A DNA stretch of 40,004 nt from Candidatus Magasanikiibacteriota bacterium. GTDB lineage: Bacteria; Patescibacteriota; Patescibacteriia; Magasanikbacterales; GWA2-37-8. This document shows positions 1-40,004 of the stretch, piece by piece. A model generated the notes under the pieces. The model searched no databases, was not told the DNA's origin, and saw nothing but the letters and a program-made list of their open reading frames with translations. The stretch's first letter is position 1; each line of letters opens with the position of its first letter. The stretch spans positions 1-40,004 of the forward strand of contig JAHFHZ010000007.1 of NCBI GenBank assembly GCA_023246715.1, written 5' to 3'. The translations under genes were made by a program, and so were the position numbers.

Positions 1-2
1 TC

Positions 3-41
3 GAACAGCCGCCCGAAATGACTGGTACCCCGCTGATTTAG
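3..41 (+). CDS. Possible C-terminal end of an upstream gene cut by the window edge
   Basis: An open frame enters from the left edge and stops at TAG 39-41, fourteen bases before a bidirectional terminator. A second frame (2-61) is also open and stops inside the terminator stem, so the true frame is not decided. The placement before a terminator and opposite the end of a leftward gene suggests a convergent gene. No function can be read from about a dozen residues. Confidence 0.25.
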   Translation, partial: EQPPEMTGTPLI

Positions 42-54
42 CAAATGGAATACC

Positions 55-95
55 AAACTAAAAACCCTCGACGCGAGGGTTTTTAGTTTTTTTGA
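55..95. terminator. Bidirectional intrinsic terminator
   Basis: A 16-bp perfect stem (55-70 with 74-89) around a 3-base loop is A-rich on the left flank and T-rich on the right, so it works on either strand. The leftward gene's stop codon (83-85) lies inside the right arm. It separates that gene from the convergent gene at the left edge. Confidence 0.8.
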
Positions 96-1237
96 ATCAG
101 GCTGGTTGTAATGTTTTTGATCACCTCCGCCTCGGTAGTTTTGAGAGGCTTGCCTTCCACGCGAAACGCGGCTTGCTTTTTATCGCCCGCAGCCCCCCAA
201 GGCTTGCCTAATTCAACGGCCGAATAATCCCGCTCTGAATTAATCAGCACGTGAATCGCCGGGGTGGGGCCGTCAGTCGTTTCTTCGTAAAACAACACAA
301 TCACCTTGGCTTCGGGGGAGTTCCCGATTAGTTCTTCTACCAAGCCTTTTAAATCTTCCGGGTGAGCGCCCGCGTGCGTAAATTCATCTCGCGTAATGGA
401 GGCATAAACCAAGCCGGCATTCTGATCGCTTTGCAAATGCGACAACGCCTGCCCCCAGAGTTTGAGAGTGGCCAGAGATTTGGTGCGGTAGAGGTGTTGA
501 ATGATCGTATCGCGTTCGGCCCCGAGGGTGATCAGTTCGCTCGCTAAGCCCAGCACGTGCGGAGTGACGTTGGGTGTTTTAAAACTGCGCGTTGCCGCGA
601 TCATGCCGGTTAATAAAGCAGTGGCCATTTGGGCGTCAATCCAATGCTCGCCAATTTGTTTGATCAAGCCAAAAACAATTTCGGCCGTGGCCGTAGCGGT
701 GACCGAAATAAAATTCAATTGTCCGTATCGTTCGTTCGCGCTGTGCCGATCAATATTTACTATCGGCGTGCGGTAAAATAAGTCAGTATTATTGAAAAAC
801 AATTCGCCGAGGCCGGCCAAATCAACCGTATTGAGCGTAATGATCAAATCATATTTAAAGGTAGATTGCGCGGTGCGCAAATCGTTGCGGGTAATAATCC
901 CGCTTTTTGGTGTCAGATAAATGGACAGCGTGTGATTTTGAATGTCATAGCTCAAGGTATCCACCTCGGCCTTGGAAGTATCCACTTTGATAATGAATTT
1001 TTGCAGATGGGCTAGGGCCGGTTGAATTTTGTTCAAGCCTGGGAGAAATTTGAGTTGCTTTGGCAGGTTAAATTCTGGGCTGGCCACGTCTACCTGCTTG
1101 CCTTGCTTCTCAAGCCATTGCTTGAGTGACAGCGCGCTGCTCGCGCCATCGATTTGTTCCGATACGCCAAAGACGAGCAAAATGTGGTTGCTCTTTTGGA
1201 GTAAGACGCGGAGTTGTTCATGATCAGTTAGGGCCAT
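83..1237 (-). CDS. DHH-family phosphoesterase-like protein with degenerate active site
   Basis: A 384-aa protein with the overall layout of NrnA/RecJ-like DHH phosphoesterases, which cleave short oligonucleotides, cyclic dinucleotides or pAp with two metal ions. The signature region around residues 160-190 (NIDRHSANERYGQ, then TATAEIVFGLI) matches the DHH motif region, but reads DRH (163-165) instead of DHH. The N-terminal metal motif, normally HxxPDxDxxGS, is replaced near residues 23-37 (GVSEQIDGASSALS). A DHHA1-like C-terminal region may follow, with a Gly-rich GKPWGAAGD near the end. Losing several metal ligands suggests a non-catalytic or altered protein, perhaps nucleotide-binding. It is transcribed alone from a near-perfect promoter, divergent from valS. 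The family call is fairly safe; activity is doubtful. Confidence 0.75.
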   Translation of the reverse strand: MALTDHEQLRVLLQKSNHILLVFGVSEQIDGASSALSLKQWLEKQGKQVDVASPEFNLPKQLKFLPGLNKIQPALAHLQKFIIKVDTSKAEVDTLSYDIQNHTLSIYLTPKSGIITRNDLRTAQSTFKYDLIITLNTVDLAGLGELFFNNTDLFYRTPIVNIDRHSANERYGQLNFISVTATATAEIVFGLIKQIGEHWIDAQMATALLTGMIAATRSFKTPNVTPHVLGLASELITLGAERDTIIQHLYRTKSLATLKLWGQALSHLQSDQNAGLVYASITRDEFTHAGAHPEDLKGLVEELIGNSPEAKVIVLFYEETTDGPTPAIHVLINSERDYSAVELGKPWGAAGDKKQAAFRVEGKPLKTTEAEVIKNITTSLIQKN

Positions 1238-1246
1238 ATATAATTC

Positions 1247-1261
1247 GGCGTTCCGAACGCC
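1247..1261. promoter_or_regulatory. Palindrome over the predicted start of transcription
   Basis: Seven-base arms (GGCGTTC and GAACGCC) flank one central base, a perfect inverted repeat. It lies directly downstream of the leftward -10 box (1264-1269), so it covers the expected transcription start near 1257 and would form either an operator or a hairpin at the 5' end of the mRNA. Role inferred only from position. Confidence 0.4.
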
Positions 1262-1263
1262 CC

Positions 1264-1292
1264 ATTATAACAGTTCAAAATGGGGGTGTCAA
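1264..1292 (-). promoter_or_regulatory. Consensus sigma70-type promoter for the DHH-like gene
   Basis: Reading leftward, TTGACA (1292-1287), a 17-base spacer and TATAAT (1269-1264) match the sigma70 consensus at all twelve positions with optimal spacing. The start codon of the leftward gene is about 20 bases beyond the predicted transcription start. Confidence 0.85.
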
Positions 1293-1328
1293 CTATCGTA
1301 GTCTGGGCGATTTAGGCCTGTGGTAACC

Positions 1329-1357
1329 TTGCCTTTTTTGCGCTTATTTTATACAAT
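1329..1357 (+). promoter_or_regulatory. Probable promoter of the aminoacyl-tRNA synthetase operon
   Basis: TTGCCT (1329-1334), a 17-base spacer and TACAAT (1352-1357) lie just before valS. The overlapping TATACA is an alternative -10. The start codon at 1376 would give a leader of about 12 bases. No Shine-Dalgarno sequence is evident. Confidence 0.5.
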
Positions 1358-1375
1358 AAACCATATTTTGAGCTT

Positions 1376-4081
1376 ATGAAAGAACTGCCGAAAAGTTACG
1401 AGTCTGCCAAGTATGAAGAGTCCATTTACCAGCTCTGGGAAAAGAGCGGTTTTTTTCGGCCCGAAGGATTGCCGGATGCCGCCGGCCAGGGCGAACCATA
1501 CGCCATCATGATGCCACCGCCGAACGTTACGGGCGTGCTGCACCTGGGCCATGCCCTTGAAAATTCTTTAATGGACACCATGGCCCGCTACCAGAGGATG
1601 CGCGGCAAACACGTGCTACTCCTGCCCGGCACCGATCACGCGGCCGTTGCCACTCAGGCTAAAGTAGAAAAATTGTTGCAAGCCGAGGGCGTGAAACATC
1701 CGCGCGAACAGCTTGGCCGAGAAAAATTATTAGAGCGCATTCGCGCCTATTCCGAAGAGTCTAAGGCCATTATTTTACAGCAGATTAAAAAAATGGGTAC
1801 CAGCTGTGACTGGTCACGCTTAGCGTACACCTTTGATGAACAACGCAACCAGGCGGTGAATGAAATTTTTAGCCGCATGTACCAAGACGGCCTGATTTAT
1901 CGCGGTGCCCGGGTGGTGAACTGGTCGGTAAAAGGCCAATCCACCTGTAGCGACGATGAGTTGGTGTATGTCGAGCGTCCGGCCAAGCTCTACTATTTTA
2001 AATACAGTCACGATTTTCCAATTACCATCGCCTCCACCCGCCCCGAAACCAAACTCGGCGATACGGCCGTGGCTGTGAATCCCACTGATGAGCGTTACCG
2101 CCATTTGATCGGTAAAATTTTTACAGTTGATGTCGGCGCGGCTGAGCCGCTTAGTTTAAAAATTATTGGTAGCTCCGCAGTTGACCCGGCGTTTGGCACG
2201 GGCGCGCTTGGCGTTACCCCGGCGCATAGCCAAGTTGATTTTGATGTCTACGAACAACAGAAAGCCGCCAACGACCCGATTGGCCTGGTGCAAGTAATTG
2301 GCCAAGACGGGAATATGACCGCCGCGGCTGGTGGATATGCCGGCCTCACTGTTGTAGCTGCGCGCGAAAAATTCGTGGCTTGGCTTACAGACCAAGGCTT
2401 GCTCGAAAAAACCGAGGATATTAGCCAAAACGTTGGCACGCACGAACGCTTTGGCGATGTGGCCGAAGCGCTTCCGCTCACGCAGTGGTTCGTGGCCGTG
2501 AATAAAGAAATTCCGGGCCGGGGCAAGACCCTGAAAGAATTAATGCGCCAAGCGGTTGAGAGCGGCCATAATGGTGACCCGGCGCAAAAAGTGCGCATCA
2601 CTCCCGAGCGCTTTGAAAAAATTTATTATCATTGGATTGAGCATCTGCGCGATTGGTGTATTTCCCGCCAGATTTGGTGGGGGCATCGGATTCCAGTGTG
2701 GTATCGGGGGGAAGAATCCTATGTAGGAGCCGAAGCCCCTCTGGGTGAGGGTTGGGCGCAAGACCACGACACGCTCGACACCTGGTTCTCATCTGGTCTA
2801 TGGACGTTTTCCACCCTTGGTTGGCCCGCCAAAACCGCCGATCTTAAAAATTTCCACCCCACCAGCTGGATGCAAATGGGTCACGAAATTTTGTTTTTCT
2901 GGATGGCCCGGATGATTTTAATGTCCACCTACGCCCTCGATCAGATTCCGTTTAAAGACGTCTACATCCACGGTATTCTGCGCGACGAGTTGGGTAAAAA
3001 GTTTTCCAAATCCAGCGGCAACGGCGTTGACCCGATCGAAGTGATTAAACAGTACGGCTGCGACGCGCTGCGCTGGAGCGTATTATCGGGTATTTCGCCC
3101 GGTAATGACTCGCGCTTTTACGATGAAAAAATCGAAGGCGCGCGTAACTTGGTAAATAAGCTCTGGAATATCTGCCGGTTCATGCTGTTGAGTATTAGTA
3201 ATCCAGACTCGAAATTGCGGAAAGGGATTTTGCCCGCAACGAATGAGGCGTCAGGGTTGGCGGACGCTTGGATCGTGCACCGTTTGGAACGCGTGCGCCG
3301 TGACGTCACGGAGAACTTGGAACGGTTTAATTTTTCGTACGCCGGGGAACGATTGCGTGATTTTACCTGGAATGAATTAGCCGATTGGTATTTGGAAATT
3401 GCAAAAATCGAAGGAGGCAAGGACGAATTGCTGAATTACATTTTTAATACTCTATTGAAATTATGGCATCCATTTATGCCATTTGTGACTGAGGCCATTT
3501 GGCAGGAAGTGTACGGACAAGAAAATTTGCTCATGGTTGAACAATGGCCAGCAATGGATCCTCTTATTGATGAATTTGGCGAAGCTCATTATTTTGAACA
3601 TCTTGAACCAACCATGGCCGAAGCAGATTTTGCTAGTTTTCAAGAAATTGTTACCGCCATTCGTTCCGCGCGCGCCGATAACAAAGTTGAACCAGCGAAA
3701 AAGATCGCCGTATATGTTAAAGAGAAAACCCCGTTGTGTAAAAATAATGCAGCTATACTGAAAGCGCTGGCTCGTATTTCCGATTTGACTGTCGCTCAAG
3801 ACACTCAGAAACCTGAAGGTGCTATAGCACTGACAGCCGGAGGTGTAGAAATTTTTATTGACCTGGCTGGAGCAATTGATCCTGAAAAAGAAAAAGCCCG
3901 GCTCGAAAAAGAACTCGCCGAAGTCGCGGCCTACATCCCCGCGCTCGCGGCCAAACTACAAAACCAGGATTTTGTCGCCCGCGCGCCTGAAAAAGTAATT
4001 GCGGGGGAAAAGGCCAAACTTGCCGCCGCCGAAGAGAAACAAGCCAAACTTAAACAACAACTAATTGCGCTCAGCGCCTAA
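1376..4081 (+). CDS. valS: Valine--tRNA ligase
   Basis: Class I aminoacyl-tRNA synthetase that charges tRNA-Val with valine in the cytoplasm. At 901 aa it has the usual full length. The HIGH motif is HLGH (residues 56-59) within PPPNVTGVLHLGHA, and the KMSKS loop is KFSKS (542-546). The CP1 editing domain lies between them (around 210-340, including STRPET and GTGALGVTPAHS). The end (about 835-901) is the Lys/Glu/Ala-rich coiled coil typical of ValRS, which separates it from IleRS and LeuRS. It opens a run of genes with 1-5 base gaps, so it is probably co-transcribed with the next four genes. Identification is firm. Confidence 0.97.
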   Translation: MKELPKSYESAKYEESIYQLWEKSGFFRPEGLPDAAGQGEPYAIMMPPPNVTGVLHLGHALENSLMDTMARYQRMRGKHVLLLPGTDHAAVATQAKVEKLLQAEGVKHPREQLGREKLLERIRAYSEESKAIILQQIKKMGTSCDWSRLAYTFDEQRNQAVNEIFSRMYQDGLIYRGARVVNWSVKGQSTCSDDELVYVERPAKLYYFKYSHDFPITIASTRPETKLGDTAVAVNPTDERYRHLIGKIFTVDVGAAEPLSLKIIGSSAVDPAFGTGALGVTPAHSQVDFDVYEQQKAANDPIGLVQVIGQDGNMTAAAGGYAGLTVVAAREKFVAWLTDQGLLEKTEDISQNVGTHERFGDVAEALPLTQWFVAVNKEIPGRGKTLKELMRQAVESGHNGDPAQKVRITPERFEKIYYHWIEHLRDWCISRQIWWGHRIPVWYRGEESYVGAEAPLGEGWAQDHDTLDTWFSSGLWTFSTLGWPAKTADLKNFHPTSWMQMGHEILFFWMARMILMSTYALDQIPFKDVYIHGILRDELGKKFSKSSGNGVDPIEVIKQYGCDALRWSVLSGISPGNDSRFYDEKIEGARNLVNKLWNICRFMLLSISNPDSKLRKGILPATNEASGLADAWIVHRLERVRRDVTENLERFNFSYAGERLRDFTWNELADWYLEIAKIEGGKDELLNYIFNTLLKLWHPFMPFVTEAIWQEVYGQENLLMVEQWPAMDPLIDEFGEAHYFEHLEPTMAEADFASFQEIVTAIRSARADNKVEPAKKIAVYVKEKTPLCKNNAAILKALARISDLTVAQDTQKPEGAIALTAGGVEIFIDLAGAIDPEKEKARLEKELAEVAAYIPALAAKLQNQDFVARAPEKVIAGEKAKLAAAEEKQAKLKQQLIALSA

Positions 4082-4086
4082 CGTGT

Positions 4087-4467
4087 ATGGATAAACAACA
4101 AACGGAAAAATACCAAAAAACCCAGTCTGTATTAATGGTAGATAAAAACAATAACGATATTCCCGATGCCCTGGAAGATGGGACGTATTTTGATCTCACC
4201 AACGTATCGGGCAGCCCGCAACCAAGTGGTTTTGGCAAATTAATGCGCAACTTGTTTATGAGTTGGGGAAAGCAGCATCTACGGGTGAGTAAGATTAAAA
4301 ATCAACTTACTAAATTTGAACAGGCGCAAAAAGAGAACCCCCCAGCCACCAAGCCCTTGCCACCAACCGAGCCAGCCAAGATTAACTGGGAAAAGTTCCG
4401 TATTTTTTTAGCCATTGATGCCATTGTGTTTCTGGGTATACTCTATTATTTTTTCCTTCGCAAATAA
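4087..4467 (+). CDS. Small tail-anchored membrane protein with an EF-hand-like loop
   Basis: A 126-aa protein of unknown function between valS and tyrS, five bases after the first and one base before the second. Residues 19-31 (DKNNNDIPDALED) have the D-x-N-x-N-D-x-P-D spacing of calcium-binding dockerin, thrombospondin type 3 or EF-hand loops. The middle is basic, followed by a Pro-rich stretch (PPATKPLPPTEPAK). A single hydrophobic helix sits at residues 107-123 with a short FLRK tail, so it is probably tail-anchored with the bulk in the cytoplasm. Calcium binding is inferred from the loop alone. Co-transcription with synthetase genes may reflect operon packing rather than shared function. 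Confidence 0.75.
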   Translation: MDKQQTEKYQKTQSVLMVDKNNNDIPDALEDGTYFDLTNVSGSPQPSGFGKLMRNLFMSWGKQHLRVSKIKNQLTKFEQAQKENPPATKPLPPTEPAKINWEKFRIFLAIDAIVFLGILYYFFLRK

Positions 4468-4468
4468 T

Positions 4469-5644
4469 ATGGTGGATACTAACCCTCAAAAAATTGCCGA
4501 ACTCCTTGAGCGTGGCGTAGAAAATATCTACCCCAAAAAAGAATTTTTAGAAGCTCGCCTGAAAGAAGGCAAACTAACGCTTTATACCGGGTATGATCCC
4601 ACGGCCGACACGCTGCGTATTGGTCATGGCATTACACTTTTAAAATTGCGCCAGTTTCAAGAGCTCGGCCACAAAGTAATCATGCTGATTGGGGATTTTA
4701 CCGGCATGATTGGCGACCCCACCGATAAATCCGCCGCCCGCAAAAAATTAATCCGAGATGAAATACTGGCCAATTGCAAAGAATATCAAAAACAGGCTAG
4801 GGCGATTTTGGATTTTAGCGGGGACAATCCCGCTGAACTCAAGTTCAATAGTGAATGGCACAGCAAAATGAACTTCGCCGAGGTACTGGAATTGGCCGGT
4901 CATTTTACTGTCCAGCAAATGCTGGAGCGGGATATGTTCGAGCGCCGGGTTGCCGAAGAAAAACCAATCTATCTGCATGAATTTCTGTACCCGCTCATGC
5001 AAGGTTACGACAGTGTGGCGATGGATGTTGATGGTGAAGTCGGCGGCAATGATCAGACATTCAATATGCTGGCCGGGCGCACATTGATGAAAGAAATCAA
5101 AGGCAAAGAAAAATTTGTCCTGACCACCAAATTGTTAGCCGATGATAGTGGCAAAAAAATGGGTAAGAGCGAGGGTAATATGATCGCGCTCTCCGACAGT
5201 CCCGAAGACATGTTCGGCAAAGTGATGCGCTGGAGCGATACCATGATGAAGAATGGTTTTGAGTTATGTACACGTGTGCCGACGGCAGAATTTGAAGAAG
5301 TTTTGCAGGCCAGCAATCCCCGCGACGCCAAGTTACGTTTGGCGTACGAAATTACCAAAACATTTTTGGGTAGCGCGGCGGCCACCGAAGGCCAAAGCTG
5401 TTTTGCCGAAGTGATTCAACACAAAGAAGTGCCCGCTGTCATTGCCGAGTTGAAACCAACGGAGTATGACATTATTACGGTCTTGGCTGTCTCGGGTATC
5501 GCCAAAAGCAAAGCCGAGGCCCGCCGCCTGGTTGAACAAGGCGGGGTAAAAATTAACGGTGAAAAAGTAATCGAGATTACGGCGCTTACCAAGCCCGGCG
5601 ATACCGTGCAAAAAGGCAATCGCTTTTTCGTCAAAGTTATTTAA
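4469..5644 (+). CDS. tyrS: Tyrosine--tRNA ligase
   Basis: Class I synthetase that charges tRNA-Tyr, 391 aa from the ATG at 4469. An upstream in-frame ATG at 4415 overlaps the previous gene and would add an unrelated hydrophobic segment, so the 4469 start is preferred. The HIGH-like motif is RIGHG (50-54) after GYDPTADTL, and the KMSKS motif is KMGKS (230-234). GDFTGMIGDPT is typical of TyrRS. A C-terminal S4 RNA-binding domain (from about residue 330, SKAEARRLVEQGGVKING) binds the tRNA anticodon region and excludes TrpRS. The following gene starts three bases after its stop. Confidence 0.96.
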   Translation: MVDTNPQKIAELLERGVENIYPKKEFLEARLKEGKLTLYTGYDPTADTLRIGHGITLLKLRQFQELGHKVIMLIGDFTGMIGDPTDKSAARKKLIRDEILANCKEYQKQARAILDFSGDNPAELKFNSEWHSKMNFAEVLELAGHFTVQQMLERDMFERRVAEEKPIYLHEFLYPLMQGYDSVAMDVDGEVGGNDQTFNMLAGRTLMKEIKGKEKFVLTTKLLADDSGKKMGKSEGNMIALSDSPEDMFGKVMRWSDTMMKNGFELCTRVPTAEFEEVLQASNPRDAKLRLAYEITKTFLGSAAATEGQSCFAEVIQHKEVPAVIAELKPTEYDIITVLAVSGIAKSKAEARRLVEQGGVKINGEKVIEITALTKPGDTVQKGNRFFVKVI

Positions 5645-5647
5645 ATT

Positions 5648-6439
5648 ATGCCTCGTCAATTCAGCATCGGCCGTTTTTTGGATCTTACTAGTCGCGACGA
5701 AGATATACTCCGGGAGCGCCTGGCCAAAATAGCGGCCACGCCAGGTATTGAACATGTAGAAATTTTGTGGGAACAAGAAGAATTCAGTGATGCTTTTTTT
5801 GCCGAAATGCAAAACAGTCTGGCCGGTATCCGCAAAATCATTCACGCCCCGTTTATTAACACCAGCTTGGTGGGGCACCGCGTCGTTAACCAGGCAGTGA
5901 TGGCCCTGCACCAAAACGTCTACGATCGGGCGCTCGCGCTCGGCGCCGAAGTATTCACCATTCACGCCGGGCACCAGTCTGTTTTTCAAACGAACGCCGA
6001 AGTAAATGAATTATTATTAGAATCCCTTGGCCAGCTTAAGATTAGTCCGCAGCTCAAGCCCACGCTCGAAAACATGCCTCACGGCAAGCGGGTGATCGAT
6101 TATTCAACGCTCAGTTCCTTGGTTGAACTCGAAGCCGCCGGCAACCAGCTGCCTGACTTCGGTTACACCGTGGATATTGGGCATGTAATCCAAAACAGCG
6201 AAGTCTGGCCGGAATGGTTTATTCGCAATAAAAATCGCATCTACAATATTCATTTTCACGATGCTGTTAAAAATGGCAAAGGGCATTTACAGCTCGGCAC
6301 CGCCGATTTAAATCCAGCCGAATTCATTGGATTTTTGATCGAACAAGGGTACGACAAATTCCTGAGCCTCGAAGTGGTAGGGGAGTCCGAGATTAATAAA
6401 TCCTGGGAATGGTTAACCCAGCTAACCAGCGGCTTATGA
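5648..6439 (+). CDS. Xylose-isomerase-like TIM-barrel protein (sugar phosphate isomerase/epimerase family)
   Basis: A 263-aa protein with the AP endonuclease family 2/xylose isomerase-like barrel. Metal-ligand strands recur in order: HAPF near 65, IHAGH near 105, LENMPHG near 140, DIGHV near 178, IHFHD near 200, HLQLGTAD near 212 and SLEVVG near 242. This pattern of His, Glu and Asp at strand ends is typical of endonuclease IV or sugar isomerases, and the active site looks intact. The substrate cannot be told from sequence. It sits between tyrS and argS; its TGA overlaps the ATG of argS, indicating translational coupling. Confidence 0.82.
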   Translation: MPRQFSIGRFLDLTSRDEDILRERLAKIAATPGIEHVEILWEQEEFSDAFFAEMQNSLAGIRKIIHAPFINTSLVGHRVVNQAVMALHQNVYDRALALGAEVFTIHAGHQSVFQTNAEVNELLLESLGQLKISPQLKPTLENMPHGKRVIDYSTLSSLVELEAAGNQLPDFGYTVDIGHVIQNSEVWPEWFIRNKNRIYNIHFHDAVKNGKGHLQLGTADLNPAEFIGFLIEQGYDKFLSLEVVGESEINKSWEWLTQLTSGL

Positions 6440-8148
6440 TGCAACACGTGCATGATAAAATTGCGGATTTATTGCGCGATATTGGCGTGGAGGGCGAAAT
6501 ACAACTCACGGTGCCGCCCAATCCCGAGCTCGGTGACGTGGCCTTTGCTTGTTTTAATTTGTCTAAACAACTCCAAAAAAGCCCAGCCGCTGTGGCGCAA
6601 GATTTAATGAACAAGCTAGAAGCGCATCATTTTGAACGGTATCCGCTGGTGCAGGATGCGGCTACCGCCGGTCCGTACTTGAATTTTTTTATCAAGACCT
6701 CTGAGCTCGCCAAATTGGTACTCACGGGAATCGCCGAACAAGGCGAGGCCTATGGCCATACCGCCGTTGGCGCGGGCAAAAAAGTGTTGATCGAATACCC
6801 CTCCGAAAATACCCATAAAGAATTCCATATTGGTCATTTGCGTAACGTGTGCATCGGCAATACGCTGGTACAACTCTATCGCGCCAGCGGCTACGATCTG
6901 ACCGCGATTAACTACATCAACGATTTTGGCGCACACGTGGTGAAGTGTTTGTGGGGGTTACGTAAATTTCATGCCGGGGTGGAGCCACCGGCCAATCCGC
7001 AACGTTGGCTGGGGGTAGTGTATGCCGAAGCGAGCAAGTATATCAAAGAACACGAAGTAGAAGTAAAACCCGAACTGGATGAACTGCAAAAAAAACTCGA
7101 AGCCCGTGATCCCGAAATCTGGCCGTTATTTGAAACTACCCGGGCCTGGAGCCTGGAGGGTTTTAAAAAAATAGATACTGAACTCGGCATTAGCTACACT
7201 CGAATTTTTTTGGAAAGCGAAGTCAAAGACCGCGGCCAACAATTGGTGGATGAATTACTCCAAAAAGGCGTGGCCACGGTGGGCGAAAAAGGAGCGATTA
7301 TTATTGATTTAACGCCGTATGATTTAGATATCGCCATGGTGCGTAAATCCACCGGCGCTGGGGTATACCTCACGAGCGATTTGGCGTTGGCCGAGAAAAA
7401 ATTTCAGGAGTTCCCGGTTGATGAGTCCATCAACATCACCGGTATTGAACAAAATTTTTATTTTAAACAATTGTTTAAAGCATTAGAGCTCTCTGGCTTC
7501 CAGAAAAAAATGACCCACATTGGTTACGGCCTGGTAAACCGTCCTGACGGAAAAATGTCCTCGCGCCTCGGCAACGTTATTTTATACGACGAACTGCGTG
7601 ATGAAATCGCGCACCGGCTCTGGGAAGCATCGGCTGCCCGCCATGCCGACTGGCCGCAAGAAAAATTGACCGCCTTGGTAAAAACCCTCACGCTCTCGGT
7701 ACTTAAGTTCAGCATGCAGCAACACGAAGCCGCTAAAAATATTACCTTTGATTTGGAACAAGCGACCAACTTTGAAGGGTACAGCGCTCCCTATGTGTTA
7801 TACGTGGTGGCGCGCATCAACAGCCTGTTCAAAAAAGCCGGGCACGGGCGCGGTCTGATGGTTGTTGATTATGACTTGTTGATCGAGAAAGAAGAGAAGC
7901 AATTATTATTGGTGTTAGCTGATTTTCCAACGGTGCTCCAAAAAGCCCTGAATCATCACAATCCGGCCGTTATTAGTAAATATTCATTTGACCTTGCCAA
8001 AACTTTTAATGATTGGTATGCTAATCAGCTGATTGTTGACGTTGAGGCGGAATTGCAAAGCGCTCGCCTGGCTTTGGCCAGCGCCGCGCAGACGGTTTTA
8101 ACGGCGGCCTTGGGGTTGCTTACGATCACCACCGTAGACGAAATGTAA
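6436..8148 (+). CDS. argS: Arginine--tRNA ligase
   Basis: Class I synthetase that charges tRNA-Arg, 570 aa. The start is the ATG at 6436 in an ATGA overlap with the previous stop; a second ATG follows at 6439. The N-terminal Add1-type domain covers roughly the first 90 residues. The HIGH motif is perfect (HIGH, 131-134, followed by LRN) and the KMSKS-equivalent is KMSSR (373-377) after GLVNRPDG. The C-terminal third is the DALR helical anticodon-binding domain (FSMQQHEAAKN and GYSAPYVLYV are typical). It is the last gene of the synthetase operon, with a terminator 25 bases downstream. Confidence 0.97.
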   Translation: MMQHVHDKIADLLRDIGVEGEIQLTVPPNPELGDVAFACFNLSKQLQKSPAAVAQDLMNKLEAHHFERYPLVQDAATAGPYLNFFIKTSELAKLVLTGIAEQGEAYGHTAVGAGKKVLIEYPSENTHKEFHIGHLRNVCIGNTLVQLYRASGYDLTAINYINDFGAHVVKCLWGLRKFHAGVEPPANPQRWLGVVYAEASKYIKEHEVEVKPELDELQKKLEARDPEIWPLFETTRAWSLEGFKKIDTELGISYTRIFLESEVKDRGQQLVDELLQKGVATVGEKGAIIIDLTPYDLDIAMVRKSTGAGVYLTSDLALAEKKFQEFPVDESINITGIEQNFYFKQLFKALELSGFQKKMTHIGYGLVNRPDGKMSSRLGNVILYDELRDEIAHRLWEASAARHADWPQEKLTALVKTLTLSVLKFSMQQHEAAKNITFDLEQATNFEGYSAPYVLYVVARINSLFKKAGHGRGLMVVDYDLLIEKEEKQLLLVLADFPTVLQKALNHHNPAVISKYSFDLAKTFNDWYANQLIVDVEAELQSARLALASAAQTVLTAALGLLTITTVDEM

Positions 8149-8172
8149 AAAGCATCTCGTTATTTGAAAACT

Positions 8173-8207
8173 AAAGAGGGAAGGGCATCTGCCCGCCCTC
8201 TTTTTTT
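8173..8207 (+). terminator. Intrinsic terminator of the synthetase operon
   Basis: AAAGAGGG pairs with CCCTCTTT, with an internal GGGC/GCCC stem, followed by a run of seven T. It lies just after argS and isolates the operon from the GC-rich gene downstream. Confidence 0.85.
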
Positions 8208-8225
8208 GCAAGTGAAATAAGCTTG

Positions 8226-8300
8226 TCTAAAAAGAGGGGTACAGATACCCTGGGCAATTACGCCCGGCCTCGCGCCGCAAACCTTCTGGGGAGGAGGAAT
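8226..8300 (+). promoter_or_regulatory. Structured leader with a strong Shine-Dalgarno
   Basis: Two hairpins are separated by one base: GGGTA/TACCC (8237-8241 with 8246-8250, loop CAGA) and GGGC/GCCC (8252-8255 with 8262-8265). A short GGC/GCC stem follows, and then GGGGAGGAGG just before the ATG at 8304. Such a strong ribosome binding site is unusual in this window, where most genes show none. The tandem hairpins recall a small riboswitch, but the loops do not match the guanidine-II ACGR loops or any class I recognise. A clear promoter was not found between the terminator and the leader. Confidence 0.4.
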
Positions 8301-8303
8301 CCC

Positions 8304-9602
8304 ATGCTGCCGAAAAATGAGCTGTTCTGCCCCTCCTTTGAGGGAGGGCCGGGCAGCAACATTGTATTTTTCCCCTGCCACATGCTGTCAGGGGACCCCC
8401 GCGACTCCACGCCCGAGCGGGAGCGCTCCACTGAGCTGATCTTCGCGGACCGCCGAGCGCGCGGCCTGCCCGTACCAGCCGACCCGGCCAACCCGGGTTG
8501 CGCAAGCTGGCTTGACTTCGAGCTCCGGCCCGCCAACTGGCCGGAGGCGCCCTCGACATGGTTCGTGTTTTTGATCATCCCCGTCGGCCCGCGGACCTTC
8601 TATGCCGCCATCAATGACGGCACTGCCGAGAAGGCCTCTACGGCCTACACGTGGGTCGAAGCCGCACTGCTCGCAGCCATTGCCTATGGCAAGTCGCGGG
8701 GCTGGCGGATCACCATCGGCCTCGGCGCGGCCACCAAGAACGCCACCGGTCACGGGACGCTCCTCGTGAAGCGTCACCCGGAGGTCTTCAACGACGTGAG
8801 CATCACTCACGGCGACGCTGAAACGACCTGGTTCGCCGACCAACTGCTACGGCAAGCCGGCCCCGTGCCTGGCTTCCACGCCGCCATCATCGGCGCCGGG
8901 GGGGCTATTGGGGCTCTGGCTGCCCAACAAATGGTCCGCCATCGGCCCGGGCTCATCGTCCTGGTTGGACAGCCCGATGCCAAGGATGCTCCCTTCGACA
9001 ATTGCCCCAAGCGCCAGCGCCTCAAAGCGGTGCGCCACCTGGTGATGGCCGAGGCGGTCAAGATTGGCTACCCGTTGGAGGTGGTGATCAGCGACGATAA
9101 GAGCGCTGCCTGTCGCCAGTACGACGTGGATGTGGTGGTCGTCGCCACCAACGGCACCGACATGCGGCTCAGCCCCGAAGAGGTCCGTGATCACACCAAA
9201 GGCCGCAGGAAAGGAGTCCTGGGCCTCGACATCACTACCCCCTCCGCTTTCATCTGGCGGCCGGAGTGGGACAAGCACCACGTCATCGTCACCGCTGGCT
9301 GTGCCCGCCTCACCATGCGTCACATCCCCGGCGGGTTCGACCGCTGGGGACACCGACAGATTGGGGCCGGGGGCCAGTCGTTCAGCAGCTTTTGGGGCTG
9401 TGCCACGGGTGCCGGTGCTCTGAGCATCTTCCGTCCCTCTGGCACCCACTGCGTCGGCCAGGAGATCAGCCTCATCCAGGCTGACGAGTGCGCCGACAAC
9501 CTGCGCCGCCTGGGAGTCGGCCCGGCCCACCCACATTCCTTCGGCCGGCCGGTGCCCATGCACCGGTTCTGCGAATTCACGCGAGCCGTGACATCCCGCT
9601 AG
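8304..9602 (+). CDS. Rossmann-fold oxidoreductase resembling long-chain acyl-ACP reductase
   Basis: A 432-aa protein from the ATG at 8304; the alternative TTG at 8223 lies in the leader. The GAGGAIG motif (197-203) begins a NAD(P)-binding Rossmann domain, with VVVVATNGTDM and GVLGLDITTP further along. The order of elements (GLGAATKN, then ITHGDAETTW, the dinucleotide loop, a VVVATNG strand and a final conserved Cys in TAGCARL) resembles cyanobacterial fatty acyl-ACP reductase and glutamyl-tRNA reductase/shikimate dehydrogenase-type domains. The assignment is distant and the substrate unknown. The gene is markedly richer in G+C, especially at third codon positions, than its neighbours, and forms its own unit between terminators. 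This suggests acquisition by transfer. Confidence 0.6.
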   Translation: MLPKNELFCPSFEGGPGSNIVFFPCHMLSGDPRDSTPERERSTELIFADRRARGLPVPADPANPGCASWLDFELRPANWPEAPSTWFVFLIIPVGPRTFYAAINDGTAEKASTAYTWVEAALLAAIAYGKSRGWRITIGLGAATKNATGHGTLLVKRHPEVFNDVSITHGDAETTWFADQLLRQAGPVPGFHAAIIGAGGAIGALAAQQMVRHRPGLIVLVGQPDAKDAPFDNCPKRQRLKAVRHLVMAEAVKIGYPLEVVISDDKSAACRQYDVDVVVVATNGTDMRLSPEEVRDHTKGRRKGVLGLDITTPSAFIWRPEWDKHHVIVTAGCARLTMRHIPGGFDRWGHRQIGAGGQSFSSFWGCATGAGALSIFRPSGTHCVGQEISLIQADECADNLRRLGVGPAHPHSFGRPVPMHRFCEFTRAVTSR

Positions 9603-9610
9603 CTAGCGTC

Positions 9611-9675
9611 CCCGCGCTAAGCGGGTTACGCCCACCATTCATTGCTCCGCCTTCGCGCGGAGCTTCTTCTTTTTT
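9611..9675 (+). terminator. Hairpin plus intrinsic terminator after the GC-rich gene
   Basis: A first hairpin (CCCGC/GCGGG, 9611-9625) is followed by a stronger one (GCTCCGC 9644-9650 with GCGGAGC 9657-9663, six-base loop) and the T-rich run 9664-9675. It ends the single-gene unit. Confidence 0.75.
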
Positions 9676-9689
9676 AGGGGCGTTGAATA

Positions 9690-9698
9690 TGCTATACT
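9690..9698 (+). promoter_or_regulatory. Extended -10 promoter, near-leaderless start
   Basis: TGCTATACT combines an extended TGn element with TATACT (9693-9698). The expected transcription start near 9705 is only two or three bases from the ATG at 9708, so the histidine kinase mRNA is probably leaderless or nearly so. No good -35 box is seen. Confidence 0.6.
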
Positions 9699-9707
9699 GA
9701 ATCTTGT

Positions 9708-11369
9708 ATGATCATCGATTTGTTCTCAATTCTTCCGTTGACCTGCGCCATTTTCGTGCTTCTGTTTGGGTTTTACATGCTATTTAGTAATTACCGCTCA
9801 CCGTTGCATCAGTTGCTATTTGGTTTCACGATGAGCATGTTTTTATGGCAGTTTGGCACGTTTATGATGTTTGCCAACCGTGAGAATCCACAGCTGGCTT
9901 TGATTTGGGATCGCGTGGTGTACGCCGGTGTAATATTTATGCCGCCATTCATGCATCATTTCAGCCTGCTGTTCACCGGGCGCACTGGTCAACAAAAAAA
10001 TTTGTTGCGACTGAATTATTTTTTGGCGATCTTATCCTTAATCGCCAGTCGCACCACCTATTTTGTCGATGATATTTATGTCTATTCCTGGGGCGCGCAT
10101 TCCCAGGCCCGTATTCTCCACCATATTTTTTTAGGCTATTTTTTTGTTGGCACCGGGTTATTTTTCCGTAACATCCTCACATATTACCACACGTTGAAAG
10201 ACCTGGTGCACAAAGCCCAAACTATTTATGTATTTATCGCTTTTGCCATCGTGATTTTTATTGGGGGCTCCGCCTATCTCTATGGGTACGGCATCGACAC
10301 CAAATTTCCGTTTGCTTATTTTAGCGGCTTGATTTTCCCCATCATGTTGGCCTACACTGTCACGCGTCATCATTTGCTTGGCACCAAAGTTATCACTACC
10401 GAAATCCTGGTCGGCCTGGCCGATTTTGTTCTGGTAATTCAGCTTTTTTTGGCCCGGTCGCTCACCGAGATTGTCTTGCGTATTATTATTGTTATCGGCG
10501 TCAGCATCATCGGTTTGTTTCTAATTAAATCCGTGCGAAAAGAAGTTACTCGGAGCGAAGAATTAACGGTGCTGACTAGCTCGCTCCGGCAGGCCAACAT
10601 CCGTTTGCAAGAGCTCGACCGCCAAAAAACCGAATTTTTGTCTATTGCCAGCCATCAGCTACGCACGCCGCTTTCGATCATTAATGGCTATATCGAACTA
10701 ATCAAAGAAGGTGATTATGGCAAGGTGGGCAAAAAAATGAAAGAAGTGCTTGGCAACATGGATGAAAGTAACGGGCGCTTAGTAAAGTTGGTAGATGAAT
10801 TTTTAAATGTCACTCGTATTGAACAAGGACGCACTAAGTTTATTTTTGAAAAAGGCGATTTAAACAGCACGGTCACGAGCGCGGTGGCCGAGCTGAAAGA
10901 ACGGGGTGAACAGCGCGGCCTCAAGCTGCATTGGAAACCTCCCGCGTTCCCGGCTATGGTAGCAATGGACGAAGAAAAAATTCGCAACGTGGTATTCAAT
11001 TTTATTGATAATGCCATTAAGTATTGTGATCAGGGGATAATTGAGGTGATCGTCGAAGATGACAAAGATGGTATTATTTTGCGCGTGCGCGACCGTGGCC
11101 TGGGGTTTGATGAACATGATCAATACAATTTTTTTCAAAAATTCTATCGTGGCGAAAATGTAAAAGGGGTTAATGTCACTGGTACCGGTTTAGGCTTGTA
11201 TGTTTGCCGGATGTTTATCGAGGCTCATCACGGCCGGGTCTGGGCCACCAGCCCCGGGTTAAAAAAGGGGAGTGAATTTGGTTTTTGGCTGCCCGCTACT
11301 CAGCCAGCCGTGCCCCCGGCGCCCAGCCCCACGCCCGCCGAACCGGTCGGTGCCGCAGCACTTATCTAG
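9708..11369 (+). CDS. Orphan membrane sensor histidine kinase (7TM type)
   Basis: A 553-aa sensor kinase. The first 280 residues hold about seven or eight hydrophobic helices resembling the N-terminal 7TM region of histidine kinases. A short coiled linker (about 285-305) leads to a HisKA domain with His316 in SHQLRTPLSIINGY. The HATPase domain has its N box at about 430 (NFIDNAIKY), G1 as RDRGLGF and G2 as GTGLGLYVCRMF. All catalytic boxes look intact, so it should autophosphorylate on His316. The final 25 residues are Pro/Ala-rich. No response regulator is encoded nearby, so the partner is elsewhere. The signal is unknown. Confidence 0.9.
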   Translation: MIIDLFSILPLTCAIFVLLFGFYMLFSNYRSPLHQLLFGFTMSMFLWQFGTFMMFANRENPQLALIWDRVVYAGVIFMPPFMHHFSLLFTGRTGQQKNLLRLNYFLAILSLIASRTTYFVDDIYVYSWGAHSQARILHHIFLGYFFVGTGLFFRNILTYYHTLKDLVHKAQTIYVFIAFAIVIFIGGSAYLYGYGIDTKFPFAYFSGLIFPIMLAYTVTRHHLLGTKVITTEILVGLADFVLVIQLFLARSLTEIVLRIIIVIGVSIIGLFLIKSVRKEVTRSEELTVLTSSLRQANIRLQELDRQKTEFLSIASHQLRTPLSIINGYIELIKEGDYGKVGKKMKEVLGNMDESNGRLVKLVDEFLNVTRIEQGRTKFIFEKGDLNSTVTSAVAELKERGEQRGLKLHWKPPAFPAMVAMDEEKIRNVVFNFIDNAIKYCDQGIIEVIVEDDKDGIILRVRDRGLGFDEHDQYNFFQKFYRGENVKGVNVTGTGLGLYVCRMFIEAHHGRVWATSPGLKKGSEFGFWLPATQPAVPPAPSPTPAEPVGAAALI

Positions 11370-11371
11370 GA

Positions 11372-11403
11372 TTGTCTTTTCGGTTGCTTTGGTATAGTAT
11401 AAA
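11372..11403 (+). promoter_or_regulatory. Weak candidate promoter before bactofilin
   Basis: TTGTCT (11372-11377) is followed by TATAGT (11393-11398) at a 15-base spacing, or TATAAA (11398-11403) at 20 bases. Neither spacing is ideal. The 71-base gap and AT-rich character fit a promoter for the bactofilin gene. Confidence 0.3.
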
Positions 11404-11440
11404 TTTTGCTTTTAGCGTATCTAAAAATAAAGATTTTAGT

Positions 11441-11926
11441 ATGATTTTTCAAAAACCCGCGCCTAAATTACCCATGCCCATGGTGCCAGAAGATCAGCTG
11501 GGCGGCCAGCCTGTCCGCGACGAAATTGAAACCGTTGTTGGCCCTTCGGTAAATGTTGAAGGTGATTTTGTTTCGGAAGGGAATATTGTTGTTAAAGGCA
11601 GCGTGGCCGGGAGTGTTACCACTAGCAAGCACCTGCTCATCGAGCAAGGGGCTCGCGTGGTTGCCAATGTGCGGGCCGGGAGTGTCAAAATCTCTGGCGA
11701 CCTGAAAGGAAACATGAAAATTCGCGAGTCGCTCGAACTTACTGCCACGGCGCGGGTAATTGGTGATGTGGAAGTTAAAGTGTTGGTAATGGAAGCGGGT
11801 GCTTTGCTATATGGCAAAGTAGCCATGCTGGGCATCGATGGTGTCGAAGGTAAACCTGGTCGCTCGGGCAGCCGCGGCGCGTCAAAGAGATCAGAAGAAT
11901 TTCAACCTCTTGAAATTATAGAGTAA
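11441..11926 (+). CDS. Bactofilin family cytoskeletal protein
   Basis: A 161-aa protein with a bactofilin (DUF583) domain over roughly residues 30-130. The repeating beta-helix pattern of short V/I-x-G-x-V/I steps is visible (VEGDFVSEGNIVVKGSVAG, then IREDLE-like steps and ARVIGDVEVKVL). Bactofilins polymerise into filaments that help place cell-wall and polar machinery. Flanking tails are Pro-rich at the start (PAPKLPMPMVPED) and basic/acidic at the end, as usual. The ATG at 11441 is chosen because an earlier in-frame start overlaps the histidine kinase and encodes non-bactofilin sequence. Confidence 0.88.
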   Translation: MIFQKPAPKLPMPMVPEDQLGGQPVRDEIETVVGPSVNVEGDFVSEGNIVVKGSVAGSVTTSKHLLIEQGARVVANVRAGSVKISGDLKGNMKIRESLELTATARVIGDVEVKVLVMEAGALLYGKVAMLGIDGVEGKPGRSGSRGASKRSEEFQPLEIIE

Positions 11927-11948
11927 AGCAAGATTTTGTTGGTATTGT

Positions 11949-12713
11949 ATGTACGTGTATTTGTACGACAATTTTTTGCGTCATAAACGGTTTGCGGCTG
12001 ATATCAAGACAATGGAAATTCGTTTGACGGACTATGGTATTGCCGGGAAAATTTTACGCATCAATAATTATACCGATGCCAAACCGATTATCGAGGATGA
12101 AGTCAAACGCGGCGCCAAAACTGTCGTGATTGTTGGTAATGATGATTCGTTTGGACAAATTTTGTCGCGGGCGGCCACTGTGCCGATCACTTTTGGATTT
12201 TTGCCCGTCGGCCCGAACAACAGTATCGCCGAAATTTTGGGGATTACCCCCGGGACGTTAGCCGTTGATGTGTTGTCTCGTCGGCGCCGGCAACTGCTTG
12301 ATATCGGTTGGGCGAACAATTGGTGTTTTATTGGGCAGTTGCGCATTCCTCCGGCCAAAGTAGAAGTTACCTACGATGAACGCTTTACCGTGCGAGCCAA
12401 AGATTTGCTCGAGGTTGTTGTTTGTAACTTGAAGCCCTACGTTTTTAAATCCGGCCAGCCAAGCGATCCCGAAAAAATCGTGCACCCGCAAGATGGGAAA
12501 CTAGAAGCTTTTTTACGTCCCTTGACAAAGCGCCGATGGTGGGGCTATATGGGTGAGGAACCCAGTGTTTTTCCGTTTGAAGAAATGGTCATCCGCGGTG
12601 AAAAACCTTTTATGGTGGAAGCTGACGGAAAAGTATCCAAAGAAATAAAGCTCACGATCCGTTTGGCTCACCACAAGATCGATTTGATTGTGGGTCGGGA
12701 GCGGCAATTTTAG
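11949..12713 (+). CDS. Diacylglycerol-kinase-like protein with altered nucleotide motif
   Basis: A 254-aa protein resembling the DAGK/YegS lipid kinase catalytic fold. The segment from about residue 55, TVVIVGNDDSFGQIL, aligns with the GGDGT nucleotide loop, and GFLPVGPNNSIAEILGI aligns with the LGTGNDFAR loop. Both are altered (GNDDS for GGDGT, GPNNS for GTGND), so kinase activity is uncertain. A beta-sandwich-like region follows (about 130-250), as in lipid kinases. It starts 22 bases after the bactofilin gene and may share its transcript. A role in envelope lipid metabolism is inferred from fold alone. Confidence 0.65.
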   Translation: MYVYLYDNFLRHKRFAADIKTMEIRLTDYGIAGKILRINNYTDAKPIIEDEVKRGAKTVVIVGNDDSFGQILSRAATVPITFGFLPVGPNNSIAEILGITPGTLAVDVLSRRRRQLLDIGWANNWCFIGQLRIPPAKVEVTYDERFTVRAKDLLEVVVCNLKPYVFKSGQPSDPEKIVHPQDGKLEAFLRPLTKRRWWGYMGEEPSVFPFEEMVIRGEKPFMVEADGKVSKEIKLTIRLAHHKIDLIVGRERQF

Positions 12714-12723
12714 AAAAAAATAC

Positions 12724-12810
12724 GGGCGAGTGGCGAAATTGGTAGACGCACTACCTTGAGGTGGTAGCGGCCGCAAGGTCTTGAGAGTTCGAATCTCTCC
12801 TCGCCCACCA
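12724..12810 (+). tRNA. tRNA-Leu (anticodon GAG)
   Basis: An 87-base class II tRNA. The acceptor stem GGGCGAG pairs with CTCGCCC. The anticodon stem CTACC/GGTAG encloses TTGAGGT (anticodon GAG). A long variable arm follows, then the T arm GAGAG-TTCGAAT-CTCTC. The 3' CCA is encoded. A terminator follows directly. Confidence 0.96.
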
Positions 12811-12812
12811 GT

Positions 12813-12839
12813 AAAAACATCCTACGCGGGATGTTTTTT
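12813..12839 (+). terminator. Intrinsic terminator after tRNA-Leu
   Basis: AAAACATCC pairs with GGATGTTTT around a six-base loop, followed by T residues. It starts three bases after the tRNA CCA end. Confidence 0.85.
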
Positions 12840-12853
12840 GTTCACATGATGAG

Positions 12854-12882
12854 TTGCAGAAGGCTTCATCAAGCGATATACT
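12854..12882 (+). promoter_or_regulatory. Sigma70-type promoter
   Basis: TTGCAG (12854-12859), a 17-base spacer and TATACT (12877-12882). It precedes the run of four small genes 12917-14554, with a leader of about 28 bases. Confidence 0.7.
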
Positions 12883-12916
12883 ACGTACAAATTAAAGCGA
12901 GTTACCGTAAAAGTAT

Positions 12917-13159
12917 ATGCGTTTTCTATTAGGTTTCGCCCTTGCTGGCGTCGGCGTGCTCTTGGTAATTAAATCCGAATGGTTTATGCAGAATTTTGGA
13001 GCCATTCCCTGGGCCGAAGAACACCTTGGTACGAGCGGCGGGAGTCGGCTAATGTATAAACTCATTGGAATCGGCTTTATTTTTATTGGCTTTGTTTTAA
13101 TTACCAATTTAACCGACGGTTTTTTAAACGCCACGGTGGGCAGAGTCCTTGTTCGATAA
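12917..13159 (+). CDS. Small two-helix membrane protein
   Basis: An 80-aa protein of unknown function. Hydrophobic helices span about residues 2-20 and 46-64, separated by a polar loop containing WAEEHLGTSGGSR. The protein begins with MRF directly before the first helix. It is the first gene after the promoter at 12854-12882. Its end is followed closely by the methyltransferase gene, which would overlap it if the upstream TTG start at 13149 were used. Similar small proteins are common in CPR genomes, but I cannot assign a role. Confidence 0.7.
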   Translation: MRFLLGFALAGVGVLLVIKSEWFMQNFGAIPWAEEHLGTSGGSRLMYKLIGIGFIFIGFVLITNLTDGFLNATVGRVLVR

Positions 13160-13187
13160 AATTATTTTTTGTGAGCAACATGCCAGT

Positions 13188-13736
13188 ATGAGTTCGGCCG
13201 GAATCTCTCTGATTAATCCCCATCTTGTTTTTGAAAAAATTTCCCTTAGCGAAGGTATGCGCGTGGCCGACTTTGGTTGCGGACGAACCGGTCATTTTGT
13301 GTTTTCGGCGTCTCGGGTAGTTGGTGAAAAGGGGATTGTCTACGCCGTTGATATCATGAAAGATGTGCTCGAGAGCCTTAAAAGCCGTTTGCGCAGCGAA
13401 GGTTATGGTAATGTGGAAACTGTCTGGTCCGATATTGAGCGCCCAGGAAAAACCGCCATTGCTCCCGGCAGTCTTGACGTTTGCTTCATAGTTAACGTAC
13501 TCTGTCAGGTGCACGACCGTTCGGCTGTTCTGGCCGAGGCTTCCCGGCTGTTAAAGCCCGGCGGCCTATTGGCTATAACCGAATGGGCGCGGCCGCTTGG
13601 GCCGCTTGGCCCTGGCGAAGGCAAACTTCTGACCCCCGAAGCCTTGAGCGCTCTAGGTTTGGACGCGCAGCTCGAACGGGTTTCCAGCTTTGAATTAGGC
13701 GATTATCATTACTGTTTAATTCTTTCTCGCAAGTAG
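13188..13736 (+). CDS. Class I SAM-dependent methyltransferase
   Basis: A 182-aa protein from the ATG at 13188; a TTG at 13149 in the same frame would add 13 residues and overlap the upstream gene. Motif I of the SAM-binding Rossmann fold is MRVADFGCGRTGHF near residue 25. YAVDIMKD is the acidic motif that contacts the ribose. A later LLKPGGLLAITEW is the usual motif near strand 5, as in UbiE/Methyltransf_11 proteins. The substrate is unknown. The fold call is secure. Confidence 0.88.
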   Translation: MSSAGISLINPHLVFEKISLSEGMRVADFGCGRTGHFVFSASRVVGEKGIVYAVDIMKDVLESLKSRLRSEGYGNVETVWSDIERPGKTAIAPGSLDVCFIVNVLCQVHDRSAVLAEASRLLKPGGLLAITEWARPLGPLGPGEGKLLTPEALSALGLDAQLERVSSFELGDYHYCLILSRK

Positions 13737-13749
13737 GTTATAAAATTCT

Positions 13750-14160
13750 ATGCAGTTGAGTAATCTGTTGTATACGTCGTATTGGTTTAGCCAGCCATAT
13801 ATTGCCCGTGGCGCTACCGCCTGGGCGTGGATTAGTATTTTTTTGGCCTTGGTTTTGATTGGTATTGTTGCGCAAATCGTCCGCTCCACGAGTGTTGATC
13901 AATTAAAGCAAGAAGTTTTGCGCAAAGTAAGCTTGCTCACACTCACCTTTGGCTTGTTGGGGTTAATTTGGTTTTTCTTGCGGCAGGAACGCATCCCTTT
14001 CTTGGCCTGGCGGTTTTGGCTGCTGCTGTGGGTGTTGGGTTTTGTCTGGTGGGCAGCCTCCACCTTGCGTTATATCCTCAAGCGCGTGCCGCAAATTCGC
14101 TCCGAACATGCTGAGCGTGCCAAACGCGACAAATATCTTCCTAAACCATCAAGGGGGTAA
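13750..14160 (+). CDS. Predicted three-helix membrane protein
   Basis: A 136-aa hydrophobic protein of unknown function. Helices are visible at about residues 25-45, 63-79 and 88-105, followed by a basic cytoplasmic-type tail (KRVPQIRSEHAERAKRDKYLP). It starts 13 bases after the methyltransferase gene and precedes the UPF0102 gene, so it is probably co-transcribed with them. No motif suggests a function. Confidence 0.7.
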   Translation: MQLSNLLYTSYWFSQPYIARGATAWAWISIFLALVLIGIVAQIVRSTSVDQLKQEVLRKVSLLTLTFGLLGLIWFFLRQERIPFLAWRFWLLLWVLGFVWWAASTLRYILKRVPQIRSEHAERAKRDKYLPKPSRG

Positions 14161-14185
14161 CTCATTAATCGATTAAGGGGGGTCT

Positions 14186-14554
14186 ATGCCAAAGGGCGGC
14201 CAGGCTAAAAATTTGGGCGGTTGGGGAGAAACTCAAGCCTGCAACTTTTTAACACGCTCCGGATTTAGTATTGTGGAGCGTAATTATTTCACCACGGCTG
14301 GAGAAATCGACATCATCGCTCGCGCTCCGGGTGGGGAATATTATTTTATTGAGGTAAAAACTCGTCAACAAGGGGATTTTGCAACCGATACGGCAATCAC
14401 GCCGTTCAAAAAAATGAAAATTCAAAAAACACTGCGCCGTTACTGCTATGATCGGAGAATTTCCGATCAGCACGGCCTAATCACTGCCGGCCTATTGGTA
14501 ACGATTAATCGGTTTGCTGGTAGCATAAAGTTCCGTTTAGCCGTATACTGTTGA
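14186..14554 (+). CDS. UPF0102 (YraN) family predicted nuclease
   Basis: A 122-aa protein with the restriction-endonuclease-like fold of the YraN family. The N-terminal GGWGETQACNFL helix is followed by GFSIVERNY. GEIDIIARA and FIEVKTR then provide the conserved Glu, Asp, Glu and Lys catalytic-type residues (E40, D42, E56 and K58, approximately). Family members are linked to DNA processing, but their exact role is not established. A GGGGGG-containing stretch lies eight bases before the ATG and may act as ribosome binding site. Length is normal for the family. Confidence 0.87.
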   Translation: MPKGGQAKNLGGWGETQACNFLTRSGFSIVERNYFTTAGEIDIIARAPGGEYYFIEVKTRQQGDFATDTAITPFKKMKIQKTLRRYCYDRRISDQHGLITAGLLVTINRFAGSIKFRLAVYC

Positions 14555-14582
14555 CAGGCGTTCGATATTTTGATAGGTTAAA

Positions 14583-14607
14583 GCGCGCCCAGTTTAGGTG
14601 GGCGCGT
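14583..14607 (+). terminator. Strong hairpin between UPF0102 gene and ndk
   Basis: CGCGCCCA (14584-14591) pairs with TGGGCGCG (14599-14606) around a seven-base loop. The bases right after it are not T-rich; a T run appears only at 14632. It is either a weak terminator or a 5' leader structure of ndk. Confidence 0.5.
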
Positions 14608-14647
14608 ACTTCAAAAAATATATTTTTTTAATATCCAACCTTAAGAT

Positions 14648-15235
14648 ATGATGAATTTTAAACAAGAACAGACCTACGTAATGGTAAAATCCGATGGAGT
14701 CAAAAAAGGACTGATTGGCGAAATCATTCGCCGTATTGAGCAGCGCGATCTAAAGGTCGTTGCCCTTGAAATGTTCCAGCCAACGAAAGAACAAATCGAT
14801 AATCACTACCCTAAGGATGAAGCTTGGATTGCTCGCATGGGCCAAAAAACCCTTGGTACCTACGAAAAATACGGCATTGATGTGAAAAAAGAACTTGGCA
14901 CCGACAATGATTTGGAAATTGGCAGAATGGTCCGCGGGTGGGTGGTGGATTATATGGTTTCCGCCCCGCTGGTGCGTATGGTAATCGAGGGTGTGCACGC
15001 GGTTGATATGGTCCGCAAAATTTGCGGCGCTACTCTGCCGTATCTTTCGGACATGGGCACTATTCGCGGTGATTACTCCGCCGATTCTCCGGCAGTGGCC
15101 AACGCTGAACGTCGGGCCGTTATGAACCTCATTCACGCCTCCGAAACTCCACAGGAAGCCGAGCATGAGATTGCCTACTGGTTTGGCGGTCGCGATGTCG
15201 TTTTTAGCTATCAGCGCTTTAGCGACGGGGTCTAA
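14648..15235 (+). CDS. ndk: Nucleoside diphosphate kinase, long form
   Basis: Transfers the gamma phosphate between nucleoside triphosphates and diphosphates through a phospho-histidine. TYVMVKSDGVKKGLIGEII is the family N-terminus. The active-site His is about residue 163 in MNLIHASETPQEAE. RGDYSAD is the nucleotide-binding stretch. At 195 aa it is about 50 longer than the usual 140-150. The extra residues lie after the Kpn-loop-equivalent region (about 50-95, containing KTLGTYEKYGIDVKKELG), as in other CPR and some archaeal-like NDKs. A second ATG directly follows the first. Catalytic residues appear intact. Confidence 0.93.
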   Translation: MMNFKQEQTYVMVKSDGVKKGLIGEIIRRIEQRDLKVVALEMFQPTKEQIDNHYPKDEAWIARMGQKTLGTYEKYGIDVKKELGTDNDLEIGRMVRGWVVDYMVSAPLVRMVIEGVHAVDMVRKICGATLPYLSDMGTIRGDYSADSPAVANAERRAVMNLIHASETPQEAEHEIAYWFGGRDVVFSYQRFSDGV

Positions 15236-15245
15236 AAATCTTCAT

Positions 15246-15274
15246 TTGACAGGTGGATAACCCGTGGCTATACT
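15246..15274 (+). promoter_or_regulatory. Strong promoter for the structured RNA
   Basis: TTGACA (15246-15251), a 17-base spacer and TATACT (15269-15274), one base from consensus overall. Transcription should begin near 15281, the base of the long stem of the predicted RNA. It lies 10 bases after the ndk stop. Confidence 0.85.
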
Positions 15275-15280
15275 ACCAAA

Positions 15281-15420
15281 TAGTCTGGTCACGGGGAGGC
15301 CAAAAATGTTCTACAATAAACGTTCCCAGGTTTACCAATATTTATTGCGCCCGTGGGTGCAATGTGCGGTTTACCACATACCTGCTGGAACATAGCGCCT
15401 CCTCACTTACTGGACTAGTG
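15281..15420 (+). ncRNA. Structured small RNA, possibly 6S RNA
   Basis: About 140 bases fold into one long interrupted rod. The 5' TAGTCTGG pairs with the 3' end (15281-15288 with 15410-15417), GGGGAGGC pairs with 15397-15404, and ATGTTC pairs with GAACAT (15306-15311 with 15388-15393). A large internal bubble follows, with a small hairpin on its 3' side (TGTG/CACA, 15363-15378) and a terminal hairpin (ATTGCGCCC with GGGTGCAAT, 15344-15363). A strong promoter at one end, a strong terminator at the other and a rod with a central bubble are the marks of 6S RNA, which binds RNA polymerase. It is shorter than the usual 160-200 bases and was not checked against a covariance model. A competing small ORF lies inside. 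Confidence 0.5.
15306..15395 (+). CDS. Possible 29-aa ORF inside the structured RNA
   Basis: An ATG at 15306 sits six bases after GGGGAGG, an apparent Shine-Dalgarno, and opens a 29-codon frame ending at TAG 15393-15395. The product would be aromatic and mildly basic (MFYNKRSQVYQYLL at its start). The same bases form the helices of the predicted RNA, and the putative ribosome binding site is paired in the stem. I favour the RNA interpretation, so this is a low-confidence alternative. Confidence 0.15.
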   Translation: MFYNKRSQVYQYLLRPWVQCAVYHIPAGT

Positions 15421-15450
15421 AATAATCACCCCGCGGTGGTTATTTTTATT
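15421..15450 (+). terminator. Intrinsic terminator of the structured RNA
   Basis: AATAATCACC pairs with GGTGGTTATT (15421-15430 with 15435-15444) around CCGC, followed by a T-rich tail. It ends the small RNA just before the convergent rpmB terminator. Confidence 0.88.
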
Positions 15451-15453
15451 TCC

Positions 15454-15482
15454 AAAACAAAAACCCCGCCAACATGGCGGGG
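15454..15482 (-). terminator. Intrinsic terminator of rpmB
   Basis: On the minus strand, CCCCGCC pairs with GGCGGGG (15482-15476 with 15470-15464, five-base loop), followed by a T-rich run. It lies 18 bases after the rpmB stop codon. Confidence 0.88.
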
Positions 15483-15500
15483 CCGAAGAAATTTGTGGTA

Positions 15501-15677
15501 TTAAGCGGTTTGCTTAACCAGGGTGCGGCGGCAAGAAGAGCAAGCCTTCAGGCGCTTGCCTGCCAAAACCACGAATTGCAGATTAGGTTTTTGACGGCGG
15601 GGTACTTTGCGTTTGGAGTGACTCACGTGGTTCGCCCGGGCCGAAACCTTATCGCATAAAAGACAAATACGACTCAT
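15501..15677 (-). CDS. rpmB: Large ribosomal subunit protein bL28
   Basis: A 58-aa ribosomal protein. MSRICLLCDK, then ANHVSHSKRKVPRRQKPNLQ, then CSSCRRTLVK match L28 throughout, and NHVSHSKRK is the family signature. Four Cys (residues 5, 8, 46 and 49) form two CxxC pairs, so this is the zinc-binding form. It is encoded alone on the minus strand, with its own promoter and terminator, between a small RNA gene and the protease gene. Confidence 0.95.
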   Translation of the reverse strand: MSRICLLCDKVSARANHVSHSKRKVPRRQKPNLQFVVLAGKRLKACSSCRRTLVKQTA

Positions 15678-15763
15678 ATGATTGCCTTACTCGCTAGGAT
15701 GAGTATATAATTAAAAGTTACTGGACACTGCCAAGCCAAGTTAGAGCCAGGCTATGTGCAAAA

Positions 15764-15792
15764 AGTATACGTTATTCACTTTTCTTTGTCAA
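15764..15792 (-). promoter_or_regulatory. Near-consensus promoter of rpmB
   Basis: Reading leftward, TTGACA (15792-15787), a 17-base spacer and TATACT (15769-15764). It gives an 80-base leader before rpmB. A second TATACT at 15707-15702 is closer to the gene but has no good -35 box. The -35 box abuts the start codon of the divergent protease gene. Confidence 0.8.
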
Positions 15793-15793
15793 T

Positions 15794-16405
15794 ATGGAGC
15801 TTGTTTCGCTGCTGCTATACTTCATTGTCATTATTCCCTCGAGCATTATTCATGAATACTCCCATGGCTGGGCGGCTGAGCGGCTCGGCGACCCCACCGC
15901 GCGCTATGCGGGGCGTTTGACGCTCGATCCCCGCGCGCATATTGATCTGTGGGGCACTATCCTGTTGCCGATCCTGCTCTTAGTTGGATCAGGCGGACGA
16001 TTTATGTTTGCCTATGCCAAACCGGTGCCGTATAACCCGTACAATCTTAAGGATCAAAAATGGGGTCCGGCTTTGGTAAGTTTGGCTGGCCCAGCGGCGA
16101 ATTTTTTGTTGGCCACCGCCTGCGCCCTAGTGATGCGTCTTTTTCCCGGGAGCTCGATGGTTCCTTTTTTGAGCATTGTGGTGTACGCCAATGTGCTGTT
16201 AATGGTGTTCAACTTGGTGCCAATCCCGCCTCTCGACGGTTCAAAAATCCTCTATGCCGTGCTGCCTGACTCCGCGCAAGGGGTACGTTTATTTTTGGAT
16301 CGGTACGGATTCATGATACTGATCTTTTTTGTTTTTTTCCTCTTCGAATGGATCTCGCCGATCATTCAGTGGATTTTTAATTGGCTGGTTGGTTTTAGGT
16401 TTTAG
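15794..16405 (+). CDS. Site-2 protease-like M50 metallopeptidase
   Basis: A 203-aa multi-pass membrane protein of the M50 zinc protease family, which cuts substrates within the membrane. The HExxH motif is HEYSH (residues 20-24) in the first helix. The third zinc ligand is Asp148 in NLVPIPPLDGS (140-150). GPAANFLLA (99-107) is also typical. It is compact, with no PDZ domain, matching the small soluble-domain-free subfamily (YwhC/FeS-like). It opens a seven-gene operon, nine bases before xseA. The ATG at 15794 overlaps the -35 box of the divergent rpmB promoter. Confidence 0.9.
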   Translation: MELVSLLLYFIVIIPSSIIHEYSHGWAAERLGDPTARYAGRLTLDPRAHIDLWGTILLPILLLVGSGGRFMFAYAKPVPYNPYNLKDQKWGPALVSLAGPAANFLLATACALVMRLFPGSSMVPFLSIVVYANVLLMVFNLVPIPPLDGSKILYAVLPDSAQGVRLFLDRYGFMILIFFVFFLFEWISPIIQWIFNWLVGFRF

Positions 16406-16414
16406 TTTGTTGCT

Positions 16415-17575
16415 ATGGATACCGCCCTGTCCGTCGCCGAATTTATTGCCGCCGTGAATGGTTTGTTAGCGCAACCAGCGATTGTTGAGGGGGAAGTCGC
16501 CGGTTTTTCGGTTTCGCAAGGCAAGTGGGCTTTCTTTACCCTTAAAGATCAAGGCGCAGCGCTTAGTTGTTTCGCGCCGCTTTATCGGCTACCGTTTCCG
16601 CTCGAAGACGGTATGCGCTTACAGGCCGCTGGCGTGCCGCGCGTCTACGAAAAATCCGGGCGTTTTAGCTTGGTGGTGGAGCGCTTAGAGCTGGTTGGCA
16701 GCGGCTCGTTGCAGCGCGCCTACGAATTGCTAAAAAAGAAACTCGCCGCGGAAGGGCTGTTTGCCACAGAACATAAACGGCCTATCCCCGAGTTCCCCGA
16801 ACGTATCGGCGTAATCGCTTCGGCCGACAGTGCCGCCTGGGGCGATTTTAAACGCATCCTAGCTAATCGTTGGGGCGGCATCGAAGTAGTATTGCGCCCC
16901 AGCCTCGTACAAGGCTCTTCAGCCGAGGCAGATCTGCTCGCCGCGTTCGCGGATTTTAACCAATCAGCCGACAAGTATGACATTTTAGTATTAATCCGGG
17001 GCGGCGGTTCAATCGAAGATTTGGCCGCTTTCAACTCCGAAGCGCTGGCTCGCGCTGTCTATGCCAGCCGCATTCCGGTAGTGGTTGGTATCGGTCACGA
17101 GCGCGATGAAACCCTGGTTGATTTTGTGGCCGATCTGCGGGCTTCCACCCCTAGCAATGCCGCAGAACTTTTGGTCCCTGAGCGTCGGGAATTTTTAAAT
17201 TCGCTCGATGCCACGGTGGAGCTGCTCGGCGTGCGTTTGGATCAATTAGTGCAGTCCCGCTACCGCCAATTGGATCATTATGGCAGCCGTTTACTAGGCG
17301 CGACCGAAAATCTACTCTGGCCGCTGCACCACACGTTGGAAAAATTTCCGTTGATTCTTCAAAAGCTTTCTCAGCTGGCTGCTGAACGCTTAGAGCGGCT
17401 CGCCAACGCCGAACGCTTGCTTGGCTCGTTCAATCCTCGCCAGGTATTGGAGCGCGGTTACAGCATTACTCGAGATAAAACGGGCCGCGTGCTCACCGAT
17501 GCGGCCAGCGTGGACAAGGGTGATAACCTCGTGATAGAGTTAAGCCGCGGCAGCCTAAAGAGTACTGTTACTTAA
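16415..17575 (+). CDS. xseA: Exodeoxyribonuclease VII large subunit
   Basis: Catalytic subunit of ExoVII, which degrades single-stranded DNA in both directions. Residues 5-95 form the OB-fold nucleic-acid-binding domain. The catalytic domain begins about residue 125 with RIGVIASADSAAWGDF and continues through ILVLIRGGGSIEDLAAFNSE, VVVGIGHERDETLVDFVAD and ASTPSNAAEL, all family signatures. A helical region follows (about 255-345), then the conserved VLERGYSITRD near 350. At 386 aa it is slightly short but complete. It is followed five bases later by xseB. Confidence 0.95.
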   Translation: MDTALSVAEFIAAVNGLLAQPAIVEGEVAGFSVSQGKWAFFTLKDQGAALSCFAPLYRLPFPLEDGMRLQAAGVPRVYEKSGRFSLVVERLELVGSGSLQRAYELLKKKLAAEGLFATEHKRPIPEFPERIGVIASADSAAWGDFKRILANRWGGIEVVLRPSLVQGSSAEADLLAAFADFNQSADKYDILVLIRGGGSIEDLAAFNSEALARAVYASRIPVVVGIGHERDETLVDFVADLRASTPSNAAELLVPERREFLNSLDATVELLGVRLDQLVQSRYRQLDHYGSRLLGATENLLWPLHHTLEKFPLILQKLSQLAAERLERLANAERLLGSFNPRQVLERGYSITRDKTGRVLTDAASVDKGDNLVIELSRGSLKSTVT

Positions 17576-17580
17576 ACACT

Positions 17581-17784
17581 ATGGCCGGAGCGAAAAATAC
17601 GTTCAACTTTAAAAAATCATACGCCAAGATCGAAGATATCGTGCGCCAATTTGAATCTGGCCAGACTGATTTAGAAGAAGGCCTGGCCGCGTTTGAAGAA
17701 GGAATGAAAGAAATTAAAGCGCTGCGCCAGTACATGGTTACCGTTGAACATAAAATTTCCGAACTCAAAAAGCAATATACTTAA
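17581..17784 (+). CDS. xseB: Exodeoxyribonuclease VII small subunit
   Basis: A 67-aa helical subunit that wraps the ExoVII large subunit. FNFKKSYAKIEDIVRQFESG and DLEEGLAAFEEGMKEIKALR match the family, which forms a helical hairpin. It lies five bases after xseA, the usual order, and its expression should be coupled to it. Normal length. Confidence 0.92.
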   Translation: MAGAKNTFNFKKSYAKIEDIVRQFESGQTDLEEGLAAFEEGMKEIKALRQYMVTVEHKISELKKQYT

Positions 17785-17794
17785 TTATTTTTAT

Positions 17795-18133
17795 ATGCGT
17801 TTTGTTCTGCGTTGGGCGGCCAGTGCCGCCACCCTCATGGGCCTGGCCTATTATTTGCCGGGTATCTCGGTAGCCAACTGGTACACGGCTTTTGTGGCCG
17901 CGTTGGTCCTTGGCTTGGTCAATGCCATTATTCGCCCTGTCATCACGCTGCTTACCTTGCCGGTGAACTTGCTCACCCTGGGGTTGTTTGGTCTGGTAAT
18001 TAACGCGCTGATGCTCTGGTTGACTTCAAGCATCGTCAAAGGATTTGGGGTAGACGGCTTTGGGCCCGCTTTTTGGGGTGCGCTCATTATGTCGCTAGTT
18101 AGCTGGCTCATCGGATCGCTCCTCAAAAAATAA
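17795..18133 (+). CDS. Phage-holin-like/YvlD family membrane protein
   Basis: A 112-aa membrane protein with about four hydrophobic helices. VNAIIRPVITLLTLPVNLLTLGLFGLVINALML is replaced here by the same pattern: NAIIRP, LLTLPVNLLTLGL and INALMLW are signatures of the PF04020 (YvlD) family, often called phage holin family IV although bacterial copies are chromosomal. Its role is not established. The start is the ATG at 17795, ten bases after xseB; an upstream in-frame ATG overlaps xseB. The stop is one base before the next start. Confidence 0.85.
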   Translation: MRFVLRWAASAATLMGLAYYLPGISVANWYTAFVAALVLGLVNAIIRPVITLLTLPVNLLTLGLFGLVINALMLWLTSSIVKGFGVDGFGPAFWGALIMSLVSWLIGSLLKK

Positions 18134-18134
18134 T

Positions 18135-18398
18135 ATGCCGCAGTTGTACGTTGCCTATTTAGGCGGGAAAATGCCTCCCGGTCGCATCGGCGAAGATCAT
18201 GAAACTGTTTTGGTAGTGGCCGAAGACCCTGCGCAAGCAAAGCTCAAAGCCCGTGCCAAATGGCAAGGGATCGGGGCGGCCCATTTGGATATGTTAAGTG
18301 AAATCAGCACCATTGATGGTTACAAAATAACCCTTAAGCCGGGGGCCAGAGAATCGGGCGTCACGCACAATGATGACTGGAAAAATCTAAACAGCTAA
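18135..18398 (+). CDS. DUF1543-like small protein
   Basis: An 87-aa protein resembling DUF1543: LYVAYLGGKMPPGRIGEDHE followed by VVAEDP, ARAKW, AHLDMLSEI and DGYKI, the typical spaced blocks of that family. Function unknown. It begins one base after the holin-like gene's stop and lies before the 50-aa basic ORF. Family assignment is by pattern only. Confidence 0.72.
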   Translation: MPQLYVAYLGGKMPPGRIGEDHETVLVVAEDPAQAKLKARAKWQGIGAAHLDMLSEISTIDGYKITLKPGARESGVTHNDDWKNLNS

Positions 18399-18402
18399 AG
18401 AT

Positions 18403-18555
18403 ATGAAAAATTATGCTTCCCGTGCGCATAAAGGCAAAGCCGCCTACCGCACCCCCAGTCGCTGGCTGGCGGGTCGCCCCGAAGCGTTTAAACTCCGCCC
18501 GAACACCAAGTTGCAGCGCGGAGCGTATCATCAACCAAAACCCAAAAGCTTATGA
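18403..18555 (+). CDS. 50-aa basic protein coupled to pyrH
   Basis: The frame runs from the ATG at 18403 to TGA 18553-18555, whose ATGA overlap includes the pyrH start at 18552. The product (MKNYASRAHKGKAAYRTPSR at the start) is strongly basic, rich in Lys and Arg, and has no hydrophobic segment, so it could bind nucleic acid or a ribosome. It sits four bases after the previous stop and fills the gap exactly, which supports it being a real gene. Function unknown. Confidence 0.65.
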   Translation: MKNYASRAHKGKAAYRTPSRWLAGRPEAFKLRPNTKLQRGAYHQPKPKSL

Positions 18556-19241
18556 AAAAAATCCCGTATAAAATCCTCTCTGTCGGCGGTTCAATCATTA
18601 TTCCCAAAGAAGGTTTTGATATTGAATTTTTGAAAAATTTTCGAGCGCTCATTTTAGCTGAAGTGAACAAGGGCCAGCGCTTTATTTTAGTGATCGGCGG
18701 CGGGGCGACCTGCCGGGCGTATCAATCGGCGGCGGGGCAAGTTGTGCCACTCACCAATATAGAGCTCGATCAATTGGGAATTTATACCACGCATTTCAAC
18801 GCCGAGTTTGTGCGCCTGTTATTTGGCGCTGTCGCGCATGCCGAAATAGTCAAAAATCCAACTAAAAAAATCAAAACCGCCAAGGCCGTGATTATTGGCG
18901 CTGGTTGGAAGCCGGGTTGCTCCACCGATAACGACGCCGTGCTTTTGGCGAAAAATTTTGGTGCCAAAGAAGTGATCAATTTGTCTAATATTGATTACGT
19001 CTACGACAGTGATCCAAAATTAAATCCTGGCGCCAAAAAATTAGAACAGGTCAGTTGGAAGCAATTGCGCCAAATCGTGGGCAGTAAATGGACTCCGGGC
19101 GCCAACGTGCCGTTTGACCCAAGCGCCGCCAAACTCGCGGAGAAGTTAAGGTTAAAAGTTTCCTTCGTAAAAGGTACCGATTTGTCCGAAGTGGCTAAAG
19201 TCATCCGTGGGCAAGAGTGCCGGGGGACGGTCATCTGTTAG
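18552..19241 (+). CDS. pyrH: UMP kinase, archaeal-type
   Basis: A 229-aa amino-acid-kinase fold protein that phosphorylates UMP to UDP. KILSVGGSIIIP is the N-terminal phosphate loop, RFILVIGGGATCRAYQ the Gly-rich loop, and STDNDAVLLAKNFGAKEVINLSNIDYVYDSDPK carries the nucleotide-binding signatures (stretches quoted are each within the protein's middle). The pattern fits the archaeal-type UMP kinase that CPR bacteria often carry instead of the hexameric bacterial form. The start is in an ATGA overlap with the 50-aa ORF. Last gene of the operon. Confidence 0.85.
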   Translation: MKKIPYKILSVGGSIIIPKEGFDIEFLKNFRALILAEVNKGQRFILVIGGGATCRAYQSAAGQVVPLTNIELDQLGIYTTHFNAEFVRLLFGAVAHAEIVKNPTKKIKTAKAVIIGAGWKPGCSTDNDAVLLAKNFGAKEVINLSNIDYVYDSDPKLNPGAKKLEQVSWKQLRQIVGSKWTPGANVPFDPSAAKLAEKLRLKVSFVKGTDLSEVAKVIRGQECRGTVIC

Positions 19242-19244
19242 GTT

Positions 19245-19269
19245 GGCTTGACAAGTCAAGCCATTTTTT
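19245..19269 (+). terminator. Terminator of pyrH, overlapping the rplJ promoter
   Basis: GGCTTGA (19245-19251) pairs with TCAAGCC (19256-19262) around CAAG, followed by ATTTTTT. The stem includes the -35 box of the next promoter. Confidence 0.65.
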
Positions 19270-19276
19270 ATACACT
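19248..19276 (+). promoter_or_regulatory. Promoter of the rplJ-rplL operon
   Basis: TTGACA (19248-19253), a 17-base spacer and TACACT (19271-19276). The predicted start near 19283 begins the L10 leader. The -35 box is part of the upstream terminator hairpin. Confidence 0.75.
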
Positions 19277-19282
19277 CACTGC

Positions 19283-19345
19283 ACCATAGACAGCAGGTCC
19301 CGCCAACAGGTGGGTTAAATATCCTGCCGAGGTGCCCTAAATCGC
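19283..19345 (+). promoter_or_regulatory. Ribosomal protein L10 leader
   Basis: AGACAGCAGG and TTAAATATCCTGCCGAGGT are the conserved halves of the L10 leader. GCAGG pairs with CCTGC, enclosing CCCGCC/GGTGGG, with the A-rich strand forming the kink-turn-like region bound by L10(L12)4. It lies before rplJ, as expected, and should give autoregulation. Confidence 0.85.
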
Positions 19346-19387
19346 TGAACACAGCGGTTTTACGTCGAAGCGGCTCCGAAACGCAAG

Positions 19388-19410
19388 TCTGTGGATACAC
19401 AGATTTTTTT
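19388..19410 (+). terminator. Attenuator in the L10 leader
   Basis: TCTGTG (19388-19393) pairs with CACAGA (19398-19403) around GATA, followed by seven T and ending 13 bases before the rplJ ATG. CTGTG could instead pair with CACAG at 19350-19354, which is otherwise part of a CGCTG/CAGCG hairpin, giving a possible antiterminator. Presumably L10 binding shifts the balance. Confidence 0.65.
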
Positions 19411-19423
19411 GCTTGAGAAGCTT

Positions 19424-19945
19424 ATGCCCAAAACAAAAGCAGCAAAACAAGTTGAAGTAGCCGAACTTTCCGAAGGCCTGAAAAAAGCCAAAGGGACGGT
19501 ATTCGCTAATTTTCAGGGCCTGACCGTAGCCGATTCCGAAGCGCTTCGCCGGGAATGCCGCAAAAATGACATCACCGTCCTGGCCGCCAAGAAAACGCTG
19601 GTTGCTCGCGCTCTGGAAGAAGCCGGTATTGAGGGTGTCAAACCCGCCGAATTCGTTGGTGGGGTCGCCACATTCCTGGGCTCCGACGAGGTAGCTCCCG
19701 CCCGTGTGGTGTGCACTTTTGCCAAAACCCACGAGATCGTTGCCATTTTTGGCGGCCTTTTGGAAGGTAAATTCATCGCCGCCGTGGCCGTGAAAAATCT
19801 GGCCTCTTTGCCCAGCAAAGAACAGTTGCTTGGCCAATTGGTCGGCACGCTCAACGCTCCGGTTTCCGGCTTTGTCAACGTGCTTGCCGGCAACCTACGC
19901 AACCTGGTTGGCGTTCTGAACAATATTAAAAACGCCAAAGCCTAA
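19424..19945 (+). CDS. rplJ: Large ribosomal subunit protein uL10
   Basis: A 173-aa protein at the base of the ribosomal stalk that anchors L7/L12 dimers and binds 23S rRNA. FANFQGLTVADSEALRRECR and later VAARALEEAG-like blocks match L10; the C-terminal helix binds L12. The ATG at 19424 is used because the upstream in-frame ATG at 19391 lies inside the attenuator. It is followed after 35 bases by rplL, the usual order. Confidence 0.95.
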   Translation: MPKTKAAKQVEVAELSEGLKKAKGTVFANFQGLTVADSEALRRECRKNDITVLAAKKTLVARALEEAGIEGVKPAEFVGGVATFLGSDEVAPARVVCTFAKTHEIVAIFGGLLEGKFIAAVAVKNLASLPSKEQLLGQLVGTLNAPVSGFVNVLAGNLRNLVGVLNNIKNAKA

Positions 19946-19980
19946 CTATTATTAATCCGTCTTAAATTTCATTTAGTTAT

Positions 19981-20391
19981 ATGTCCGACGAAAAGAAAAT
20001 GGTAGAGGTGCCGGAAAAGTTCAAGGCCCTCGTGGAAACGGTTGAAAAAATGTCTGTTCTCGATCTCGCGGAGCTCGTCAAAGTGCTCGAAGAGAAGTTC
20101 GGTGTTTCCGCTGCCGCCCCGGCCATGATGATGGCCATGCCTGGCGCTGGCGCCGGTGGTGCCGCCCCGGTCGAAGAAAAAACTGAATTCAACGTTGAAC
20201 TCACCGAGATTGGTGCCAACAAGATCAACGTCATCAAAGCCGTGAAAGAAATCACTGGTTTGGGCCTGGCCGACGCCAAAGCTTTGGTAGATGCTGCCCC
20301 GAAAATGATCAAAGAAAGCGTGAAAAAAGAAGAAGCCGAAACCATGAAGAAAAAGATCGAAGAAGCTGGTGGAAAAGCCACCTTGAAATAA
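19981..20391 (+). CDS. rplL: Large ribosomal subunit protein bL12 (L7/L12)
   Basis: A 136-aa stalk protein that recruits translation factors. The N-terminal dimerisation region includes [20 protein letters not shown]. An Ala/Met/Gly-rich hinge follows (about 42-60), then the C-terminal domain with [20 protein letters not shown] and [12 protein letters not shown]. All are family hallmarks. Slightly longer than the usual 120-125 aa because of N-terminal and hinge residues. Terminated by a hairpin 20 bases downstream. Confidence 0.96.
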
Positions 20392-20407
20392 TACCAAACG
20401 GTAAAAA

Positions 20408-20440
20408 AAACCTTCCCAGTTTACTCGGGAAGGTTTTTTT
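20408..20440. terminator. Bidirectional intrinsic terminator
   Basis: CCTTCCC (20411-20417) pairs with GGGAAGG (20427-20433) around nine bases, extended by A and T runs on the two sides. It ends rplL and the convergent PP2C-like gene. Confidence 0.88.
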
Positions 20441-20451
20441 GTTGAATTTTT

Positions 20452-22737
20452 TTAAAGAGGCAGGGCCACCTGTAGCAGATTATTGCCATCGGCCACGAGG
20501 GCTGATTTTCCGGGTTCATCAATCAGGATGTCGGTGGGATTAATAAAGGAAGGCGAAACGATTTGTCGGTACAATCTGCCATCTTTATTAAAGATCAGCA
20601 GGCGCTTCCCGGTTGGATCCAGGACGTATAAATAATTCAAGTCAACGTACGACCAGATTTTTGCGGCACTGGAAAGCGTAGGATCAATTGTGGCGAGTTG
20701 GAAGGGCTGGAAGTTGCCCCCCGTAAACTTACTCACACTGCCTTTTTTGCCTGCCACAAACACATCACCATCGATGGCTATGCTCACCCCCTGGTTTAAA
20801 TTCACATTCTGGTCTTTAATCCACGCTGTTCCGCGTCCAAAGCCGGCCGCGGTGGCGTCATGCTTAAAAATTTGGTTATTTTTGAGGTCCAGGGTATAAA
20901 GGCGGCGATTATACACAACCATGCTGCTCATTTGACGGTCTTCTGTCGGAAAACTCACATCTATTTTTTTGAGCGTTAAATCGTCGGGCGTTACCCGGTA
21001 CAATTCGCCACGGGAGGTAAGGAATAAGGCGTAATCATTTTCTTTAGGGACAGCGGCGGCCACAAAACCCCCGCCGGTAACGGTGGCGGTACTTGCTTCC
21101 TTGCTCAAAAGACTGTAGACGCCAATTTCTGAACGTTCCGGGGTGAAGGCTAAGAGGTTGTTGCCAAGCTTTACCATCCCCGAAAAATGAGCTCCGTTTG
21201 GCCAGCTAGCCACGATCGTAGAAGTCTCGGAGTTTAAATGGCGAACTTTGCTCAAGAGTTCTTGCAACGCCACCTGTTCGGCGGTACAACGTGGTTGGTT
21301 TTCTTTGACCGAGCAGGGGAGCGCCGCCAGCAGCGCGTTAGCGGCGTTCAATTCAGCAAGCGCCGCCGCCTCATCTTGATAGAGCAAAGCGCTTTCGGCG
21401 CTGTCTCGCTTGGCTTGGATTGTTTCAATATCAGCGCTAAATTGAGCTGTAGCGGCGGCAGTTTTTTGTCGCGCGCGGATAAAAACAACGCTGCCGACAA
21501 AAATAAGCAGTAAAACCAGGGCCGTGCCCGCTAAAACCTTGGTGAGCGCTGGCAAGTTTTGAAAGTCGTGTTTATAAGAAGACCATTGCCGTGACCAATT
21601 TTCCAGAATAGCTCGTCGGCGGTTTTGATAATTTGTACAGACCAAAAATAACATGCCGAACAAGCGGGTGAGGGCAGTTACAAAGGCCGCTAACAGAAAA
21701 GCCAGGGCGCTGATACCGCGCCACAGGAGTTTACCGGCGAGCAGCAAAAAATCGGCGATTGTTCGAGCAATCATGGTCAGCCTCTCTTGAGTAGTGATTG
21801 GGCTGACTCGTTGGAAGGTTCGTTTATGATGCGAGCTGATTTCAGCTGCCAGGGGTTGCTCGCGTGGCTCTGCCGTTGGTTTTCGGCTGTACTTGGTGGC
21901 TTTATTGGCCGCAGCCTGTAATAAATTCTTTGCTTTTGTGGCCAGGCCTGGCCACACCGAAGAAGAAAGAGTTTGGGCAGTCTGTTGTTCGGTGTTAAAA
22001 ATGCGAGTGATGGAGTTTTCCGAACTCAATTCAACTGTCGGGCGAATTCTTTTCTCCATGGTCACCGGGGGTTTGCCCAAGTGTACGATTAATCCGCCAA
22101 ACGAAACGCCGTTATGCAGTTCACCAAGGATGCGTTGAAAATGTTCGGCGCTTTGTCGCGCGCTGCGGGTAGTGATTATTTTTTCTAATCGGTCTGGAGA
22201 AAAATAATCACCCAAACGCGTGGTAGAAATAAATAAAAAATCTTCGGGGCTTACTTTACCTTGGATTAACTGGGAAAATAACGAATTAGTATCTGCTTGT
22301 TCGCCTTCCTGATACGTGCTCAGATTAAGCCGTTGATAGGTCCCTTTGCGATTTTTATAGAACAAAAAAATCAGAGGCTCTCCATGGAAGCTGAAAATAA
22401 TTTGGGTGCCATATAACACTCCCACCAAGCAGTTAAGTGCCGTACCCGGGGTGATAAGTCGGGCGCGTTCACGGTTAATTTTCTCCAGAATCGTCTCCAG
22501 GCGGGTGGTGTTATCTGGGTGGGTCTGCTCGTAGTAGTATGTTTCAATTTCGCTGATGGTGGATTGTAATTCTTCCAGATAGCTGGGTTCGCCGTTGCTT
22601 ACTTCGGTAACCGCGAAAAAATAACCTTTGCTTTTTTCGGCTTCGGTTGAAGGTTCGGTGATGTGCAAAAGCACGTGGGAACGATTCTGACTGCCCCCTT
22701 CAACAAAGAATTCATCCAGTTGGAGTATGTGATCCAT
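20452..22737 (-). CDS. PP2C-like domain, transmembrane helices and beta-propeller-like protein
   Basis: A 761-aa protein from the ATG at 22737; a GTG 45 bases earlier (22782) would place the -10 box inside the gene. Residues 1-230 resemble a PP2C/PPM-type phosphatase core (YFFAVTEVSNG, then TALNCLVGVLYGTQIIFSFHGEPLIFLF, shortened patterns), but the metal-binding Asp/Gly signatures are degraded. A variable Gln/Lys-rich linker follows. Hydrophobic helices lie near 345-375 and 415-440, then a helical region, then about six repeated blades (480-761; VVYNRRLYTLDLKNN and LNYLYVLDPTGKRLLIFN are typical NHL-like strands). It may sense an external ligand and bind partners at the membrane. Function unknown, catalysis doubtful. 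Confidence 0.6.
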   Translation of the reverse strand: MDHILQLDEFFVEGGSQNRSHVLLHITEPSTEAEKSKGYFFAVTEVSNGEPSYLEELQSTISEIETYYYEQTHPDNTTRLETILEKINRERARLITPGTALNCLVGVLYGTQIIFSFHGEPLIFLFYKNRKGTYQRLNLSTYQEGEQADTNSLFSQLIQGKVSPEDFLFISTTRLGDYFSPDRLEKIITTRSARQSAEHFQRILGELHNGVSFGGLIVHLGKPPVTMEKRIRPTVELSSENSITRIFNTEQQTAQTLSSSVWPGLATKAKNLLQAAANKATKYSRKPTAEPREQPLAAEISSHHKRTFQRVSPITTQERLTMIARTIADFLLLAGKLLWRGISALAFLLAAFVTALTRLFGMLFLVCTNYQNRRRAILENWSRQWSSYKHDFQNLPALTKVLAGTALVLLLIFVGSVVFIRARQKTAAATAQFSADIETIQAKRDSAESALLYQDEAAALAELNAANALLAALPCSVKENQPRCTAEQVALQELLSKVRHLNSETSTIVASWPNGAHFSGMVKLGNNLLAFTPERSEIGVYSLLSKEASTATVTGGGFVAAAVPKENDYALFLTSRGELYRVTPDDLTLKKIDVSFPTEDRQMSSMVVYNRRLYTLDLKNNQIFKHDATAAGFGRGTAWIKDQNVNLNQGVSIAIDGDVFVAGKKGSVSKFTGGNFQPFQLATIDPTLSSAAKIWSYVDLNYLYVLDPTGKRLLIFNKDGRLYRQIVSPSFINPTDILIDEPGKSALVADGNNLLQVALPL

Positions 22738-22747
22738 ACAAGGAATT

Positions 22748-22797
22748 TTGACGTTTCTAGCTACGGTTAGTATACTATACACGAATTGGAAAGTCTA
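22748..22797. promoter_or_regulatory. Divergent promoters sharing a palindromic -10
   Basis: Rightward: TTGACG (22748-22753), 17 bases, TATACT (22771-22776). Leftward: TAGACT (22797-22792), 17 bases, TATACT (22774-22769). The two -10 boxes overlap in the palindrome AGTATACT, so polymerase can bind for only one direction at a time. They drive the wHTH operon and the PP2C-like gene. Confidence 0.7.
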
Positions 22798-23408
22798 TGC
22801 TTGAACACTTTTTTGGTTCAAAGACCCGCGTCAAATTATTACAGCTTTTTTTCGCTTCTCCCGAGCGCCCATTTTTTTTACGCGAACTCTCGCGCTTGGC
22901 TGAAACCCAACTCAATGCCGTGCGCCGTGAAATAGCGCGGCTTGAACTGGTGGGGTTGATTCGTCAGGTTGAGCGCGATATCGCCCTGGCTACTGGCGCG
23001 GGGTTTGAACGGGCTAAATTTTATGCGCTTAATACGAACTTTTTTTTGTTCGGCGAACTCAAGGCGCTGCTCGGCAAAGCGCAGTTATTACAAGAACAAG
23101 CCTTTATTGACTCGCTCAAAAAGCGAGGTGGTGACATTAAGCTGTTGCTGTTAACTGGCACATTTAGCGGCGAAGAAAAGGCGGATACCGATATTGTTTT
23201 GGTCGGGGCGCTTAAATATGCGGCCGTTTCCAAGCTGATTCGGGATTTGGAAAAGTCGCTGGGCAAATCACTCCGGTATACTTTTATGGAACCAAAAGAA
23301 TTTGAAGAACGCAATGAAATTGGTGACGTATTTTTGTACAAAATTTTTCAAGGGAAGCATTTTGTCGTGATTGATGAATTCCATTCTTCCTGGACGCCAC
23401 GCCGCTAG
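22797..23408 (+). CDS. wHTH regulator with nucleotidyltransferase-like domain
   Basis: A 203-aa two-domain protein. The first 85 residues form a winged helix (KTRVKLLQLFFASPERPFFL, then RELSRLAETQLNAVRREIARLE), suggesting DNA binding. The rest (about 110-200) resembles a minimal nucleotidyltransferase: LLLTGTFSGEEKADTDIVLVG aligns with the GSxxxGxxxxxSDxDLxV motif, but the first Ser is replaced and one Asp differs, so activity is doubtful. Such proteins are common in CPR. It is the first gene after the divergent promoter, so it may regulate both directions. Role inferred. Confidence 0.75.
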   Translation: MLEHFFGSKTRVKLLQLFFASPERPFFLRELSRLAETQLNAVRREIARLELVGLIRQVERDIALATGAGFERAKFYALNTNFFLFGELKALLGKAQLLQEQAFIDSLKKRGGDIKLLLLTGTFSGEEKADTDIVLVGALKYAAVSKLIRDLEKSLGKSLRYTFMEPKEFEERNEIGDVFLYKIFQGKHFVVIDEFHSSWTPRR

Positions 23409-23414
23409 TTGAGT

Positions 23415-23825
23415 ATGTATTTGATTTTTGATCCGTCTACACCCGAACAACTTCGACTATATTATGCCCCCAAGCCTCCGGCAGCCTGGCAGTCTTTCGT
23501 GCCCGCGCCCGGAATTGCTCCCACGGTGGCCGCCGCTCAATTCTGCCAGGAAAAAAATATTTTGCCGTCAGACTTGCGTGGGTTAGGTGTGGTGTTGGGA
23601 GTGGGGCGTTTCACGGCGACGCGTTTATGCGCTGTGGCTGCAAACACCCTAGGTTTTGCCTATGGCATTCCGGTGGTCGCTATTACCCCGGGTGAACAAG
23701 AATTATTTTGGCCGCAATTTACCGTGGAGCGCCCCGGGCAGTATGTCAGCGCCGTGTATAGCGGCCCGCCCCGGGCAGTTGTGCCGCCCTCGGCCGGTGC
23801 AGAAAGGCAAAATCAAAATATATAA
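23415..23825 (+). CDS. Short TsaB-like protein
   Basis: A 136-aa protein that resembles the N-terminal part of TsaB, the partner of TsaD in making threonylcarbamoyladenosine in tRNA. GVGRFTATRLCAVAANTLGFAYGIPVVAI aligns with the GSFTGLR...AKGLA..GIP block of TsaB. The Asp/Thr motif at the N-terminus (IFDPSTP) aligns with the IDTS start. It lacks the C-terminal part, being about 100 aa shorter than full TsaB. A TTG at 23409 is an alternative start. It sits between a wHTH gene and a GT2 gene, unlike usual tsaB operons. Confidence 0.6.
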   Translation: MYLIFDPSTPEQLRLYYAPKPPAAWQSFVPAPGIAPTVAAAQFCQEKNILPSDLRGLGVVLGVGRFTATRLCAVAANTLGFAYGIPVVAITPGEQELFWPQFTVERPGQYVSAVYSGPPRAVVPPSAGAERQNQNI

Positions 23826-23846
23826 TAAGCGATAAATTTTTTTGAC

Positions 23847-25337
23847 ATGTTGAGTAATTATCAGCGTTATCGGTTGTACGAAATGCTGCCAGGGATCGTG
23901 ATCTGGTCGACTATCATCGCCAGCGTGGTTTTGTCGTTACTCAAACCGCTCTGGATGATTTATTTGATTATTATTTTCGATGTCTATTGGGTTTTGCGCG
24001 TGGTGTACTTTGCTCTCTATTTGGTGCTTTCATGGCGCCGGTTTCGACGGGCAATCAAAATAAATTGGCAAACGCTCCTCGAACGGGAGTTCCCAGCCTG
24101 GGCTGAAAAAATCAATGTTATTTTTTTACCGGTATATAATGAGTCATACGCCGTTGTTTCCGCCACCCTCGCGGCGTTGCAAGCCTCCAGCTACCCCGCG
24201 GGCAAGCTCTACGTTGTCATCTCTGGCGAAGGCCGCCAGGCTGCCCACTGGCAGTCCTTGCGGGAAGAAGTTAAAAATAAGCTGAAAGGCCGATTCGCCG
24301 ATTTGATTTTTTTCACCCATCCGCCCAATCTGCCCGACGAAATCCCCGGAAAGGGTTCAAATATTCACCATGCCGAACAGGAGTTTAAAAAATATGCCGA
24401 TGAGCGCGGTTGGCAGTATGAAAATATTATTGCTTCTATTTTTGATATCGACACAATTGTGCACCCGCAGTATTTTTCGCATTTAACGTATTTGTACTCA
24501 AAACATCCTCGGCCCATCCATAGCTCCTTTCAACCGGTGACTTTGTATCATAACAACCTCTGGGAATCCCCGGCAGTGCTGCGCATCATGGCGTTTGGTA
24601 CGACCTTCTGGATGTTGTTCAGTTTAGCGCGGCTGGATAATTTGGTTACCTTTTCGTCTCACAGCATGAGTTTCGCCGCCATCATGAAAGTTGGTGGTCA
24701 TTCCAAAAATATCGTCAGCGAAGATTCACGTATTTTTTTTCAATGTTGGCTGGCCAATGGCGGCGATTACGAAGTAACCCCGTTGTACGTGCCAGTTTCC
24801 ATGGATACCGTTCGCGACGACAGCCTGTGGCAGAGCCTCAAAAACCTCTACTTTCAACAACGGCGTTGGGCCTGGGGCACCGAAAATATCCCATACTTGT
24901 TGTGGGAGTTTCGTCGCCATCCCGAAATTTCTTGGTGGAAAAAAACCGTGGTATTTTTTCATGAATTCGAAGGCAAGTGGAGTTGGGCGGTGGTGACGCT
25001 TTTAATTACCGTGCTCGGCCAGTTGCCTCTGCGCGCGGCCGGCAGTTCGTTGCGCCAAAGCGCTCTGTTTTTTAATACTCCCCATGTGTTGCAGTACTTG
25101 ATGACGCTAGCGATGGTGGGATTGTTGGTGTCGGCGGTAATGAGCCTTTTGATTTTACCGGCCCGGCCCGGCAATTACCCGCGCCACCGGTATCTATTTT
25201 TGCTGTTGCAGTGGCTGCTACTGCCGGTGTCGCTGATCTTTTTTTCTTCGCTGCCTTGTTTGGACGCCGTCAGCCACCTGCTATTTGGCCGTTACTTGGG
25301 CTTTAATGTTTCCTCAAAAAAGCGTTCTACCGCTTAA
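23847..25337 (+). CDS. Membrane GT2 family glycosyltransferase
   Basis: A 496-aa processive-type glycosyltransferase resembling cellulose/hyaluronan synthases. Two helices at about 15-60 precede the catalytic domain. VIFLPVYNES starts the GT-A fold (about 90); FDIDT (D200, D202) binds the nucleotide sugar and metal; SEDSRIF (E292, D293) holds the catalytic acid region; QQRRW (337-341) guides the acceptor. Several C-terminal helices (about 375-490) form the channel. Probably makes an extracellular polysaccharide. All key residues are present. The sugar is not known. Confidence 0.88.
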   Translation: MLSNYQRYRLYEMLPGIVIWSTIIASVVLSLLKPLWMIYLIIIFDVYWVLRVVYFALYLVLSWRRFRRAIKINWQTLLEREFPAWAEKINVIFLPVYNESYAVVSATLAALQASSYPAGKLYVVISGEGRQAAHWQSLREEVKNKLKGRFADLIFFTHPPNLPDEIPGKGSNIHHAEQEFKKYADERGWQYENIIASIFDIDTIVHPQYFSHLTYLYSKHPRPIHSSFQPVTLYHNNLWESPAVLRIMAFGTTFWMLFSLARLDNLVTFSSHSMSFAAIMKVGGHSKNIVSEDSRIFFQCWLANGGDYEVTPLYVPVSMDTVRDDSLWQSLKNLYFQQRRWAWGTENIPYLLWEFRRHPEISWWKKTVVFFHEFEGKWSWAVVTLLITVLGQLPLRAAGSSLRQSALFFNTPHVLQYLMTLAMVGLLVSAVMSLLILPARPGNYPRHRYLFLLLQWLLLPVSLIFFSSLPCLDAVSHLLFGRYLGFNVSSKKRSTA

Positions 25338-25348
25338 TCACAATTCCT

Positions 25349-26833
25349 ATGAGCACTGGTAAACCTGGCGTTTTAAAATTTGTTGGTCTGGTAGTGGTGG
25401 CCGTTGCCCTGGTAATAATCGCGGCTGGGTTGTATGTGCGTGAAACTTTTCGCTCCGGCGCCTTACAGGAAAAAATTTTTACCGCCGTGGCACCTAAAGT
25501 GGTTACGAGTCCGCAAGAAAGTAATCTGCTGCATCAACTGCTCGGCTTTGAGCAACCAAAAACATATCTGGTCTTATTTTTAAACAATACCGAAATCCGC
25601 CCCGGAGGGGGATTTATCGGTGCGTACGCGGTATTGCGCGTAGATAAAGGCGTCCCGACAGTGTTAAAAGTAGATGGCAGTGAATCGCTCGATAACGCCG
25701 CGCTGGAAGATTTTGCTTCACCTCCCCTCGCTCCGCTCGCCGAATTTCTCAAAGTGAAACGCTGGTTGTTCCGCGATAGTAATTGGTCGCCGGATTTTGC
25801 GAGTTCATCAATAAATGGTTTGCGTCTGTACACGGCGGAGCAGGGTCTCTTGGCCGATAAAATCGACGGCGTGATCGGCTTTACGCCCACCATCATTGAA
25901 AAATTATTAACGTTTACCGGCCCGGTCACTGCCGACGGTGTCGTTTTCCAAAGCAAAAATTTTACCGAACAATTAGAATACGAAGTAGAATATAACTACG
26001 CCAAACGCGGCTTGGAATTTAAAGATCGTAAAAAAATTCTCACCGCCCTGACGCGCTCTACGTTGGAAAAAGCTATTCCAGATATAGTATTGCATTGGGG
26101 AAAATATTTAGATTGGTCCGAGCAAATGTTAAAAGAAAAACAATTGGTTTTTTACGCTCGCGATCCAAAAACACAGGACGCTTTTCGACTCAAAGGCTGG
26201 AGCGGCGAATTGTTGCCCACTCCGGGTGATCGTTTGATTTGGTCCGATGCTAACCTGGGAGCGCTCAAAACCGACTGGGCAATCACTCGTTCGTTGAGCT
26301 ACGCCATTTCCCCGGCCACGAACACCGGCGCTTACCAGGGTAGTGTGACCATGAAGTATGTGCATGGCGCGCCAGCTGATTGGCGTACCAGCCGTTATCT
26401 CACCTACGCGCGACTGTTCGTGCCGCCCGGTACGCGGCTGATTGGCGCCACCATTACGCGCCCTGGAGCCAGCAAACCCGAAACAATAAAGATAGTTGAC
26501 CAAGGAACTGAAGGTGCTTGGCAATGGTTTGGCGCCACGCTCACCGTGCCGCTGCAAAGCAGCGCGGAACTACGATTTAATTTTTTGTTGTCTCCCGAAG
26601 TGGCGACGCAGATCAGCGTTGGCGATTATCATTTGCGTTGGCATAAGCAACTCGGCACGCCAACGCAGCGATTGACACTCAATCTTGATTTTGATACACC
26701 ACTCAAGTCCGCAATCCCCGGCGAAGCCGCCGCCGCGCGCGGCGACAAGAAGTATCAAGTGACTGCTGAATTGAATACGAATAAAGATTTTGCCGTTCAA
26801 CTGGCTCCCCGCTCAAAAATTCCCAGCCCTTAA
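25349..26833 (+). CDS. DUF4012 domain protein, membrane anchored
   Basis: A 494-aa protein with one N-terminal helix (about 8-28) and a large outside domain. LFLNNTEIRPGGGFIGAYAVL and FRDSNWSPDFASS are hallmark DUF4012 blocks, with DGVIGFTPTIIEKLL next. DUF4012 proteins are common in CPR and Actinobacteria, often beside glycosyltransferases for cell-surface polysaccharides. Here it follows the GT2 gene by 11 bases, which fits a role at the envelope. The biochemical role is not known. Domain spans about residues 50-450. Confidence 0.85.
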   Translation: MSTGKPGVLKFVGLVVVAVALVIIAAGLYVRETFRSGALQEKIFTAVAPKVVTSPQESNLLHQLLGFEQPKTYLVLFLNNTEIRPGGGFIGAYAVLRVDKGVPTVLKVDGSESLDNAALEDFASPPLAPLAEFLKVKRWLFRDSNWSPDFASSSINGLRLYTAEQGLLADKIDGVIGFTPTIIEKLLTFTGPVTADGVVFQSKNFTEQLEYEVEYNYAKRGLEFKDRKKILTALTRSTLEKAIPDIVLHWGKYLDWSEQMLKEKQLVFYARDPKTQDAFRLKGWSGELLPTPGDRLIWSDANLGALKTDWAITRSLSYAISPATNTGAYQGSVTMKYVHGAPADWRTSRYLTYARLFVPPGTRLIGATITRPGASKPETIKIVDQGTEGAWQWFGATLTVPLQSSAELRFNFLLSPEVATQISVGDYHLRWHKQLGTPTQRLTLNLDFDTPLKSAIPGEAAAARGDKKYQVTAELNTNKDFAVQLAPRSKIPSP

Positions 26834-26879
26834 GGATTGCCTTTAACCGGCAGGCTACCGACTATTTCACGCAACAAGT

Positions 26880-27887
26880 ATGTTTATCAAAAAAATCGGC
26901 ATTGATTTGGGTACCAAGAACGTTCTGGTATATGTTCCAAAAAAAGGGATTATCATCAATGAGCCGAGCGTCGTCGCTGTTTCCAAGGCCGACGGCAAAG
27001 TATTGGCCGTGGGGTTTGATGCCAAAGACATGATTGGCCGAACGCCCGACACGATTATAGCCGAACGCCCCCTCAAAAACGGCGTGATCGCCAACTACCA
27101 CATGACCGAAGCGATGCTCCGATACTTTATTAATAAAGCTCTCGGCGGGGTGCGCTTGTTGCGCCCCGAAGTTATGGTTGCCGTGCCCGGCGGGATTACT
27201 TCCACCGAGCGCCGCGCCGTTATCGATGCCACCATTGCCGCCGGCGCTCGCGCTGCCTATATTATTAAAGAACCGATTGTCGCCGCGATTGGCGCGGATA
27301 TCCCGATTGGTGCTGCTTCGGGCCATATGATTATTGATATTGGTGGCGGTACGGCTGAAATTGCCGTGATTTCGCTTGGTGGTATTGTGGCCTGGGGATC
27401 GGTGCGCATTGGCGGCAACAAATTTGATCAATCCATTGCCGAGTATATCCGCCATAAATATAATCTGGCGCTCGGCGAACAGAGCGCCGAAGAAATCAAA
27501 ATCGCTGTTGGCTCGGCCCTGTTCATGAATAAGCCGCTCACCACTGAAATCAAGGGCCGCGATATGGTTTCGGGCCTGCCCCGAATTATCTCCGTCACCT
27601 CCGACGACACCACCGAAGCCCTGCAGCATGATTTAGAATTATTGATCGAAGCGATTAAAGGAGTATTACAAAATACCCCACCCGAATTGTCGGCCGACGT
27701 AATGGATAAGGGCATTATTCTCTCCGGCGGTACTGCTTTACTGCGCAACCTGGATGAATTAATTGCCCAGGCCACTGGCGTGCCAACCTATGTAGCCGAC
27801 GAGCCGCTCTTATGCGTGGCCAAAGGCACCGGCATCGCGCTCGAGAATTTGGAAAGTTATAAACGGAGTATTCTCGCGACAAAATAA
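26880..27887 (+). CDS. mreB: Rod-shape-determining protein MreB
   Basis: A 335-aa actin-like ATPase that polymerises below the membrane and organises cell-wall growth. The phosphate-1 loop is IGIDLGTKNVLVYV (7-20), phosphate-2 is IIDIGGGTAEIAVIS (about 152-166), and LSGGTALLRNLDELI (about 280-294) is the adenosine motif. Length is typical. It lies 46 bases after the DUF4012 gene and may share its transcript; no clear promoter was found in the gap. A terminator follows directly. mreC/mreD are not adjacent, unlike many rod-shaped bacteria. Confidence 0.95.
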   Translation: MFIKKIGIDLGTKNVLVYVPKKGIIINEPSVVAVSKADGKVLAVGFDAKDMIGRTPDTIIAERPLKNGVIANYHMTEAMLRYFINKALGGVRLLRPEVMVAVPGGITSTERRAVIDATIAAGARAAYIIKEPIVAAIGADIPIGAASGHMIIDIGGGTAEIAVISLGGIVAWGSVRIGGNKFDQSIAEYIRHKYNLALGEQSAEEIKIAVGSALFMNKPLTTEIKGRDMVSGLPRIISVTSDDTTEALQHDLELLIEAIKGVLQNTPPELSADVMDKGIILSGGTALLRNLDELIAQATGVPTYVADEPLLCVAKGTGIALENLESYKRSILATK

Positions 27888-27897
27888 TTCAACATAA

Positions 27898-27934
27898 AAA
27901 ACAACCCCTTAGTTAAGGGGTTGTTTATTTTCTT
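27898..27934 (+). terminator. Intrinsic terminator of mreB
   Basis: ACAACCCC pairs with GGGGTTGT (27901-27908 with 27917-27924), followed by a T-rich run. A bracketing run of A makes it weakly bidirectional. Confidence 0.85.
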
Positions 27935-28363
27935 ATAAAAATAAATTTTATTCCCCGCACGCTGACTGTCCCTACTACCACCACATTTTGGCAGCGTTTA
28001 CGCGGCCTGATCGGCCAGCCAGCGTTATTTACTAACCATTTGTACGGCGCGTTTATTACCGGCGGCGTTTGGCTGGTGTTTTGGGTTACCGGGGCGATGG
28101 GTGGGGGAGACCAAAAGTTAATGATGGCGCTCGGGGCGTTGGTTGGTCTGAAATTGGCCCCGGCGCTGGCCTTGTTGGTGGCGGTTGCTGGCGGCGCTCA
28201 GGCGCTTGTGGCCATTGCCCTGGCTCGCCTTCGCGGGCAACGCGAGCGGGGAGCGTGGAAAAAAATTTTATTGCCCTATAGCGTGGCGATTTTGATTGGC
28301 ACGGCTGCGTTGCTCGCATTGCACACCATCGGCTGGTTGCCGGAACAGTTTTTATGGCGGTGA
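27935..28363 (+). pseudogene. N-terminally truncated prepilin peptidase (A24)
   Basis: An open frame without any early ATG carries the second half of a type IV prepilin peptidase. FIPRTLTVP recalls the IP motif that follows the first catalytic Asp, but that Asp and all upstream sequence are missing. TGAMGGGDQKLMMALGALVG is intact and holds the second catalytic Asp (GxGDxK motif). About three helices remain. The only start codon is a TTG at 28040, giving 107 aa. The frame runs straight from the mreB terminator, so the 5' part was probably lost when the region rearranged. No pilin-like gene was identified nearby. It may be functionless. Confidence 0.65.
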
Positions 28364-28510
28364 GTTATCCACACGTATCCAGATGACGCATACCTTATCT
28401 GTCATCCCCGTGAAAACGGGGATCCAGTACGGTACTCTAACCTGGATTCCCGCTTTCGCGGGAATGACCGTGTGTGATTATGTGTGAAGTGGGTACATCT
28501 GGAGTTATCC
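28362..28510. repeat. REP/MITE-like inverted repeat with flanking direct repeats
   Basis: The core 28401-28468 is an imperfect dyad: GTCATCCCCGTGAAAACGGG and its partner CGCTTTCGCGGGAATGAC form two hairpins facing each other and joined by a short spacer. The outer CCAGATG (28379-28385) and CATCTGG (28496-28502) are also inverted. Nine-base direct repeats GAGTTATCC (28362-28370 and 28502-28510) flank it, possibly a target duplication. Similar GTCATTCCCGCGAAAGCGGG elements are widespread in bacteria, usually as REP or miniature elements. Confidence 0.7.
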
Positions 28511-28653
28511 CCAGCTTAACAGTGCTTGGCCGAAATATTTTTGCTATACTGTGGGTAGGGAGGGAATGGCAGCCTCGATTTTTTCGGGGCTGTTGTTATA
28601 TAGGTTCTTGTTCTTCAATTAAAAATTAATTTATCCTTAATAATTTTGACGGT
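28511..28653 (+). promoter_or_regulatory. Extended -10 promoter and leader hairpin
   Basis: TGCTATACT (28542-28550) is an extended -10 with TATACT. No good -35 box is visible. The leader of about 97 bases holds AGCCTCG (28571-28577) pairing with CGGGGCT (28585-28591) around a T-rich loop. It drives the two-gene unit 28654-33261. The hairpin is followed by no T run, so it is not a terminator. Confidence 0.5.
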
Positions 28654-29151
28654 ATGCCATCGTCATCACCGCGTAAAATGCCCATGGGCAAAAAAATAGG
28701 GTTGGTTGCCGCCGTTATAATTGGCGGTTTTTTTATTCTTGCGGGCATACACTTTTGCTGGTTGCGTTATGGTAATTGGCGAGCCACTCAAGAATATCTG
28801 CAAGCCGAACAAGAGGCGGAACGACCGTATCGTGAAGACAGGTACGGCGGCCAGACACCCAAAGAAACTTTGGAATTATTTATTGCAGCGGTGGAAAAAA
28901 ATGATTTTGAGCTGGCGAGTAAGTATTTTGTATTGAGCAAGCAGGAGGAGTGGAAAGCTGGGTTACAAAAGGCAAAAGAAAAAAATACCTTAGCTTGGTT
29001 ATTAAATGAGCTAAAAAATAATAATAGAAAATTAAAATACTTTGATCCTACCCCAGAACTCAATGGTAGGAGTATGTACACAATAGGGGGTACAGTTTCC
29101 GTAACTTTTATTAAATACCCTTCAGGTGTTTGGAAAATAGAGGAGATTTAG
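28654..29151 (+). CDS. Signal-anchored protein of unknown function
   Basis: A 165-aa protein with a single N-terminal helix (about 14-36) after a basic start and the remainder predicted outside. TPKETLELFIAAVEKNDFELASKYFV resembles the repeated helix-strand start of NTF2/DUF4878-like domains; the last 20 residues (GGTVSVTFIKYPSGVWKIEEI, shortened here to its pattern) fit the final strand. It starts 100 bases after the promoter and six bases before the large secreted protein, so the two are probably co-transcribed. Function unknown. Confidence 0.65.
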   Translation: MPSSSPRKMPMGKKIGLVAAVIIGGFFILAGIHFCWLRYGNWRATQEYLQAEQEAERPYREDRYGGQTPKETLELFIAAVEKNDFELASKYFVLSKQEEWKAGLQKAKEKNTLAWLLNELKNNNRKLKYFDPTPELNGRSMYTIGGTVSVTFIKYPSGVWKIEEI

Positions 29152-29157
29152 TTCCCT

Positions 29158-32100
29158 ATGGTTTTCTTAAGGAGGAAATCAATCTATACAATTTTTTTGT
29201 TTTTTTGCCTGCTTACTGGAAGTTTTTTGTACCGCTCGGCTGCCCAAGGGTATGGCACTCACACTACGCATCCGGCTCTCACCGATCAGATGGTTGATTT
29301 TTATAATCTTTCTTTTTCGGATCAGCTTACGCCAGAAGAAAAAGAGGCGCTGGTACAAGGGAGTATCGATGAAGATATTCCGCCGCGTTACGCCAACCAT
29401 TTTTACGATCCAGTTTACAATCAGGGCTGGGAAGCCCAAAATTTGGGCATCATCCCGCCAACTGTCCTCAAGTTGTTTACGCGGATTTTTATTAACGTTA
29501 ATACAACGATTCTTTCAAGCAAGCAGTGGGCGCACGACGAAGCGGTGCAAGCCCGTTACGTGGGCTACGGGGGCAATCATAGCTGGGAACAGGCCCTCCG
29601 CCAGTATGCGCAAGGCGATACTATCGGGGCGTATTATAGCCTGGGGCACATCCTCCACTTAATCGAGGATGCTACGGTGCCGGACCATACTCGCAACGAT
29701 ACTCATGTCCACCCGTTTTCAGAAGTGACGCTTGATGGCGGCAGCCCGTACGAAGACTACAGCAAGCAGTTTACCAGGGGGCGCCTCAATGTTATTGCTG
29801 ATTTACAGCAAGGCAATAAGCAGCCAGTTATTTTAGATTCGTTAGATGCCTATTTTGATGCCGTGGCAGGTTTTTCTCACCGTTATTTTTTTAGCGAACA
29901 CACAATTAATACTGCTAAGTATAAATATCCAAAGATTTTTAAAGAATTAGGTTTGTATGGTTATGGTAAAGATCACAACGGGGCTACCTTTCCGCTTGTA
30001 AAAATAGATAAGACTATTAATTTAAAAACCGGAGGAATTACTACTAAGCTTTCTTTAAAAGATGAATCAAGTTTTGTTTTAGAAAATTATTTCTCCCGTC
30101 TTTCTGAATCAGCCGTTACTAACGGCGCGGGTATTATTCATTTATTCAAACAAGAAGCAGAAGCAGCCAAAAAAGATATTTCGCTTTTGCCTGCCGAGCC
30201 AACTGCCAGTTGGTGGCAGAAAGTTCGTTCCCCGGCTTTTGCTGTTTTTTTGCCTGTTTCCCAGGCGGCAAGCACGCTGAGCAACGCTGTTGGTGGAGCT
30301 TTGAGCGCTTTAAAAAACGGCTTCTCTGCTGTGGTGAGCCAGGGGTATGACTCACTGCTTTCTAAGCTTGGCTTCTTCACCCCGGCACTTACTGCCCCGG
30401 TCGATCAATTAGCGCCTGCTTTACAATCATCATCGCCAGCCGCGCCAACAACTTTTTCACAAACAGTCACACCAGCGGTGGCTGCTGCGCCTTTGTCGGC
30501 CACCAAACCGTTGGTTGCCACTGCGCCTTCAAAGCCAACAGCTCCACCAGCAATTAAATCGCCATCATTATCCAAACCAACTATTCCATCTGGTCAAAAT
30601 AAATCCGTACCAACGGCTGGGCCTGGGGGTGTTACAAATACCTCCGGTTCAAGTAGTTCCGCGAACATTTTAAACCAAAATTCTACCTCGAATGCTGTCT
30701 TGAGTGTTTCTTCTTCAACTTCATTATCGCCGGTAGTAGACACGGCCTCTACGACTGATTCCATTCCCGAATCAAGCGTCGTTTTTCCTGGCTTGCCTCC
30801 GCCAATGCTCGACGCTTCTTTTTTGAGCACTATTTTTACTACCAGTTCCTCTTTTGTTATTACGGGTGCTGTTACAACCACCACCGTTAAAGTATTTTTC
30901 TTTTCTAGCGCTACGAGCACGTATGATTCAGCGGGGAATAATTTCGTTATTCCAAGCAGCGGGGTTTGGAGCATAGAGACCGAGCTTGCCGAAGGCGGTA
31001 ATACCTTTTATTTTATAGCCGTAAATTCTTTGGGGGTTACTTCCACGCTATCGCAAGCGGTTGTGTTGATTCGCGACAATACTCGGCCAACAGTCCCAGA
31101 GATAACGATTAATAATAAGAGCGGCCCTACCAGTACAGATTTAGAAATTGAGTTTTTAAGCAGCGATGCTCTATCGTCAAGAGTAGATTATGATGTTGAA
31201 TACGCTACAGCCCCAAGCAGCACCGATTGGTTACCGTTGATTACCAACACTGCCTCAACAAGTATTATTTTTGCTGGTGAACGCGGCCGACGATATTTTT
31301 TTCGCGCCCGAGCACTTGATTCAGCCGGGAATACTTCTGAATTTAGTGTTGATGCGGCGGCCAATTTAGGAGTGGTGATAGCATTAAGCCAGGAACTTGT
31401 TTTTAATGAAGTCGCTTGGGCCGGAACTAGCGCCGATTACCCTAATGATGAATGGTTTGAGCTGTTCAACAATACGTCGACGACAATTGATTTAAGGGGG
31501 TGGAAAATTTTAGTCAATGGAATCCAGATTGATTTTGAGCAAATTCAGAGCACGGTCATTCAGCCGGGTGGGTATTTTTTGCTTGAGCGGGATCGTGATA
31601 CTGCCGTGCGTAATATTGACGCGGAGATTATTTATCACCTGTCTGGCGGTTTCCCGGATCAAGGGGCTAAGTTGGAATTAATTAGCCCTGAAGAAAAAAC
31701 GGTTGACGTGGTTGATGCTAGTGCTGGCTGGTATGCCGGGTCGCTTGGGGAGCGCCGGAGCATGGAACGCATTAGCACTATGAGCAGTGGCAGTGAAGCG
31801 GCAAATTGGCAGACGAATCAGGGCGCTCGTTTGGCTGGCCGGAGTTTTAACGGCGCCCCGGTTTTAGGCTCGCCGCGTCAGACTAATTTTGGCTTTATTG
31901 TGTTGCAGGGTACGCAAGAGCAGCCGCTCACACTGCTTACGAAAGAAAATAATCCCTATGTTTTAATTGATTATCAGGTGCCGGAAGGGTTCACGTTACG
32001 CATCGAAAAAGGCGTTGTCATTAAAAGTTTTGCTCCCGAAGCGGTATTAAACATTCATGGTACCGTGGAAGCCGTGGGTACGCGGGCCGAGCCGATTATT

Positions 32101-33261
32101 TTTACTTCCGGCCGAGACCAGGATTTGGCCGATAATCGAGCAAGCGCCGTGGTCGGTTTGGGGTGGGGGAGCACCTCTCCAGCTAGCCAGGATTGGCAGG
32201 GCATGTGGTTTCATCCAGGATCAATCGGGGTTTTGGAAGAAGTCGCGTATCGTTATGCCGGGCACCCGTTTCGTCCGAATAATTTTATTTTTACGCCATT
32301 TATTTCACAAGCAATCCGCGTAGAGCAGGCGGAGTTGGTGGTGAGCGGTGTTGAATTTTTTGCCAATGGCGGTACCACGGTCTTTGCCGATCACGCGCAG
32401 TTGACCATTGTTGATACAGTTTTTGCTAACAACGCTGGTGAGGCAACACTCGCAGTGGACGCGGATTATTCCAGCACTACTTTGAAGCGCGTAACAGCGC
32501 GTGGATTTACCAATCCGACTGGGGCGCTGGCGGTTCGACATTTGTGGCCTGAATTCCAAGATTTAATTTTTGAAGATAACACCAGAAATTCTATTTTTAT
32601 TGATCGAGCAGATATTTCCGGCACAGTACGCCTGAACAAAGATACTTCCGTTGTTTTTTCAAACCCTACCGTGCTGCCGGGAGCAAAATTAATTATTGAC
32701 CCAGGCGTGCGGCTGGCTTTGCCTCAGCAGTCTTCAATAATGGTACAGGGGGAGCTAGAAGCATTAGGTACAGCTGAAGAACCAATAATTATTACATCGG
32801 AAAAAATTATTACCACGAGCGATTATTGGGGTAATTTGGTTTTTGATCATGCTACGGGCACATTCCGTCACGTGGTAATTTCACGGGGGAATCGTTCGGA
32901 GCTCGAGGATGGAACTATTGTGGCAATAAATAGCGCTATCACTCTGGAAGATAGCAGTATTACCGATCCTCGGCCGCCCGGTAATATTATTAAAGCCAAA
33001 GATAGTATTGTGGCTTTGCGGCGGAGCGTCTTGAGCTATCCAATTCGCCCTGATTTTTTTGCCTTAAGCGCTGGCGTGTGGATGGATGGCGGGAAATTAA
33101 CGATCGAATCGACCACTTTTCAAAATATTGATGTCGGGATTATCGGTTTGAGTTTTCCGCTGCCCGCGCTGGAGCTGATTGATATGGGCCTGGGAAATTT
33201 TCCGGGCGTGCAAGAACCAATTAATCCCTTGCCCTGGCTCGGTACCCTTCAATTACAGTAA
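29158..33261 (+). CDS. Secreted zinc phospholipase C-like, lamin-tail and beta-helix protein
   Basis: A 1367-aa protein with a signal peptide (about 1-30, cleavage near SAAQG). Residues 31-340 resemble zinc-dependent phospholipase C/S1-P1 nucleases: GTHTTHPAL, DEDIPPRYANHFYDP and LGHILHLIEDATVPDHTRND supply the His/Asp/Glu zinc ligands. A Pro/Ala/Ser/Thr-rich linker follows (about 370-540), then Ig-like and FN3-like segments (545-740), a lamin-tail domain (about 745-890; NEVAWAGTSADYPNDEWFEL) and a long beta-helix-like region (900-1340). No sortase signal or C-terminal helix was seen. Probably secreted or surface-attached. Phospholipid hydrolysis is inferred from motifs, not proven. Confidence 0.7.
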   Translation: MVFLRRKSIYTIFLFFCLLTGSFLYRSAAQGYGTHTTHPALTDQMVDFYNLSFSDQLTPEEKEALVQGSIDEDIPPRYANHFYDPVYNQGWEAQNLGIIPPTVLKLFTRIFINVNTTILSSKQWAHDEAVQARYVGYGGNHSWEQALRQYAQGDTIGAYYSLGHILHLIEDATVPDHTRNDTHVHPFSEVTLDGGSPYEDYSKQFTRGRLNVIADLQQGNKQPVILDSLDAYFDAVAGFSHRYFFSEHTINTAKYKYPKIFKELGLYGYGKDHNGATFPLVKIDKTINLKTGGITTKLSLKDESSFVLENYFSRLSESAVTNGAGIIHLFKQEAEAAKKDISLLPAEPTASWWQKVRSPAFAVFLPVSQAASTLSNAVGGALSALKNGFSAVVSQGYDSLLSKLGFFTPALTAPVDQLAPALQSSSPAAPTTFSQTVTPAVAAAPLSATKPLVATAPSKPTAPPAIKSPSLSKPTIPSGQNKSVPTAGPGGVTNTSGSSSSANILNQNSTSNAVLSVSSSTSLSPVVDTASTTDSIPESSVVFPGLPPPMLDASFLSTIFTTSSSFVITGAVTTTTVKVFFFSSATSTYDSAGNNFVIPSSGVWSIETELAEGGNTFYFIAVNSLGVTSTLSQAVVLIRDNTRPTVPEITINNKSGPTSTDLEIEFLSSDALSSRVDYDVEYATAPSSTDWLPLITNTASTSIIFAGERGRRYFFRARALDSAGNTSEFSVDAAANLGVVIALSQELVFNEVAWAGTSADYPNDEWFELFNNTSTTIDLRGWKILVNGIQIDFEQIQSTVIQPGGYFLLERDRDTAVRNIDAEIIYHLSGGFPDQGAKLELISPEEKTVDVVDASAGWYAGSLGERRSMERISTMSSGSEAANWQTNQGARLAGRSFNGAPVLGSPRQTNFGFIVLQGTQEQPLTLLTKENNPYVLIDYQVPEGFTLRIEKGVVIKSFAPEAVLNIHGTVEAVGTRAEPIIFTSGRDQDLADNRASAVVGLGWGSTSPASQDWQGMWFHPGSIGVLEEVAYRYAGHPFRPNNFIFTPFISQAIRVEQAELVVSGVEFFANGGTTVFADHAQLTIVDTVFANNAGEATLAVDADYSSTTLKRVTARGFTNPTGALAVRHLWPEFQDLIFEDNTRNSIFIDRADISGTVRLNKDTSVVFSNPTVLPGAKLIIDPGVRLALPQQSSIMVQGELEALGTAEEPIIITSEKIITTSDYWGNLVFDHATGTFRHVVISRGNRSELEDGTIVAINSAITLEDSSITDPRPPGNIIKAKDSIVALRRSVLSYPIRPDFFALSAGVWMDGGKLTIESTTFQNIDVGIIGLSFPLPALELIDMGLGNFPGVQEPINPLPWLGTLQLQ

Positions 33262-33357
33262 CGGCCATACCATTGACAAACGCCAAATTTTATTTTTATA
33301 GCCCCAAGCCTCTTAAAATGGTTTTTGATGCTGGCCTGTCCCGGGTGTTTGAACGGT

Positions 33358-33433
33358 CATAATTTTGCTCAACTAAGCTAAAATTATGCTGTTGTGCATT
33401 ATAATTGTGGCTCTGTCGATTTTGTGCTATAAT
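33358..33433 (+). promoter_or_regulatory. Promoter with an upstream inverted repeat
   Basis: TTGTGG (33405-33410), 17 bases and TATAAT (33428-33433), with an extended TGC. A second TATAAT at 33400-33405 has no clear -35 box. Upstream, CATAATTTT (33358-33366) and AAAATTATG (33380-33388) form an inverted repeat, a candidate operator. A TTGACA at 33273-33278 with TATAGC 18 bases later is a further possible promoter. The rest of 33262-33357 shows no gene. Confidence 0.6.
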
Positions 33434-33453
33434 CGGGTTACAATTTTTGCGTC

Positions 33454-36402
33454 ATGCATTCCTTAGAAGGAGTACAATCGAGCTGGTGGAAACGACTTAA
33501 AAAACCGCCCTTGCACTGGGCCAGTGCCTTGGCGATTTTTGCGTTTCTGGCCGGGGTTTTTTGGATAGGTACCGGCGAGGTTGCGCACGCGGCCGTGATT
33601 GATTATGTGTTCCAGGCGGTGTCGTGGGTGCTGTTGCAGTTGGCGGAATTTTTCTTAAAGATTTCGGTATTTTTGCTCTCGTTTATTATTGAAATTGCCG
33701 GGTATAACGGCTATTTAAACTCCACGCCGGTACAAGTGGGTTGGGTGATGGTGCGCGATATTACCAACATGGGTTTTGTGGTGATATTACTGCTCATCGC
33801 TTTTGGCACCATTTTGGGCATTGAACAATACGAATGGAAAAAAATGTTGGTGAAGTTTGTGTTGGCCGCGATTTTGGTGAACTTCAGCCGCATTATTTGT
33901 GGGGTGTTTATTGATGTGTCACAGGTGGTGATGATTACGTTTGTAAATGGCGTGGCGGCCACCGCCGGCGGCAACCTGATTAACGCCTTTAGTTTGGATA
34001 AATTAATGGGGGTAAACCCCAATGTGCCGGCCGAGGGAATCAGCGGTTCGGGTACATTTATGGCCAGTGTTGGCGCTATTACGTTCGCGGCGATTGTGGC
34101 CGGGCTGATGCTGGTATTCTTTATGATGCTGGCTGCCCGCATGGTGGTGCTTTGGGTATTGATTGTACTATCCCCCTTGGCGTTTGTACTCAGCGTGTTG
34201 CCCCAGACCGAAAAATATGCCAGTGAATGGTGGAGTGAATTTGGCAGCAACCTTATTACGGGCCCTGTTCTGATGTTTTTTATTTGGCTATCTTTTGTTA
34301 CGGTTGGCAGCGGCGCGATCCACGATGAAATTAGCAGCCCGGAAAACAATAGTTCACCCACCATTGCCCAAGGAGCGGCGGATGCCGATCGCATTGGTGG
34401 GCAGCAGGTGGGAATTTCCGAAGTTATGACCTGGCCGAAAATGGCCAATTTTGCCATTGCGGTAGCCATGTTGGCAGTTGGCGCCAAAGCAGCCGCGCAA
34501 ATTGGCGGCGTTGGGGCCAGTTGGGCTGGTAACGCCGTTGATTTTGGCAAGAAAGTGGCGGCGGTGGCCGGTGGCTATACCCTTGGCAAATGGGCCGCTG
34601 GTGGAGTGGCCTCGGGCGCTTCGGCGGTTGGCCGCGGTGCTGGTTGGGCGCTGTACCATGGCAGTGGCTTAGCCAGCCGCGTGCAGCGGGTATCTAACTG
34701 GGCGCAGAATCAGTATCAGGGTTTTGAAGCCTGGCGACACGATACTGGGTTCCGGCCAAAGGTGAGAATGAAAATGGATGAAAAAACCGGCCAAATGGTT
34801 GAAGACCGGGATGAGAAAAACCGCATCCAGTATGAACGTGATTCGCATGGGAATTTAGTTTTGGAAGAAACCAAGCGTAGCGCGATGCAGCGTTGGTTTC
34901 ATGGCCGGGTGGCCCGTGATATTCAGAGCGCCAAGATTTTGGAAAAAACCACTAAATTTGCCGATAATCGCAAGGAATTATTAGATAAGCGTACTACGGC
35001 CGTGCCGAGTTATTTATTGCAACATCCCGATGAGAAAGGCGACGCGATCGACCGTATGGAACGGGGTATGCTTCATGGTGAGGAGCTTCGTTCGGGCGCG
35101 AAAACCAAGGAATACGAAGCGCTTGGTGAAGCTTTGGTTACCCACAGCCGGCGTTATAAGGATGGCAAACTAGAGCAAGATCAAATTATGGCCGATGGCA
35201 CGGTGAAGAAAGCCAAGTCGATTGAGCAGATGATTGTGGATCACGAAATGCGCGCCGAAAATACGCACTTGCATAGCGAGGCCGAAAAAACCAACATGAA
35301 ATCCGACTTCTTGGAAGGTAAAGACGGTCAAAGTTTGATTGCCGGTCAGGCAGCCAGTGACGTGGCGGCCAATGCGTTTGCGGGGATGCGCCAGCAATTA
35401 TTGAGTGACGTGAAAGAAGTGCGTTCGGCTGCGGCTAAAGCGCTTATTGATGCCGAAGTTGCCAAGATTCAGGAAAAGTTAAAAGCCGAGGCGGCTTTGG
35501 AAGAAAAGCGCACTGGCGTGAAAGTGGATAAAAATGTCTTAGAAAATGAAATGGCCGCAGCTTCGGTAGAGAAGGTGGCCGCGGCGGTGAAGGTGCTGGC
35601 GAAAGACAATAAAGAAATTGCTTTGGCCTATACCACCGCGCTTAAAAAGCAAAATACTATTTTGGAAAGCCGTGGCCAAGGTATTTTAGATGATGATGTG
35701 CGCCAGCGGATTATTGGTGAACGCCAAGGGATTCAATTCCCGGCCGAGTCATCGCGTGCCGCGATTGAATCAATGGCCAAGGAACTGGGTAGTAAGGTAG
35801 AAAAAGACCAGATGCTGTCCGCTATGACCGGGCGTATGTTGCAAATTGCCGAAAAACGCCGCGCTAATCGCGAAGACCCCAGCAATAATCCATACAGCGA
35901 AAAAGATCAGCGCATTGACGAAATTTATACTCAGGCGCTGGCTTCCAGAATGCAAAAAGAACGCTGGATTGATGATTTACAGGGTTCCAGTGAAAAAGCG
36001 GTGGCCGAAGGCATGGGTATTTCGGGTGAAGATGCCGCGTATTTGAATAAACTGGTCGAAAACGGTCGCCAAGTTGGGCGTGATAGCAGTGGCGGCGGGA
36101 GTGGTGGTGTGCTAGCTGATTTGAAAAAGGTATTAGGTAACGCTGGTGAACAGCAGCGTAGCTTGGTAGGCGCGTTGAAAAATGCGGCGAAAGCGGCTGG
36201 TATGGATAATTTAACGGCCATGGCCCAGCACGCCTCGCGCCCCGACCAAATGGAAGAATTGATTCGAAAGATTAAAACAATGAATACTGGGGATACAAAT
36301 GGCCGCAGCCATGAAGACATGGTGGCTTTGATTAAAGCTATGGGTGATGGCCATTTCCAGGCCGATCAGGAGTTAAAACAATTGCTGGATAAACATAAAT
36401 AA
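33454..36402 (+). CDS. VirB6/TrbL-like membrane protein with long soluble tail
   Basis: A 982-aa protein. The first 290 residues hold about six membrane helices, with NMGFVVILLLIAFGTILGIEQYEWKK and NFSRIICGVFIDVSQVVMI among the segments that recall VirB6/TrbL-type inner-membrane components of type IV secretion systems. Two further hydrophobic, Gly/Ala-rich segments lie at 325-400. From about 420 to 982 the protein is charged and predicted helical, with many Lys, Glu and Ala and coiled-coil-like stretches. It starts the co-directional run at the window end. The secretion role is inferred; no ATPase is in view. Confidence 0.6.
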   Translation: MHSLEGVQSSWWKRLKKPPLHWASALAIFAFLAGVFWIGTGEVAHAAVIDYVFQAVSWVLLQLAEFFLKISVFLLSFIIEIAGYNGYLNSTPVQVGWVMVRDITNMGFVVILLLIAFGTILGIEQYEWKKMLVKFVLAAILVNFSRIICGVFIDVSQVVMITFVNGVAATAGGNLINAFSLDKLMGVNPNVPAEGISGSGTFMASVGAITFAAIVAGLMLVFFMMLAARMVVLWVLIVLSPLAFVLSVLPQTEKYASEWWSEFGSNLITGPVLMFFIWLSFVTVGSGAIHDEISSPENNSSPTIAQGAADADRIGGQQVGISEVMTWPKMANFAIAVAMLAVGAKAAAQIGGVGASWAGNAVDFGKKVAAVAGGYTLGKWAAGGVASGASAVGRGAGWALYHGSGLASRVQRVSNWAQNQYQGFEAWRHDTGFRPKVRMKMDEKTGQMVEDRDEKNRIQYERDSHGNLVLEETKRSAMQRWFHGRVARDIQSAKILEKTTKFADNRKELLDKRTTAVPSYLLQHPDEKGDAIDRMERGMLHGEELRSGAKTKEYEALGEALVTHSRRYKDGKLEQDQIMADGTVKKAKSIEQMIVDHEMRAENTHLHSEAEKTNMKSDFLEGKDGQSLIAGQAASDVAANAFAGMRQQLLSDVKEVRSAAAKALIDAEVAKIQEKLKAEAALEEKRTGVKVDKNVLENEMAAASVEKVAAAVKVLAKDNKEIALAYTTALKKQNTILESRGQGILDDDVRQRIIGERQGIQFPAESSRAAIESMAKELGSKVEKDQMLSAMTGRMLQIAEKRRANREDPSNNPYSEKDQRIDEIYTQALASRMQKERWIDDLQGSSEKAVAEGMGISGEDAAYLNKLVENGRQVGRDSSGGGSGGVLADLKKVLGNAGEQQRSLVGALKNAAKAAGMDNLTAMAQHASRPDQMEELIRKIKTMNTGDTNGRSHEDMVALIKAMGDGHFQADQELKQLLDKHK

Positions 36403-36426
36403 TTACTAATTTAAGTCCTGCTGCAT

Positions 36427-38622
36427 ATGGCGCATGATCATGGTCACGGGGGGTTGAGACCGGAAACGAGAAAAAAACTTGATGAGTTGGCTAATGATGC
36501 CGCCACAGATTTGGGTAATCGTTTGCGCGGGGAAGCGCCGCCGAAAGCAGCTGTTAAAGAAGCGGCTGGTAGCGGCGGGCATCACGATGAACACGCGAAT
36601 GGACATGATGATCATGATGAGCAGGCTCACGCCGAAGAAGAGCACCACGGCGTTCGTAGTGGAGGTGAACACGGTCGCGCCCGACAACGTGAAAGTTTGG
36701 CTGGGACCATGGCGCGCGCGATAGAGGGCAACGTGACCGGGCTATCACCGGAAGTCGCTGAGCGCCTTCGGCTTGACTTGCTCACGAACTCTACCGCCGA
36801 TTATAGCCGCATCAACCTGACGGAAATTTTTATCGCGTTTAATTTTGACGCTAACCAAACCGCTACCCATTGGCGCCTGGCCAAAATTATGGACGGTATC
36901 GCCATGTGTTCGGGCGAGTTCCATATTTTGGAAGATAATTTGAGCCCTGGAAAAATTCCAGAAAAAATTTACGATGTCATTCGTGCGGGTGATGTTAGTG
37001 AGCCAACTTGGGCCATATCCGTTGCGAATCCAAAAAATCCCGAAGGTGAAAAAGAAAAATTTAAAGCCAGCCTGACTGACTTTGCTTACCTGGTTGATAC
37101 CTTGAAAGCCAACCGCGAATTAGGGCTGTACCGTATCCCAATCAATGAACTGCTTTATAAGTTTTTTAAAGGCGAAGATATTGTCACTCGGCCGATTGTT
37201 GAAAAAAATGAAGCGGGTAAGGTGTTTGGTAAAAAGACCTTAAATTTACGTGGCCAAGCCATCAATCCGCGCGACTCGTATGCTGGCCAGGACGCTATTG
37301 ATATTGAAGCCTATATAAAATACGTGAAAAAATCCCAAACTGGCATGCAGCAGGTTGGTGACTGGCGTTATGATTCCGACAAGCACCGCGAGTTGGCGGC
37401 GCAAACGTATTTGGCCCGCCTGGAAGGCGGTATTTACTGGATTCCTAACTCCGGCCGTTTAGCTGCCGAAGTGAGTAACGAAGATTTGCAAAAAAGTTCG
37501 GCCGATGGCGGTAAGGCGGCTATTAATGGCCAACCCCAGGAAGTCGGTGAAATGGAAGAAAGCCAAACTGGTAACATTGTGCGCTTCCGCATGCGCGATT
37601 TGGTACAGCGTAACGTTGGTGGCACGGTGCAAAGCTTGTCGGGCACCACGCGCCGTATGCACAAAGCGATGATGGGGCTGAACCTAAAAGAAGAAGCGGC
37701 CAAAGTGTTTAGTGAAAAAGTTGATGTTCCGAATCCCGATGGCAGCTCGGAAAAAAAGGAAACAAAGGTAGTGTACCTCTGTGGTAATGATGAACGTGGC
37801 CGATCGGGCGATATTATTAAGGCCATGCACGTGCATTACGATAAAGCCATGAAAAAATCCAGGGGTTTTGGTCTTTCGAATGACGAAGCGTACGATTTGG
37901 CTTTGGTAGATGTGTTTGCGCCTTGTATCTTGAACAACGCCAACGACTGGCTGATTGCTTTGGCAAAAGTATACCCAGATATTGGTGGTGGAAGCGGTGA
38001 GCGCGGCATTGTCCAGAATCCTAATAAGTTTAATTTTCTTTTGAGGATTAAATGTTACGATCCGGAAGAAGATCGGATTCGTTGGCAGGATTTCCATGGT
38101 TTTAACGATCTGCTTAAATATATCCGGGACCGGGTGAAACTTGGCCACATTGATCAGCCGATCGAAGAATCCAGCGGGCAGTTAAAACAGGAAGATGCCC
38201 CGCTTTACGAAGCGGTTGAAAAATTTGAAAATGCTGATCAGGCGAGCAATTATGCCGCGTTAGCCACGGAGCTTCTTGGTGAGTATGCTGGTGAGTATCT
38301 GGCTGATTACGCGAGCGGCAATCGCACGATGTTTAAGTCGGTGCGTACGGCTAATGGGGAACTTATTCCCTTTGATCCGGGACAGAAAAATAAAGTGGAA
38401 GGGCGCACTAAGTTGACTTTCGATCAAATTATCCTTAAAGAAATCCAGACCCTTAAAGACGAAGGCCGGATTGGCGAGATTTTTGATCTCTTGTCTAAAA
38501 TTTATTCGCCAGCTGACGACTTTGATGTGGGTAAAATGGATGAATTACAACCCGCTCTGGACGCATTCGTAAACACTCTGGCTGGTTTGCCGCCCGCTGA
38601 ACGCCAAAAATTAAAAGCTTAA
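36427..38622 (+). CDS. Unknown 731-aa protein with a His-rich start
   Basis: No recognised domain. Residues 1-90 are very rich in His, Asp and Glu (MAHDHGHGG, GHHDEHANGHDDHDEQAHAE and EEEHHG), a composition that could bind Ni, Zn or Cu. The remaining 640 residues look globular and soluble, with no membrane helix or signal peptide. It follows the VirB6-like gene by 24 bases and precedes the 415-aa gene by 15 bases, so it is probably part of the same operon and may form the cytoplasmic part of the machine. Function unknown. Confidence 0.6.
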   Translation: MAHDHGHGGLRPETRKKLDELANDAATDLGNRLRGEAPPKAAVKEAAGSGGHHDEHANGHDDHDEQAHAEEEHHGVRSGGEHGRARQRESLAGTMARAIEGNVTGLSPEVAERLRLDLLTNSTADYSRINLTEIFIAFNFDANQTATHWRLAKIMDGIAMCSGEFHILEDNLSPGKIPEKIYDVIRAGDVSEPTWAISVANPKNPEGEKEKFKASLTDFAYLVDTLKANRELGLYRIPINELLYKFFKGEDIVTRPIVEKNEAGKVFGKKTLNLRGQAINPRDSYAGQDAIDIEAYIKYVKKSQTGMQQVGDWRYDSDKHRELAAQTYLARLEGGIYWIPNSGRLAAEVSNEDLQKSSADGGKAAINGQPQEVGEMEESQTGNIVRFRMRDLVQRNVGGTVQSLSGTTRRMHKAMMGLNLKEEAAKVFSEKVDVPNPDGSSEKKETKVVYLCGNDERGRSGDIIKAMHVHYDKAMKKSRGFGLSNDEAYDLALVDVFAPCILNNANDWLIALAKVYPDIGGGSGERGIVQNPNKFNFLLRIKCYDPEEDRIRWQDFHGFNDLLKYIRDRVKLGHIDQPIEESSGQLKQEDAPLYEAVEKFENADQASNYAALATELLGEYAGEYLADYASGNRTMFKSVRTANGELIPFDPGQKNKVEGRTKLTFDQIILKEIQTLKDEGRIGEIFDLLSKIYSPADDFDVGKMDELQPALDAFVNTLAGLPPAERQKLKA

Positions 38623-38637
38623 TTACGTATTTTAGGT

Positions 38638-39885
38638 ATGGCCGCACACGATTCATTATTCGATGTTCGCCGTTGCCTGCGTCAGGCAGCCAAAACGCCC
38701 GCCGAGGAGCGTGGCTTTGTGGACCGCCTGAATAATCTGAAACTCTTGCCGCTGGAAGAGTTTTTATTGACTCGTTTGTATCAGCCGCGTAGCTCTAGTT
38801 TTGGCATTACGCTCGACCGTTACGAAAAAGTAGTGCCGATGCTCCGCGGCCAGAATGGTACTATCCAGCCCTGGCTGAACGAAGCCGCGTTCAAAGACAT
38901 GTTTCTGACCGAAGAAATGTTGGAAGACCCGGCGTTCATTGCTACGGTTCTGCACTCATTATATGTGTGGCACACGGGCGATTTCCATTTACCGGCCATT
39001 CGTTTTTTGCGGATGCTGGAAACGTTTACCACCGGGGATTTTTTGTTTGATGGTTTGGTGAAAGATGTTGCCTCGTTATACCGCCGGATTAGCTTGTTGA
39101 TTTTTGTTCAATTTTTTGGCGATTTGCCGACACCTTTTCAGCTGTTGTTCGCCAACTCAGCGCTGGTCTTCGGGGCGATTGCCCGCGGGCTTGATGTCGA
39201 TCAGGCTTTTGCCCGGGCCGTACAGTATTCTTTAATGGTAATTAACCGCCGGGAAATGTGTTTGCGCTTGGCGGCTTTTTTATATGAAAACAAAACCCCG
39301 CTTGGCAAGCAGCCCGGGGGTGTCGCGGGAGCAACGATTGCCTTTTGGATTGAACAGTTTGATTTATTCAGCCAGAAGAAGTTTGATGGCATTAGCTTAA
39401 TTAACTTCTTGCAAGATCGTGTCCGCTGGCAGTTTGTGAGTGCCGAGGAAAAATATTTGGTTGAACAGGGAATTACGCTATATGCCCATTTAATTTCCGA
39501 CCATTACGTTTTGCCGGATTTTGAAGGGCCGCTGTCGAGCCGTTCCGCGCCCGCCAGAGTTACTCCGGCTCCTTTGAGTAGCACGCAGGTTTCGGAACCA
39601 AAGAGAGCGGAGGGGCCAGCGTTGGATTGGCAAAAAATTCTGGCTGCTGGTGTTTTGGATGATGCGCTGGCCGCGCAGGTGGCTGTCTGGCTCAAACGCA
39701 ATTCAGCGGAAAGCGCCCGTTCAATGATTTTTTCTGCAGTCAAAGATAAGAAATGGCAAGATGAGCCCTTATTGAACGTATTGCTCGGCATTGATGCTTT
39801 GTTTGAAGACTGCTATGGCCCCGCAATTCAACCGCTTTTGTATTTTGACGAGATCGCCGGCACTTTCGTTTGGAATAAAGTTTGA
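38638..39885 (+). CDS. Unknown 415-aa helical protein
   Basis: No recognised domain. Residues 1-300 appear mainly alpha-helical, with hydrophobic stretches near 170-200 (LLIFVQFFGDLPTPFQLLF) that may be buried helices rather than membrane spans. A Pro/Ser-rich linker (about 295-325) separates a C-terminal helical part (WQKILAAGVLDDALAAQVAVWLK). It is co-directional with the previous two genes and separated by 15 bases. Likely a soluble partner of the VirB6-like protein, but that is an inference from position. Confidence 0.6.
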   Translation: MAAHDSLFDVRRCLRQAAKTPAEERGFVDRLNNLKLLPLEEFLLTRLYQPRSSSFGITLDRYEKVVPMLRGQNGTIQPWLNEAAFKDMFLTEEMLEDPAFIATVLHSLYVWHTGDFHLPAIRFLRMLETFTTGDFLFDGLVKDVASLYRRISLLIFVQFFGDLPTPFQLLFANSALVFGAIARGLDVDQAFARAVQYSLMVINRREMCLRLAAFLYENKTPLGKQPGGVAGATIAFWIEQFDLFSQKKFDGISLINFLQDRVRWQFVSAEEKYLVEQGITLYAHLISDHYVLPDFEGPLSSRSAPARVTPAPLSSTQVSEPKRAEGPALDWQKILAAGVLDDALAAQVAVWLKRNSAESARSMIFSAVKDKKWQDEPLLNVLLGIDALFEDCYGPAIQPLLYFDEIAGTFVWNKV

Positions 39886-39903
39886 TTATTTTAATGGGGG
39901 AGT

Positions 39904-40004
39904 ATGGCCGATCAACCAGCGCAACCAACTATTTTGGTTAAAAAAGCCGATGGCACTAGCAGTCGGATGACCACGGCCGAGTTTAAAGCGTATCGCGCTA
40001 GCTT
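39904..40004 (+). CDS. Start of a gene cut by the window end
   Basis: An ATG at 39904, just after GGGGGAG, opens a frame that runs off the right edge after 33 codons (MADQPAQPTILVKKADGTSS at its start). It lies 18 bases after the previous stop, so it belongs to the same run. Too short to identify. Confidence 0.65.
   Translation, partial: MADQPAQPTILVKKADGTSSRMTTAEFKAYRAS

Follow-up and report, generated by a model that had tools for sequence, protein, structure and literature searches.

The four co-directional genes that close the window, a 40,004-nucleotide stretch of DNA representing the whole of contig C1 in the 1.06-Mb genome assembly of a Candidatus Magasanikiibacteriota bacterium (44 contigs, 92.8% complete), are the upstream half of a T4SS operon truncated by the contig end. 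The first gene encodes a VirB6-like membrane protein, and the second, p731, is, judged by its profile matches, a VirB6 tail module detached as a gene of its own. The third and fourth, p415 and gene4, appear to be the two halves of a single Patescibacteria-specific unit located between VirB6 and VirB3. We consider it likely that the operon belongs to a chromosomal host-contact T4SS of this Magasanikbacteria-type Patescibacterium (class ABY1), with p731, p415 and gene4 as its cytoplasmic base or adaptor.

Results

The operon continues into T4SS genes in a conserved order

The relevant features of the window are the following, with gene starts given by the longest-ORF models.

33262-33453, + strand: intergenic region before virB6, with an inverted repeat and a TATAAT
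33454-36402, + strand: VirB6-like ORF, complete, 982 aa; polytopic membrane protein
36427-38622, + strand: p731 ORF, complete, 731 aa; soluble, putative split-off VirB6 tail
38638-39885, + strand: p415 ORF, complete, 415 aa; soluble, mostly helical, conserved in the T4SS operon
39904-40004, + strand: gene4, ATG at 39904, runs off the contig; soluble 430-aa protein, the rest of which lies on contig C12

As originally described, all four genes lie on the same strand, separated by gaps of 24, 15 and 18 bases, and we regard them as real because homologues of all four occur elsewhere in the same order. C1 ends where the window ends, and the operon is therefore cut by the assembly. The last 21 bases of C1 are identical to the first 21 bases of C12, each copy being found once in its contig, and gene4 continues in frame on C12 to give a protein of 430 aa. 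Such an overlap would be typical of an assembly-graph break, and the C1–C12 join, a bridging by overlap and synteny rather than by read-through, is probably correct.

On C12, gene4 is followed by PrgI, TrsD, VirB4, a one-TM protein (p197) and ComF. The VirB4 (2394-4262 of C12), which was located through an alignment of its relatives, scores 349.5 bits against NF045971, the CD1110 conjugal ATPase family (cut-off 325), and VirB4 was found in 52 of 57 related genomes. PrgI (L017:1230-1655 in the same genome) matches its family profile with E 7e-71; in two related loci, L012 and L016, Pfam recognizes PrgI over the cut-off, together with TraC-N-like, TraG P-loop and phosphoribosyltransferase/ComF domains. 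TrsD, which corresponds to the N-terminal part of VirB4 as a separate protein, matches NF041427 below the curated cut-off (E 3e-9), and its profile matches a Pontibacillus plasmid protein at the same place with E 1e-39. p197, consisting of one TM and a soluble domain, is VirB8/PrgL-like: it aligns with the protein that occupies the place of PrgL (VirB8) in a conjugative plasmid of E. faecalis (L106; E 1e-5, hhalign prob 84), and the Pfam VirB8 profile matches its family weakly, in one member. PDB sequence profiles gave nothing significant for p197.

The order VirB6, (p731), p415 (one or two copies), gene4, PrgI, TrsD, VirB4, p197, ComF is kept in about 40 loci of the taxonomic order, and other classes of the phylum show a shortened version, VirB6-gene4-PrgI-TrsD-VirB4-p197. 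When genome contigs were searched with VirB6, seven of the eight loci retrieved came from Candidatus Magasanikbacteria. The original prediction of a secretion- or conjugation-like machine is thus borne out: the VirB4-type ATPase sought downstream lies on C12, behind PrgI and TrsD, and instead of unrelated genes in no fixed order the continuation carries T4SS genes in a conserved one.

Two peculiarities of VirB4 were seen in relatives. The VirB4 of one genome (G034, L054:9429-13259) is broken near Walker A by an intein with a LAGLIDADG domain, and two others (G029, contig C8, and G044, contig C12) have an additional, distantly related VirB4 in frames of 805 aa, which possibly belongs to a mobile element.

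The first gene encodes a VirB6-like protein

The 982-aa protein has about eight hydrophobic segments, the last reaching residue ~348, with a membrane core at ~50-390, followed by a soluble tail of ~560-580 residues (~420-982); the membrane protein with a soluble tail of ~560 residues that had been predicted is therefore observed. The NCBIfam profile NF046089 (Gram-positive VirB6-like) matches this gene alone in the genome (E=1e-5) and the gene at the same place in about 20 relatives, all below the curated cut-off and over VirB6 positions ~300-385. The membrane core is common to about 40 neighbours of VirB4. Neither Pfam, TrbL included, nor PDB profiles matched the protein, and direct comparisons with single Gram-positive VirB6 candidates were not significant. 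Position, membrane pattern and the sub-threshold NF046089 match together make its assignment as VirB6, as first suspected, well supported, though not formally over threshold. Family members that carry the soluble tail range from 982 to 1928 aa, their terminal module being either fused or separate, and some VirB6 proteins have neither a tail nor a p731 alongside.

p731 is a probable free VirB6 tail

The His-rich start remarked upon in the 731-aa protein is private to this sequence: it is present here and missing from the homologues in L012 and L013. A three-row profile built from standalone p731 proteins matched, in the genome searches, inside frames of 1450-1691 aa with E 1e-12 to 3e-21, and in one genome (G042) the match lies at the end of its VirB6 (L037). 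In an iterated search of about 900 neighbouring proteins with filters off, everything recruited besides p731 itself was a VirB6 tail, save one partial protein encoded where VirB6 usually lies. These tails are missed under HMMER default filters and appear once the filters are off; the genome searches found them independently. Because iteration can drift, profiles were also compared with each other: separate p731 proteins against whole VirB6 tails gave prob 97.8 and E 1.2e-12 over 330 columns, the tails in this comparison being those recruited by the iterated profile, so that the unaided evidence consists of the frame matches and the filters-off search. The control, VirB6 tails that do not carry the module, gave nothing against p731. 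In the window, the VirB6 tail corresponds by alignment to the section of the long tails ahead of the module, and the standalone relatives of p731 adjoin VirB6.

On these alignments, p731 and the C-terminal tails of long VirB6 proteins are homologous, so that the tail occurs in two forms, joined to the membrane protein or as a soluble protein by itself. On the VirB4 tree, genomes in which p731 is fused, separate or absent are intermingled, which lends no support to a single fission event and implies repeated splits or fusions. Since some VirB6 proteins lack both tail and p731, p731 is not universally needed. We saw no membrane segment in p731 and no match to a Pfam, NCBIfam or PDB sequence family. 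Its AlphaFold model is poor (pLDDT 42), and a PDB fold search returned no match below E 0.4.

p415 and gene4 appear to form a unit between VirB6 and VirB3

The p415 family comprises 53 profile members, a few loci being counted twice. In one locus from the same taxonomic order (L054) and in four from other classes (L070, L071, L072 and L074), p415 and gene4 are fused, the N-terminal half of the fusion protein being p415-like and the C-terminal half gene4-like, with no overlap. In the other classes the gene4 family is found between VirB6 and PrgI. The gene4 protein starts with an N-terminal PTILVKKADGT motif and continues with Pro-rich linkers, a middle domain of ~65 aa and a conserved C-terminal domain. 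These fusions and positions suggest that p415 and gene4 are two halves of one unit specific to Patescibacteria.

No Pfam, NCBIfam or PDB relative was found for either protein, nor any relation by sequence between p415 and p731 or gene4, and a search of four plasmid T4SS loci from Gram-positive bacteria gave no homologue of p731, p415 or gene4. gene4 is free of membrane segments, and none is seen consistently in p415. AlphaFold predicts p415 as helical at low confidence (pLDDT 52), again with no PDB fold match below E 0.4. The initial impression that the soluble proteins fall outside recognized families consequently holds as far as Pfam, NCBIfam and PDB sequence families go, but has to be amended for p731, a detached VirB6 tail. 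Of the profile searches and structure predictions then recommended, the former placed p731, whereas AlphaFold on p415 and p731 was poor and PDB profiles gave nothing significant. The literature and libraries searched, including the main text of PMC12102498, contain no description of p731, p415 or gene4, and the free VirB6-tail gene and the p415-gene4 unit seem to have no published description there.

ABC ATPases in L076, L078, L079 and L080 carry up to three copies of the gene4 middle domain in their C-terminal tails; these ATPases adjoin a MacB/FtsX-like permease and a surface protein of ~2000 aa with a conserved C-terminus. The domain may therefore serve export machines of the phylum more generally, as a cytosolic docking element.

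The region upstream of virB6

The promoter with an operator-like repeat that had been read into the intergenic region survives in part. A perfect 9-bp inverted repeat, CATAATTTT-N13-AAAATTATG, is present with arms at 33358-33366 and 33380-33388, and a TATAAT with TG in front lies at 33428-33433. However, a sigma-70 scan found no full promoter on the + strand of this region, and arms of at least this length appeared in 11 of 300 random sequences of similar composition, making the repeat only mildly unusual. We regard both elements as weak candidates for a promoter and operator of virB6.

Further upstream, many relatives encode directly 5' of virB6 a secreted Cys-rich protein of 2500-3300 aa (L012:395-8803 and its equivalents). 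This family was found in 56 of the 57 genomes of the order, the window's own genome alone being without it; a different protein of 1367 aa, with an LTD domain, takes its place. Just upstream of the latter, the gene at 28654-29151 encodes a protein of 165 aa that weakly matches DUF4878 (NTF2-like).

Other T4SS-related genes of the genome

The genome has 14 VirB2-like pilin matches, all on other contigs than the operon, and two TraG-D_C coupling-protein matches, on C14 and C31; no VirD4 coupling protein stands beside the transfer genes in the operon. PF03432, the one relaxase family searched, has no match in this genome at its 92.8% completeness and none over the cut-off in 24 genomes.

Positions 3569-10336 of contig C25 (L110) hold a row of seven or more small genes for pilin-like proteins with two or three TM and PF18895 matches. 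Elsewhere we observed tandem genes for proteins of ~690 and ~3000-3900 aa, each starting with a VirB2-type pilin domain (signal peptide, two TM), in L111 (1522-3582 and 3579-14360), L112 and L114, and in the window's own genome in L109 (3065-5110 and 5135-7993, where the contig ends). The giant protein of L111 contains Ig-like and Laminin-G/concanavalin-like lectin domains, and these tandem products are candidate pilin-anchored giant adhesins.

Discussion

From these results, we propose a model in which VirB6 would serve as the membrane channel element, while the genes on the next contig would supply PrgI (VirB3), the motor (TrsD and VirB4) and the VirB8/PrgL-like protein. The VirB6 tail or p731, together with p415-gene4, would sit on the cytoplasmic face as a base or adaptor that joins the channel to the VirB4 motor, and could assemble pilin, admit substrates, or both. 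A cytoplasmic location of p731, p415 and gene4 is the most likely one because they have no signal peptide or membrane segment, and we infer complex formation of p415 and gene4 from the fusions and the gene order. As the AlphaFold models are poor and the fold searches empty, the adaptor role is put forward without structural support. The machine would probably serve host-cell contact rather than conjugation: no PF03432 relaxase was found, the coupling and pilin genes lie on other contigs, and the T4SS of S. epibionticum is essential for growth on its host, as reviewed in PMC12857230; we therefore propose a host-contact T4SS. A further idea, tentative and somewhat doubtful, is that an additional module, cytoplasmic or exported and peculiar to the T4SS of Patescibacteria (VirB6 tail/p731 with p415-gene4), adapts a DNA-transfer machine to host feeding or handling. 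If so, Gram-positive conjugation systems would be without such a module, and the free p731 would be a natural experiment on the role of the extended VirB6 tail.

The main rival to an adaptor is that the VirB6 tail or p731 is cargo, cleaved or separately encoded, which is exported via the T4SS into the host cell. p731 is free, soluble and encoded directly after VirB6, and like many effectors it varies and is missing in many relatives; moreover, both surface exposure and export as cargo have been proposed or reported for the extended VirB6 tails of Anaplasma (PMC7648143). We nevertheless consider this reading improbable: many lineages retain the module as part of the channel protein, neither a signal nor an effector domain was found in p731, and its neighbours p415 and gene4 are conserved subunits, so that its position suggests machinery.

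A competence-like T4SS for DNA uptake, comparable to Helicobacter ComB and with ComF as its cytosolic partner, would agree with the comF gene that directly follows in most loci of the order, with the comF, recG and radA genes reported near T4SS genes in ABY1 in the text of PMC12102498, and with the lack of a PF03432 match. Outside the order, however, loci that keep the T4SS core and gene4 seldom showed a comF alongside, and S. epibionticum can do without comEC but not without the T4SS, according to the review PMC12857230; DNA uptake is linked there to type IV pili. Such a function is quite unlikely. An integrative conjugative element with its conjugation apparatus would account for the match of VirB4 to the CD1110 family of Gram-positive conjugative elements, but the same operon recurs in 52 of 57 related genomes, the coupling-protein genes are on other contigs, no integrase- or replication-like gene lies within the operon, and the genome has no PF03432 relaxase; vertical, order-wide conservation largely refutes this very improbable reading. 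A secretion machine unrelated to T4SS, to which the soluble proteins with no relatives in Pfam, NCBIfam or PDB might have pointed, is refuted by the PrgI, TrsD and VirB4 genes that continue the operon on C12 and by the relatives, and is scarcely credible.

The T4SS that we favour is, in its core, a known one, and the suspicion that the operon might be "undescribed" is accordingly not supported. An MPF-FATA-like T4SS of Patescibacteria, in ABY1 often near comF, is described in the text of PMC12102498, and the machine, which had been considered as possibly "of its own type", instead relates to this monoderm class, with its VirB4 over the CD1110 cut-off. Both here and in the described systems, including that of Southlakia epibionticum (PMC12857230), VirB6 (here the VirB6-like protein), PrgI/VirB3, TrsD and VirB4 share one chromosomal locus, a VirB2-like pilin array and VirD4-like genes lie elsewhere, no relaxase was found and, in ABY1, comF is nearby; the published accounts for the phylum likewise place coupling-protein and pilin genes away from the T4SS locus. 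The phylum survey in PMC12102498 lists few VirB8 proteins, nearly all in ABY1. In contrast, p731, p415, gene4, a separate VirB6 tail and p415-gene4 fusions go unmentioned in the published main text.

The architecture of a membrane core with a very large hydrophilic C-terminal domain is shared with the extended VirB6 of Rickettsiales (PMC7648143) and with TraG-like proteins, a likeness of architecture; here, the terminal module is a separate gene in several genomes. A 2025 review (PMC12857230) states that it has yet to be learned what extended VirB6 domains do, and the T4SS is reported to be essential for the epibiotic growth of a cultured Patescibacterium. Concrete handles on this machine come from the unit that is conserved, without annotation, between VirB6 and VirB3, and from the naturally detached VirB6 tail, a soluble piece suited to purification and to assays of binding to VirB4 or pilin, or of transfer to the host.

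With the Gram-positive MPF-FATA plasmids of E. faecalis (L106), Lactococcus (L105) and Pontibacillus (L104), the operon has the PrgI-VirB4 order in common, and PrgL resembles p197. Those loci contain no homologue of p731, p415 or gene4 and, in addition to the machine itself and unlike the present operon, L105 and L106 have genes for VirD4 and a cell-wall hydrolase next to it, L105 also one for a relaxase. As here, L104 and L107 encode VirB4 in two pieces, one TrsD-like and one the ATPase (VirB4 of L104, E 1e-137; its TrsD as given above). L104, a Bacillota plasmid with pilin-like, PrgI-like, TrsD-like and VirB4 genes, was the best match among 945 plasmid records and, with the same split arrangement, may hint at where the Patescibacterial T4SS came from.
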